Source: Patescibacteria group bacterium | GTDB taxonomy: Bacteria; Patescibacteriota; Minisyncoccia; UBA6257; 2-01-FULL-56-20 | Assembly: GCA_028865305.1 (NCBI GenBank) | Contig: JAGWKM010000010.1 | Location: 1-36,192 of the forward strand | Direction of reading: 5' to 3' | Length of the DNA stretch: 36,192 nucleotides | Shown: positions 1 to 36,192 of the stretch, piece by piece | Layout of the letters: each line of letters starts with the position of its first letter | Position numbering within the stretch: position 1 is the first letter of the stretch | The notes under the pieces: model-generated | The model's database searches: none | Told to the model about the DNA's origin: nothing | What the model saw: the letters and a program-made list of their open reading frames with translations, nothing else | Translations under genes and position numbers: made by a program

Positions 1-81
1 CATTGTCGCGCCGTCCAGCGATGGCGCGCAATCGCTCTCAGCGGTTTGCCGGCCGTATAGGAACGGCCGGACCGTGCCAAA
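1..81. repeat. Copy 1 of an interspersed palindromic repeat
   Basis: About 80 bp matching 1303-1384 in the same orientation. Both copies contain an 8-bp stem CCGGCCGT/ACGGCCGG (here 50-71) with a different 6-nt loop (ATAGGA here, GAGTGA in the other copy), followed by a shared GACCGTGCCAAA. A second small stem around the loop CAGC is kept in both copies, with one compensatory pair change. The copy may be cut by the window edge, and I see no terminal inverted repeats here. The rest of the stretch to 183 holds no gene I can support. Confidence 0.7.
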
Positions 82-183
82 CCACTTCCGAGAGCCCCAC
101 AAAAGACCTGCTGCCGTTTTTGCCGCCGATGATGCGATTTGCGCGTGACTCAACCAGTATTCGCTGTCAAGCGAGCGTTTATT

Positions 184-1278
184 TTAGCTCCTTCGCCGGA
201 TGGAATTGACTACGGCCAGCAAAAACGAGTCCACCAACATGCTTGATCCACCGTAGGACAGGAACGGGAACGTGACGCCGACGACGGGCGTCAAGCCCGT
301 CGCGGAGCCGGCGTTCAGGAAAAACTGGACGCCTAACATGACGGCGGTCCCTAAACAGACGAACTTCTCGAAATTTTCGTCGGCAAGTACTCCGATCCTT
401 AAAATTTGGACTATCAAAAAGAAAAACGCCGCGATGACAATGAGGCCGCCGACAATCCCCCATTCTTCAACCAGCGCCGCCAAGATAAAATCCTCCGTCG
501 GCTCGGACAGGAACCCAAGCTGGGTTTGGCTCCCCTCGCCGTATCCCTTGCCCCAAAAGCCAGCGGAGCCGATCGCGATATTTGCCTGGACCGTGCTGTA
601 GTTTATGCCAAGCGCGTTCTGCTGCGGGTCCAAAAAGCCGATAAGCCGGGCACGATGGTAATCCTTCAACACGTAGGTCCAGATGAAACCGGCCGCCAAG
701 GCAAAAACCAAAACGGTTATCACGATCCGCCTGAGCGGCAAGCCGGAAAGCAAAAGGAACCCGAACCAAATGCTGAAAAAGATGACGGCGGAGCCGAGAT
801 CCGGCAGTTTTACCGAAATCGCCGTCGGGATGATGAAAAACAAAAATGAGGTCAGGATATTTTTCCACCGGGCGACGGCGAGATGCCGCCGGGCGAAATA
901 GTTGGCGTAGACGAAAATAAGCGCCACCTTCATAAATTCAACCGGCTGGATGGTAAAAGGGCCGAAAACCAGCCAGCTTCGGGTGTTGCGGATAAGGGGG
1001 CCGTGGAGCAGGGCGAGAAGCATCAGGCCGAGTGAAACGGCGTAGCCGCCCCAGATGAGCCAGCGGGTGCTGAAAATACTGCGCCAGTCAAGAAAATAAA
1101 AAATGAAAACGAGCGCAATGCCAATGCCGACCCAGACGAGCTGGAGGAGAAAAGAGTGAAAAGAGACGGCAGAGAGGACGATAAGGCCGGAGGAAACGAC
1201 AATCGCAGCCGGGATGAAAAGCGCGAGCATGAGTAAAGGATAAGGCGAGACTACATTGCGTGCAAATAGATGGCGCAA
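184..1278 (-). CDS. rodA: RodA/FtsW-family SEDS peptidoglycan glycosyltransferase
   Basis: Polytopic inner-membrane SEDS glycosyltransferase that polymerises lipid II during side-wall growth. The sequence shows about ten hydrophobic segments and SEDS hallmarks: the DLGSAVIF stretch, the NYSTVQANIAIGSAGFWGKG loop, the extracellular FLSEPTEDFILAALVEEWG motif and a C-terminal FPFLSYGGSSM. In the family the conserved Asp of the P-x-x-D-F motif is catalytic. The frame is open to 1383, but the extra 35 residues are translated repeat (the element at 1275-1424). I prefer the TTG at 1278: an AAGGAG lies 9 nt before it, and the resulting N-terminus (RHLFARNVVSPYPLLML) matches the usual RodA length before TM1. 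ATG at 1230 is the alternative. RodA is favoured over FtsW by the short tails and the lack of division-gene neighbours. Confidence 0.9.
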   Translation of the reverse strand: MRHLFARNVVSPYPLLMLALFIPAAIVVSSGLIVLSAVSFHSFLLQLVWVGIGIALVFIFYFLDWRSIFSTRWLIWGGYAVSLGLMLLALLHGPLIRNTRSWLVFGPFTIQPVEFMKVALIFVYANYFARRHLAVARWKNILTSFLFFIIPTAISVKLPDLGSAVIFFSIWFGFLLLSGLPLRRIVITVLVFALAAGFIWTYVLKDYHRARLIGFLDPQQNALGINYSTVQANIAIGSAGFWGKGYGEGSQTQLGFLSEPTEDFILAALVEEWGIVGGLIVIAAFFFLIVQILRIGVLADENFEKFVCLGTAVMLGVQFFLNAGSATGLTPVVGVTFPFLSYGGSSMLVDSFLLAVVNSIRRRS

Positions 1279-1424
1279 TGCAGGAATCTCCTTTCCGGAC
1301 ACGGCGTCGCGGCATCCAGCGATGCCAGGCGCCTGGTTACTCGGTGGTTTGCCGGCCGTGAGTGAACGGCCGGACCGTGCCAAATCGTCTCCGTTGCCGC
1401 CCGGAAAGGAGATTCCTGCATTGC
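1275..1424. mobile_element. MITE-like element with perfect 24-bp terminal inverted repeats
   Basis: Arms 1275-1298 and 1401-1424 are exact reverse complements (24 of 24). The 102-nt interior carries copy 2 of the palindromic repeat (1303-1384), including GGCATC-CAGC-GATGCC and CCGGCCGT-GAGTGA-ACGGCCGG. There is no ORF of its own, so it would be non-autonomous. On the minus strand the arm proximal to rodA contains AAGGAG followed by the TTG used as the likely rodA start, so the insertion appears to supply the ribosome-binding site. From 1425 to 1639 I see no gene. Confidence 0.75.
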
Positions 1425-1639
1425 ACCCTCACGCGACTTGCTCGCAATTCCGCTGATTTTGGAAGTTGATAAATATGGAAGCACCTCAAACGATTTTATC
1501 AGATCCACCCGTGCTTTTTATAGTGAAAAAACATCAAAGGCATTTGTGATTCCTTTTTTGAAACTGCCTGGCGGACGCGTTGCAAATCAAGCCGGAAACT
1601 CCGAAAACAGGGGTTTCAAAAAAGAAATCCGAAATGCAA

Positions 1640-2353
1640 TCATCTCCACGCGTAGGCATGGACTTCAGTGGCTGACAGATTGATGTTCGGCGCGGCAGGA
1701 TAACTTACGGAAAAATGTTCGGTCTGCTGCGGGCTGATGCCGTCGAGGATCGTCTGCGAAACGCCTGCCGGGCTGCCGTATTGGTCTTTGAAAATGGCCA
1801 CGACGAGTATATTCGAGAAAGCCGAGTTGTCGTCGTCGGTAAGGTCGCCCTGGACGGCAAGCGTGCTTGAGCTTCCCATAATCGGCGCGGTAACGATATT
1901 TTTAACGGTGAATTCCGGCATGGCGCCGGATGTCGAAGAGGCGACCCAGCGGATATTCCCGACAGTCATATCCGCATGATCCGGTATTCCCGAAACCGGC
2001 TCATTCGGTACGGCGATGAATTTTGTCTCATCCGGATATGCGAATGCCGTCCCGGGCGCCGTCGCCAAAACGGTTCCGGACGCATCATAGACGGTGACTG
2101 TGTAATCGAATGATGCTGCAGCCACATTGCTGTTCACGTTCGCTACCTGCGCGAGCAGGGCCGCGTGGCCGGAATCAGGCATGAATATCCGGATCGGCCC
2201 CACGGCCGCGATCGGCTGGATATTCGGCGGCAGGCAATCAGCGCACGGCTTCGGCGGAGCCGGCTTCAGGAATCTCCAATAAAAAAGGGTGAAAAGGCCG
2301 AGCAGGATAATCAAGTAAAAGGCCCCGTAGATAATCTGTTTTGCACGCCGCAT
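1640..2353 (-). CDS. Membrane-anchored extracellular protein, unknown function
   Basis: 237 residues. The N-terminus is a short basic stretch (MRRAKQ) and one transmembrane helix at about 8-28 that lacks a clear cleavage site, so the protein is probably N-anchored with the rest outside. A Pro-rich linker with a CADC pair follows, then a beta-rich ectodomain (about 45-237) with alternating hydrophobic strands typical of immunoglobulin-like sandwiches. No catalytic motif is visible and I do not recognise the family with confidence; this general plan is common among CPR hypothetical proteins. The start is supported by a TATAAT box ending 6 nt before the ATG, implying a leaderless mRNA. Confidence 0.75.
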   Translation of the reverse strand: MRRAKQIIYGAFYLIILLGLFTLFYWRFLKPAPPKPCADCLPPNIQPIAAVGPIRIFMPDSGHAALLAQVANVNSNVAAASFDYTVTVYDASGTVLATAPGTAFAYPDETKFIAVPNEPVSGIPDHADMTVGNIRWVASSTSGAMPEFTVKNIVTAPIMGSSSTLAVQGDLTDDDNSAFSNILVVAIFKDQYGSPAGVSQTILDGISPQQTEHFSVSYPAAPNINLSATEVHAYAWR

Positions 2354-2359
2354 AAATAT

Positions 2360-2365
2360 ATTATA
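2360..2365 (-). promoter_or_regulatory. -10 box TATAAT, leaderless arrangement
   Basis: A perfect TATAAT with exactly 6 nt between it and the ATG at 2353, so transcription should begin at or next to the A of the start codon. No good -35 is visible at 16-18 bp. Confidence 0.6.
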
Positions 2366-2416
2366 AATGATGTGATTATTTTATGCGCGCTTGCCTCCGG
2401 AATGGTTTCCGAGTTA

Positions 2417-2445
2417 TTGACGAATTGCAATAATACATTTATAAT
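2417..2445 (+). promoter_or_regulatory. Sigma70-type promoter TTGACG-17-TATAAT
   Basis: The -35 TTGACG (2417-2422) and the -10 TATAAT (2440-2445) are separated by 17 bp. Transcription would start near 2452, leaving a leader that carries an AAGGAGG Shine-Dalgarno (2459-2465) 5 nt before the ATG at 2471. This is the only complete consensus promoter plus full Shine-Dalgarno that I see in the window. Confidence 0.8.
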
Positions 2446-2470
2446 TCAATAAGCCACTAAGGAGGTTACC

Positions 2471-2827
2471 ATGCGCATCATGGCGCTTTACAGTAAGTGC
2501 GACGATAAATCAGGGCAGAATTTTGCCCTGAAAGAATATGCACTGCCACTGGAACGGCTGACGCTTCCTCTGGTGGGCGAGGAATTTGATGACGAGTATC
2601 CTCCAGTCGGTGATCCTCAAGCTATAGCCGCCGTACAGTTCGCGGTGATGGAAGCAAGCTCACACCTGCGGCACGGTTATGGCGAGATTTTGCTCGTACT
2701 CAAAGAAACCGATCTCGACGGAGAAGCATTCCAGCACTATTTAGACGAGTTTTGGTTCGCTTCCCCCGACTCGAATCAGGTGAAGGATTGGGCGAGGGGC
2801 GCCGATATACCGATGCCCGTGAAATAG
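2471..2827 (+). CDS. Small cytosolic protein, unknown function
   Basis: 118 residues, acidic, with no signal peptide or membrane segment. Predicted helices around 55-75 and 85-105 (EASSHLRHGYGEILLVLKE, FQHYLDEFWF). I do not recognise a family. It is a single-gene transcription unit with a consensus promoter, a perfect Shine-Dalgarno and its own strong terminator. Such strong signals suggest high expression and contrast with the mostly leaderless neighbours. Confidence 0.75.
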   Translation: MRIMALYSKCDDKSGQNFALKEYALPLERLTLPLVGEEFDDEYPPVGDPQAIAAVQFAVMEASSHLRHGYGEILLVLKETDLDGEAFQHYLDEFWFASPDSNQVKDWARGADIPMPVK

Positions 2828-2860
2828 TTTTTTTACGGCGGCCTGCCGACAGGCGCCGCT

Positions 2861-2889
2861 CCGCGCTTCGGCGCGGTTTTTATTTTTTT
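2861..2889 (+). terminator. Rho-independent terminator
   Basis: Stem CCGCGC / GCGCGG closed by a TTCG tetraloop, followed by a T-rich tract (2877-2889). A second, bulged GC hairpin lies just upstream at about 2836-2859. It ends the 2471-2827 unit. Confidence 0.9.
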
Positions 2890-2894
2890 CAAAA

Positions 2895-2903
2895 TGCTAT
2901 AAT
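2895..2903 (+). promoter_or_regulatory. Extended -10 promoter TGCTATAAT
   Basis: TGn plus TATAAT immediately after the terminator. Transcription would begin near 2910, giving a leader of about 30 nt before the ATG at 2939. No clear Shine-Dalgarno is seen. Confidence 0.6.
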
Positions 2904-2938
2904 TTAAGCAAAGGCCGAATTAAGAAAAATTTTTTGAA

Positions 2939-3754
2939 ATGAACCAAAATATCAAAAACGTCCTCGGCGTAGCCATTATCATTACCGTTCTCCTTGTCGG
3001 CTATGCGGCCATAAGCGGCGTGAATTCTTACGGCGAATCAATCCAGCCGTCTTCTTTCCGCAGCTTCGTAGCAACCGGCGAGGGCAAAGCGACCGCTATT
3101 CCCGACGTGGCTGAATTCAGTTTCCAGGTGATTACCGAAGGCGGTTCCAATATCGCTTCGCTCCAGACCCAAAATACCGCATCCGTGAACAAGGCGATCG
3201 CATTCGTGAAATCGCAAGGCGTGGCGGATAAGGATATCCAAACGCAGTATTACAACATCAATCCGCGATACCAAACCTATAACTGCCGCACCATTCCTGA
3301 AACGGCAGGCACTGGCGCGGTCTCGCCGTCGAACGTCCAACCCTGCCCGCCATCATCAATCGTCGGGTACACCATCACCCAATCGATCGACGTGAAAATG
3401 CGCGATTTCTCGAAAATCGGCAGCATCATGAACGGCATCGTATCGGCTGGCGCAAATCAGGTCGGTTCGCTTTCATTCACCATGGATGATCCGTCATCCG
3501 TGCAAAACCAGGCGCGCGCGAATGCAATCGCAAACGCAAAGGCCCAGGCCGCAGTCATCGCCCAGGCCGGCGGTTTCAAGATTGGCCGCTTGCTGAGCGT
3601 GCAGGAAAACAACCCGTATCCGATTTACGCAAAAGCGTACGGCATGGGAGGCGGCGCAGCTATGGAATCGGCAGTTGCAGCTCCCGCCCCCGCTATCCAG
3701 CCTGGTTCCCAGGAAATAAGCGAAACGGTTACCTTGCAATACGAGATCCAGTAA
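2939..3754 (+). CDS. SIMPL (DUF541) domain protein
   Basis: 271 residues. An N-terminal membrane segment (about 7-27) acts as signal or anchor. The SIMPL domain follows from about 43 to 271: it opens with SFVATGEGKATAIPDVAEFSF, has the central VGYTITQSIDVKMRD strand, and continues with the Ala-rich helix NQARANAIANAKAQAAVIAQ and the closing ETVTLQYEI strand. Family members are periplasmic or outer-surface proteins (for example OMP28-like and YggE); their biochemical function is poorly known, though oxidative-stress tolerance is reported for YggE. An insertion around 105-135 with two Cys (NCRTIPE, QPCPPSS) may form a disulfide. The gene stands alone between a promoter and a terminator. Confidence 0.9.
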   Translation: MNQNIKNVLGVAIIITVLLVGYAAISGVNSYGESIQPSSFRSFVATGEGKATAIPDVAEFSFQVITEGGSNIASLQTQNTASVNKAIAFVKSQGVADKDIQTQYYNINPRYQTYNCRTIPETAGTGAVSPSNVQPCPPSSIVGYTITQSIDVKMRDFSKIGSIMNGIVSAGANQVGSLSFTMDDPSSVQNQARANAIANAKAQAAVIAQAGGFKIGRLLSVQENNPYPIYAKAYGMGGGAAMESAVAAPAPAIQPGSQEISETVTLQYEIQ

Positions 3755-3760
3755 AAAAAT

Positions 3761-3826
3761 AAAAAGCGCAGGCGCTTGGGAAAGTTCCATCAAACTGATG
3801 ATTCCCAAACGCCTGCGCTTTTTTTG
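3761..3826. terminator. Long hairpin terminator, possibly bidirectional
   Basis: AAAAAGCGCAGGCG at the left pairs with CGCCTGCGCTTTTT at the right. A further inner stem CTTGGGAA/TTCCCAAa surrounds a loop of about 19 nt. T-run on the plus strand and A-run on the left allow function in both directions. It ends the SIMPL gene. From 3830 to 4020 I see only promoter-like AT-rich sequence. Confidence 0.85.
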
Positions 3827-4020
3827 TTTTCCCATAAATTTCCTGAAAAAATCGCGCCCGCAATTTTGAAGCACCCAACAACCTAGAACCCAAAATCGCG
3901 GCGCATTGCTGCTTCACTTTTCCTTCACCCCTGCTCCGTTATACATAACGATGCGATTAAAACATCGTATCGTAAAGGTCGAATGTATCTGAAAAACGAA
4001 TAGGTCTGAAAAATATAACC

Positions 4021-4470
4021 ATGAAACAAACTAATCGTTTGGCGGTCGCGCTTTTTGCCGCTTCCGCCTTGGTCGGTTCATTGCTCATCGGTTCCGGTGT
4101 TTTCGCCCAAAGCACAACCGTAAGCAGCACGGCGAGCACGACTGCGAGCAGTACGGCCGCCACCCAGCTTTCCTGCTCTCCGAATACCGTTTCTGCAGCC
4201 GTTGGGCAATCCGTAACCCTGACGGCGAGCGGCGGTAACGGTACTTACGCCTGGTCGAGTCCCGGCCTCACCATCGCAAACCCGAACGGGAAAAGCTTCA
4301 ATGTAACCTTCAACCGCGCAGGCACCTTCCCGGTCACCGTATCGAGTGCCGGAATGAATGCAACTTGTGACGTGACCGTTGCCGCAGCGGCGACCGGCGC
4401 CACTGGCACGACCGGAACCACGGGCACAACTACGCCAGGCCTGCCGAATACCGGCGAGCTTCCGGAATAA
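4021..4470 (+). CDS. Secreted Ig-like protein with C-terminal LPNTG
   Basis: 149 residues. A clear signal peptide ends near VFAQ|S (30). A Ser/Thr-rich linker (about 31-47) is followed by a PKD/Ig-like domain (48-125: CSPNTVSAAVGQSVTLTASGG ... GTFPVTVSSAG) with two Cys. A Gly/Thr tail with GTTGTTGTT repeats leads to LPNTG at 141-145, and the chain stops four residues later (ELPE). LPxTG motifs are sortase recognition sites, and a sortase gene follows 79 nt downstream, so this is the probable substrate. The hydrophobic helix and basic tail that normally follow LPxTG are missing, and the sequence after the stop does not supply them in the same frame. Confidence 0.85.
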   Translation: MKQTNRLAVALFAASALVGSLLIGSGVFAQSTTVSSTASTTASSTAATQLSCSPNTVSAAVGQSVTLTASGGNGTYAWSSPGLTIANPNGKSFNVTFNRAGTFPVTVSSAGMNATCDVTVAAAATGATGTTGTTGTTTPGLPNTGELPE

Positions 4471-4498
4471 AAGTACGTAATCAGCATTACAACAAAGA

Positions 4499-4529
4499 TG
4501 CCCTTGCGGAGATTCCCTTCGCAGGGGCA
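4499..4529 (+). promoter_or_regulatory. Hairpin between the LPNTG gene and the sortase gene
   Basis: A 10-bp stem (TGCCCTTGCG / CGCAGGGGCA, one G-T pair) with an 11-nt loop and no following T tract. It may be an attenuator or an RNA-stability element that sets the substrate-to-sortase ratio. Confidence 0.5.
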
Positions 4530-4549
4530 CCTTTGCCGCCAATAATCAC

Positions 4550-5119
4550 ATGCGCTTCTTCTTAAAACTGGCTGGCTTTGCCGTTTTGGGCATCCTTTGC
4601 GGCGCCGGAGCCACTTTGGTTTTTCGCGGCGCCATCGCAAGCTATCCGGCAGCAAGCGGCATCGCCTCGGCGTTGCCGGGCCCTCCGCAACGGCTCATCA
4701 TCCCAAGCATCGGCGTTGATGCCCCGGTGCTCGCCGTCGGCGTTGCGAAAAACGGCGACCTCGGCGTTCCGCCCGACGCCACGCATGTGGCTTGGTATAA
4801 GAACGGTCCCGAACCCGGCGCACCCGGCGCTGCCGTCATCGATGGCCACCTGGACACCATCCATGAGCCGCAAGCGGTCTTTTATAATCTGGGGAAATTA
4901 AAACCGGGCGACGAAGTGGATGTCGTAGCGTCGAGCGGCCGGACATTTGCTTTCAGGGTGACGGCCGTTACCGCAATCGCTTATGACGCAACGACGACCG
5001 CCGTCTTCACTTCGTCCGGCGGCGCACCCGAGCTGAACCTGATCACCTGCACCGGCGACTGGATGCCGAGCATGCATTTATATAACGAGCGGCTGGTGGT
5101 GTTTACGAAATTAGAATGA
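4550..5119 (+). CDS. Class F-like sortase (transpeptidase)
   Basis: 189 residues. An N-terminal membrane helix (about 5-27) is followed by a sortase barrel starting at RLIIPSIGVDAPVLAVG. The catalytic triad is visible: His100 in AVIDGHLDT, Cys167 in LNLITCTGD and Arg181 in YNERLVVF. The pattern G-x-L-G-V-P-P-D ... AWY-x-x-G-P-x-P-G is typical of the class E/F group. It cleaves a sorting motif and transfers the protein to a surface nucleophile, outside the membrane. The partner is probably the LPNTG protein directly upstream. No Shine-Dalgarno is seen; translation may depend on the upstream gene's transcript. Confidence 0.92.
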   Translation: MRFFLKLAGFAVLGILCGAGATLVFRGAIASYPAASGIASALPGPPQRLIIPSIGVDAPVLAVGVAKNGDLGVPPDATHVAWYKNGPEPGAPGAAVIDGHLDTIHEPQAVFYNLGKLKPGDEVDVVASSGRTFAFRVTAVTAIAYDATTTAVFTSSGGAPELNLITCTGDWMPSMHLYNERLVVFTKLE

Positions 5120-5175
5120 GCTGTCGCAGGCAAAAACAGGGAAGCAAAACGGCTGCGGCATTTTGAAACCCCTGT

Positions 5176-5250
5176 CGCCCGCGCGAAAATCATAGTCGCT
5201 GCGCCGGGCAATCCGGTTCAAGAATTTTTGGCACCCCTTTCGCGCGGGCG
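5176..5250. repeat. Perfect 13-bp inverted repeat between convergent genes
   Basis: CGCCCGCGCGAAA (5176-5188) and TTTCGCGCGGGCG (5238-5250) are exact reverse complements around a 49-nt loop. It lies between the convergent sortase and the next minus-strand gene. It could act as a bidirectional terminator although no T tract follows. Confidence 0.6.
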
Positions 5251-5252
5251 GC

Positions 5253-6464
5253 CTATTGGTATTGGATGTAACTTGGCCGCGGAGAAAGCTTCAAAACTTC
5301 CGCCGGCGCCATAAGGTGTCCCAGCGGCCCCTTCGCGTCATTTTTGAAAAACAACTTGAATCCCGTGAACTCCACCGGTTCCGGAACGATTACCTGCTGG
5401 TAGGTATTTATTTTCTTCGCCGGAAATCCGAATCCGTCCATATCCATGACGATCTGCACCTGCTCGCTCGGCTTGATCTGCTTATAATTTGTCACCATAT
5501 CTTCCGTAAACCGATGAATGATCAAAACCTTCGGCGGCAGATTGTTGGCCGTCACCAGGTTCGTCAAATATTGCACCGCCCAATTAATATCCGCCGCGTC
5601 CATGGTGCCAATGACCGTACCCGGCGGCCTGCCGCTCGCGTCCATGTCAAATTCCGGATCAAGCGCCAGGCTCACCTGCGGCAGCTCGAGATATTTCTGG
5701 AGCAACGGTATTTCTTTTTCCACCGTACTCTTGCCTACCTGCACATCAAGGAACACGACGCCGTTCACTTGCGCCGCCATATTGATCGCTTTTTCAATCT
5801 GGCTATCCGGCATCCGCAATCGGTACAGGCCGTCCGGTCCCGCGCTCCCCTGCGCCGTGACCGCGATATATTGGATGGCCGGAATCACCTGCGTCGAAGG
5901 ATCCGCCGCAGCCCAAGCCGCCGTCGTTGAAGCGAGCATCGCCAAAACCTGATCCGGCGGATATTCGCCGAGCACGCCCATCTGCTTCGAATAAAAATTG
6001 CCGTAATAAGCCACGATGCGGTAATCCGGCAACAGCGCCCCTTGGAGCGGATAAATCGGCGGGCGCGGCGGCCAATAAGGAGAAGTTCCCGACACGGTGC
6101 GCGTTTCCATCACGAATCCCGAAGTAGCTACGGTACTCGACACCTTGAATTTGATGGTCCGCGGCGGCAGGTTCGCGAGTGCCAGCATTTTTGCGTCATA
6201 AACCGCCGTATCCGCGATCACCTGCCGCGGTGCGGAGCTCGTGGAAAGCAAAAAGGTCGGAACGGGAGGCAATCCACCGGCCGTTATCTGGCTATTGGCC
6301 GGAGTATCGGTTGGCGAACCCAAAACCGACGGATCAGTACCCGAGGCGGGTAAAGCAACCGAACTTCCCTGTCCGGCAATCAAAGATACCCGCGGTCCCC
6401 GAAACAGCCAAACTAAAACGACTGCGAGGCACAAAAAAAATATGGCTATCAAAATCCGCTTCAT
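5253..6464 (-). CDS. Secreted/anchored protein, possible TIM-barrel fold, unknown function
   Basis: 403 residues. N-terminal signal-anchor (about 4-22, no lipobox), then a Pro/Ser/Thr-rich linker to about 95 and a globular domain 100-403. The domain shows alternating strands and helices with motifs such as YRIVAYYGNFYS, QVIPAIQYIAVT, GVVFLDVQVGK, PQVSLALDPEFDM and VLIIHRF. This beta-alpha rhythm with acidic residues at strand ends (LDV, LDPEFD, MDMDGFG) suggests a glycosidase-like TIM barrel, but I cannot name a family. PYWPPRPP is a Pro-rich surface loop. Convergent with the sortase. A -10 box TACAAT sits 6 nt before the ATG. Confidence 0.7.
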   Translation of the reverse strand: MKRILIAIFFLCLAVVLVWLFRGPRVSLIAGQGSSVALPASGTDPSVLGSPTDTPANSQITAGGLPPVPTFLLSTSSAPRQVIADTAVYDAKMLALANLPPRTIKFKVSSTVATSGFVMETRTVSGTSPYWPPRPPIYPLQGALLPDYRIVAYYGNFYSKQMGVLGEYPPDQVLAMLASTTAAWAAADPSTQVIPAIQYIAVTAQGSAGPDGLYRLRMPDSQIEKAINMAAQVNGVVFLDVQVGKSTVEKEIPLLQKYLELPQVSLALDPEFDMDASGRPPGTVIGTMDAADINWAVQYLTNLVTANNLPPKVLIIHRFTEDMVTNYKQIKPSEQVQIVMDMDGFGFPAKKINTYQQVIVPEPVEFTGFKLFFKNDAKGPLGHLMAPAEVLKLSPRPSYIQYQ

Positions 6465-6470
6465 AATTCA

Positions 6471-6476
6471 ATTGTA
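6471..6476 (-). promoter_or_regulatory. -10 box TACAAT, leaderless arrangement
   Basis: TACAAT with 6 nt to the ATG at 6464, the same spacing as at 2353, 9393, 9469, 10237, 16103, 24938 and 28728. Confidence 0.5.
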
Positions 6477-6529
6477 ACCGAAGAATTGCAATCGCGCAGC
6501 CCGACGCTCCCGCCCCGATAATTTTACCG

Positions 6530-8473
6530 TCACTTTTGCAGCCATTTCCGGAACGCTTTCAGGTTCCACTCGCGGCCGAGATAATCACGCAACAGTTCGC
6601 GGGCGTCCTTGGCGCCGCCGGGAGCTAAAATGGCTTCGGCATATTTTTTCGCCGTCGCGCGGTCGTACCTGCCTTTCTCCTCGAATGGCACGAATATATC
6701 TTTCGCGATGGCGAGCGACCAGAGGTAGGTGTAATACATGGCGGAATAACCGTTCAGGTGGCCGAAATTGGCGTAGAGGTGCGTCCCGGGGATCTGGATA
6801 AAACCGCTGCCGTATTTTTTCCGGATCTCTTCATTGATTTTAACGAGGTTCGCGCGGCGCGGATTGGGCTCTTCGTAGAATCGCAGCGACAATGCGGCAT
6901 AGGACAGCTGTCCCCGGTTCCATATCCCCTTTCCGAAATCCTCCGCCTCCCGCAGCTTGCGGACCAGCTCGCGCGGGATCGGCTTGCCGGTTTCCCGGTG
7001 GACGGCAAAAGTCCTGAGCGTCCCATAATCGAACGCCCAATTTTCAAGCATCTGCGATGGCGCCTCAACGAAGTCCCACTCGGTCGCGGAACCGCTGAAC
7101 CGCGCCCATCGCTGCTCCCCTGCTAAAATAGAATGCATCAAATGGCCGAATTCATGGAGAAACGTGGTGACTTCTTCGTGGGTCATCAACCCTTCGGTAA
7201 AATTGCAGATCAGCGCGGCTTCGGGCAGCTGTTTGCCCTTGATTCCCGGTCGCACGTCAAAGCAGGCCGCGTGGCCGTATTTTCCTTCCCGGGGGTGCAG
7301 GTCGAGATAAAATCGCCCGATCGGCTTACGGTTCCGGTAGACGTTGAATATTTCAACGTCCGGATGCCAAGCGCGGATTTTTGGCATACGGCGCCCGCCG
7401 GATGCCACGCGCCGGAAATCCAACCCGAACAACCGTCCGGCGGTCTGTAAAATGCCGCGCTTCACCCGTTTGAATTCAAGATAATTCCGCACTTCCCGCG
7501 AATCGAAACCGATATGCTCTTTTGCGGCAAGGTTGTCGTAATAGACCGACTCCCATGCGCCGACGGCTTCCGCCTCCGGATCATCCTTCCGCTTCCGCGC
7601 GAGCAACGTCCGATAATCACCCGCGGCGCGCTTCCTGGTCAGCCAGTCGACCTGGCCTAAAAAGCTCCGCACCGCCTTTGCCGAACCGCTCATCTTATCG
7701 ACGGTCACGTAATCCGCGTAATCCCGGAATCCCAAAAGCTTGGCATGCCGCAAACGCACGGCCAGCAGCTCCTTGAACACTTTTTCATTCTTCGGCCACG
7801 CGCGATTCAGGTATTCGAAACTGAATTTTTTGCGGGCTTCGCCGTCCGCCGCATATTGCATAAACGGCCGGTAGTCCGGATATTGCGTTGAAAGCCGCAC
7901 GAGGCCGTTTTTGCCGGGCGCGTGCGCCCTGCGATAATCCTCCGGCAACCCTTCCAACTGTTCAGGTTTGAGTTCGATGTGCCGGACATCGTCTTTTATG
8001 TTCCGGTCGAATGCTTGTCCAAGCTTCACGCTGCGCTTGACGAGCCGCCTGATTTCGCGGCGCACGCCCGCCGGTTTGTCGACGCCGGTCAATTTGAAAT
8101 CAAGCAGTTCTTTTTCGCGAAACCGGCGCGTTTCGGGATCGAGCCCCGCAACCGGCACTGCCCGGACCGCTTCGTAGATGTCGCGCCGCAGGTAGAGCTT
8201 CGGATAGAACGCTGCCAGTTTTTCGGTCGCTTTTTCCGCCGCCGCACGGATGCCCGCGTCCGGATGCGACGCCGAAAAGACGGACATTTGGCCCCGCGCT
8301 TCCGCAATCGCGATTGCCGCCCGATTCAGCGGATCCAGGGTATTTTCCGGCGTACGGACACCCTTCGCCTGCGTGATCTTTTTGACTTCCGCTTCCGCCG
8401 CCCGCAAAGCGCCATCTGCCTTTTCTGAAATTTCCCGGGCTGATCCCGGATGAAGAGCCAAAAAATTATCCAT
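6530..8473 (-). CDS. M3 family zinc metallopeptidase (oligopeptidase A/thimet type)
   Basis: 647 residues, no signal peptide, so cytosolic. The zinc site HEFGH is at 440-444 in VTTFLHEFGHLMHSIL, followed by the third-ligand region WDFVEAPSQMLENW, which is characteristic of the M3A oligopeptidase group. The substrate-binding G-x-F-Y-x-D-L-H-P-R-E-x-K-Y-x-H-A block precedes it (IGRFYLDLHPREGKYGHAA), and the Gly/Tyr-rich HLNGYSAMYYTYLWS comes near the C-terminus. It degrades short peptides, which suits a bacterium living on imported peptides. Length fits the family. The start follows an extended -10 (TGGTATCAT, 8484-8492), leaving only a few leader nucleotides. Confidence 0.93.
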   Translation of the reverse strand: MDNFLALHPGSAREISEKADGALRAAEAEVKKITQAKGVRTPENTLDPLNRAAIAIAEARGQMSVFSASHPDAGIRAAAEKATEKLAAFYPKLYLRRDIYEAVRAVPVAGLDPETRRFREKELLDFKLTGVDKPAGVRREIRRLVKRSVKLGQAFDRNIKDDVRHIELKPEQLEGLPEDYRRAHAPGKNGLVRLSTQYPDYRPFMQYAADGEARKKFSFEYLNRAWPKNEKVFKELLAVRLRHAKLLGFRDYADYVTVDKMSGSAKAVRSFLGQVDWLTRKRAAGDYRTLLARKRKDDPEAEAVGAWESVYYDNLAAKEHIGFDSREVRNYLEFKRVKRGILQTAGRLFGLDFRRVASGGRRMPKIRAWHPDVEIFNVYRNRKPIGRFYLDLHPREGKYGHAACFDVRPGIKGKQLPEAALICNFTEGLMTHEEVTTFLHEFGHLMHSILAGEQRWARFSGSATEWDFVEAPSQMLENWAFDYGTLRTFAVHRETGKPIPRELVRKLREAEDFGKGIWNRGQLSYAALSLRFYEEPNPRRANLVKINEEIRKKYGSGFIQIPGTHLYANFGHLNGYSAMYYTYLWSLAIAKDIFVPFEEKGRYDRATAKKYAEAILAPGGAKDARELLRDYLGREWNLKAFRKWLQK

Positions 8474-8483
8474 AATGGAATGA

Positions 8484-8492
8484 ATGATACCA
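8484..8492 (-). promoter_or_regulatory. Extended -10 box TGGTATCAT
   Basis: TGn plus TATCAT with 10 nt to the ATG at 8473. The same TGnTATCAT-10-ATG layout occurs before the gene starting at 18509. It predicts a leader of 3-4 nt. Confidence 0.5.
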
Positions 8493-8568
8493 GAAAATCA
8501 GGAGCTCACGCCAATTTGAATTTTTGGTTACTCGGCTTGATGACCCGGAAGGCAATTTACAAAATCAA

Positions 8569-9393
8569 TCAGGGCGTGCCGGTTACGCAATTCGAATACG
8601 TGGTGGTCCCGTTTTCCGTAATGAAGGCGGTGTCGCCCTTGTTCCAAAAAACGAACGACTCGTCGGCCTTCGCGTAGCGCGCGCCGGAAGCCGACATGGC
8701 GCGCGGCAAAGAGATCTTGGTCCCGTCGCTCAAAACGAGATCGACATATTTATCATCGGTCGGATAGAATGTGGCCGCGATCGTTTTTGAACCGTCGCAG
8801 CTGAACAGGGCGGTTTTCGGAACGGCTGCCGTGCAATAAGTTTCCCACGGCCGGATACATTCCGCCTTCGCCGCGCACCAGGAGTAACCGGCGGCCTTGA
8901 GGCAGCCGTGCGCGTCTTTTTGGCCGCCGATCAGCTGCTCACCGCTCGTAAGGGCAAACGGCGCGCTCTCGGCCATTATCGGGTCTTCAACAGGAATGGA
9001 AGCATAACTTGTTATGCCTAAAACATACGTGCCGCTCGGATATTGGCTGGCAATGGTCCAATCAACGCTTCCGGTACTCTCGAGATTGGTGAAAAGAACA
9101 GGATCGAATTCCTGCCCCTCGGCCGGTAACGGCGGCGGAGGTATACGCCGCAAGGTGATGGAAATTTTGTTTCCGGGAGAGATATTGGCCGTCGTCCAGG
9201 TGATCAGATGCGTCGAACCGATCGCCCACGAATCGGCGGCCGCCGGAGCAGTGACCGTAATCAAAGGACGCGCCGCCGGTTGCTGCCCGCGCCGGCCGAG
9301 GATATACCAACTTCCTCCCGCAACCAATATGATGCCGGCGGCGATAAGGATGGCCGCCCAAGGCGCAAACCCCGCCCTTGACTTCTTTCCCAT
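8569..9393 (-). CDS. Anchored MliC-type lysozyme inhibitor with Ig-like domain
   Basis: 274 residues. An N-terminal anchor helix (about 10-32) is followed by a Ser/Thr-rich-anchored-type Ig domain (about 43-150: ITVTAPAAADSWAIGSTHLITW). Next comes a small Cys motif (CLKAAGYSWCAAKAECIRPWE) and a C-terminal MliC domain (about 193-271). MliC hallmarks are FSCDGSKTIAATF, VDLVLSDG, the lysozyme-active-site-blocking SASGARY loop and FVFWNKGDTAFI, with paired Cys at both ends. Known MliC/PliC proteins bind and inhibit c-type lysozyme in the periplasm or on the surface. Here it would shield the cell wall from host or predator lysozymes. Confidence 0.85.
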   Translation of the reverse strand: MGKKSRAGFAPWAAILIAAGIILVAGGSWYILGRRGQQPAARPLITVTAPAAADSWAIGSTHLITWTTANISPGNKISITLRRIPPPPLPAEGQEFDPVLFTNLESTGSVDWTIASQYPSGTYVLGITSYASIPVEDPIMAESAPFALTSGEQLIGGQKDAHGCLKAAGYSWCAAKAECIRPWETYCTAAVPKTALFSCDGSKTIAATFYPTDDKYVDLVLSDGTKISLPRAMSASGARYAKADESFVFWNKGDTAFITENGTTTYSNCVTGTP

Positions 9394-9399
9394 ATCATC

Positions 9400-9405
9400 G
9401 CTATA
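9400..9405 (-). promoter_or_regulatory. -10-like TATAGC, leaderless arrangement
   Basis: A weak match to TATAAT with the recurrent 6-nt spacing to the ATG at 9393. Confidence 0.35.
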
Positions 9406-9456
9406 ACTCCATCCAGATTAAACCGCAACTGTGCATAACTTTCTGCACCTGGTGCA

Positions 9457-9462
9457 TATAAT
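9457..9462 (+). promoter_or_regulatory. -10 box TATAAT, leaderless arrangement
   Basis: TATAAT with 6 nt to the ATG at 9469. The ATG at 9463 would directly abut the box and so lie upstream of the transcript, which favours 9469 as the real start. Confidence 0.6.
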
Positions 9463-9468
9463 ATGGGT

Positions 9469-9960
9469 ATGGAGAAAAGCATGCTTGCAATCAGCTCCAT
9501 AATGGTTTTTTTGGCCGTCTTAGTCGCCTTATTCTGGTTCCGGCCGGCATCAGCGCCCTCAAACCTGCCACCGTTTTTCGTCAACCTGAACGGCAAATAT
9601 GGCTTCACGCTCCCCGATGATTGGAATGTGTCCGTCAATCAATACAACGGTCTGAATACCCTATTCGGTCCGGGCGCGTCGGACGCGGTCGGCCTTGGCG
9701 GCGTTGAAATATTTCCCAACCAGAAATCAATCGACGCATTCCTTGGGGGCACCAGCGCTTCGTATTCTGATAAAACCAACGTGACCGTCGACGGGATATC
9801 CGGCGTGAAAGTCCGCTATCGGGGTTCCGCGGCCCAAAACGGCGAATCGGTCGTGCTCCTCAAGGATGGCACCATCTATAATATTTATATCGGAAGCATC
9901 CAAAACGGCGATTTGCAGAACTTTAGCCAAATCGTCTCCTCATTCAAATTCCTGCCATAA
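9469..9960 (+). CDS. Anchored PsbP/Mog1-like extracellular protein
   Basis: 163 residues from the ATG at 9469 (165 from the in-frame ATG at 9463). One N-terminal helix (MLAISSIMVFLAVLVALFWF) anchors it. The ectodomain begins NLNGKYGFTLPDDWNVSVNQYNG, a G-x-x-F-x-x-P-x-x-W motif typical of PsbP/Mog1-fold proteins, then has GVEIFPNQKSIDAFL, a GISGVKVRYRG turn and ends ...IVSSFKFLP, the usual last strand of that fold. The function of such bacterial anchored members is unknown. It is divergent from the MliC gene and convergent with the next small gene. Confidence 0.75.
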   Translation: MEKSMLAISSIMVFLAVLVALFWFRPASAPSNLPPFFVNLNGKYGFTLPDDWNVSVNQYNGLNTLFGPGASDAVGLGGVEIFPNQKSIDAFLGGTSASYSDKTNVTVDGISGVKVRYRGSAAQNGESVVLLKDGTIYNIYIGSIQNGDLQNFSQIVSSFKFLP

Positions 9961-9967
9961 CGGGAAC

Positions 9968-10237
9968 TCAGATACCGAAGCAAAAGCCGCCGAAGCATGT
10001 CGGCAAGTCGCCATCCAGGTACCATGCGCCGTTGAATTCCACGATCTTGATGATTTTGCCCGAATCGGTGCGGCAGACGCCGTAGGTGTCGGCTTTTTGC
10101 AACAGTTCTCTGCATCCTCGAAAGTCGTAATAATTCTCGAACGAGCTGTGCGCCTTGCGCAGGAGTAAAAATTGGCTGATGCCGAGGACTAAAAGTAAAA
10201 CGATTACAATGGAAGCCAAAATGATCAAAGCCTTCAT
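9968..10237 (-). CDS. Small single-pass membrane protein, unknown function
   Basis: 89 residues. One N-terminal membrane helix (about 3-27), then a short ectodomain with four Cys (RGCREL, GVCRTD, PTCFGGFCFG), which may form two disulfides. No recognised family. The stop is only 7 nt from the stop of the convergent upstream gene. A CATAAT box 6 nt before the ATG supports the start. Confidence 0.7.
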   Translation of the reverse strand: MKALIILASIVIVLLLVLGISQFLLLRKAHSSFENYYDFRGCRELLQKADTYGVCRTDSGKIIKIVEFNGAWYLDGDLPTCFGGFCFGI

Positions 10238-10243
10238 GCCTCT

Positions 10244-10249
10244 ATTATG
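10244..10249 (-). promoter_or_regulatory. -10 box CATAAT, leaderless arrangement
   Basis: CATAAT with 6 nt (AGAGGC) to the ATG at 10237. Confidence 0.45.
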
Positions 10250-10265
10250 CCATAAGCCGCAATTT

Positions 10266-12002
10266 TTATCTTACGGACCGGAGTGCGTTCAGGATAACGC
10301 TCGCGTCAATGCCTTCCTGTAAAATGGCGCCTGTAACGGGCGGGATGAATCCCAGCATGGCGAAAACCATGCCGATGACCGACAAACCGATGCCCCAGAG
10401 GATGCTCTCACGAGCGATGCGCGTTGAGCGGTTTGCGATCGCGAGAAGTTCACCCACCCGGCCCACGTTCCGGCTCAAGATGGCGACCGCCGCGGCTTCG
10501 ATCGACGCGCTGTTTTCGCTTCCTGAAAAAACGACGCCGACATCCGCGAGCGCGAGCGCCGGCGCGTCGTTCAGGCCGTCACCCACCATCATCACCTTGC
10601 CCCCTTTTTGCTGTGCCGCCTTCACAATGGCGAACTTGTCCTCCGGAAAACAGCGGGCATGGATTGAAACGCCAAGGCCGCCCAGGACTTTTTCGGCATT
10701 TTCCTTGGTATCGCCCGTGAGCACGGCAACCGCATAATGCTTTCCAAGCTCCTTCAAAAGCTCGCCGGTCCCGCTTTTGATCTCGTCCTCGAAAAGCAGC
10801 TGCCCGACCAGGACGCCGCGAGCGGACACATCAATCGCAATGCCTCCGTCCGACGGAGCGGCTGATTTCTTGAGAATATATTTCCGGCCATCTACTTTCC
10901 CCGCGATCCCGTCGCCGATATTTTCATGCACGTCGGTCGCCGCCGCCTCGGGAACGCGCCGGACAGCCTTCGCCCGGAGAACCGCCTTCGCAAGAGGATG
11001 GAGCGAATGCATCTCGATGGCGGCCGCGGCGGCAAGCAGCTGCTCTTCCGAATATCCCCCGGCGAGCACCCGGACTTTTTCCAATCGCGGCTCTCCAAGC
11101 GTAAGCGTCCCGGTCTTGTCGAAAAAAATGGCCGTAACTTCCGAAAGCGTTTCGAGAGCGGCCGGCCTCTTCACGACGATATTTTTCCTCGACGCACGGT
11201 TCAAACCGCCAAGGAAACTGACCGGCGCGGCGATGAGGAGCGGGCAGGGCGTCGCGATCACGAGTACCGCGAGGAAATGGCTCGGGTCGCGCGAGAGGGC
11301 GTACGCGGCGGCAGCCATGATGAGCGTGACGGCCGTGAATGGATAGTTGTATTTTTCCGCAAGGCGGACGGTCCGCGCCGGATGCGCTTTGGCTTCCTGG
11401 ACCAAATTCACGATTTTCTGATACGTTGACCCTGAAAAATCGCCGACCACTTTCAGCTCGATGGAGGATTCCAGGTTAATGAGCCCGCTCTTCACAAGCT
11501 GGCCTTTGCGGTATGATTGCGGCTCCATCTCGCCCGTAAGGTTCGCTTCATCCATGAACGCCCGGCCGGAAACCAAACGGCCGTCAAGCGGAACGATCTC
11601 GTTCGGGCGGATGAAAATGACGTCACCCTCTTTGATTTCATGGATGCTCCTCTTTTTATAGCCGTCGGCCGTCTCCACTTCGCACGTTTTCGGGATCCGC
11701 TCCACGAATTTTTTAAGCGCCGCCTCCGCCTCGCGTGAACTGTAATCCTCAAGCGCTTCGCTCACGAGAATCATCAGGGAAACAACCGATCCGGCGCCGA
11801 ATTCCCGCGTCGCGAGCGCAACAATCATCGCAAGAATGGCGATATAATCGAGCGAAAACTGGCCGGCAAAAAGTTTTTTCGCTGAATTAAAGAGGAGGAC
11901 CCAAAGCCCGATTGCGATGGCGAAGACGTAGGCGACCGAAAAACCGCCCCAAAATCCAAGGGCAGCGAGGACGAATACCGTTGCTGGCAGGATAAATTCC
12001 AT
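10266..12002 (-). CDS. P1B-type heavy-metal ATPase
   Basis: 578 residues, short for the family: there is no N-terminal metal-binding (HMA) domain and only about six membrane helices. Visible P-type motifs are the actuator LTGE (ANLTGEMEP), the transmembrane metal site TPCPLL (Cys253), the phosphorylation site DKTGTLT (Asp295), the P1B-specific HP pair in SLHPLAKAV, TGDTKENAE and GDGLNDAPALALAD. The protein moves a transition-metal ion across the inner membrane using ATP. The TPC-P motif differs from the CPC/CPH of Cu/Zn pumps and the SPC of P1B-4. It resembles TPC-type pumps whose substrate is poorly defined, so I do not assign a metal. No regulator gene is adjacent. The start is approximate. 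Confidence 0.92.
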   Translation of the reverse strand: MEFILPATVFVLAALGFWGGFSVAYVFAIAIGLWVLLFNSAKKLFAGQFSLDYIAILAMIVALATREFGAGSVVSLMILVSEALEDYSSREAEAALKKFVERIPKTCEVETADGYKKRSIHEIKEGDVIFIRPNEIVPLDGRLVSGRAFMDEANLTGEMEPQSYRKGQLVKSGLINLESSIELKVVGDFSGSTYQKIVNLVQEAKAHPARTVRLAEKYNYPFTAVTLIMAAAAYALSRDPSHFLAVLVIATPCPLLIAAPVSFLGGLNRASRKNIVVKRPAALETLSEVTAIFFDKTGTLTLGEPRLEKVRVLAGGYSEEQLLAAAAAIEMHSLHPLAKAVLRAKAVRRVPEAAATDVHENIGDGIAGKVDGRKYILKKSAAPSDGGIAIDVSARGVLVGQLLFEDEIKSGTGELLKELGKHYAVAVLTGDTKENAEKVLGGLGVSIHARCFPEDKFAIVKAAQQKGGKVMMVGDGLNDAPALALADVGVVFSGSENSASIEAAAVAILSRNVGRVGELLAIANRSTRIARESILWGIGLSVIGMVFAMLGFIPPVTGAILQEGIDASVILNALRSVR

Positions 12003-12192
12003 TGCTCCATAATTAGTTTAGCATGGAGCATCGGGGCATGCCTTCCCGGCGGATCAGCGCGATTTCACGGTACCTTCATGCATAAAACGGATAATTTTTA
12101 TGACTCATTTTTATTATCCTGCCGCAAAATGACACCATGCCAATCCAGGAATAAAGGTCGATTCTAAAAAAATTATTAAAACTAAAACTAAC

Positions 12193-12933
12193 ATGAAAAA
12201 AATCTTGTTTAGCGCGGCCGCCGGAATGCTGCTTGCGGGCACGATGATACTTCCGGCGTCAGCCGCAATGTTCTCGCCGACGAATTATTCCTTATTCGGC
12301 ACCGCACAATACGTAAGCCCGGGCGAAAGCTCAAATCGGGCCGTCGAGCTCACCTCCGCATCCACCACGTACGGCGGCATTGACTATGGTTTCCCCGGAG
12401 GCCTCACCTTCGCGGGTATAACCAACCTTTCGACTGATTTCCTGTTTACGGCAGGATCCTGCGGCGGCGGTTCTCCGCGTTTTTCGATCGGCGTGACGAA
12501 TGGTACGAGCTCGGGAAACATCTTCGTCTATCTGGGGCCGGCGCCGAATTATACCGGCTGCGCGGCGAATACTTGGCTGAGCTCGGGTGAATTGGTCGGT
12601 ACGAGCACCGTGGATACTTCGCAGCTCCCCGGCGGCACTTTCTATGACACCTGGGCGCATGCGGAAAGCGCTTATGGTTTGTATACGGTGACCGACCTCG
12701 CGCTCGTGGTTGATGGCGGTTGGATGTTCCCGGCGCAGACCGCGGATATCGATAACACCACCATCAATTCGACCACCTATACCTATGAGGTTCCCTCACC
12801 GACTACGCTCGGACAGTGCAAAAACGGCGGCTGGATGAATCTCGCCGACGCGAACGGCCATTTGTTCAGGAACCAGGGCGATTGCGTGAGCTATGTGGCA
12901 ACGGGCGGCAAGAATACCGCGGCTGGCCGGTAG
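12193..12933 (+). CDS. Secreted beta-rich protein, unknown function
   Basis: 246 residues. A cleavable signal peptide ends near ASAAM (about 24). A large beta-rich domain follows (about 25-195), rich in Gly/Ser/Thr with few charges, reminiscent of carbohydrate-binding or LamG-like sandwiches. After it comes a Cys motif, CKNGGWMNLADANG...NQGDCVSYV (about 208-235), a pattern seen at the C-terminus of many secreted proteins of unrelated bacteria. No anchor is present, so it is probably released. It is a single gene with its own terminator. Confidence 0.75.
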   Translation: MKKILFSAAAGMLLAGTMILPASAAMFSPTNYSLFGTAQYVSPGESSNRAVELTSASTTYGGIDYGFPGGLTFAGITNLSTDFLFTAGSCGGGSPRFSIGVTNGTSSGNIFVYLGPAPNYTGCAANTWLSSGELVGTSTVDTSQLPGGTFYDTWAHAESAYGLYTVTDLALVVDGGWMFPAQTADIDNTTINSTTYTYEVPSPTTLGQCKNGGWMNLADANGHLFRNQGDCVSYVATGGKNTAAGR

Positions 12934-12957
12934 CATCTCGACCCCTGCTTCTTCAGT

Positions 12958-12988
12958 AAAAAAAATCCGCCCCGAGGGCGGATTTTTT
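12958..12988 (+). terminator. Rho-independent terminator
   Basis: Stem TCCGCCC / GGGCGGA with a 3-nt loop, A-run before and T-run (12983-12988) after. It ends the 12193-12933 gene and could also work on the minus strand. Confidence 0.9.
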
Positions 12989-13032
12989 GCCGGAAATGCG
13001 CTCCTGCGGCCGCGAGGGAACCGCTGGAACCC

Positions 13033-13185
13033 ATCTCAAAAATAGCTGTGATGCCCTTTCGAGACAATTTCGAGCAAGAAGCGTGAACTTCTGACAAAGC
13101 ATAGTTGAGTTGGTGCTATACTGCGAAGGAAATCGCAGTTCACAACCAAAATTTGCCAAAAAGGCACACCGGCTATTTTGAGACA
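13033..13185. mobile_element. MITE-like element with imperfect terminal inverted repeats
   Basis: Ends 13033-13055 and 13163-13185 are inverted copies with about 19 of 23 matches; both contain TCTCAAAA, ATAGC and TGCC. Inside are smaller palindromes, ACTGCGA/TCGCAGT and AGAAG/CTTCT. No ORF. It directly abuts the stop codon (13190) of the cytochrome b gene and would be the 3' end of its transcript. Confidence 0.55.
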
Positions 13186-13189
13186 GGCT

Positions 13190-14572
13190 CTAGCTCCTCC
13201 AGATTATTTCTGCGAGATGCAATTTTTCCGGTAGGCGGTTCAGATAGGGCAGGTAAGGAAAAAGGACGAAAAGCAGCGCAAAGAGGCCAAGGATCTCCGC
13301 ACCGTCGCGATCGCCGTTCGGGTCATTCGCGAGGATCGTGTGGTCGAGGACGCCGAGCGGCGCAAGCCACCAGGCTCCCGGCGGTACGCTCCCTTTTTCT
13401 TCCCGCATCATGCCCCACTGGTCGGTCGTAATACGCAATTGCTGCGCCTCATCGTCCAAAACGCCCGTGTCGGCGAGAAAACGCAGCGAGTAGGTCGGCC
13501 TGATGCCCGGGTTCTCGGCGTCCACCGCGGATTCGTAAATGCCGCTCTTCGCCATCGAGACGAGTGAACTGATTGCGGGAATCAGCGGGTTCCCGCTGTC
13601 CGGTGCCGCCGTGATGGCGCCGCCGTTCGCAAAATAATCCTCGGCGGCCGCGGCATCCCGAACCGCGGCATCCTCCGGTTCGTTTTCGATCGCGGCAAGC
13701 AAATCATTCCCCGCACCGTTGTTTGCGGCCACATATTGCTCATACGGCTTCATGACATAAACGGCGCGCGTGTCGTAGGCATACGGATCGATGGAATCGG
13801 AATAAGTCGCGGTGTGAGATGTGCGCGCGAATTCCTGCGCGAGCGTTTGCGCCATGAGCGCGGGATTTTCATCCGCAACTTCCGCGATCCGCGTCGGCAG
13901 TATGAGCGGCGACGGGAATACGTATGCGAGCACGATGATAAGCGCGAAGAGCACCGAACCGCGCAGGAACAGCTTCTTATGGTCGGCCGCGACCATCGGC
14001 GCGTGAATGTCGTTGCGGTACGGCTTCGCGATGCCGAGCGTTTTTACGCGCAGATAATGCAGCCCGAGGAGCGCGAAAATCACGAACGGGATGATGACGA
14101 CATGGACGCCGAACATCTGCGCGTTATTGAGGACATTCACCCATTTGCCGAGATAAGACCCGTTCCAAAAATCAGCCGCCTGGAGGGAGCGGTATTGCGA
14201 CGAGAAATCACCCCGCAAGCCGTAGCCGAATTCCGCTTCGGTGACCGCAAGCACGGCGACAACGGCTCCGAGCACCCATGTGAGGCGGCGCGGCGGCTTG
14301 AAACCGCTCGTCAAAAATACGACGAGGGCGTGGAGGAGGATGATAAGGATAAACGCCTGCGCCGCCCAGAGATGGATGCTGCGCAGGAATATTCCCCAGG
14401 GATTCGCGAGCCACCATGCCGAACCGAAAAAGACCATGACGAGGCCGGATGCCGTGAGTACCGCAAGGCAGGTAAGGGCGAGAAATCCGAGTGAATAAAA
14501 AATAGAGTTTCCATACGAGGGAACTTTAAGGATGAAAATCCTGTCTCTAGCCCGAGCAAGCCAGCCTGCCAT
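13190..14572 (-). CDS. Cytochrome b/b6-like dihaem membrane protein
   Basis: 460 residues from ATG 14572 (462 from TTG 14578). N-terminal cytochrome b domain with two haem-ligand pairs: His67-x13-His81 (RSIHLWAAQAFILIILLHAL) and His157-x14-His172 (GVHVVIIPFVIFALLGLHYL). The 13/14 spacing is that of b6 rather than bc1 cytochrome b. EFGYGLRGDFSSQYR replaces the usual GYxLPW region. After a fifth helix (about 205-225) comes a soluble insert of about 200 residues (Ala/Asp-rich), then one final helix with the LAPLG ... NGDRDG segment before it. No Rieske or c-type cytochrome gene is in the window. It may pass electrons across the membrane with an unknown partner. Confidence 0.8.
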   Translation of the reverse strand: MAGWLARARDRIFILKVPSYGNSIFYSLGFLALTCLAVLTASGLVMVFFGSAWWLANPWGIFLRSIHLWAAQAFILIILLHALVVFLTSGFKPPRRLTWVLGAVVAVLAVTEAEFGYGLRGDFSSQYRSLQAADFWNGSYLGKWVNVLNNAQMFGVHVVIIPFVIFALLGLHYLRVKTLGIAKPYRNDIHAPMVAADHKKLFLRGSVLFALIIVLAYVFPSPLILPTRIAEVADENPALMAQTLAQEFARTSHTATYSDSIDPYAYDTRAVYVMKPYEQYVAANNGAGNDLLAAIENEPEDAAVRDAAAAEDYFANGGAITAAPDSGNPLIPAISSLVSMAKSGIYESAVDAENPGIRPTYSLRFLADTGVLDDEAQQLRITTDQWGMMREEKGSVPPGAWWLAPLGVLDHTILANDPNGDRDGAEILGLFALLFVLFPYLPYLNRLPEKLHLAEIIWRS

Positions 14573-14578
14573 ATACAA

Positions 14579-14962
14579 AAGCTTATCATATTCGAGGCAA
14601 CAATTTTGATTGATCGCATTAAACTGTTGGCTTTAAACAATTTTTGATCAAAGACCTTTGAATACTTTCGGAAAGGAATTAAAAACAGAAAACCCGCGGA
14701 CTTGGACGTACTTCGAACGGTTTCAAAGGTAAATTTAAGGGCTGCCTCGTAGAAGCAGCCCGCATAGCAGACCAAGATGCCGTCACAGCTCCCTATCTTT
14801 TGGGATCTTCTCTACGACCCAATACATCCGGAGTTCCCGTACGGTATCTGAAGTTTACGAGAGAGCTTGGTCACCTATGGTGAAAGTAGACTAATATAGT
14901 TTGAAAATGAAGTCAATCTTGGCTGGTTCTCTTGGAATGTCACCTTTGAAATTCGCCTTGAT
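14579..14962. other. Gene-free 384-nt stretch with one hairpin
   Basis: No ORF with protein-like composition and no recognisable RNA gene (I looked for tmRNA, RNase P, SRP and tRNA signatures). At 14739-14761 a perfect 7-bp hairpin (GGGCTGC / GCAGCCC, 9-nt loop) is followed on the minus strand by a short T/A-rich run. It may weakly terminate the DUF1579-like gene. Confidence 0.5.
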
Positions 14963-15418
14963 CTATTTGGTGCGAGTGTACATAAGTTGTAAGTCCGGCT
15001 CCCATCCTTTCCCATCCCTATTCATCTCGCCTTTGCTCGCCATGGACTTTCCATCATCGGCTATGGTCAACACCATGCGTTGGGAAAAACCGGGATCGTC
15101 CCGCCGCCACGTCAGCACGTTCCCCCTGAATGAGACGTCATATTTTCTCGACACGCCTCGCTCATCGAAGTGCAGCATAAAGAATTCTCCGGTGGCGTCA
15201 TCGCTGCCGAATATCTCCACGCCATCTGGAAAACGCTCATCGTCGATATGAGCACGGATTATAAGGAACGCGCCTCCTTCGATCCACTCGATCCGCGCCG
15301 ACCCATGGAGCGTTTTATCCGGCACATACGGGTGCGTACCTTCAGTGCTCCATTCCCCAATAATGACCTTAAGGGGTTCTAGCGCGGGGTTTTGTTTTTG
15401 AGCTTTATTTGATGGCAT
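14963..15418 (-). CDS. DUF1579-like/lipocalin-like protein
   Basis: 151 residues, no signal peptide. It begins with a short polar head, then LKVIIGEWSTEGTHPYVPD, an internal WIEGGAFLIIRAHID, VEIFGSDDATGEFFMLHFDERGVSRKYDV, LTWRRDDPGFSQRM and a closing Trp-rich strand (GWEPDLQLMYTR). This order of G-E-W, G-G-A-F and Y/F-D-x-R-G is typical of small beta-barrel proteins grouped with DUF1579. They are widespread in soil bacteria and their function is unknown. Its context, a low-GC gene-poor stretch between a lone cytochrome and a tRNA, suggests acquisition by transfer. Confidence 0.75.
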   Translation of the reverse strand: MPSNKAQKQNPALEPLKVIIGEWSTEGTHPYVPDKTLHGSARIEWIEGGAFLIIRAHIDDERFPDGVEIFGSDDATGEFFMLHFDERGVSRKYDVSFRGNVLTWRRDDPGFSQRMVLTIADDGKSMASKGEMNRDGKGWEPDLQLMYTRTK

Positions 15419-15743
15419 GAGGTTATTCGAATAAAGTTGACCTGTTTGGGATTCGAACTACTTTATCTCTGATTTTACTACGTTTTTAGATTGAAGGTAT
15501 TTTGACCCCTCTAGGACGAACATTCTTCAATCAAATATAACCCTTGCAAATTCTATAGACCTGTCCTGATCCATCGTAACTAAACTAGACTGCTGGCGGA
15601 ATTGGACGTTGTTCGAACTCTTATTTCAAAGACTTTTTGATGAGATTAAGTATATAGGGCCTCATTCATTCTTGACGGGTAATGCATCGTGGCGAACGCC
15701 CTTTCATTCGTAATGGTGAAAACGGTGTCAGGTACACTTTTAA
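15419..15743. other. Gene-free 325-nt stretch
   Basis: AT-richer than the surroundings, no ORF. It contains a tRNA T-arm-like TTGGGATTCGAAC (near 15448-15460) without a foldable tRNA. Just after the stop of the next gene it has GGTGTCAGGTACACT (15725-15739), a short imperfect palindrome resembling repeats often seen near REP-type transposases. Both are weak relic signals. Confidence 0.4.
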
Positions 15744-16103
15744 CTAATGCGAAAACACTTTTGTGAGGATGATAGTAATTAATGACGTGATAGCAGAAGT
15801 AATAGCCGAAATAATTATTATCCGAAGGTCGCTCTTAATAGCAAACCATAATTTTTCATACCAGGGATAAAATTCTGCAAATCCTTTATCCGTTGCGTAG
15901 TAAAAAGGGATGTCGTAATAACTGCCGCTGATATCTCTGTGTTGACGAGGTGTTGTAGCTATGTATCCTCTCGATTGAAGATGACGCACTGCACGTTGAT
16001 CTTGTTTTGCAATTCCATTTACAAAATGAGCTGGAGAAAGTTCTCCTTGTGGAGCTTCAACTAATTCCTTTAAAATTCTTTTCTCATTGGTATTCATGGT
16101 CAT
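15744..16103 (-). CDS. Winged-helix-like protein with C-terminal membrane helix
   Basis: 119 residues. The N-terminal half (about 5-75) looks like a winged helix: NEKRILKELVEAPQ, a middle QDQRAVRHLQSRGYIAT recognition-helix-plus-wing pattern and YYATDKGFAEF. The C-terminus is a single membrane helix rich in Ile (about 92-117: IIIISAITSAITSLITIIL). It may be a membrane-tethered regulator; the target is unknown. The start is set by TAGAAT 6 nt before the ATG at 16103; a second ATG lies two codons later. Confidence 0.65.
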   Translation of the reverse strand: MTMNTNEKRILKELVEAPQGELSPAHFVNGIAKQDQRAVRHLQSRGYIATTPRQHRDISGSYYDIPFYYATDKGFAEFYPWYEKLWFAIKSDLRIIIISAITSAITSLITIILTKVFSH

Positions 16104-16109
16104 TTTCTA

Positions 16110-16115
16110 ATTCTA
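16110..16115 (-). promoter_or_regulatory. -10 box TAGAAT, leaderless arrangement
   Basis: TAGAAT (5 of 6) with 6 nt to the ATG at 16103. Just upstream (16118-16139) is a small palindrome, CCCTCGA-CTTCG-CTCGGG, a type of short interspersed repeat. Confidence 0.45.
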
Positions 16116-16143
16116 GTATCCCTCGACTTCGCTCGGGATGCTT

Positions 16144-16178
16144 GAATTGCTAAGCGCGCTTCGTGCGCAAAGCAATTC
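16144..16178 (-). terminator. Hairpin downstream of tRNA-Gln
   Basis: GAATTGCT (16144-16151) pairs exactly with AGCAATTC (16171-16178), with an inner GCGC/GCGC stem. It lies 8 nt beyond the tRNA 3' end. No T tract follows, so it may be a processing or weak termination signal rather than a classic terminator. Confidence 0.5.
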
Positions 16179-16185
16179 TAAGCAG

Positions 16186-16256
16186 CTGCCGGGCTTGGAT
16201 TCGAACCAAGATGAATGGATTCAGAGTCCACGATCCTACCATTAGATGACCCGGCA
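16186..16256 (-). tRNA. tRNA-Gln (anticodon CTG)
   Basis: Acceptor TGCCGGG/CCCGGCA, D-arm ATC/GAT, anticodon stem GTGGA/TCCAT around loop CTCTGAA (anticodon CTG), T-arm CTTGG-TTCGAAT-CCAAG and discriminator G73. U1-A72 and G73 are typical of tRNA-Gln. The CCA end is not encoded. It reads CAG codons. Its 3' side faces the gene-poor region 14579-16180, as expected if that region were an insertion at a tRNA. Confidence 0.95.
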
Positions 16257-16406
16257 AATTGCCTCTGCATTATAAATATTTCACGGAAATTTCGCAACCA
16301 AAAATCCCTTCGGGAGTTCCTGAATTTTTACGATTGGCATTGTTACCGGCTGCGGACATTTTGCGGTGCGGTTGCGGAGAGCGAACTTCCGCCGCGCTTT
16401 GCCGAA

Positions 16407-18509
16407 TCAAAGTTCCTTCTCCTCCTCCTCTATCTTCCAGATTTCCTTGCCTATGTACCGGTCTACGTAATCGAGATCCTTCACCAACCTTGCTTCGCGT
16501 ATCTTTTCCTCCATTGACAGCTCCCCTTCGAGCTTGGCTTTTTGGACGGTCGATAATTCGAGCTCGAGATCGCGCCGCAGCACGGAAAACCCGCGCCGTA
16601 CGGATTCTTCGGCTTCGCGGATCAGGGCGCTGAACCGCGCTTTTTTCAGCCGGAACTGGCGCGTGTGATGGATGATGGCCGCAAGCAGCACGACGACAAC
16701 CGCGAAGAACAGGATCGCGAGGAGCAGATAGAGCGATTGGTAATCCAGCCGCCAGCCGCCGACCTGGAACGCGGTCGGCTGAACCGAAACATCCACCCGC
16801 GCGGACGGCGCGCTCGATTGCCCGGCGAACTTCAGCTGCGCCCACGCGACGTAGTGCCCCGGATCCAGGAGCTGCGGGAACGAATAGAACCAGTTGCCGT
16901 CAGGGCCGGTTACCGCCGCCCCGTTGAAGGTCTCCCCGGTTTCCGTGTGTTCGATCGTAATCACGACGTCCGCGTTCGGCACGTTCGCCCAGCCACCGAG
17001 ATACAGCACTTCCTTATTGGAAATGGAAGACGGCGCAAGGTTGATGATGGGTGCGTTGACCGCCAATTGGGCAGCGGGATTCTGAACCTGGGCATTGTTG
17101 CCAGTTGCCGCATGCGCCAATGGCCAATGGCCCACGGCCAATGCCCAAGAACAACCGACGGCCAAAACGACCACCGTCAACCGCTTCACCATGTTTTCGA
17201 ACTCCCGCTGTTTTTGCTTCAGTTCCTCGAGTTTCGCGAGGACCTCGGGATGCTGCGCCGCCCCTTGGATCAGGCGTTCATTCATTTCCTCATGCAGGCG
17301 CCATAACCTCCGCAAGAGCAGGATCAAAATCGCAATGACGAGCAACGCCCCGATGCCGAGAAACGGCCACCCGATCGTATACCGGTCCCCGATCCGCAGG
17401 CCGGTATTCGATATGATCTGGAAGAGCGGGGGCGCTATGACCAACCTGACGGTTTCCTGGCGATAATTACCGGCGATATCATACGCACGGACGATAACGT
17501 CATAGTTCCCGAAATTGAGCGGCTGGGAATAAGGGGAATCCGCTTCGATAAACATGGGATTGGACGCATTCGCGGCCGGTTGGTCGAGGGGCACTACCTC
17601 TACTTCGTAGTGGTCGAGGCCCGAAGCGGCATCCGTGGTGCCGAATTCGATAGTCGGCGTCTTATTATCCGTGATCCTGCCGGGCAGGATATTTATTCCG
17701 AATGCCGCCGGCGGAGCATTATCCACATTGACTGCAAAACTTGTCACGCCGCCCCAGACGCCGTTGCGGAACGCTTTGATATGGAAATAATGCACGCCAT
17801 CCGAAAGATGGCTGTAGGAAACCTGCGTCTGCATCCCGAGCGAAATGTCGTCCGGTTCGTCGGTCGGATTATCGCTCATCATATAACTGTAGCCGGCGAC
17901 TCCGGGCTCGGGGGCCCAAGCGAGCGCCACCGTCTCCGTACGGTACCACTTGTTCTGATCCGGGTTTGTCGGCGACGAGACGATCGGCCCTTCCGGCGGC
18001 GGCAGGGTCAGATGGTAAATGCCGTTCGTCACGGCTCCCAAAACGTTCGTCCCTTCGCCATTATTCAGGTAAACATTCGAATTCACGATGCTCACGGCCG
18101 CGACGCCGGTCGCGATGACGCGGAACGTGACGGTCGAAAGCAATCCGGCGTCCGTATTGATGCCTGGGTTCGGGACCGCTCCCTGGAAACTCAATGTCCC
18201 GTTCAGGTTGGAATAGGTCGGCTGGTTCATCCAGATCTGGATGACCGATTGGCCCGAACTCGGCGAAACCACCTGCAGCTTATCAGGCGGAAATGCCAGG
18301 TTGGCCTGGATGGCATTCACTGACTGGCCGCCGGTATTCACGTAAAGCGAAACGGTGAACGTGCTGCCGACGGTGAACGTGCCGGTGGCCGGCCCGAGGT
18401 AAAGGGAAGTGCCCACCGCATGGGCGCGCGAAAGGGGCACAAAAGAGGCGGAGACGCCGATGAACAGGCCCGCCAAAAGGAAAACCGCGAAAATTCTTGG
18501 AATTCGCAT
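16407..18509 (-). CDS. Two-part membrane protein with cohesin domain
   Basis: 700 residues. Signal peptide 1-31 (ending RAHA), cohesin domain about 33-170 (SLYLGPATGTFTVGSTFTVS ... VYLNNGEG), FN3/Ig-like modules to about 355, membrane helix about 375-400 and a coiled-coil tail to 445. A second unit then starts at MVKRLTVVVLA: another hydrophobic stretch (about 447-470), an Ig-like ectodomain (480-590), a helix (600-625) and a long charged coiled coil to the end. It looks like two proteins of the same plan fused in frame. The second hydrophobic stretch is encoded by heptamer repeats (17116-17150). Cohesins bind dockerins; a dockerin protein is encoded three genes upstream on the same strand. 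A TGCTATCAT box (18520-18528) precedes the ATG by 10 nt. Confidence 0.8.
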   Translation of the reverse strand: MRIPRIFAVFLLAGLFIGVSASFVPLSRAHAVGTSLYLGPATGTFTVGSTFTVSLYVNTGGQSVNAIQANLAFPPDKLQVVSPSSGQSVIQIWMNQPTYSNLNGTLSFQGAVPNPGINTDAGLLSTVTFRVIATGVAAVSIVNSNVYLNNGEGTNVLGAVTNGIYHLTLPPPEGPIVSSPTNPDQNKWYRTETVALAWAPEPGVAGYSYMMSDNPTDEPDDISLGMQTQVSYSHLSDGVHYFHIKAFRNGVWGGVTSFAVNVDNAPPAAFGINILPGRITDNKTPTIEFGTTDAASGLDHYEVEVVPLDQPAANASNPMFIEADSPYSQPLNFGNYDVIVRAYDIAGNYRQETVRLVIAPPLFQIISNTGLRIGDRYTIGWPFLGIGALLVIAILILLLRRLWRLHEEMNERLIQGAAQHPEVLAKLEELKQKQREFENMVKRLTVVVLAVGCSWALAVGHWPLAHAATGNNAQVQNPAAQLAVNAPIINLAPSSISNKEVLYLGGWANVPNADVVITIEHTETGETFNGAAVTGPDGNWFYSFPQLLDPGHYVAWAQLKFAGQSSAPSARVDVSVQPTAFQVGGWRLDYQSLYLLLAILFFAVVVVLLAAIIHHTRQFRLKKARFSALIREAEESVRRGFSVLRRDLELELSTVQKAKLEGELSMEEKIREARLVKDLDYVDRYIGKEIWKIEEEEKEL
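17116..17150. repeat. Intragenic heptamer array (GCCAATG type)
   Basis: GCCAATG, GCCAATG, GCCCACG, GCCAATG, CCCAAGA in register. On the minus strand it encodes the hydrophobic LAVGHWPLA-type segment in the middle of the 700-residue protein. Confidence 0.7.
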
Positions 18510-18519
18510 CTCTCTATTA

Positions 18520-18528
18520 ATGATAGCA
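18520..18528 (-). promoter_or_regulatory. Extended -10 box TGCTATCAT
   Basis: TGn plus TATCAT with 10 nt to the ATG at 18509, the same layout as before the M3 peptidase gene. The repeat block lies just upstream. Confidence 0.5.
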
Positions 18529-18550
18529 GATTGGAGTCCGAGTTCTAATG

Positions 18551-18933
18551 ACTAATTAATAACGAATGTGTTGTTGGGGAAATATCTAATTAATAATATC
18601 TAATTAATAATGAATGCGTAATGTCGAATGTCCGTTAGGAATTTAACCTTGGACATTCGTTATTAATTATTAATTAGATATTAGATATTATCGGGGGAAA
18701 TGTCTAATTAATAATATCTAATTAATAACGAATGAATAATGTCCGAATGTCCATCAGACATTTAACACTGGAAATTCGTTATTAATTATTAATTAGATAT
18801 TAGATATTATCGGGGCAATGTCTAATTAATAATATCTAATTAATAACGAACGCCTAATGTCCGAATGTCCATCAGACATTTCTTCCTGGACATTCGTTAT
18901 TAATTATTAATTATTAATTAGACATTAAATATT
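18551..18933. repeat. Block A: three tandem ~118-bp AT-rich hairpin units
   Basis: A partial unit (18551-18580) is followed by units 18581-18697, 18698-18815 and 18816-18933, each ending near CGGGG except the last. Each unit has a left arm of heptamers (TCTAATT, AATAATA, TCTAATT, AATAACG), a loop with CGAATGTCC ... GGACATTCG or AATGTC ... GACATT, and a right arm that is the inverted set of heptamers in a different order. The right edge supplies the TAA stop of the cohesin fusion gene. Blocks B and C at 30942-31138 and 31556-31969 are the same family. Confidence 0.9.
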
Positions 18934-20250
18934 CTTTCTTCGCCGCCAGATAATGCCAACCAAAATACCCGCCAAGACGACAATGGCCGCCGCCTCTCCA
19001 ATCTCCAGCCATAATGCCGGCCAATCGTAGATGATCCGCTCGGCCACATTGCCCGCATTGTCCTCCACCTTGAAATCCACCGCCCATGCATTCCCCGGCA
19101 GCGGCGCCGGGTTCTGCACGGTTATCCAGCCGCCCCAAAACAACAGGGTTTTATATCTCACCTCCGCGTCTTTTACGCCAGAACCGGAGTCGGAAACCAA
19201 AAAACTCAGCAATTTTTGCCCGCTGCCCGAGGGATCGTTGATTATTTTCAGGAATTGGACGGCAGGAAGGGCAGCATCCGCAGTTGCGGCTGCCGGAAGC
19301 GCATTCCCGGCTTCCGATGTCGTTGCGACATCGGCTGCCGGGGACGGCACGATTTCCACGCTTACCGCCTTTCCGCCCGGCACGACTTTCGTCGCCTGGC
19401 CGTCCGCAAGGTAAATGGCCGAATCCCCAATAGAAAATTTGGCCGTGCCGGTCGCGGCCGCTTTGGCGTTCAAGGTCAACAATAACCCGCCGGTGCCGGC
19501 AAATGGCTGGATGGAACCGCCCTCAAAACTGATGGCGCCGGCATCCGCTGTCCCCGGGGTGCCGAATGCCGGCAGCACCGCCGGATTATTCTGCCAAATG
19601 GTTATGATGGAATTCGCGTTATTCGTCTCCTCGACGGAAATCGGCCCCGTGAAATCCACGGTTGCCTCGAAAGCGTTCGCCACGCGGTCCGCATCGAGCA
19701 GGATTTTTACCGGAAAAACAGAGCCGACCGTGGCGGTCGCCGGAGCGGAAAAGTAAATCTGCGTAGCAGCGTGCGCGTAAGAAGGAACAAGGAACAGGAG
19801 ACCGGGAACAAGGGACAAGAGACAGGGAGCAAGAACTGACAGCAGCTGCCATTTTACATTTGTTTTTCTAATCAATCCGTATAACAAACGACCCGCATCT
19901 GAACGAAGTCTTTTTAATTCATTCCCTATTTCTGCAGGGATATACTGAAGACGCCCGGAAAAATCAATAAAATATTCGATTTCTGTAAGCGATCCAAATG
20001 CGATATTATAGAAATGGACTTTATCTCTTTTTGATTTCCGGGTATATCCTTCGGCAATATTTGCCGCTACCGAAACCGCGGCGCGGCGCATCTGTGAAAC
20101 CAAGCCAAATTTTTCATCTGAAGGAAAAGATTTTGTTATTTTATAAATTTGGAATGCCAATTCATCCGCTTTTTGCCAAGCAAGTAATTTTCGGTATGCC
20201 AATTCGTTATTTATAGTTCCTTGTTCCATGTCTCTTGTTCCTTGTTCCAT
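18925..20250 (-). CDS. Fusion: four-helix-bundle (23S-IVP/S23) domain plus cohesin membrane protein
   Basis: About 441 residues from ATG 20250; ATG 20229 is equally possible, and the frame is open to a TTG at 20265. Residues about 15-130 are a four-helix-bundle 23S-IVP domain (RKLLAWQKADELAFQIYK, QMRRAAVSVAANIAEGYTR, HFYNIAFGSLTEIEYFI). The frame then runs without a stop through a heptamer array translated as a signal-peptide-like stretch (VLAPCLLSLVPGLLFLVPS ending YAHA), a cohesin domain (about 163-310: TQIYFSAPATATVGSVFPVK), an Ig-like region and a C-terminal helix with an RRRK tail. IVP proteins are cytosolic and cohesins extracellular, so this looks like an insertion-derived fusion. An independent cohesin product has no obvious in-frame start codon. 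The stop (TAA) lies in repeat block A. Confidence 0.75.
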   Translation of the reverse strand: MEQGTRDMEQGTINNELAYRKLLAWQKADELAFQIYKITKSFPSDEKFGLVSQMRRAAVSVAANIAEGYTRKSKRDKVHFYNIAFGSLTEIEYFIDFSGRLQYIPAEIGNELKRLRSDAGRLLYGLIRKTNVKWQLLSVLAPCLLSLVPGLLFLVPSYAHAATQIYFSAPATATVGSVFPVKILLDADRVANAFEATVDFTGPISVEETNNANSIITIWQNNPAVLPAFGTPGTADAGAISFEGGSIQPFAGTGGLLLTLNAKAAATGTAKFSIGDSAIYLADGQATKVVPGGKAVSVEIVPSPAADVATTSEAGNALPAAATADAALPAVQFLKIINDPSGSGQKLLSFLVSDSGSGVKDAEVRYKTLLFWGGWITVQNPAPLPGNAWAVDFKVEDNAGNVAERIIYDWPALWLEIGEAAAIVVLAGILVGIIWRRRKNI

Positions 20251-20251
20251 C
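19784..20251. mobile_element. IVP cassette bounded by inverted heptamer arrays
   Basis: Left array 19784-19832: GGAACAA, GGAACAG, GAGACCG, GGAACAA, GGGACAA, GAGACAG, GGAGCAA. Right array 20217-20251, read on the other strand, gives GGAACAA, GGAACAA, GAGACAT, GGAACAA: the same heptamer order, inverted. Between them sits the four-helix-bundle ORF. The cassette starts right after the dockerin stop codon and ends in the cohesin signal peptide. Long intervening sequences of 23S rRNA have this same plan (inverted ends plus S23/IVP ORF). Confidence 0.65.
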
Positions 20252-20252
20252 C

Positions 20253-21026
20253 CTACCCCGTCCAATGGTACATCATGATCGAAATGTCCGGGAAATCGAC
20301 TGTCCCGTTATGGTCCAGATCATAGCGCGCGACGGACGGTCCTGAACGCCCGTAGTAATAGAGAAAAATCGAGAGATCTACAAGATTCACTTTGCCGTCG
20401 CAGTTGAAATCACCGATCTTTGCCTGGTTGTCGCAACGTGTCGATTGCGGCGGCACCGGAGGCGTGGAGGTCATGACCGGAACCGAACTCGAGCCGTAAT
20501 ATCCCGTGCCGCCGCCCCCGCCTCCACCGCCACCGCCGCCTGGACCGCCGCCCGCGGCGCACGCCACACTCGCCCGCCAGTCCGTTTGGACCGCGCAATT
20601 AGAACAATCGAAATTGATTTCGCCGAGCGTCGAGCTTCCGGAACTGCCAAGGCCCAAAACGACCGCTTCACCCGTGAATTTGCCGGAGCCGTTGATCGAA
20701 ACGCCTCCGAAATTGATGTAACCCGTATTTTCTCCCCAGGCATAGCCGCCAAGCTGTCCGCTGCAGTTATTCGTCACGCCCGACCCGGCCGGCGAAAGGT
20801 TTATCCAGCCGTAGTTTTCGCTCCAGACATATCCGGCGAGCGTCGATTTCGTCACCTGCACGTTCCCGTTTGTCGCGCCGAAATTCACCCACCCGAGATA
20901 ATCGCCCCAGGCATACTTGCTTGTCGAGTCAATCGTGCCGTCGGAGCCCGAGGCAAAGGCGAAGAAGGGAATGAGGATGAGGGTATAAAGTATTATGTAT
21001 AAAGTATTATGTATACCTTTTTTCAT
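20253..21026 (-). CDS. Secreted dockerin-domain protein
   Basis: 257 residues. The signal peptide (MKKGIHNTLYIILYTLILIP, cleavage near FAFA|SG) is encoded almost wholly by a heptamer array. The body has three or four repeats of the Y-x-W-G-x-x-x-G-W-I/V-N-F-G type (YAWGDYLGWVNFG, YVWSENYGWINLS, YAWGENTGYINFG). After a poly-Gly linker a dockerin type I pair follows (about 203-257): DFNCDGKVNLVDLSIFLYYYG and DLDHNGTVDFPDISIMMYHW, with the Ca-binding D-x-N/D-x-D/N-G loops intact. Dockerins dock to cohesins, and two cohesin proteins are encoded immediately downstream. It could be held on the cell surface by them. Confidence 0.85.
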   Translation of the reverse strand: MKKGIHNTLYIILYTLILIPFFAFASGSDGTIDSTSKYAWGDYLGWVNFGATNGNVQVTKSTLAGYVWSENYGWINLSPAGSGVTNNCSGQLGGYAWGENTGYINFGGVSINGSGKFTGEAVVLGLGSSGSSTLGEINFDCSNCAVQTDWRASVACAAGGGPGGGGGGGGGGGTGYYGSSSVPVMTSTPPVPPQSTRCDNQAKIGDFNCDGKVNLVDLSIFLYYYGRSGPSVARYDLDHNGTVDFPDISIMMYHWTG

Positions 21027-21044
21027 ACCTTATACATTATACTT
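20982..21044. repeat. Heptamer array over the dockerin gene start
   Basis: GGTATAA, AGTATTA, TGTATAA, AGTATTA, TGTATAC, CTTTTTT, CATACCT, TATACAT, TATACTT. The ATG of the dockerin gene (21026) lies inside. The array upstream of it provides a TATAAT 9 nt before the ATG on the minus strand, so both promoter and signal peptide may come from the repeat. Confidence 0.75.
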
Positions 21045-21071
21045 CATGATGCCCCATACCATCAGGGCTGC

Positions 21072-22469
21072 TCAGTTGCTGATTGACCCCTGCGGCGTTA
21101 TGGTAAGCGTGGACGGAGATAAGAAATTCACGAGGGCCGCGGAATAGACGGTGGATTGATAATTAAAATTCTGGTCGCGGCCGCCGACAAAAAGAATATA
21201 ACCATTGTAGCTCGCCCCCGAAGCTATATAATTTTGCCTTGGCAATGGCTTGCCGACCACCCAATCCCCCAACGTACCATCATTATTTATTTTGGCATAA
21301 TCAACCTCCTGGGTAATTGACCAATTATTGAAACCACCCATGGAATAAAGATAACCCTGGTTCGCCGCAAGCGCCTGGTCAAATGCGCTCGAAGGCAAAG
21401 AGGCCGTTTGCGTCCAGGCCCCAATGCTGCCGTCCGCATTCATCCGCGCAAACCACACCGATGAGGTAGCCCCTAAGCCGCCGTATCCTCCGACGATATA
21501 AAGATAACTGCCGGCAATCACGGCCGATCCGTAGCCCGTCAGCGGAGACGATGTCGTATTCCAATTTCCCAATGTTCCGTCGGTCTTGATTTTCGCGTAG
21601 AAGATTTGATTTAAGGGAATAGAATATGCACCAACGCCTCCGATGGAATATACGTAACCGTTCGCGGCAACGCCGGCATTATTGGTTACCGTGGTCGGCA
21701 ATGGTAACGTGGCCGTCCACGACCCCAGAGACCCATCATTGTTAATTTCGGCAAAATTCACCGTAGAAGTATAGGCATGCCATGTATTTGAGTTATATCC
21801 GCCCATGGAATAAAGATAACCGCCGTAGGCCGCCGCGCCTTGCACATAAACCGTAGCCGGCAATGAAGCAGCCGGCGTCCAGTTGCCCAGGGTCCCATCG
21901 GCATTAATATGGGCGTAATACACGGAATTGTACGGACCATTGCCATATCCGCCTACTATATAGATATAATTGCCATACACGACCGTCGAACCGGAATCGG
22001 GCTGCGGCAAGGATTGCTGCTGGTTCCAGGATGCGATAGAACCGTTGCCATTGCACGTTTTCAGGGTGACGAGATCGGATTGTCCCGAAACCTGGCCGCT
22101 GATCGGGCTGAATATCACATCAGCCGCAGAACCGAAATCCGGCTTGGTAAAACAGATGCCAAATGGCAATTGATAGGTGCCGGCAAGGAGAGAAGAAGAG
22201 CTGAATCCGACAGTCCCCGAAACGGCAAACAAGGTTACGCTTGGTGCGGCCGGGTTGGTATTGTCGAAATGCACGCCCCAAGCCAAACCCTGATCGCCGG
22301 AAACCGAACGTGATTGAGCTTGCCGAAGAAGCGCCCCGACCTGTATGGCAGAACTATTAAGCGTGGCCTCTTTCTGTGATCCGTAAAGGTTCAGGTAGGC
22401 CACAACGCCGATCACGATCATGATCGCGACCACAATCAGCATCTCGGCCATAGTGAAGCCCTTTCTCAT
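21072..22469 (-). CDS. Type IV pseudopilin with inserted six-repeat kelch-like propeller
   Basis: 465 residues. Prepilin leader MRKGFTMAEMLIVVAIMIVIG (cleavage after the Gly, +5 Glu present) and a GspH-like pilin domain to about 137 (VIFSPISGQVSGQSDLVTL). Then six repeats, each with V/I-GG-Y and an N-x-D-G-x-L/I-G-x-W turn (about 145-445). At the end the single strand STLTITPQGSI looks like the last pilin strand. The propeller therefore seems inserted in a pilin loop. It would be displayed on a pilus-like fibre and bind a ligand, perhaps a sugar or surface. ATG follows the TAG of the upstream ligase gene without a gap, so translation is probably coupled. Confidence 0.85.
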   Translation of the reverse strand: MRKGFTMAEMLIVVAIMIVIGVVAYLNLYGSQKEATLNSSAIQVGALLRQAQSRSVSGDQGLAWGVHFDNTNPAAPSVTLFAVSGTVGFSSSSLLAGTYQLPFGICFTKPDFGSAADVIFSPISGQVSGQSDLVTLKTCNGNGSIASWNQQQSLPQPDSGSTVVYGNYIYIVGGYGNGPYNSVYYAHINADGTLGNWTPAASLPATVYVQGAAAYGGYLYSMGGYNSNTWHAYTSTVNFAEINNDGSLGSWTATLPLPTTVTNNAGVAANGYVYSIGGVGAYSIPLNQIFYAKIKTDGTLGNWNTTSSPLTGYGSAVIAGSYLYIVGGYGGLGATSSVWFARMNADGSIGAWTQTASLPSSAFDQALAANQGYLYSMGGFNNWSITQEVDYAKINNDGTLGDWVVGKPLPRQNYIASGASYNGYILFVGGRDQNFNYQSTVYSAALVNFLSPSTLTITPQGSISN

Positions 22470-24938
22470 CTACCGTCCGGTTGTTGAACTTGCCTCTGGT
22501 ACTGGTACGTTCGCGGCGTTCTGCGGTGCGGGCGCCGGCGGCGAAATGCCGGAAAGCGCGGGCTTATTGGCCTGAAGGTTATTCAGGATCTGCTGGACCT
22601 CCGCGTTGTCGGGATTCAGCTGCTTGATGGCCGTGAATTGGGCGATGGCGTCGGATTTGTTCCCCTGCTGGTCGTCGATCAACCCGAGGAAATAGCGCGC
22701 GTTCGAATAGTTGTTATCGAGTGAAACGGCGCGGGCGAATTCCTGCCGGGCCTCTGCGGTCTGGCTGTTTTGGTAATAGAGCAGTCCGAGTTGGAACGCC
22801 AGGCCGGCATCGAGCGGGTTTGCCTGTTCGATCTGCTGCACGCGCGCAATGGCCTTATCCACGCTCCCCTCTTGGATATAAAGCTGCGCAAGAAGGAATT
22901 GCGGCGTAGCGTAATCCGGCTTGAGGTTGATGGAATTCTGGAGCTGCGTTTCAGCATCGCTCAGTTTTGCCTGGGCGGCATCTTTCTGGTTCAGCTGCTG
23001 CAGTCTCGCTGCCGAGGCCGCGTCCACCCGCGCGATCGCGATCGGGAGGTCGGGATTATAAGGATCGATTTTCTCGGCGCTTTGGTATGCGGCCACGGCA
23101 AGAGCGTCCGCGCCGTTCGCAATCGGAATCAGGCCCTGATAAACGCTGCCGAGCGCCTCCCAGTTGAAGACATTATTCGGATCAAGCTTTGTCGCGTTTT
23201 GCGCCGCCGTGAGCGCCGCGCTGATGGCGGCTTCCGTCTGCGCATTCAGGGTGCCGCTCGCCTGCTGGAAAAGTTGCTGCGCCTGGGCGAATGCCACCTG
23301 GCTGCCGACGCGCCAGCTGTCATCCACTGAGTTATCAAGCGAAACGGACGTTTGGATACTCGCCGCGGCAGCCGGAAGGTTTCCGGCATTCAAGGAACTC
23401 ACCGCATCAGCGTAAGCCGAGGATGCCGAATATTTCTCGATTATGCGGTATGCGGCCACCAAGCTTGCTACGCCGAGAAGCAATGCGGCAATGAAGACCG
23501 TAAAGAGCAGCTTGCGACCCAATTTTTCAAAAGAAACCGCCCGGCGCGAGTCGGTTTGCAGAATAAGCAGCGCGAAGCCGACAAAGAGCGCCAGCATGAG
23601 CGTGAGAAAACCGGGGTAGAAAAGAAGCATGGCTGCGAGGAAAATGAGCGGCATGACGAGCGGTTTTATCCGGCCTGCTTCATCTTGCCGGCTTACGAAC
23701 CCTATAAGCCGGGCGAATCCAAAGAGGACGAAGAGGAACGCCAGCACGCCGAGCACGCCCGCCGTCGCGAGCAAGGTCAAAAAGAAATCATATCCCTGCG
23801 AGAATGGCACCGTCCAGAAATTGGTCGCGTTCAGGCCGATAGTCCGGAACCGCGTAAAGACTTCGCTGAAGGTTGACGGCCCATTGCCCAAGAAAAGCCG
23901 CACGCCATGGATAGCGTCCAGGGCGACGCCCCAGGTGGCCGATAAATTCGGCCGCACTTCCGTCACCGTTGCCGCACCGGTCGGCAGCCGCGAGCCGATG
24001 ATCGCAAGCAGAAGCGCGATGGCCGCGAGCACGAGCGGCAGCCGGTAATTGCCGTGCTCCATGAACCGCATTGCCGCGACAACAAGGAAAGCGACCAGGA
24101 GCGCGATCCACAAGAACTGGAAATTAACGACAAGAAGGCCGATGGTGAAGAGAATGGCCAATAGCCAGTGGCCAATAGCCAATGGTTTTCCCTTTTGAAG
24201 ACCGTCTTCGCCCCGAAGACGGTCTTCTGGCCCCTTCTCCACAATCCCAATCAGCACCGCCGCCATGAATACGCCCCAGCCGAAGGTCGTACCCAAGGTG
24301 TTGAATGCGGTCGATTTCGTAAACGCCCAAGGCAAGAGATACCAGCCGTACATCTGCAAAATGCCGTAGACGGTCACGAGCCCGAGCGACCAGAGGAATA
24401 ATTTCCCGATCTTCGGCAGGTCTTCGTTGGTAAAGAAATAAAACGAAAAGAAAAACGCACCGGCGTACAGGAGCGCCGCGAGGAATGAATCCGGCTGCAC
24501 GAGCTTGCCATATAAACTCAATAAGGATGAAGTTGAAAATAAAGTCCCGAGCCCGATCACGGCCGCGAAAACGCCGACCGCGAGCGCGAGGAGCGACCGC
24601 GGATATTCCAAGGCCCTTTTTTCAACCACGCAAACGAGAAAACTCACGAAAGCCGCAAGGACCAGGATGGAAACCGCGATGATCTTTCCCGACTCCACCG
24701 GAAATTGCGTGAAGGGCAGGAAAAAGAGCGGCACGAGAAACACGAGTGCAAACATCGCGAACCGGCCGATTTTGAGGAAAGTCGAGTAGGTCGAAGATGT
24801 CGAAGAAGAACCCATGGAACTTTCGCCGCTTCCCTGTTCCCCGTTCCCTGTTCCCTGTTCCTGGTCCGGCAGGGGTATTTCCATCGCCCACTCCTCATTT
24901 TCGCCTGGCACACGCAAACGCCGTGAATTGTTTTCCAT
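22470..24938 (-). CDS. O-antigen-ligase-like polytopic protein with C-terminal TPRs
   Basis: 822 residues from ATG 24938. Polar N-terminus (about 1-55), then about 12 membrane helices to about 495 with the Wzy/WaaL-type periplasmic loop (GVRLFLGNGPSTFSEVFTRFRTIG). TPR units follow at about 535-790 (DPNNVFNWEALGSVYQGL, PDYATPQFLLAQLYIQEG, NNYSNARYFLGLIDDQQGN) and a Pro/Ala tail. Such proteins transfer or polymerise glycans on the outer face of the membrane; in CPR they may act on surface glycoproteins or pilins, which fits the downstream pilin gene. Two heptamer arrays and one palindrome lie in frame inside the gene. The start is set by TATAAT 6 nt before ATG 24938, with a TTGCCT -35. Confidence 0.85.
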   Translation of the reverse strand: MENNSRRLRVPGENEEWAMEIPLPDQEQGTGNGEQGSGESSMGSSSTSSTYSTFLKIGRFAMFALVFLVPLFFLPFTQFPVESGKIIAVSILVLAAFVSFLVCVVEKRALEYPRSLLALAVGVFAAVIGLGTLFSTSSLLSLYGKLVQPDSFLAALLYAGAFFFSFYFFTNEDLPKIGKLFLWSLGLVTVYGILQMYGWYLLPWAFTKSTAFNTLGTTFGWGVFMAAVLIGIVEKGPEDRLRGEDGLQKGKPLAIGHWLLAILFTIGLLVVNFQFLWIALLVAFLVVAAMRFMEHGNYRLPLVLAAIALLLAIIGSRLPTGAATVTEVRPNLSATWGVALDAIHGVRLFLGNGPSTFSEVFTRFRTIGLNATNFWTVPFSQGYDFFLTLLATAGVLGVLAFLFVLFGFARLIGFVSRQDEAGRIKPLVMPLIFLAAMLLFYPGFLTLMLALFVGFALLILQTDSRRAVSFEKLGRKLLFTVFIAALLLGVASLVAAYRIIEKYSASSAYADAVSSLNAGNLPAAAASIQTSVSLDNSVDDSWRVGSQVAFAQAQQLFQQASGTLNAQTEAAISAALTAAQNATKLDPNNVFNWEALGSVYQGLIPIANGADALAVAAYQSAEKIDPYNPDLPIAIARVDAASAARLQQLNQKDAAQAKLSDAETQLQNSINLKPDYATPQFLLAQLYIQEGSVDKAIARVQQIEQANPLDAGLAFQLGLLYYQNSQTAEARQEFARAVSLDNNYSNARYFLGLIDDQQGNKSDAIAQFTAIKQLNPDNAEVQQILNNLQANKPALSGISPPAPAPQNAANVPVPEASSTTGR
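24156..24183. repeat. Intragenic heptamer array (GGCCAAT type)
   Basis: GGCCAAT, AGCCAGT, GGCCAAT, AGCCAAT. On the minus strand it encodes LAIGHWLLAI, the start of a membrane helix in the ligase-like protein. Confidence 0.65.
24197..24227. repeat. Perfect 14-bp palindrome inside the ligase gene
   Basis: GAAGACCGTCTTCG (24197-24210), a 3-nt loop, then the exact reverse complement (24214-24227). Each arm is itself nearly palindromic. It is in frame (EDRLRGEDGLQK), lies 13 nt from the heptamer array and looks like an inserted mini-element in a cytoplasmic loop. Confidence 0.7.
24831..24865. repeat. Intragenic heptamer array (TCCCTGT type)
   Basis: TCCCTGT, TCCCCGT, TCCCTGT, TCCCTGT, TCCTGGT, in frame near the 5' end of the ligase-like gene; translated as the polar QEQGTGNGEQGS linker. 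Confidence 0.65.
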
Positions 24939-24944
24939 ATCCAA

Positions 24945-24973
24945 ATTATAATCCCGTCAATTCCAACAGGCAA
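24945..24973 (-). promoter_or_regulatory. Promoter TTGCCT-17-TATAAT, leaderless arrangement
   Basis: -10 TATAAT (24945-24950) with 6 nt to ATG 24938; -35 TTGCCT (24968-24973) at 17 bp. Best leaderless promoter in the window. It drives the ligase-pilin-dockerin-cohesin run. Confidence 0.65.
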
Positions 24974-25034
24974 GACAAGAGAGTGTGAATAAATCAGAAA
25001 TTCATCAAGCCGAAGGGGATTGCCCGATCGGAAT

Positions 25035-25358
25035 TTACACCTTTATGCCGTGCTTCTTTATCTCGTGTACCAGGGTCGAATATTTGTTCTCGAAATCTTC
25101 CGGGCTGAAGCCGATGGGTTCGATGAGCCAGCCGAGACCGTAGGGCAACTTGCCGTATAAATAGCTCAACGCCTCCCATGAACTCCTGAATTTCGGCGAG
25201 ACCACGGCGACATCGATATCACTGTCTTTTGTGGCATGACCCTTGGCGTACGAGCCGAAAACATAAACGCCGCTCACGGGCAGGTTGTCCGCCTGGAGGA
25301 TTTTCTTGTACTCCCGGACTTGGTTGATTACCGATTGAGGTAATTTTGCTTGAGCCAT
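25035..25358 (-). CDS. MNT-type nucleotidyltransferase (HEPN partner)
   Basis: 107 residues. Minimal nucleotidyltransferase fold with GVYVFGSYAKGHATKDSDIDVAVV (about 30-53): the G-S-x-A-x-G and D-S-D-I-D-V metal-binding motif is complete. A C-terminal part contains WLIEPIGFSPEDFE. In known HEPN/MNT toxin-antitoxin pairs the MNT protein inactivates the HEPN RNase by AMPylation. It overlaps the upstream HEPN gene by 31 nt, which indicates coupling. Confidence 0.88.
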   Translation of the reverse strand: MAQAKLPQSVINQVREYKKILQADNLPVSGVYVFGSYAKGHATKDSDIDVAVVSPKFRSSWEALSYLYGKLPYGLGWLIEPIGFSPEDFENKYSTLVHEIKKHGIKV

Positions 25359-25726
25359 TGGATGAATGTTTCGGTTATTGCCAAATATTTTTCTGCATAT
25401 GTTTTCGTCGCCAGCTTGCGGAACTCGCGCTTATCGTCTTCATAACGGGTCGCGATATTGAATTTAGTAATCTCATTCAGATCGGCGATTTGAACTTCAT
25501 CTAAGGGCAATTCCGCTAATTCCGCCAAGCGGGCGAGAAAATGCGTGAAGGGCGGGTGTTCGTTCACCTTTTTTACCACCACTGCCTTCAACAGTTTCTC
25601 CAGGGCCAGATGGCAAAAGAAAAGGCAATATGAATAATCTTTGCTATCGAAAAGCTTTTGGGCTATCTTCCAATCCTCCGCGGAGGACGATTCATAATAT
25701 CCAATGGTTTTCTCAAATTCACCCAT
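25328..25726 (-). CDS. HEPN-domain protein (toxin-like partner)
   Basis: 132 residues from ATG 25726. All-helical HEPN pattern: YYESSSAEDWKIAQKLFDSKDYSYCLFFCHLALEKLLKAVVV, PPFTHFLARLAELAEL and TKFNIATRYEDDKREF. The R-x4-6-H RNase motif of active HEPN toxins is not obvious; His63-like THF is present, but no R-x4-6-H pair near RYEDDKRE. The protein may be a non-catalytic HEPN or use a variant site. The in-frame TTG at 25735 lies within the -10 box and is unlikely to be the start. Confidence 0.82.
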   Translation of the reverse strand: MGEFEKTIGYYESSSAEDWKIAQKLFDSKDYSYCLFFCHLALEKLLKAVVVKKVNEHPPFTHFLARLAELAELPLDEVQIADLNEITKFNIATRYEDDKREFRKLATKTYAEKYLAITETFIQWLKQNYLNR

Positions 25727-25734
25727 TGCCCTCA

Positions 25735-25763
25735 ATAGTAAGACGGATTCAGAAAAAAGACAA
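25735..25763 (-). promoter_or_regulatory. Promoter TTGTCT-17-TACTAT for HEPN/MNT
   Basis: -35 at 25758-25763, -10 at 25735-25740, 17-bp spacer. Predicted start about 2 nt before ATG 25726. Confidence 0.5.
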
Positions 25764-25806
25764 CCAATCGCATTAACCCAAAGGCAGCCTTCGAAGGTGA
25801 TGGTTT

Positions 25807-25855
25807 GTATTAGGTATTAGGTATACCTTATACTTTATACCTTATACATCATACA
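25807..25855. repeat. Heptamer array (GTATTAG/TTATACC type)
   Basis: GTATTAG x2, GTATACC, TTATACT, TTATACC, TTATACA, TCATACA: a small palindromic version of the array at 28756-28909, centred on GTATAC. It lies between the HEPN gene start and the stop of the DUF2341 gene, so both sides of that gene carry the same heptamer family. Confidence 0.85.
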
Positions 25856-25863
25856 AGTTCCCC

Positions 25864-28728
25864 CTACCTGAACTTAACCACGGGTCCGCGGTTTACCGGG
25901 CCGAGCCATCCGGTATCGCTTACGGCCACGTCATCCACGTAAACCGTCTGGCTTGAAACGCCTTCGGCAAAATAAACCTGGTTTAAAGAAGCATACGATT
26001 CGACGTTTGAAACGAATGTCGATGTCGCCAAATCCGCGAAAGGCACCAGCGAATCTCCGTTATAGAGGCGCAACTCCTCAGAGCCCGTGCTACTCGAATT
26101 AAAATAATATTTTACCTCAACTCTCACCCATTTATTAAAGGGATATGAGGGATAATTCAGAGATGGCCCGCTGCGGACAAAGAGAGCCGAATAACCAGAG
26201 GGATAGGCATCATAGCTAAGGAGTGCATCTCCGCTTGAATAGCGTATCAGCGTCATATTCATTTCTGCCGATGGCGTCGGTCGATAAATATAAGCGCGAT
26301 AATAGAACGTCGAACTGTTCACAATCGGAAACGCAAGGTTCTTCGCCACGCTATCCGTCGTTCCGGTCAATTTGAGCGCATAATTCCCGTGCGCTACGAT
26401 CGAACTCTGAACGGTCGAGCTTCCGGCTACTGTCCAGCTGTTAAGATTTCCCGCTTCGAATCCGTCATTGAACAGATCGGGCGTTGGAGCAGCCGTGCCG
26501 CCGCCGCGAAGCTTGACGGCAGGCCCTAATGAAGGTGATTGCTGATCGCTCCCCACGCTCCAGAACCCCGCCGTGCCCGTGGCGAACTGCGTCCAATAAT
26601 CGGAGGCGATCCAGCTTGAGGAACGCTGGACGCCGGAGAAACGCAATTCATCCATCGAGCCGTCAAGTCCCCAAAGATACGCTCCCGTCTGCCAATCTGA
26701 CCCGATTGTGTTGCCGGTAACGTTGCCCATTGCAAGAGTGGCGGTGTCCGGCGTAAATGTCTGGTTCACGCCATTCACATAAACTCCGGTAATCTGACCA
26801 AACACATTTCCGGGTTCCGTCTGTTTGGTTACAGCGATATTGACCCACGTGCCCGAAGAAACCATCGGAATGGTCACTGCTAAGTCCCGGCTGCCGCAGC
26901 TGATGCAACCCGAGTAACCCTCGACGTGGAGCAGGCCAGTAGAGTCGCTATAGGCAATACCCAGAACCTCATTATTATTACTGCTGCTCGCAAGGTACAG
27001 GTGGAACTGGTTAGTGGAGTTTCCAGTCCAGTTCACCCAGTATTCCGCCGTGAAGTTGCCGAAGGGGCTGAGGGATGGCGTCGACGTGCTGAGGGAAACA
27101 TATCCCGAAGTGCCATTAAAGCTTGCCGCGCCGTCAACTGCTCCGGTCGTTGCAGCCATGCTGTAATTCGTCCCATTGTTTGTATTTGCGGTCGAATCAT
27201 TCGAAGTTAAAGTGGTGCTATTCGGGAAATGATAGACGCCTTCAAAATTCGCATCCCACGGCGCAGTGCTCGACGACGGGTCGGTGGAAACGGAGGCGTC
27301 GCCGTAGCACATATAGATTTTGGTGGAAGTGGTGAGCGTCGCGATCGGGACCCATGCCTCGAACTCGCCCGTTGAGGAAACGTAATTTTCCCGTTCGTAA
27401 TTGATTTTGCCGCTGCTGCAGGTGTTTTCCGTGCCGAAGGCGATGTCATAACCCTGGGCATTCTGCACGTAGCCGCCGTGGCTCGTCGACTTCAGGGAAG
27501 CGAGCGTTACGTCAACAAGCGCCGGGAAATTTGATTGCGCTGACGGGATGGCCGTCGCGGAAGAAGTAGCGGTAAGCTCGCGGTAGTGCGAAAAAACGCT
27601 CGTGGAACCTGCCACTGCTCCCCCGCCGCGGAGCTTGACGGACGGGCGGGTTGCACTGCCGCCCTGTTCCGCCCCCACGCTCCAGAACCCCGCCGTGCCG
27701 GTGGCATACTGCGTCCAGTAGTCGGAGGCGATCCAGGAGGCGGAGCGGGCGACTTTGGAAATTCTGATTTCATCAACGGCGCCGTTCAGATAAGACCCGT
27801 AGACAATCGGGTCGGCTCCAACGATCAATGGCCCGGGAAACGAGAAACTACCAATATAACTCGATGTGACCACCCCCACGCCGTCAATGAAAAGCATCTT
27901 ATTTAAATTCGCAGTATCGAAAACGCCGACCATCTGATGCCAGTTGGTGTCCGTATAAGCCGCAGGACTGTCTAATCCCCCGTAATAATAATCAAAATCT
28001 AAGGTACTCCCATGCGCGGCATCTTGGTGGTTGACGTACATTACTGACGCAGTGCTTGTCCCCTCGGTCAGGAATGGCTGCTCCGTGCTCGTGCTGTTTA
28101 CCCGTTCCCAAAGTTCATACGTCACTTCATTGGAAATCGACGGCCCGGACGTGCTGCTGGCATACTGCGAACTACCGTTGCCCGCAAGCGACCCATCGAT
28201 CGCGCCGCTGCTCGTTGCTACGGCTCCGTGGTTCGTCAGGTTGTAATTCCCCGTGGAATCGTTGAAAGTGTTCTGGGAACCGAGGTGGTAGACGGCGACA
28301 TAATTCGCATCCCACGGCGCGGTGCTCGACGACGGGTCGGTGGAAACGGAAGCGTCGCCGTAGCACATATAGATTTTGGTGGAAGTGGTGAGCGTCGCGA
28401 TCGGCACCCATGCCTCGAATTCGCCCGTGGAAGAAACATAATTCTCCCGCTCGTAATTGATCTTGCCGCTGCTGCAGGTGTTTTCCGTGCCGAAACCGAT
28501 GTCGTAGCCGCTGGCATTTTGGACATGGCCGCCGTTGCCGGCAGATTTCAGGGAAGAAAGTGTCACGTCAACAAGCGCCGGGAAATTTGATTGCGCCGAC
28601 GGAATAGCGGTCGCCGAAGAAGTAGCGGTAAATTCGCGGTAATAGGTATAAGCAGCGTGCGTCTGCGGGACAAAGAGCAGTATGCCGCAGGCGAAAATGA
28701 AGGTTGGAATTAAAAAACGGCGAAGCAT
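25864..28728 (-). CDS. Large secreted DUF2341/LamG repeat protein
   Basis: 954 residues. Signal peptide 1-25 (ending THAA). Two DUF2341-LamG modules at about 27-360 and 378-735: each starts YREFTATSS..., has GYDIxFGTENTCSSGKINYE, EAWVPIATLTTSTKIYMCYG and a LamG-type fold with AVDEIRIS / SMDELRFS, and ends SWIASDYWTQ. Each module is followed by VKLRGGG. A C-terminal beta-sandwich domain (about 745-945: NDGFEAGNLNSWTVAGSS, YVDDVAVS) resembles carbohydrate-binding modules, and the chain ends GPVVKFR. Probably a sugar-binding surface adhesin. There is no membrane anchor. The first halves of the two modules are nearly identical at DNA level. TATAAT sits 6 nt before the ATG. Confidence 0.85.
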   Translation of the reverse strand: MLRRFLIPTFIFACGILLFVPQTHAAYTYYREFTATSSATAIPSAQSNFPALVDVTLSSLKSAGNGGHVQNASGYDIGFGTENTCSSGKINYERENYVSSTGEFEAWVPIATLTTSTKIYMCYGDASVSTDPSSSTAPWDANYVAVYHLGSQNTFNDSTGNYNLTNHGAVATSSGAIDGSLAGNGSSQYASSTSGPSISNEVTYELWERVNSTSTEQPFLTEGTSTASVMYVNHQDAAHGSTLDFDYYYGGLDSPAAYTDTNWHQMVGVFDTANLNKMLFIDGVGVVTSSYIGSFSFPGPLIVGADPIVYGSYLNGAVDEIRISKVARSASWIASDYWTQYATGTAGFWSVGAEQGGSATRPSVKLRGGGAVAGSTSVFSHYRELTATSSATAIPSAQSNFPALVDVTLASLKSTSHGGYVQNAQGYDIAFGTENTCSSGKINYERENYVSSTGEFEAWVPIATLTTSTKIYMCYGDASVSTDPSSSTAPWDANFEGVYHFPNSTTLTSNDSTANTNNGTNYSMAATTGAVDGAASFNGTSGYVSLSTSTPSLSPFGNFTAEYWVNWTGNSTNQFHLYLASSSNNNEVLGIAYSDSTGLLHVEGYSGCISCGSRDLAVTIPMVSSGTWVNIAVTKQTEPGNVFGQITGVYVNGVNQTFTPDTATLAMGNVTGNTIGSDWQTGAYLWGLDGSMDELRFSGVQRSSSWIASDYWTQFATGTAGFWSVGSDQQSPSLGPAVKLRGGGTAAPTPDLFNDGFEAGNLNSWTVAGSSTVQSSIVAHGNYALKLTGTTDSVAKNLAFPIVNSSTFYYRAYIYRPTPSAEMNMTLIRYSSGDALLSYDAYPSGYSALFVRSGPSLNYPSYPFNKWVRVEVKYYFNSSSTGSEELRLYNGDSLVPFADLATSTFVSNVESYASLNQVYFAEGVSSQTVYVDDVAVSDTGWLGPVNRGPVVKFR
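27240..27590. repeat. Intragenic direct repeat, second copy (DUF2341)
   Basis: About 350 bp very similar to 28297-28645 in the same gene, many stretches of over 30 bp identical. It marks a recent module duplication or gene conversion. Confidence 0.85.
28297..28645. repeat. Intragenic direct repeat, first copy (DUF2341)
   Basis: Partner of 27240-27590; encodes the N-terminal DUF2341 unit. Confidence 0.85.
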
Positions 28729-28734
28729 GGATTT

Positions 28735-28740
28735 ATTATA
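28735..28740 (-). promoter_or_regulatory. -10 box TATAAT, leaderless arrangement
   Basis: TATAAT with 6 nt to ATG 28728. Any -35 would fall within or next to the heptamer array that begins at 28756. Confidence 0.6.
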
Positions 28741-28755
28741 CTACAGATCGTATTG

Positions 28756-28909
28756 GGTATTAGGTGTTAGGTGTTAGGTGTTAGGTGTTAGGTGTTAGGT
28801 GTTAGGTGTTAGGTATAAGGTATAAGGTATAAAGTATAATGTATACCTTATACCTTATACCTTATACCTTATACCTTATACTTTATACTTTATACTTTAT
28901 ACATTATAC
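28756..28909. repeat. 22-unit heptamer array with palindromic centre
   Basis: 154 nt in unbroken 7-bp register: GGTATTA, GGTGTTA x7, GGTATAA x3, AGTATAA, TGTATAC, CTTATAC x5, TTTATAC x3, ATTATAC. The centre GTATAC is self-complementary and the right half is the inverted set of the left GGTATAA part, so it can form a long hairpin. It fills the gap between the start of the DUF2341 gene and the stop of the Gly-rich gene. Confidence 0.95.
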
Positions 28910-28919
28910 TTTTTCCCCC

Positions 28920-30941
28920 CTAGCTTCCGCCGCCGCGGATTTTGATCATCCCGCCGCCGCCGCCGCGCATCTTGATTACTCCGCCGCCGCCGCTGCGTGC
29001 CTGCGTGCCATGCGAACTGGTGGGACCGGTAAAAGTGACGTCAACGAGAAGGCGGTCGGCATAGGTTGTCACCGCGTTCTGCGGAATGGAAACGTCGAGC
29101 GTGATCGGCGAGCCGGAGATAGGCAGGCCGGAAAGTGCGGATCGTCCGGTCGTTGTCGCGCCGGTAATCATATTCAAAGTGGTCGAAGCGGTTACGTTCA
29201 ACAAATTGACCGTTGAACTCGCGGTTGAACTCGCATCCGCTTGATGGATAAACGAAAGATTCCCGCCCGCCCATTCGGCCGGATTGAAGGTCGTCAAATA
29301 TTTCTGGTTCGCGGTCGTATTGCTTGCGTCAGTGTTCAGGAGCAGATACTGCGGCTCGAGCGCCCGCGGCGTCCCGGATTGGTCGATCACGATCTTCGCG
29401 TTGTAGATGTCATAGGGATAACTCCCGTTCGCCGTCTTGCCAACGATGCGGTAATAATTTCCGGTCGTTAAGGAAAATGAAACACGAGCGCGGGTCGCCG
29501 TTGTTGCGCTGCCGGAGTTTACGATTGGAGTTACATCAGTCCATGTTGAAAGGTCAGTCGAACGTTGAAGCACAACCGTTGCCGATGAAGAGCCCGCAGG
29601 AAAATAGGTAAAAACAATGAGCCCCTGACCGCCCAGACCGCCGGCATTGCCGCTCCCCTTGCCCGCTCCGCCGCCACCGCCGTACAACCCTCCGGCGCCG
29701 CCGTTATTGTTCTTGTTTGTTGAGCCGCCCCCACCGCCGCCGGAACCATATGAAGAACCGTCAAATATGCTTCCATTGCCTCCTGCGCCTGGCGGCGCCC
29801 CGGTGCTCCCGCCCGTACCGGTCGGATCCAAACCGTTGTCGCCGCCGCCGCCGGCGCTTGCGGTAGCGTCTTGGCCGTTGCCATCAGGTCCTGCGCCGCC
29901 GCCGCCGGAACCACCCGAGGATCCGGCAACACCATTACCCCCGTCGTATTTCACGGTACCGGTAGCCGTGGAAGTAGCCAATGCAAGCGCTCCGGCCGTA
30001 CTTGTCGCTGTTACGCCGCCGTTCGCGCTCACAATCACGGCAAGCCCCGACATACTCGCGCAGTTTGAAGTAGCATTGCAGACCCAAGTGCCACTTGCGA
30101 TTCCGCCCACGTGGATACCAATCATAGCACCTGCCGTAAGCGTTTTTTTGGAGATTTTGGAGTAACCGCCGCCGCTACCGCCTCCGGTCACGGTTCCCGA
30201 ACCGCCGCCAGTTCCCGTCGCGCCGCTGCCGCCGCCGCCAATAACCTCAATCGTATTGGAGCTATTAGTCCAATCGGAAGGAACCACCGTAGAAGTGGCA
30301 GCCGTGGAAGATACGAAAATCTGTTTATTGCTTCCCACGGCTTGCGAATCATACGTTACCTCTGCATACGCCGAAATCGAACCGCCCCATTTCGAAGAGT
30401 CATAGTAAAAATATTTCGGGTTCGCGAGCGCGCCGCTCGAGGTGGCGGTATTCGTAAGACCCTTTTCATTATCCCCTATCTCGATCTGCGTTTCGGTTTG
30501 CGTGATCGGATTGCCCGACTGGATGGCGATGATGCGGGCGGCCTTGACCGAAGGCGATGCGCCGGCCACATTCACGTCGTATTGCGTGGTCGTTGCCGCC
30601 GGCGGAGCGAACTGGACGCGGTAGAGCGTCGGCGAAGTCGCCGTAAAGCCGATCGTCGCGTCATTCGTGGAACTGCCAACGCGCTGCAAGGTTGCCGTCG
30701 CGTTGCCCGAAGCGACGCTTGCCAGAATTTCGAAATAGTACCGGGTGTTCGATCCCGTGCCTTTATATTGCGTCGTGTCAAGCTGCACCTGTTCCGGCGA
30801 AGTCGTCGCCGCCGAAATGGTCGAATCCAGGATATTGATTTCCTGCCGGATCGTGGCGGTTTCGGCGAGCGTTATCGTCGGGAACGCGAACGGAGCGAGG
30901 AGCGAAGCGGAGATTGTGATGATGGCGAAAGCTTTGCGCAT
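28920..30941 (-). CDS. Secreted Gly-rich (tail-fibre-like) surface protein
   Basis: 673 residues. Signal peptide 1-26 (ending TLAE). Beta-rich N-terminal region to about 220, then the block SNTIEVIGGGGSGATG...GGGYSKISKKTL, which opens a Gly-rich domain of the phage-tail/receptor type (about 230-445, many GGGG runs, closing GGLGGQGLIVFTYFP). Further beta-rich domains follow. The chain ends with two copies of a basic motif, VIKMRGGGG and MIKIRGGGS. The same motif family occurs in the downstream DUF2341 protein. It probably forms a stiff fibre or adhesin; no membrane anchor. The start codon lies next to repeat block B. Confidence 0.8.
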   Translation of the reverse strand: MRKAFAIITISASLLAPFAFPTITLAETATIRQEINILDSTISAATTSPEQVQLDTTQYKGTGSNTRYYFEILASVASGNATATLQRVGSSTNDATIGFTATSPTLYRVQFAPPAATTTQYDVNVAGASPSVKAARIIAIQSGNPITQTETQIEIGDNEKGLTNTATSSGALANPKYFYYDSSKWGGSISAYAEVTYDSQAVGSNKQIFVSSTAATSTVVPSDWTNSSNTIEVIGGGGSGATGTGGGSGTVTGGGSGGGYSKISKKTLTAGAMIGIHVGGIASGTWVCNATSNCASMSGLAVIVSANGGVTATSTAGALALATSTATGTVKYDGGNGVAGSSGGSGGGGAGPDGNGQDATASAGGGGDNGLDPTGTGGSTGAPPGAGGNGSIFDGSSYGSGGGGGGSTNKNNNGGAGGLYGGGGGAGKGSGNAGGLGGQGLIVFTYFPAGSSSATVVLQRSTDLSTWTDVTPIVNSGSATTATRARVSFSLTTGNYYRIVGKTANGSYPYDIYNAKIVIDQSGTPRALEPQYLLLNTDASNTTANQKYLTTFNPAEWAGGNLSFIHQADASSTASSTVNLLNVTASTTLNMITGATTTGRSALSGLPISGSPITLDVSIPQNAVTTYADRLLVDVTFTGPTSSHGTQARSGGGGVIKMRGGGGGMIKIRGGGS

Positions 30942-31138
30942 AATTAAATTTCTAATGTCTAATTAATAATTAATAAGAAAATTTCTAATTAATAATATCT
31001 AATTAATAACGAATGTGTTGTTGGGGAAATTTCTAATTAATAATTAATAATTAATAACGAATGGATAATGTCCGAATGTCCGTTGGAAATTTAACCTTGG
31101 ACATTCGTTATTAATTATTAATTAGACATTATTAATTA
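30942..31138. repeat. Block B: AT-rich hairpin repeat 3' of the IVP gene
   Basis: Same family as block A (TCTAATT/AATAACG heptamers, CGAATGTCC ... GGACATTCG loop). It fills the whole gap between the Gly-rich gene start and the IVP gene stop; the TAA stop of the IVP gene is part of the repeat. Its right arm (GTTATTAATTATTAATTAG) is inverted relative to the left arm of block C. Confidence 0.9.
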
Positions 31139-31497
31139 GCACTTTTCTCTTTAGTATTCTTTATTATTGTAACAAATATGAGATTTAATTCGTGCGCTTC
31201 CTTCCAAAACATACGGGCTTCTGGCGCAATACGAGGGGCAGCCTTTGCTATCATCCGCAACCAATGTTTTGATTCTTTGGCTTCTTTATTGCAGATACCC
31301 ATTTTATGAATGAAATCTTTCCGTGATTCTGCGCAATCAGCCTCGCATAAATTAGCACCTACGCTAGTTGCCGACCGAATTAATTGATCAATCAAAGGGG
31401 TGGTAATTATTGTCTTTGGGATATCTTCCGCAAATCCAATAACATCCTCTCCAAATCTGGCAGCTCGTTCTTCCAAATCGAATTTTTTCTTTTCCAT
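31132..31497 (-). CDS. Four-helix-bundle protein, 23S rRNA-IVP/S23 family
   Basis: 121 residues. Family motifs: KKKFDLEERAARFGEDVIGF, LIDQLIRSATSVGANLCEAD, ESRKDFIHKMGICNKEAKES and KHWLRMI. Related proteins are encoded in 23S rRNA intervening sequences and include Avd of diversity-generating retroelements; they bind nucleic acid as ring-shaped oligomers. No rRNA or reverse transcriptase is in the window. It is flanked on both sides by inverted AT-rich heptamer blocks (B and C). A GAGG Shine-Dalgarno lies 8 nt before the ATG. It belongs to a different subfamily (ANLCEAD) from the fused copy at 20250 (ANIAEGY). Confidence 0.9.
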   Translation of the reverse strand: MEKKKFDLEERAARFGEDVIGFAEDIPKTIITTPLIDQLIRSATSVGANLCEADCAESRKDFIHKMGICNKEAKESKHWLRMIAKAAPRIAPEARMFWKEAHELNLIFVTIIKNTKEKSAN

Positions 31498-31555
31498 ACT
31501 CCCATCCTCATGGAATTAAATGCATTGTCAAAGTTTATTTAATGATTTTTTAATA

Positions 31556-31969
31556 TTAACGCCATTGGACATTGTTGGGGAAATTTCTAATTAATAATTA
31601 ATAATTAATAACGAATGGATTGTTGGGGAAATGTCTAATTAATAATGTCTAATTAATAACGAACGCCTAATGCTCGAAAGTCCATCGGACATTTAACCTT
31701 GGATATTCGTTATTAATTATTAATTAGATATTAGATATTATCGGGGAAATGTCTAATTAATAATATCTAATTAATAACGAATGGATAATGTCCGAATGTC
31801 CGTTGGAAATTTAACCTTGGATATTCGTTATTAATTATTAATTAGATATTAGGCATTTTCCGGAAAATATCTAATTAATAACGAATGCGTAATGCTCGAA
31901 TGTCCATCAGACATTTCCCATTGGATATTCGTTATTAATTATTAATTATTAATTAGATATTAAATATTC
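31556..31969. repeat. Block C: three tandem AT-rich hairpin units plus a partial one
   Basis: Partial unit near 31579-31617, then units of about 105-120 bp ending at about 31746, 31863 and 31968. Same arms and loops as block A, with variants (AATGCTCGAA). The right edge GAATATTTAATATC abuts the stop of the giant surface-protein gene. Confidence 0.9.
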
Positions 31970-31974
31970 ATGTT

Positions 31975-34900
31975 CTATAGCCCCGTACTACTCGCACTTG
32001 AACTCGCAACCGTCGTAGTCGCCACGCCTGGCGTTGAACTTGCTACCGACACCGGCGTCGAGCTCGCGGTTGACGACGTCGAACTTTGCGCCGGCGGCGT
32101 GCTCGTAGCGGCCGGCGGCGTGCTACTTGCCGTCGGCGAGGTTGAGCTTGTCGTTTGCGCTGCAGCACCTCCGTTCTCAACGTCCACGCTCATCGCTGCC
32201 GTGCTTGTCGCTCCGGTGCTGTCGGTCACGATCGCCGAGAGCTGATGGACGCCGTTCGGATAGGCCGCTTGCCCTGAGCTTGTCGAAGGGGTCGTATCCC
32301 ATGAATAGGAATATTCCGGATTGTTGGTCCACAGGCCTTTGCCGAGGTCCGCGCCGTCGACTTCATAATCCACGGTTGAAACCGTCGTCGATGGCGCCGT
32401 CGTGATATTCACTTCCAGGGGCACCGTGCCGGAAACCGTCGCACCCGTCGCGGGCGAAGTGAAACTGATGCTCAAAGCGCTGCCAGCCGAAATATTCGCG
32501 GGCGCCGGCGGCGGCGTATTGGTAGGCGTGGTGGAATTGGAGTTAACCGGCTGCTGGCTGCTGGTTGCGGGCTGCCCACCGCTGCTCGACGCCATTTGCA
32601 GCAGCTGCTCTAATTGCGCCTGGTCGATGCAGGTCGAGCCGACGCAAAGCTGCTGGGTCGTCACTTTTTGCGCGAAGAGCTGGGTCACGGTCGCAATACC
32701 GTTCGAAATCGCCAAACCGAGTTTTTGGAGAGCGTATTTGATATAGAGCGTGAATTGGTCGAGGACGCCCGTCGATTGCGACACTGACGAAGTCGCCGAT
32801 GACGACGCTTGCGCCCAGCTGCTCGACGCAATATCGCCTTCGTCGGTCAAACTGCCGAGCGACCATCCTGGGTTCACGTACACCATGATGAATCCGTAGG
32901 TCGAAGATGCCGCAGAGGTCGAATAGGAAGCCACCGTGCTTGATTGGATGCCGTTCACCGTGCTTGACGGCGTCGAAGAGGTGATGCCGATCGCATCCAG
33001 CCCGACGGCCCGCAGCGCCGACGTCGCAATATCGGTGCTTGTCGAAGAATACGCTTCAAGCGCGATGCCGATCACCCGGCCCGGCTGCGTCGCGCGCATC
33101 GCGACGCCCGGAATATCTGAAGCGGTAAGATAATCCCCTACCTTAATCGCTCCGTTCATGTCGCTCACCTTTACCGGTACGCGGCCAGCGAGCGTCATCA
33201 CCGTGTCGCTATGCCCCGGTCCGCCGCCGCCCGCGATGAGACCGGCCGTTACCGTGACGACACCCATCAGGTTCGGATCGTACGAAGTCGATGATTTCTG
33301 GAGCGCCACGGTCGAACTGGCCGAGCCGCCAGTGATAACGCCCGCGTCGGATGTGGAAGCTACCGAAAGCAGGTCGCCGGCGGTGTAATCAGTATCGGAG
33401 CCCACGATCGGCACGAATTCGCCGACATCCGAAAGGCCGCCCGTGATGGTGCCTTTCGCAATAATGGAAGCGCCCGTGGTAAGGCCATCGACGGAAGCGA
33501 ACACGGCGACGGCGTTGGTGCTCGATGATGTTCCCGGCAAGGAACAATTAGAGATCGAACAGACGGTCAACGTCGTGGTCGCGCTCCACGGCGTCGAAGT
33601 CGCGATAAATATGCGCCCGTTTGCCGTGACGCCGGCAATGCCGATGCTCGAGGACGAATAGAAGTTCAACAGGTTGTTCGAACCCTGCGTGCCGCCGGCC
33701 GTGATGTCGATGCCGGTATTGCCGCCGCTCTGCGACGAATCGACGGCGAACACGCTGTTACCGGAAGTATCCTGCACCAAAACCGAGCTGGTATTATTCG
33801 AGGTCACCGTGAGCACGGCCGGCACCGAAGTCGTCGCGCCGATGCCGACGTTGCCGTTGTTCAAGACGGTCAGGATGTTCGATGAAGTCGCGACGGTGAA
33901 GACGGCGTTCGTGACGGCCGTCGTCGAGCCCAAAACCAAACTTCCAGTCGAGGTCGAGAAGAAAAGCGTCGAGGTGCCCGTGAGGCCGCCTGCCGTATTC
34001 CACCAATACGGGAGGAAACCCGCGGTGATGGCGGAACTCGTCGAAATGGAACCGCCGCCGCCGCAGGTGGAGGTCGAGACGGCGCCGTTCGTGCCGATGA
34101 CGAGGCAGGGATTGCCCGATGAGCCGAGGCCTGTTATCGAGAGCGCCGTCGTGGTTGCGTTGCCGGTGCCGTTCACCTGGAAGCCGCCGTTTGCGCCCAC
34201 AGTCAAAAGCGACGCGGGCGAAGAAGTGCCGATGCCGACGTTGCCACCGGATGGGTTCAATGCCAGCATGCCGCCCGCAGTACCGCCAGCATTCAACGCC
34301 TGCAAGGCCGTATAGGTATTGCCCGAAGCCGCGCCAGTACTCAAGAAATAGCCGCTGCCTGTCGTGCCGCCAAAGTCATTGTTCATGCCTAAAATCTGGG
34401 CAGTCGCACCGCTTTTGGCATTCAAAGTAAGCAACTCGCTCGGCGTCGTCGTGCCGATCCCCACGTTGCCGCCGGTGAAAATTGCGGCATAACCGTTCGT
34501 AGCGCCCGTCGGAGCGGCGACGGCGAGGCCGTAGGCGTTCGTCGTGGAAGCGGTAACGTTATTTGATTCGATCCGCAGACCGTAGGAATTCGTAATACTC
34601 AAAGTGCCCGTGGTTGATATGGGCGCGCCGGAGATATCCAGGGTGGAAGCCGTGAGGATGGTGTACGCGGTCGTGGAGGCGGTGGTATAGGTGATCGGAT
34701 TCAGGAGGACGTTATAGAGCGTCGCAGCGGGGTTGGCGTTCGAGAGACTCGTCGTCGCGGCGGCGACTTCGAGATTGCGGTAGTCATAGGTGCCGGTCAA
34801 GGCCGGATTCAGATACAATCCCCGCGTGATGCCGTTCGCCGAGCCGGTTTGGTTGATGGTCAGACCCATATTCATCATATCGTAGATGCCATTGCCACTA

Positions 34901-36192
34901 CTGGGATTAAAACCGCTGTTGGAAGGCAAGGTTATTAGACCGCCTTCGCCACTGGACCAACTGGCGTTGCCTTGGTTATTAAAGTTTAGGGAATATCCGG
35001 TTGACGAATAAGTCCAACCGCTGAAATTCAAAGTCTGGTTGCCGGCATTCATGGATATACCTGCATAAGCCAAGGCTGCGCCAGACCCCGCCTGGAATGT
35101 CCCCGGATAACCACTGTTTCCCGCCACCACATGACCGCCGTTATCTACGGTGAATTCATTACTTCCCCCTGTCTGGAAATTTATGAAATTCCCGCTAAAC
35201 CCACTCGGCGCGTTCGCTGCCAAATAGGTGCCGTTCGCCGACGGCGAAGCTAACGGACTTTCGCCGAGCTGCAGCACCGGCGTCGTGGAACCGACGGTGA
35301 AAAGCGCAGAGTTCGCCGTGGAGGAAGCATCTAAGCCGATTTGCAAAGCAGCGCTCGGCGTCGTCGTGCCGATGCCGACGTTGCCGTTCGCGCTGATAGC
35401 CATGGCAATACTGCCGCTCGCTCCCATGAGAAGCGGGATATTGGTTTGGGTCAAAATGTAAGCGGAGTTCGTAAATGCAGACGCGGAAGGGTTGGCATAT
35501 CCAATGCTCAACTTCTTGACGCCGTCGCTTCCATAAGTCGAGAAGTCGGAGTAGCCGGTCGCATTGTCGTTCTCCAAATGCATGGTGTCGCCGCCGTTGC
35601 CGGCCAAATTGCTGCGCACTGAAAATGGGACCGCCGGCGTCGTCGTGCCGATCCCGACGTTGCCGTTCTGGAGCACGGTGAGAATATTCGAGCTCGTGGC
35701 AACCGTGAGGAGTGCGTTCGCGGCGTTCGTCGAGGTGCCGATGACAACGGCGCCGGTCGAGCTCGTTATGCCGAGGACGCCGGTCGAGGAGGTGAAGGTG
35801 AAGTAGCTGTTCGCGCCGAGGGAACCGCCATTGTTGAACTGGACCTGCTGGTCGCTGCCGACGGGAGTCGCCGTGCCGCCGCAGGTGGAGGTCGAAACCG
35901 CGCCGTTTGCGCCAATCACGAGGCAGGGGTTACCCGATGAACCGAGGCCGGTGATCGAGAGCGCCGTCGTCGTCGCGTTGCCGGTGTTATTCACCTGGAA
36001 GCCGCCGTTTGCGCCGACGGTCAAAAGCGACGCGGGTGAAGAAGTGCCGATGCCGACGTTGCCGTTGTTCAAGACCGCCATAATATTCGAGCTGGAGCCG
36101 ATCGTAAGGAGCGCGTTTGAAACGCTTGTCGTCGTGCCGACATTGAGGCCGCCGAGGAAGGTGGATGCCGTGCTTGTGGCGGAGACCGTCAA
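31975..36192 (-). CDS. Giant repetitive surface protein, 5' end outside the window
   Basis: 1405 residues visible; the frame is open at the right edge, so the N-terminus is missing. Most of it consists of imperfect repeats around N-G-N-V-G-I-G-T-T-T-P (at least eight) alternating with LTIGSSSN-type and TSTGSLVLGSTT strands, as in tail-fibre-like beta-helical proteins. Near the C-terminus a conserved domain (about 960-1120: SDVGEFVPIVGSD ... GRVPVKVSDMNGAIKVGDYLTASDIPGVAM) precedes a coiled segment, an Ig-like domain and a Ser/Thr-Pro tail. No sorting motif or membrane helix is present at the end. Likely adhesin or fibre. A foreign palindromic repeat is inserted in frame at 32268-32291. Confidence 0.8.
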   Translation of the reverse strand: MTVSATSTASTFLGGLNVGTTTSVSNALLTIGSSSNIMAVLNNGNVGIGTSSPASLLTVGANGGFQVNNTGNATTTALSITGLGSSGNPCLVIGANGAVSTSTCGGTATPVGSDQQVQFNNGGSLGANSYFTFTSSTGVLGITSSTGAVVIGTSTNAANALLTVATSSNILTVLQNGNVGIGTTTPAVPFSVRSNLAGNGGDTMHLENDNATGYSDFSTYGSDGVKKLSIGYANPSASAFTNSAYILTQTNIPLLMGASGSIAMAISANGNVGIGTTTPSAALQIGLDASSTANSALFTVGSTTPVLQLGESPLASPSANGTYLAANAPSGFSGNFINFQTGGSNEFTVDNGGHVVAGNSGYPGTFQAGSGAALAYAGISMNAGNQTLNFSGWTYSSTGYSLNFNNQGNASWSSGEGGLITLPSNSGFNPSSGNGIYDMMNMGLTINQTGSANGITRGLYLNPALTGTYDYRNLEVAAATTSLSNANPAATLYNVLLNPITYTTASTTAYTILTASTLDISGAPISTTGTLSITNSYGLRIESNNVTASTTNAYGLAVAAPTGATNGYAAIFTGGNVGIGTTTPSELLTLNAKSGATAQILGMNNDFGGTTGSGYFLSTGAASGNTYTALQALNAGGTAGGMLALNPSGGNVGIGTSSPASLLTVGANGGFQVNGTGNATTTALSITGLGSSGNPCLVIGTNGAVSTSTCGGGGSISTSSAITAGFLPYWWNTAGGLTGTSTLFFSTSTGSLVLGSTTAVTNAVFTVATSSNILTVLNNGNVGIGATTSVPAVLTVTSNNTSSVLVQDTSGNSVFAVDSSQSGGNTGIDITAGGTQGSNNLLNFYSSSSIGIAGVTANGRIFIATSTPWSATTTLTVCSISNCSLPGTSSSTNAVAVFASVDGLTTGASIIAKGTITGGLSDVGEFVPIVGSDTDYTAGDLLSVASTSDAGVITGGSASSTVALQKSSTSYDPNLMGVVTVTAGLIAGGGGPGHSDTVMTLAGRVPVKVSDMNGAIKVGDYLTASDIPGVAMRATQPGRVIGIALEAYSSTSTDIATSALRAVGLDAIGITSSTPSSTVNGIQSSTVASYSTSAASSTYGFIMVYVNPGWSLGSLTDEGDIASSSWAQASSSATSSVSQSTGVLDQFTLYIKYALQKLGLAISNGIATVTQLFAQKVTTQQLCVGSTCIDQAQLEQLLQMASSSGGQPATSSQQPVNSNSTTPTNTPPPAPANISAGSALSISFTSPATGATVSGTVPLEVNITTAPSTTVSTVDYEVDGADLGKGLWTNNPEYSYSWDTTPSTSSGQAAYPNGVHQLSAIVTDSTGATSTAAMSVDVENGGAAAQTTSSTSPTASSTPPAATSTPPAQSSTSSTASSTPVSVASSTPGVATTTVASSSASSTGL
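32268..32291. repeat. CCTTCGACAAGCTCAGG-type repeat inside a gene
   Basis: The core CCTGAGCTTGTCGAAGG on the plus strand is a short interspersed sequence I recognise from many unrelated bacterial genomes. It is translated here as the in-frame insert PSTSSGQAA between SWDTT and YPNGVH of the Ig-like domain. Confidence 0.75.
34056..34245. repeat. Long direct repeat in the giant surface gene, copy 1
   Basis: About 190 bp closely matching 35875-36060 (GNPCLVIG, STSTCGG and NVGIGTSSPASLLTVGANGG codons). Recent internal duplication. Confidence 0.8.
35875..36060. repeat. Long direct repeat in the giant surface gene, copy 2
   Basis: Partner of 34056-34245, same orientation. Confidence 0.8.

Follow-up and report, generated by a model that had tools for sequence, protein, structure and literature searches.

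A dispersed, structured repeat of Patescibacteria with site-specific inverted arms that may derive from adjacent host DNA

The repeat upstream of rodA

The analyzed window, 36,192 nucleotides of a Patescibacteria genome (contig JAGWKM010000010.1 of assembly GCA_028865305.1), carries near its beginning a rodA/ftsW-family gene that is preceded by a strongly structured repeat. Two covariance models of this repeat were built, R1 from five copies in the same genome and R2 from 85 aligned copies. The minus strand of the window copy is the forward strand of the element throughout. The features of the locus are:

184 to 1230, minus strand: rodA/ftsW-family gene with the start codon ATG at 1230 (PF01098, E = 1.7e-80; orthologue alignment)
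1283 to 1414, minus strand: structured core with inner arms (covariance-model matches: R1, 124.5 bits, E = 2.8e-30 in the search of its own genome; R2, 93.1 bits, E = 7.2e-24 in the search of the window)
1401 to 1424, minus strand: 5' arm, 24 bp perfect (1401 to 1430 at 93%), copy-specific except for the inner 9 bp or so and unlike the arms of other copies
1275 to 1298, minus strand: 3' arm, the reverse complement of the 5' arm, with a chance AAGGAG (1288 to 1293) and TTG (1276 to 1278)
1343 to 1389, minus strand: hairpin I with a 7-nt 5' bulge (GGCACGG, 1375 to 1381), from the consensus structure (A1/A3), position read from the sequence
1303 to 1333, minus strand: hairpin II with a GCTG loop and an extrahelical A, from the fold and the consensus structure
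1 to 131, minus strand: second copy, downstream of rodA and truncated by the contig end (R2, 81.7 bits over 1 to 111)
1540 to 1637, minus strand: inverted repeat of 25 nt at 88% identity just after the 237-aa gene that precedes rodA (repeat search)

The preliminary description of this locus reported a 150-bp MITE-like element with perfect 24-bp terminal inverted repeats and a palindromic core. The repeats are indeed present: the sequence and a repeat search both yield a perfect 24-bp inverted repeat with a spacing of 102 nt, which extends to 30 nt at 93% (1269 to 1298 and 1401 to 1430), and the fold of 1275 to 1424 is far beyond that of dinucleotide shuffles (z of -8.4 and -9.3 on the two strands; none of 200 shuffles as good). 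The core is structured as well but forms a three-way junction that bears two hairpins, not a single palindrome. No U tract is seen at this copy in the sequence.

The start of another contig of the assembly, C309, carries the apparent other half of the truncated copy at 1 to 131, and the right arm there matches the left arm of the window copy; given the matching arms, the two contigs may adjoin. The repeat at 1540 to 1637 scores merely 14 to 15 bits with R2 with the filters off and contains no convincing core, at most a trace; it is possibly a decayed copy or the terminator of the 237-aa gene, and was not retained as a third copy in the window, having nothing beyond this weak score.

The start of rodA

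The sequence on which the preliminary description based a translation start for rodA is as described: AAGGAG (1293 to 1288), 9 nt and TTG (1278 to 1276) follow each other on the minus strand, in frame with rodA. The claim that the element supplies the ribosome-binding site and start of rodA is contradicted by homology, which begins at ATG 1230, the position that the description itself had named as speaking against its claim. RodA has a match in 34 of the 38 genomes of the taxonomic family, with alignments that mostly begin at query residues 14 to 19, typically near residue 16 or 17, which corresponds to ATG 1230; 19 orthologues compared have their start codon in the column of this ATG or one codon before it, and many of them carry an in-frame stop 1 to 5 codons upstream. 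Because of this start column and the upstream stops, TTG 1278 is very unlikely to be the rodA start. AAGGAG occurs in the arm because the inner arm common to the subfamily (GAAAGG) happens to precede AG here; judging by these alignments, the AAGGAG-TTG arrangement is a by-product of the element sequence, and the window copy sits upstream of rodA apparently without providing its start. In the regions upstream of rodA (1231 to 1260 in the window), TATNNT-like hexamers are seen by eye 5 to 20 nt before the start codon in several orthologues; being so close, they make short or no rodA leaders likely, suggesting a leaderless mRNA.

A dispersed repeat family

The arm of the window copy and its core behave differently in database searches. 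Elsewhere in the genome there is no match to the 24-bp arm, whereas the core between the arms does have matches: blastn with the 150-bp sequence finds ten matches in this genome, namely, the copy itself, its two arms paired with each other and seven other sites, some of them partial. The same blastn query finds no match in 20 relatives. R1 detects 13 copies in the own genome at E <= 1e-3 and copies in 20 of the 38 genomes of the taxonomic family; with R2, the element is found in 135 of 244 genomes (103 of 173 genera) of the order and, in a sample of 286 genomes from the whole phylum, in 30. With 12 to 14 candidates scored per genome, the copy numbers across the order and the phylum are lower bounds. 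The densest genome seen, that of the MAG WY2.bin70 (G533), contains 29 copies in about 0.7 Mb.

An exact 23-base pattern occurs in 35 stretches from named genomes, of which 19 have Patescibacteria-type names (Liptonbacteria, Wolfebacteria, Harrisonbacteria, Kerfeldbacteria, Parcubacteria and others), 7 are named 'bacterium' and 9 carry other names. In a control on 20 pattern-matched genomes, R2 finds a match in 11 at E <= 1e-4, and none at this threshold in the other nine, which are larger (about 47 Mb); eight of these bear non-CPR names, and the ninth is an 'uncultured bacterium'.

Mean core identity is nearly the same within a genome (0.667, 210 pairs) and within a genus (0.658, 219 pairs), and pairs above 0.8 identity are more frequent within genomes (0.186 vs 0.059). 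An orthologous copy at secY persists between genera (G021 and G026), so part of the distribution is vertical and some copies are old. The element is absent from two genomes, G035 and G036, although others of the same genus carry copies. Pairs of copies in opposite orientation, about 30 to 150 nt apart, are observed at three loci (L263, 1540-1667 and 1698-1830; L222, 1350-1468 and 1501-1627; L224, 1501-1616 and 1769-1888); such pairs could mark an active form or an end-to-end insertion.

Of the mobile element originally proposed, a dispersed, structured and probably mobile repeat stands, but not a MITE with shared ends. Carriage by phages or plasmids was considered and discarded: blastn of phage and plasmid collections gives no match, nor does the exact pattern in viral contigs. 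Literature searches found no description of the element, and a scan against Rfam returned one tRNA and nothing else in the window and rRNA or tRNA alone above the gathering score at six element loci; no curated model matches the element, which excludes a known Rfam family. On these literature and Rfam searches, the family appears to be undescribed.

Structure of the core

The shared core is a three-way junction of about 95 to 130 nt, including the inner arms, with two hairpins. The conserved unpaired parts are a GGA/GA internal loop at the junction, a 7-nt bulge (GCTTGGT, or GGCACGG in part of the own-genome copies), a GCWG loop and one extrahelical A. The genus g6 mostly contains a short form of about 95 nt that lacks the upper part of hairpin I. 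Among 83 distinct rows, 91.7% of the cells are paired, vs 58.6% in shuffles and 40 to 46% in slides, and 45 of the 46 pairs have changes on both sides, in an alignment that is fitted to the model and thus favours pairing. Wobble pairs were considered as a marker of the RNA sense strand and abandoned: on the forward strand there are 71 G.T and 53 A.C pairs, both counts inflated by alignment noise, compared with 18 vs 3 in tRNA stems from the same loci. Wobble is thus rare and shows no clear strand bias, and the counts leave RNA and DNA pairing undecided.

Position at gene ends

The comparisons of individual copies started from 82 matches (81 from the R1 search of the taxonomic family and one weak match in the own genome), of which 78 were used for position, 79 for arm pairing and 79 for core identity, the rest lying near contig ends or being degenerate; gene ends were taken from a simple rule on open reading frames instead of a gene caller. 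The idea that other copies, too, would stand in front of genes does not hold, as the commonest place is directly after a stop codon, antisense. In 35 of the 78 copies, the end of an opposite-strand gene (open reading frame or tRNA) lies no more than 25 bp from the 3' edge, and in 7, that of a same-strand gene lies as close to the 5' edge; since both situations occur in 6 copies, the one-sided cases number 29 vs 1. The protein-coding genes concerned include, judging by their protein sequences, putative fusA, secY, rpoD, S1 and pilB genes; tRNAs also end at copies, and 23S ends were seen by eye in the flanks. With respect to intrinsic termination, there is the position after the stop codon in these 35 of 78 copies and an outer arm that is U-rich on average (T 0.46 and A 0.11 at positions 21 to 25 of the distal arm), although the arms may simply copy A-rich DNA by the stop codon.

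Orthologues were compared within the genus for eight genes chosen for carrying a copy. R2 detects a core right behind the gene in 12 of 50 orthologue loci, eight of these by choice, so occupancy is patchy. Where the core is missing, a plain hairpin follows the stop codon in 5 of 5 loci for gene2 and in 3 of 5 for S1, in which the G033 locus holds a degenerate element; other orthologues in the rnj and abc sets also have plain hairpins there, and most pilB, typA and gene1 orthologues without the core have no clear hairpin. The fusA terminators of G032 and G033 have a common stem, which lacks the core in G032 and encloses it in G033; this pair could also reflect loss of the core instead of gain.

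Site-specific arms that reach into host genes

The arms proved not to be the terminal repeats of the element itself: they differ between copies, and only the inner 7 to 14 nt or so is shared. Within copies, the arms pair over a median of 18 bp and up to 57 bp (79 copies, four of them with 4 bp or fewer), vs 4 bp (95th percentile, 11) for arms taken from two different copies. Among 11 copies in G038, the mean core identity is 0.81, and that of the two arms is 0.43 and 0.42, the level of shuffled arms (0.42). Nine copies of G531 resemble each other only as far as TGAAGAAGC on the left side and TTCTGAA on the right side, and beyond these points the pairing runs on for tens of base pairs.

Among the 30 copies that adjoin a gene end, the arm pairs at least 6 nt into the coding sequence in 11 and at least 12 nt in 7, and the gene ends entered in this way align with orthologues. 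The longest such pairings cover 24 nt in pilB and 46 nt (same measure, gapped) in fusA, both in G037. Since the arms pair into neighbouring coding sequence, they probably originate as reverse-complement copies of local DNA. In gene1 of G038, the last codons, which are conserved among orthologues, recur as the reverse complement beyond the core; of the two arms, as far as sequences can tell, the distal one must be the copy.

In-frame copies in a Gram-negative genome

Copies inside coding genes come from G531, a 1.7-Mb MAG named Deltaproteobacteria, in which R2 detects 12 copies in total; LpxB and a GT9 domain mark this genome as Gram-negative. The core is in frame within LpxB (PF02684), a PabB/TrpE-like protein (PF00425) and a GT4 glycosyltransferase (PF00534) at loci L245, L248 and L250, and in all three genes the sense strand is the opposite strand of the core. 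Such insertion into genes is seen only in G531 and is mostly not the rule for the copies in Patescibacteria. Compared with solved structures, the LpxB linker comprises 55 residues vs 20 in Escherichia coli, and that of the PabB/TrpE-like protein about 82 vs 51. The excess of 35 and 31 residues corresponds approximately to the core alone, which implies unchanged native flank lengths, although both flanks belong to the arms (30 bp in lpxB); this fits a flank that was overwritten by the complement of the other. The presence of the element in G531 may reflect transfer across phyla or an older origin.

Origin of the arms

We consider it fairly probable that the family is a selfish repeat in which the core disperses and the long arms are neighbouring host DNA, formed or brought to perfect pairing on site, probably through template switching. 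We infer that the core is what moves and that the outer arms belong to the host. The core would insert into a tolerant linker, or into or next to a short inverted repeat, which is often the terminator hairpin of a gene; replication template switching, primed by the short inner arms, would then overwrite one flank with the reverse complement of the other, and the same process would keep all stems perfectly paired. Because the core forms a fold of its own, the stem around it, and any terminator that this stem makes, could re-form, so that insertion would be nearly harmless. Template switching is read here from its footprints rather than from a reconstructed ancestral intermediate, and it does not account for the strong orientation bias at gene ends. 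The near-equal mean core identities within genomes and within genera, the persistence of the secY copy between genera and the few short arms also weigh against this reading, and neither a transposition event nor a target-site duplication was seen.

The strongest alternative is a conserved cis-acting RNA domain in 3' untranslated regions or terminator loops that binds a protein or controls termination under selection, with the arms as terminator stems. Copies lying directly after stop codons and rRNA or tRNA ends in one orientation, the U-rich outer part of the distal arm, the conserved unpaired nucleotides and the ordinary terminators at the same place in orthologues would all suit such a domain. 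We nevertheless regard it as unlikely, given the rarity of wobble pairs and their lack of a clear strand bias, the cores within coding genes of G531 with the opposite strand as sense, the extension of arms into coding sequence and the absence of the element from G035 and G036 within a genus that carries it.

Insertion into pre-existing hairpins alone, such as terminator loops, in the manner of stem-loop-seeking transposons and with no copying of arms, would explain the stem common to the fusA terminators with and without the core, as well as the terminator-like U tract. This explanation seems improbable in the face of arms that pair through codons of the preceding gene, as in pilB of G037, and of the 30-bp arms inside lpxB, a site unlikely to have held a perfect palindrome beforehand.

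Should local copying be the source of the arms, the family would perhaps represent a new kind of mobile repeat, a reading that we put forward tentatively and would not yet favour: only the folded core would spread, making its long flanking arms on arrival from adjacent host DNA in reverse complement, so that the arms are tailored to the site and host terminators and reading frames stay working. In this way it would have reached much of the order as well as genomes outside it, among them those of one Gram-negative lineage. More than half of the genomes of one order carry the family, with copies behind such core genes as fusA, secY, rpoD, S1, rRNA and tRNA; no other structured element of these minimal genomes would be as common, and its sites offer a natural series in which long stems seem to arise by copying. 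It also bears on compensatory stem evolution, because strong covariation, usually taken as proof of a functional RNA, may stem from a process at the DNA level.

Relation to known elements and candidate enzymes

Several known systems resemble the element in part. Rickettsia palindromic elements are described as dispersed palindromes of about 100 to 150 bp found in frame inside genes (PMC10969869). The present element is likewise small, palindromic and dispersed, with in-frame gene copies in G531; compared with that description, it differs in its conserved three-way core, site-specific arms and location mostly after stop codons in Patescibacteria. Quasipalindrome template switching makes reverse-complement copies and perfects stems (PMC8794818). 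It counts as a mutational mechanism and is not known to supply the arms of a dispersed repeat family. IS1272, of the IS1182 family, is portrayed as transposing by stem-loop replacement and targeting inverted repeats of any sequence (PMC5678879). Whereas IS1272 replaces the target stem-loop, the stems of the element enclose its core. Integron attC sites and group IIC introns are structured sites near gene ends or terminators. No attC-type boxes were noticed by eye at the arm ends, and unlike group IIC introns, the element occurs in several element-rich genomes with no reverse transcriptase.

MITEs are summarized in the same source as the Rickettsia elements as small, non-coding, multi-copy sequences with strong hairpins (PMC10969869). 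The element is also small, non-coding, strongly hairpinned and multi-copy, but the members of a MITE family have their ends in common, and these ends match those of a transposon. A classical MITE that belongs to a known transposase family, to which the size, dispersal and inverted arms would point, is hardly credible here, as the arms are not common to the copies (in G038 their identity is at the shuffled level, and sharing ends 7 to 14 nt outside the core) and the candidate enzyme domains do not track the element. Among the 38 genomes of the taxonomic family, Y1_Tnp is found in 5, DUF772, the transposase domain of IS1272, in 2 and RVT_1 in 23; a Y1, IS1182-type or reverse-transcriptase partner was rejected on this basis. 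In the domain search, RVT_1 is absent from the element-rich genomes G024, G026, G001 and G025. A short reverse transcriptase-like frame of about 217 to 255 residues, which matches only positions 55 to 204 of RVT_1, recurs beside longer reverse transcriptases (for example, in G012, G022, G031, G032, G033 and G037).

Follow-up and report, generated by a model that had tools for sequence, protein, structure and literature searches.

Our data indicate that the seven-base repeats of this DNA are very probably the arms of an IVS-like insertion element that carries an S23 gene, together with shorter derivatives of the element that have no gene. A complete copy has a 5' heptamer arm, an S23 ORF (PF05635/TIGR02436) and a 3' arm whose sequence is the reverse complement of the 5' one, and the two arms pair into a long stem. 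Slippage would alter the copy number of the arms, and proteins would tolerate an array at places where a short insert in frame does no harm. The 5' arm, which is rich in purines and poor in C, gives charged peptides in the sense direction and its complement, the 3' arm, hydrophobic ones; a 3' arm that lies over the beginning of a gene for a secreted protein or a pilin may become the leader of that gene. The window, which is the whole stretch of 36,192 nucleotides that was analysed, is an entire contig of a draft genome of 1.99 Mb in 388 contigs. Gene content and relatives suggest that the genome belongs to the CPR; the features of the window are collected in Table 1.

An S23 element at the junction of the dockerin and cohesin genes

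The period of seven is specific: self-similarity of the window gave 18 runs at lag 7 and none at lags 4, 5, 8, 10, 11 and 13. The first-pass annotation had described four heptamer arrays that are translated into signal peptides or membrane segments. All four are present, within a few bases, at 17097-17148, 19779-19824 (GGAACAA), 20983-21014 (GTATAAA) and 24153-24185, and their translation in the ORFs quoted there yields a hydrophobic stretch at every site: LLSVLAPCLLSLVPGLLFLVPSYAHA in the S23-cohesin ORF, MKKGIHNTLYIILYTLILIPFFAFA in the dockerin protein, WALAVGHWPLAHAATGN at 17116 and LAIGHWLLAI at 24153. The seven-residue peptide period that was read from the seven-base repeat holds as well, by arithmetic necessity (21 nt). 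Two coding arrays in or near the same range had been passed over, 24830-24861 (EQGTGNGEQG) and 20216-20248 (EQGTRDMEQG), and both are hydrophilic. The protein at 22470-24944 had been named a ligase, a name that Pfam does not bear out, as it gives TPR matches only.

The ORF previously described as a fused cohesin does contain a cohesin gene, but its actual structure is an S23 ORF (PF05635) that reads into this gene. The arrays at 19779-19840 and 20216-20248 are reverse complements of each other and bracket the S23 gene, and RNA folding pairs these arms. In the syntenic relatives L081, L083, L084, L085, L086 and L091 the dockerin and cohesin genes are directly adjacent and there is no S23 gene between them. 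Therefore, the S23 element of the window is an insertion between the two genes, and this insertion has fused the S23 frame with the cohesin frame. The genome G021 has an S23 element at the same dockerin/cohesin junction, with other heptamers. Elsewhere in the window the hairpins of about 118 bp with TAATTAA-type heptamers form two similar clusters, 18576-18927 and 30946-31968, the latter of which surrounds an S23 gene.

Table 1. Heptamer arrays of the window and the genes associated with them
Feature	Position	Strand	Basis or remark
Heptamer array (AATGGCC type)	17097..17148	-	second hydrophobic segment of cohesin-domain protein 16407-18509
Three intergenic hairpin repeats of ~118 bp made of TAATTAA-type heptamers (solo, with stops)	18576..18927	.	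lag-7 scan, folding
Cohesin gene continuing from S23 ORF; own start likely near 3' arm	18925..19840	-	tblastn orthologues in L081-L087, L090, L091
IVS-like S23 element: 5' heptamer arm, S23 ORF, 3' heptamer arm	19779..20252	-	inverted arms; paired fold; syntenic relatives without S23
3' heptamer arm (TTGTTCC reading)	19779..19840	-	cohesin signal-peptide hydrophobic core; KD mean +2.09
S23 / 23S_rRNA_IVP four-helix-bundle domain	19879..20193	-	PF05635 E 1e-35 and 1.3e-34; TIGR02436 E 1.9e-31
5' heptamer arm (GGAACAA reading)	20216..20248	-	read as EQGTRDMEQG at S23 ORF start
Dockerin protein (PF00404 slightly below cut-off)	20253..21026	-	
Solo heptamer hairpin GTATAAA / TTTATAC, without S23, across dockerin gene start	20983..21044	-	encodes part of dockerin signal peptide
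Heptamer array (AATGGCC/AATAGCC)	24153..24185	-	membrane-helix start, TPR membrane protein 22470-24944
Heptamer array (TTCCCTG; coding reading GGGAACA)	24830..24861	-	hydrophilic EQGTGNGEQG near N-terminus of TPR membrane protein 22470-24944
Short intergenic heptamer hairpin (GTATTAG / TATACCT)	25807..25855	.	lag-7 scan
Long intergenic heptamer hairpin (GGTGTTA / GGTATAA, inverted TATACCT)	28750..28912	.	lag-7 scan, folding
TAATTAA-type hairpin repeats flanking second S23 gene on both sides	30946..31968	.	lag-7 scan
Second S23 gene of window	31132..31497	-	PF05635 E 1e-14; TIGR02436 E 5e-20

S23 genes have inverted heptamer arms across phyla and occupied and empty sites on plasmids

At 37 loci of the source genome and its relatives, lag-7 repeats cover 20.4% of the DNA within 100 bp of S23 genes and 0.9% at control genes. 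A broader sample of 80 S23 loci, drawn from Bacteroidota, Nitrospirota, Elusimicrobiota, Omnitrophota, Planctomycetota, Cyanobacteria, Clostridia and other groups, gave a coverage of 12.5-19.9% within 100 bp and of about 1% beyond 200 bp. An array lies within 250 bp of the gene in 50 of these 80 loci and on both sides in 32, while about 38% of the broad loci have no array above the score threshold used. All these values were obtained on draft genomes with a crude gene caller and an array score threshold, and related loci among them are not independent. The two flanks of a single S23 gene are reverse-complementary, with a median score of 42 compared to 18 for mismatched pairs: 65 of 112 flank pairs exceed the 99th percentile of the mismatched pairs, and only 10 of 112 do so in direct orientation. 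The purine share is 63% on average in the 5' arm and 39% in the 3' arm. The heptamer itself is specific to the locus (63 distinct ones among 71 S23 loci). We rejected a strong specificity between protein and heptamer, since the correlation of the two is weak (rho -0.195) and common descent or base composition could account for it.

Structured RNAs of the source genome harbor the element as well. One S23 element resides inside the 16S rRNA gene near its 5' end (L005, G000:C236), and an apparent RNase P RNA (L006, G000:C328), for which the match is weak (27 bits, E 1.2e-5, below the gathering score in an Rfam search by E-value), has several heptamer stems, one of them enclosing a truncated S23 gene. 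Rfam at gathering scores detected neither RNase P nor 16S in the larger pieces; the E-value search of L005 and L006 found both. Downstream of the 16S element we also observe a borderline group I intron match and more heptamer arrays. A weak lag-8 signal is present near S23 genes too, and some arms may be octamers (e.g. at L340). A phage origin was rejected, because no S23 match was found among 50,697 phage records.

Cyanobacterial plasmids provide both states of the same site. The element is found in plasmids of Trichormus variabilis and Scytonema and is absent from the approximately 98% identical plasmids of Nostoc linckia, N. carneum and Tolypothrix: the occupied site reads AAAAAGTAAT, element, GTAATTAAC and the empty one AAAAAGTAATTAAC, with GTAAT as a 5-bp duplication. 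Four further independent sites have empty counterparts as well, with inserts of about 400-510 bp (five sites in all). A uniform target-site duplication was sought at the five sites and was not found: one site has the clean 5-bp duplication (GTAAT), one has a possible duplication of about 10 bp and three have lost 11-42 bp. The genes on either side of most empty sites are separated by only a few bases, so it is gene junctions that the element enters. The length of the arms changes as well, and in both cases known to us the arm is non-coding: the 5' arms of T. variabilis and Scytonema are unequal in length by 14 nt, and a difference of 7 nt is seen in the 3' arm when N. edaphicum is compared with Nostoc C052. 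The elements of about 400-500 bp contain the S23 ORF alone, with no catalytic mobility protein or transposase within, and the role of S23 and the chemistry of the insertion are inferred.

S23 genes also occur between cas genes on cyanobacterial plasmids (L340, from Picosynechococcus PCC 7003, L342 and L345), a location that has been noted before (PMC3936711). The plasmid of PCC 7002 (L363) has an empty cas10/cmr3 site, so the S23 gene of PCC 7003 looks like a passenger there.

Arrays inside proteins and the weighing of explanations

The array survey of the source genome covered 358 kb of contig pieces, chosen partly for contigs that carry S23 genes, and gave 117 arrays compared to 0-4 at the control lags. 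The solo arrays of the source genome repeat the heptamers of its own S23 arms far more often than they do those of arms from other genomes (p = 2e-6, uncorrected for phylogeny), and S23-positive relatives have 34 arrays in 426 kb whereas S23-negative ones have 9 in 400 kb (p = 0.002, likewise uncorrected). Of these nine arrays, three (in G042 and G057) resemble genuine heptamer stems, and arrays can thus be present in a genome that has no detectable S23 gene.

The way in which such arrays are read follows from their length. Because 3 does not divide 7, the same seven residues are encoded in all frames when a single heptamer is repeated: GGAACAA yields GTRNKEQ, and TTGTTCC, its complement, yields LFLVPCS; thus a stop-free heptamer is open in any frame. 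Among the 49 arrays that overlap ORFs, the coding strand is free of stops in 45 and the opposite strand likewise in 45, and among the intergenic arrays 12 of 68 are stop-free on both strands. Hydropathy tracks the purine content of the strand (rho -0.84): the mean is -1.85 for the 32 purine-rich arrays and +0.91 for the 17 pyrimidine-rich ones. When a 3' arm extends into a gene start, it is the pyrimidine-rich sense that is translated, and the peptide therefore tends to be hydrophobic. The first-pass annotation had suggested that the repeats are recruited as, or tolerated only in, hydrophobic or linker regions. The restriction to hydrophobic regions is not supported, as 31 of the 49 coding arrays of the source genome are hydrophilic and 14 are clearly hydrophobic, and many of the coding arrays lie inside cytosolic enzymes.

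The coding arrays, 49 of 117, fall below the coding fraction of 73% (p = 4e-12, with a crude gene caller), a shortage that would follow if insertions often do harm. Arrays in the interior of proteins were found in UvrA, UvrC, BipA, LepA, CCA transferase, ThrRS, MetRS, ATP synthase, RelA/SpoT, DnaG, MltG, MiaA and others. One would argue that the arrays are not translated at all and are coding only in the longest ORF that a gene caller can draw. Such an artefact is likely for some N-terminal cases, such as rpS3 (L236) and RRF (L222), where the Pfam domain lies well 3' of the called start. However, the interior arrays of LepA, MiaA, UvrA, BipA and others have conserved domain sequence in the same frame on both sides, and as a general explanation the artefact is hardly credible. 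In MiaA a complete hairpin of about 22 aa is read as ENGETRNEKG-LPMLHAPFSILH; it is missing in the PDB homologue 2qgn and in relatives with a bare loop. By an eye count this loop has a heptamer array in about 8 of 24 aligned sequences, each array being different, and is bare in a dozen. LepA likewise shows recurrent, differing heptamer arrays at one loop. Two further proteins attract attention: a single ORF with glucose-6-phosphate dehydrogenase and 6-phosphogluconate dehydrogenase domains has a heptamer array within (L180:16277-18694), and a UvrC-like protein has four lag-7 arrays (L182:14448-15785).

Could the arrays be adaptive, that is, does selection recruit them as adjustable signal peptides and membrane segments in the manner of contingency loci? 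The leader of the cohesin gene is coded by heptamers in the window and in G021, G003 and G028, by four unrelated heptamers, and is ordinary in the other relatives; the array codons form the hydrophobic core ahead of a signal-peptidase-like site (SYAHA|ATQ in the window cohesin and YSAQA|SS in G021, by eye). Arms of S23 elements also overlap prepilin-like leaders (L053, L061, L063, L068) and signal peptides (L104, probably L118), again by eye. The earlier claim that arrays become signal peptides is thus supported at least for the cohesin core, but the restriction to hydrophobic regions that went with it is not. Recruitment as a general rule we rejected, because the coding arrays are mostly hydrophilic, many of them sit in cytosolic enzymes, and S23-element arms running into genes showed no enrichment of hydrophobic N-termini (crude Fisher test, p = 0.71). 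The scarcity of arrays in coding DNA points in the same direction, and most relatives manage without arrays. Orthologues of the same protein sequence that have no seven-base periodicity in the DNA had been named as the refuting observation. At 17116 ten of ten orthologues keep the hydrophobic segment and none has the 7-bp period; the signal peptides of the dockerin relatives are ordinary and without the period; the membrane helix at 24153 has roughly ordinary counterparts, in a coarse alignment of proteins 27-35% identical. Therefore the arrays occupy segments that were already permissive and did not create the need for them, and the relatives at 17116 and at the dockerin gene are evidence against segments made by the arrays there. 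Selective recruitment is not supported here, and we hold the adaptive explanation to be rather unlikely. We read the arrays as a recurrent tolerated insertion that sometimes provides leader peptides.

Another possibility is that replication slippage alone is at work, so that the heptamers are microsatellites which expand in place and the S23 gene is incidental. The copy number does vary in 7-nt steps, and heptanucleotides are reported, in a work cited in PMC4679880, to outnumber all other long simple repeats in most of the bacterial genomes studied. However, slippage does not yield distant reverse-complement arrays, bracket one gene family or insert about 400-500 bp at a near-identical site. 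As the sole cause it was rejected on the inverted arms and the empty sites, and it is very unlikely as the explanation of the arrays, while it is a likely means by which the arms of the S23 element grow and shrink.

Relation to known systems and implications

The closest likeness is to the IVS of 23S rRNA with an S23p ORF known from Leptospira and Coxiella, in which an ORF of the S23 family lies within a long stem of terminal complementary sequences and the insertion is in helices of structured RNA. In Coxiella two to three tandem heptamers (GACAGAT), variable between strains, precede the S23p ORF, and the stem-loop RNA is excised by RNase III (PMC4990558). The element of the window has the S23-family ORF and the terminal complementary stem of an IVS, but its site is between two protein genes and not in an rRNA gene. 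More generally, the present element differs from an IVS in that it is also intergenic and occurs in a gene-less form inside protein genes, and in that it has arrays of heptamers at either end, the heptamer being a different one in nearly all loci, and is found in many phyla. Terminal inverted repeats, by which MITEs and transposons are recognized, are present as well.

Rickettsia palindromic elements (RPEs) are similarly palindromic inserts placed in frame in many protein genes (PMC10969869, PMC6649704), and the MiaA hairpin is such an in-frame palindromic insert. RPE families, however, have a conserved sequence of about 150 bp, whereas here the heptamer period and the inverted arms are conserved and the sequence varies by locus, as the 63 distinct heptamers at 71 S23 loci illustrate; in addition, the present element has an associated protein, S23. 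Cyanobacterial STRRs (heptanucleotide repeats) resemble it in being degenerate heptamers, located in RNA genes, whose pairing forms a hairpin: such a hairpin is known in P6b of the tRNA-Leu intron (PMC3488679), and the title of Vioque 1997, as cited in PMC4748335, places STRRs in RNase P RNA. STRR-like heptamers, e.g. GGGAACA and GGAGTCA, flank S23 genes in Nostocales plasmids. The difference is the direct link to S23 seen here, and we found no report that ties STRRs to S23 genes. Papers that join S23 genes with heptamers in general were not found either, save the Coxiella remark, in a search of mainly open-access journal literature. The definitions of IVS, RPE and STRR each cover the element only in part.

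Two other protein families deserve comparison. Avd, the accessory protein of diversity-generating retroelements, shares the four-helix-bundle fold class and gives weak matches, which remain under the cut-offs (NF033474 30.7 bits versus 80; PF22296 31.6 versus 40); the present element has no reverse transcriptase inside. Elements with a GxxExxY protein (TIGR04256) are likewise in-frame inserts with inverted repeat arms, at the same LepA loop; they differ in the protein family and in their arms, which are of CGCGGAT type with a spacing of about 9-10 nt. In the G-domain loop of LepA at L255 (G021), L263 (G006) and L264 (G020) these inserts are about 490-570 nt long with inverted CGCGGAT-type arms; that of L255 is a GxxExxY protein (TIGR04256, E 2e-33) and those of L263 and L264 look alike. 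The LepA insert thus looks like a second, analogous kind of element. The LepA proteins of G038, G050 and G039 apparently have inserts at this loop too.

It is quite possible, although we put it forward tentatively, that S23 and its locus-specific heptamer arms constitute a pan-bacterial class of mobile elements without a recognised transposase or nuclease. Elements of such a class would renew the arm heptamer in each lineage or at each site. They would insert at junctions between genes, into helices of RNA and, in frame, into loops of enzymes, and time and again the pyrimidine-rich arm would be donated to serve as the leader of a secreted protein or a prepilin. The class would unite cyanobacterial STRRs, rRNA IVSs and the S23 genes of cas loci. 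A warning comes with this for cas loci, where S23 genes may be passengers, as the empty cas10/cmr3 site of Picosynechococcus PCC 7002 suggests. The empty sites make mobility directly testable. If the proposal is right, it would explain where the heptamer repeats come from, which in many bacterial genomes are more frequent than any other long simple repeat, it would provide a context for the S23 or 'four helix bundle' genes, and it would reveal one way in which proteins of streamlined genomes change in frame.

Follow-up and report, generated by a model that had tools for sequence, protein, structure and literature searches.

Results

The heptamer array and its surroundings

A heptamer array lies between two minus-strand genes, the end of one gene being 11 bp and the start of the other 28 bp away from it (Table 1). 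The sequence of 36,192 nucleotides that contains it was analysed as a whole and is called the window in the following. As originally predicted, the array is unbroken and consists of exactly 22 consecutive 7-nt units in perfect register. The order of the units is GGTATTA, GGTGTTA (seven times), GGTATAA (three times), AGTATAA, TGTATAC, CTTATAC (five times), TTTATAC (three times) and ATTATAC. The period-7 score of the array is 120, and the maximum reached in 200 window-sized Markov-1 simulations is 11.

The original prediction further held that the array has a palindromic centre and that its two sides are inverses of each other. The centre is indeed a near-perfect palindrome of 66 bp with 31 of 33 pairs matching, and for this core the inverse relation is correct. 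It does not extend to the seven GGTGTTA units, which amount to 49 bp and whose reverse complement is absent from the array. The folding-energy calculation proposed at that time yields a long hairpin with an A+T-rich stem (z -3.3 both as RNA and as DNA). The array thus has inverted arms that form a long stem, as known from IVP and IVS elements. A PF05635 gene is not present inside the array, and the nearest IVP genes of the window are the two given in Table 1. The array is also not seated in a structural RNA gene; an Rfam scan of the window returned a tRNA at 16186-16256 alone.

Table 1. Positions of the heptamer arrays, IVP genes and neighbouring genes in the window
Feature	Position	Strand	Basis
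22-unit heptamer array	28756..28909		read as gene-less heptamer-armed element
Palindromic core, near-perfect, 66 bp, 31/33 pairs	28811..28876		pairing count and folds
Seven GGTGTTA units, unmirrored	28763..28811	+	unit listing
Laminin_G_3-domain protein gene, start 28 bp from array	25864..28728	-	Pfam and ORF list
ORF without Pfam match, end 11 bp from array	28920..30941	-	Pfam and ORF list
Short gene-less heptamer palindrome, GGTATTA/GGTATAA family	25807..25855		period-7 scan, fold
Short gene-less array, GGTATTA/GGTATAA family, 5' end of ORF 20253-21026	20982..21044		period-7 scan, fold
GGAACAA-type heptamer arm, 3' side of first IVP domain	19784..19833	+	array scan
First IVP four-helix-bundle domain	19879..20193	-	PF05635
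Inverted partner arm (TTGTTCC-type on + strand), 5' side of first IVP domain	20219..20250	-	sequence
Second IVP gene	31132..31497	-	PF05635 1e-14; TIGR02436
AATTAAT-type arm and palindrome, 3' side of second IVP gene	30946..31131		array scan
AATTAAT-type arm, 5' side of second IVP gene	31571..31663		array scan
Three gene-less 118-bp palindromes of AATATCT/AATTAAT heptamers	18576..18927		array scan
More 118-bp palindromes, AATATCT/AATTAAT family, adjoining second IVP gene	31625..31956		array scan

Heptamers are abundant elsewhere in the window as well. In total, it contains ten period-7 arrays with a score of at least 12 versus one at all other periods from 4 to 13 taken together. The two further members of the same heptamer family that had been pointed out both exist and fold weakly (z -1.9 for the array at 25807-25855 and z -0.8 for that at 20982-21044). 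Two ORFs of the window carry PF05635 domains and each of them is enclosed by mirrored heptamer arrays. The first domain is part of the secreted-protein ORF 18925-20265, where it precedes a signal-peptide-like stretch as an in-frame fusion. At the fusion joint the heptamers code for the peptides EQGT...EQGT.

A HEPN/nucleotidyltransferase (MNT) pair at 25035-25735 adjoins the small array at 25807-25855, and a TTCCCTG heptamer array (24830-24861) is found inside an ORF neighbouring this pair.

IVP loci of the source genome

A profile search of the source genome gave eight IVP matches. By visual inspection, six of the eight loci have mirrored heptamer arms on both sides. The other two, L004 and the pseudogene L008, have a clear arm only on the 5' side. 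The heptamer sequence varies from locus to locus. One element is seated in helix 6 of the 16S rRNA gene. Another one is found in an RNase P RNA gene (L006, 1249-1677), where a second heptamer hairpin, this one empty, occupies a variable loop near model position 335; the RNase P RNA match has an E-value of 5.8e-6, below the curated cut-off, with the inserts interrupting the sequence between conserved parts. A MIR1507 match on the RNase P insert is below the family cut-off as well, and we attribute it to chance similarity with a long hairpin. At three of the loci (L003, L004 and L008) a similar A+T-rich motif, approximately ATTAAAAAATNATTAAATAA, followed by a promoter-like box is visible by eye between the 5' arm and the gene.

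The array can be tied to one of these loci by its sequence. The 13-mer TATACCTTATACC occurs at only three places of the source genome, with 15 matches in all versus 1 for the control pattern. These places are the array of the window, a gene-less hairpin on contig C219 and the 5' arm of an IVP pseudogene on contig C18, which shares the GGTATAA/AGTATAA units. Therefore, the window shares its heptamer family with an IVP element, and the array and the C219 hairpin are forms without the gene. The C219 hairpin is strong (z -10.9), and an apex like that of the window core is found there. The ORF behind it is presumably tsaD-like. A sample of 20 small contigs of the same genome (62,560 bp) contains one heptamer array. 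Therefore the window is a local cluster and not typical of the genome. An empty site for the array was not found when the neighbouring protein was compared with 30 related genomes, which gave partial matches only (25-37% identity).

Heptamer arms around IVP genes in many phyla

We surveyed the best 80 of 582 confirmed IVP loci from one genome collection, a sample which covers many phyla and is biased towards close relatives of the query sequence. The near windows, 350 bp each, were searched for arrays with a period-7 score of at least 10. As loci cut by contig ends were dropped, 78 upstream and 76 downstream near windows and 74 pairs were usable. In these best 80 of 582 loci, period-7 arrays are present near the IVP gene in 41 of the 78 upstream windows and in 47 of the 76 downstream ones, versus 4/77, 6/74, 5/76, 7/71, 1/74 and 2/69 in six distal windows of the same loci. 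Any other period from 4 to 13 was counted 0 to 5 times near the gene, and period 14 tracks period 7.

In 52 of 74 pairs from the same best 80 loci, the upstream flank matches the inverted downstream flank of its own locus (score at least 14). Such a match is seen in 1/74 if the loci are mispaired and in 7/74 if the own flanks are compared directly. The arms therefore match inside a locus yet differ between loci. There is also a base skew among these 80 loci, with G in excess over C in 36 of 41 5' arms and C over G in 41 of 49 3' arms. In an Rfam scan that covered 20 of the 80 named loci, none of the IVP matches fell inside a recognised gene.

A second set comprises 38 loci, eight of the source genome and 30 of the phylum. 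Period-7 arrays are found near the gene in 9/38 and 10/38 of them and in 1 to 5 of 38 in four more distant windows.

Array density and IVP presence in Patescibacteria

Of 145 genomes sampled from the phylum, 86 have an IVP match. In 20 genomes having three or more IVP matches, 323,471 bp of sequence gave 29 heptamer arrays (spread over 11 of the 20 genomes), versus a single array in 338,187 bp from 20 genomes without an IVP match. A rank test gave p 2e-4 (17 and 16 samples over 9 kb), in groups hand-picked from a listing, with the first contig only per genome and uneven contig sizes. It may be that IVP presence is a proxy for the general load of mobile elements, as reverse transcriptases and Y1 transposases are enriched together with IVP, too.

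Heptamer arrays were also counted in G028 and G005, two genomes of one genus, of which a third member, G136, gave no IVP match. The closed genome G028 has 237 heptamer arrays versus 0-9 for other periods between 4 and 13, and G005 has 77 versus 1-11 at the other periods counted. In G028, the idea that gene-less arrays are hairpins in general fails. Only 27 of the 237 arrays (score at least 12) have an inverse 12-mer within 400 bp, which is below the control value of 52 from the neighbourhoods of other arrays and not far above the 15 from random places. Heptamer modules are scattered over this genome in their hundreds (loci L039-L078); their order recurs, and most of them do not form inverted pairs. 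At locus L166 (300-340) four GGAGAAT heptamers lie inside an ORF which we take to be the coding frame of enolase.

Filled and empty sites

Cyanobacterial plasmids allow related sites with and without an element to be compared. At one site in Nostocales plasmids the full element is present in L261 and L264, and the site is empty in L273 and L274; these full and empty plasmids are 97.8 to 100% identical to the full form. The comparison reveals a 5-bp target duplication, GTAAT, with a flank identity of 98% or more. Two further plasmids carry at the same site a truncated element (L275, 91.8% identity) and a gene-less heptamer hairpin (L276, 82.4% identity). Two Nostoc plasmids that share one operon have IVP elements at reciprocal places, so that each is the empty site of the other. 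At the first place the element replaces two bases and no duplication is present. At the second place there is a possible 3-bp duplication with about 36 extra bases. In another case a gene-less copy built of the same heptamers interrupts an IVP gene, again without target duplication. Used as a query, this nested copy gives matches at 92 places, spread over 43 plasmid records; some of these matches come via shared arms or the IVP gene. A target duplication as expected for a MITE is thus clear at one plasmid site only and absent or uncertain at three others.

The plasmid insertions also include IVP genes inside CRISPR-cas operons (L265, L270 and L272; cas6/cas4 and cas10/cmr3) and one beside nrdB and nrdA.

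In Patescibacteria, G005 has an empty site where G028 carries an element, at about 70-75% identity. An orthologous element is present in both genomes, and by eye both of its arms have changed together. The units are GTATTTA/GTATTAT with ATAATAC in G028 and GTAGCTA/GTAGCAT with TAGCTAC in G005. This joint change suggests homogenisation between units and between arms. We also considered a derivation of each heptamer from the target site, which is hinted at by one G028 site, and rejected it because related plasmid elements keep their arms at different places.

Discussion

We observe directly the anatomy of the elements, their recurrence in many phyla, sites in the empty and the filled state, and a gene-less form at the site of a full one. 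In a full element, the gene encodes a four-helix-bundle protein of the IVP type and is flanked by a G-rich heptamer array on its 5' side and, on its 3' side, by a C-rich array inverse to the 5' one. In our view the array of the window is probably a gene-less member, non-autonomous or decayed, of this class of small mobile elements.

We suggest that these elements work as follows. The transcript or a single DNA strand would form a single long hairpin that has the gene in its loop. IVP would act on this hairpin and be needed for the spread of the element. As we propose, IVP would bind the hairpin and the chemistry would be carried out by a host enzyme or a variable partner enzyme. Copying from unit to unit and from arm to arm could make the arms longer or shorter in steps of 7 nt and keep them alike. 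The original prediction attributed the inversion to template switching or copying of the hairpin. For copying between arms this is supported by the joint change of the arms in G028 and G005. An origin of the inversion at the locus itself is, however, not required, because inverted arms are a standing feature of the dispersed IVP element class.

Domain and profile searches found no nucleic-acid cutting or joining domain in IVP. There is a likeness to Avd of diversity-generating retroelements, a distantly related four-helix-bundle protein (NF033474, E 7e-4; bAvd, 2.5e-7; both below cut-off). The solved IVP relatives 2gsc (XCC0516, by its locus name from Xanthomonas) and 2rld have five chains each, which presumably fits the five-membered ring of Avd. 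IVP could recruit a reverse transcriptase in trans, the hairpin RNA would be copied and the 7-nt steps would be the result. Reverse transcriptases do co-occur with IVP, as RVT_1 is matched in 38/86 IVP genomes versus 11/59 others (p 0.0014). RVT_1 is, however, absent from 48/86 IVP genomes including G028 and G005, which have eight and five IVP matches. Among the 12 plasmid loci whose neighbouring genes were listed, none has an annotated reverse transcriptase near the IVP gene, and, unlike in Avd systems, neither a linked reverse transcriptase nor a template repeat is seen here. We therefore regard this explanation as unlikely.

Quite unlikely, too, is that the array is an ordinary simple repeat driven by slippage with a palindrome arising by chance, the IVP genes being unrelated neighbours. 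An over-representation of heptamers in many bacteria has been described and polymerase slippage proposed as its cause, as far as the available part of that report extends (PMC4692102), and most arrays of G028 are indeed not inverted pairs. Slippage does not predict, however, that period 7 alone is enriched in G028, that inverted arms match each other at one gene family (the 52 own against 1 mispaired of 74 pairs in the best 80 of 582 loci), that arrays are nearly absent from IVP-free genomes or that whole elements are missing at empty sites. The original prediction had thus rightly stated that simple slippage fails to explain the mirrored arms.

A Y1 transposase of the RAYT type could instead move the hairpins with IVP as a passenger, in the manner of REPINs. 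Y1_Tnp is matched in 50/86 IVP genomes versus 17/59 others (odds ratio 3.4, p 7e-4), G028 and G005 among the former, and the insertion without duplication at one Nostoc site would fit. In the source genome there is one Y1_Tnp match, on another contig (C158), which amounts to co-occurrence only. Against such a transposase stand the 36/86 IVP genomes without a Y1 match and the 5-bp duplication at one site. Moreover, the arm sequences of the IVP elements vary freely, whereas RAYT targets are conserved in sequence. We rejected a required reverse transcriptase or Y1 transposase because 17/86 IVP genomes match neither. We hold a REPIN-like origin to be rather improbable.

There is very little to suggest that the hairpin was selected as a terminator or RNase III processing site between two co-directional genes. 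The fold is strong and both flanking genes are on the minus strand, yet selection for a hairpin requires neither heptamers nor an unmirrored part of 49 bp. As a terminator the array was discarded, since the minus strand has no T-run after the hairpin and the terminator scan returned only an unrelated plus-strand site at 28926. An assembly artefact, which a draft genome of 388 contigs with 8% contamination might bring to mind, is extremely improbable given the related hairpins with like apex sequences on a separate contig and the presence of the element class in finished plasmids and closed genomes.

The gene-less heptamer-armed IVP element, which we prefer, has parallels in several known systems. 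Cyanobacterial tandem heptamer repeats are known as STRR. The available text of PMC4692102 describes heptamers of cyanobacteria and Xanthomonas (GGGAATC, GGGGATT), among them those of Nostoc, which likewise have period 7, are dispersed and are in part inverted. They are read there as simple repeats or G-quadruplexes with the abundance of heptamers in bacteria left unexplained, whereas here they are tied to IVP elements. In the trnL group I intron of Nostoc both arms of the P6b stem are built on 7-nt repeats and the motif has been replaced wholesale; this stem lies in a loop of a group I intron, however, and the accessible part of that paper does not mention an IVP gene (PMC4476775). REPINs and other miniature inverted-repeat elements are also gene-less hairpins dispersed through the genome, according to the part of PMC3116915 at hand, but REPINs are tied to RAYT transposases and the heptamer arrays to IVP.

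The closest relatives are the IVSs of 23S rRNA genes with an S23/IVP gene, in which a gene of the IVP family likewise sits in the loop of inverted arms. The array of the window differs from them in being gene-less and outside any RNA gene. For the IVS of Coxiella, tandem GACAGAT heptamers upstream of the gene, in strain-variable number, are reported in the portion of the paper available (PMC4990558). A general description of heptamer arms for IVSs was not found in the open-access literature examined, as far as these texts were accessible. Beyond the Coxiella detail, a general link between heptamer arrays and IVP genes was likewise not found in open-access full texts, preprints excluded. For CPR bacteria, IVP genes located inside 16S and 23S rRNA genes have already been published, as seen in the accessible part of PMC11270868. 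Separately, therefore, both the over-representation of heptamers and the IVP insertions in rRNA are known. There is a fair chance that the heptamer-armed IVP elements are a class of their own rather than a variant of the IVS.

We advance a wider proposal more tentatively, with the balance leaning slightly against it. IVP proteins may be the founding component of a widespread and unrecognised mobile class, with inverted heptamer arms made and kept alike by copying in 7-nt steps, and these elements and their gene-less offspring may be the source of the heptamer repeats of bacteria. Two old puzzles, the over-representation of heptamers and the role of orphan IVP proteins outside rRNA genes, would become one testable question. 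If true, very small mobile elements of about 400 bp would insert in operons, rRNA and RNase P genes and coding frames, and their repeats would be made and homogenised in an unexplained way.
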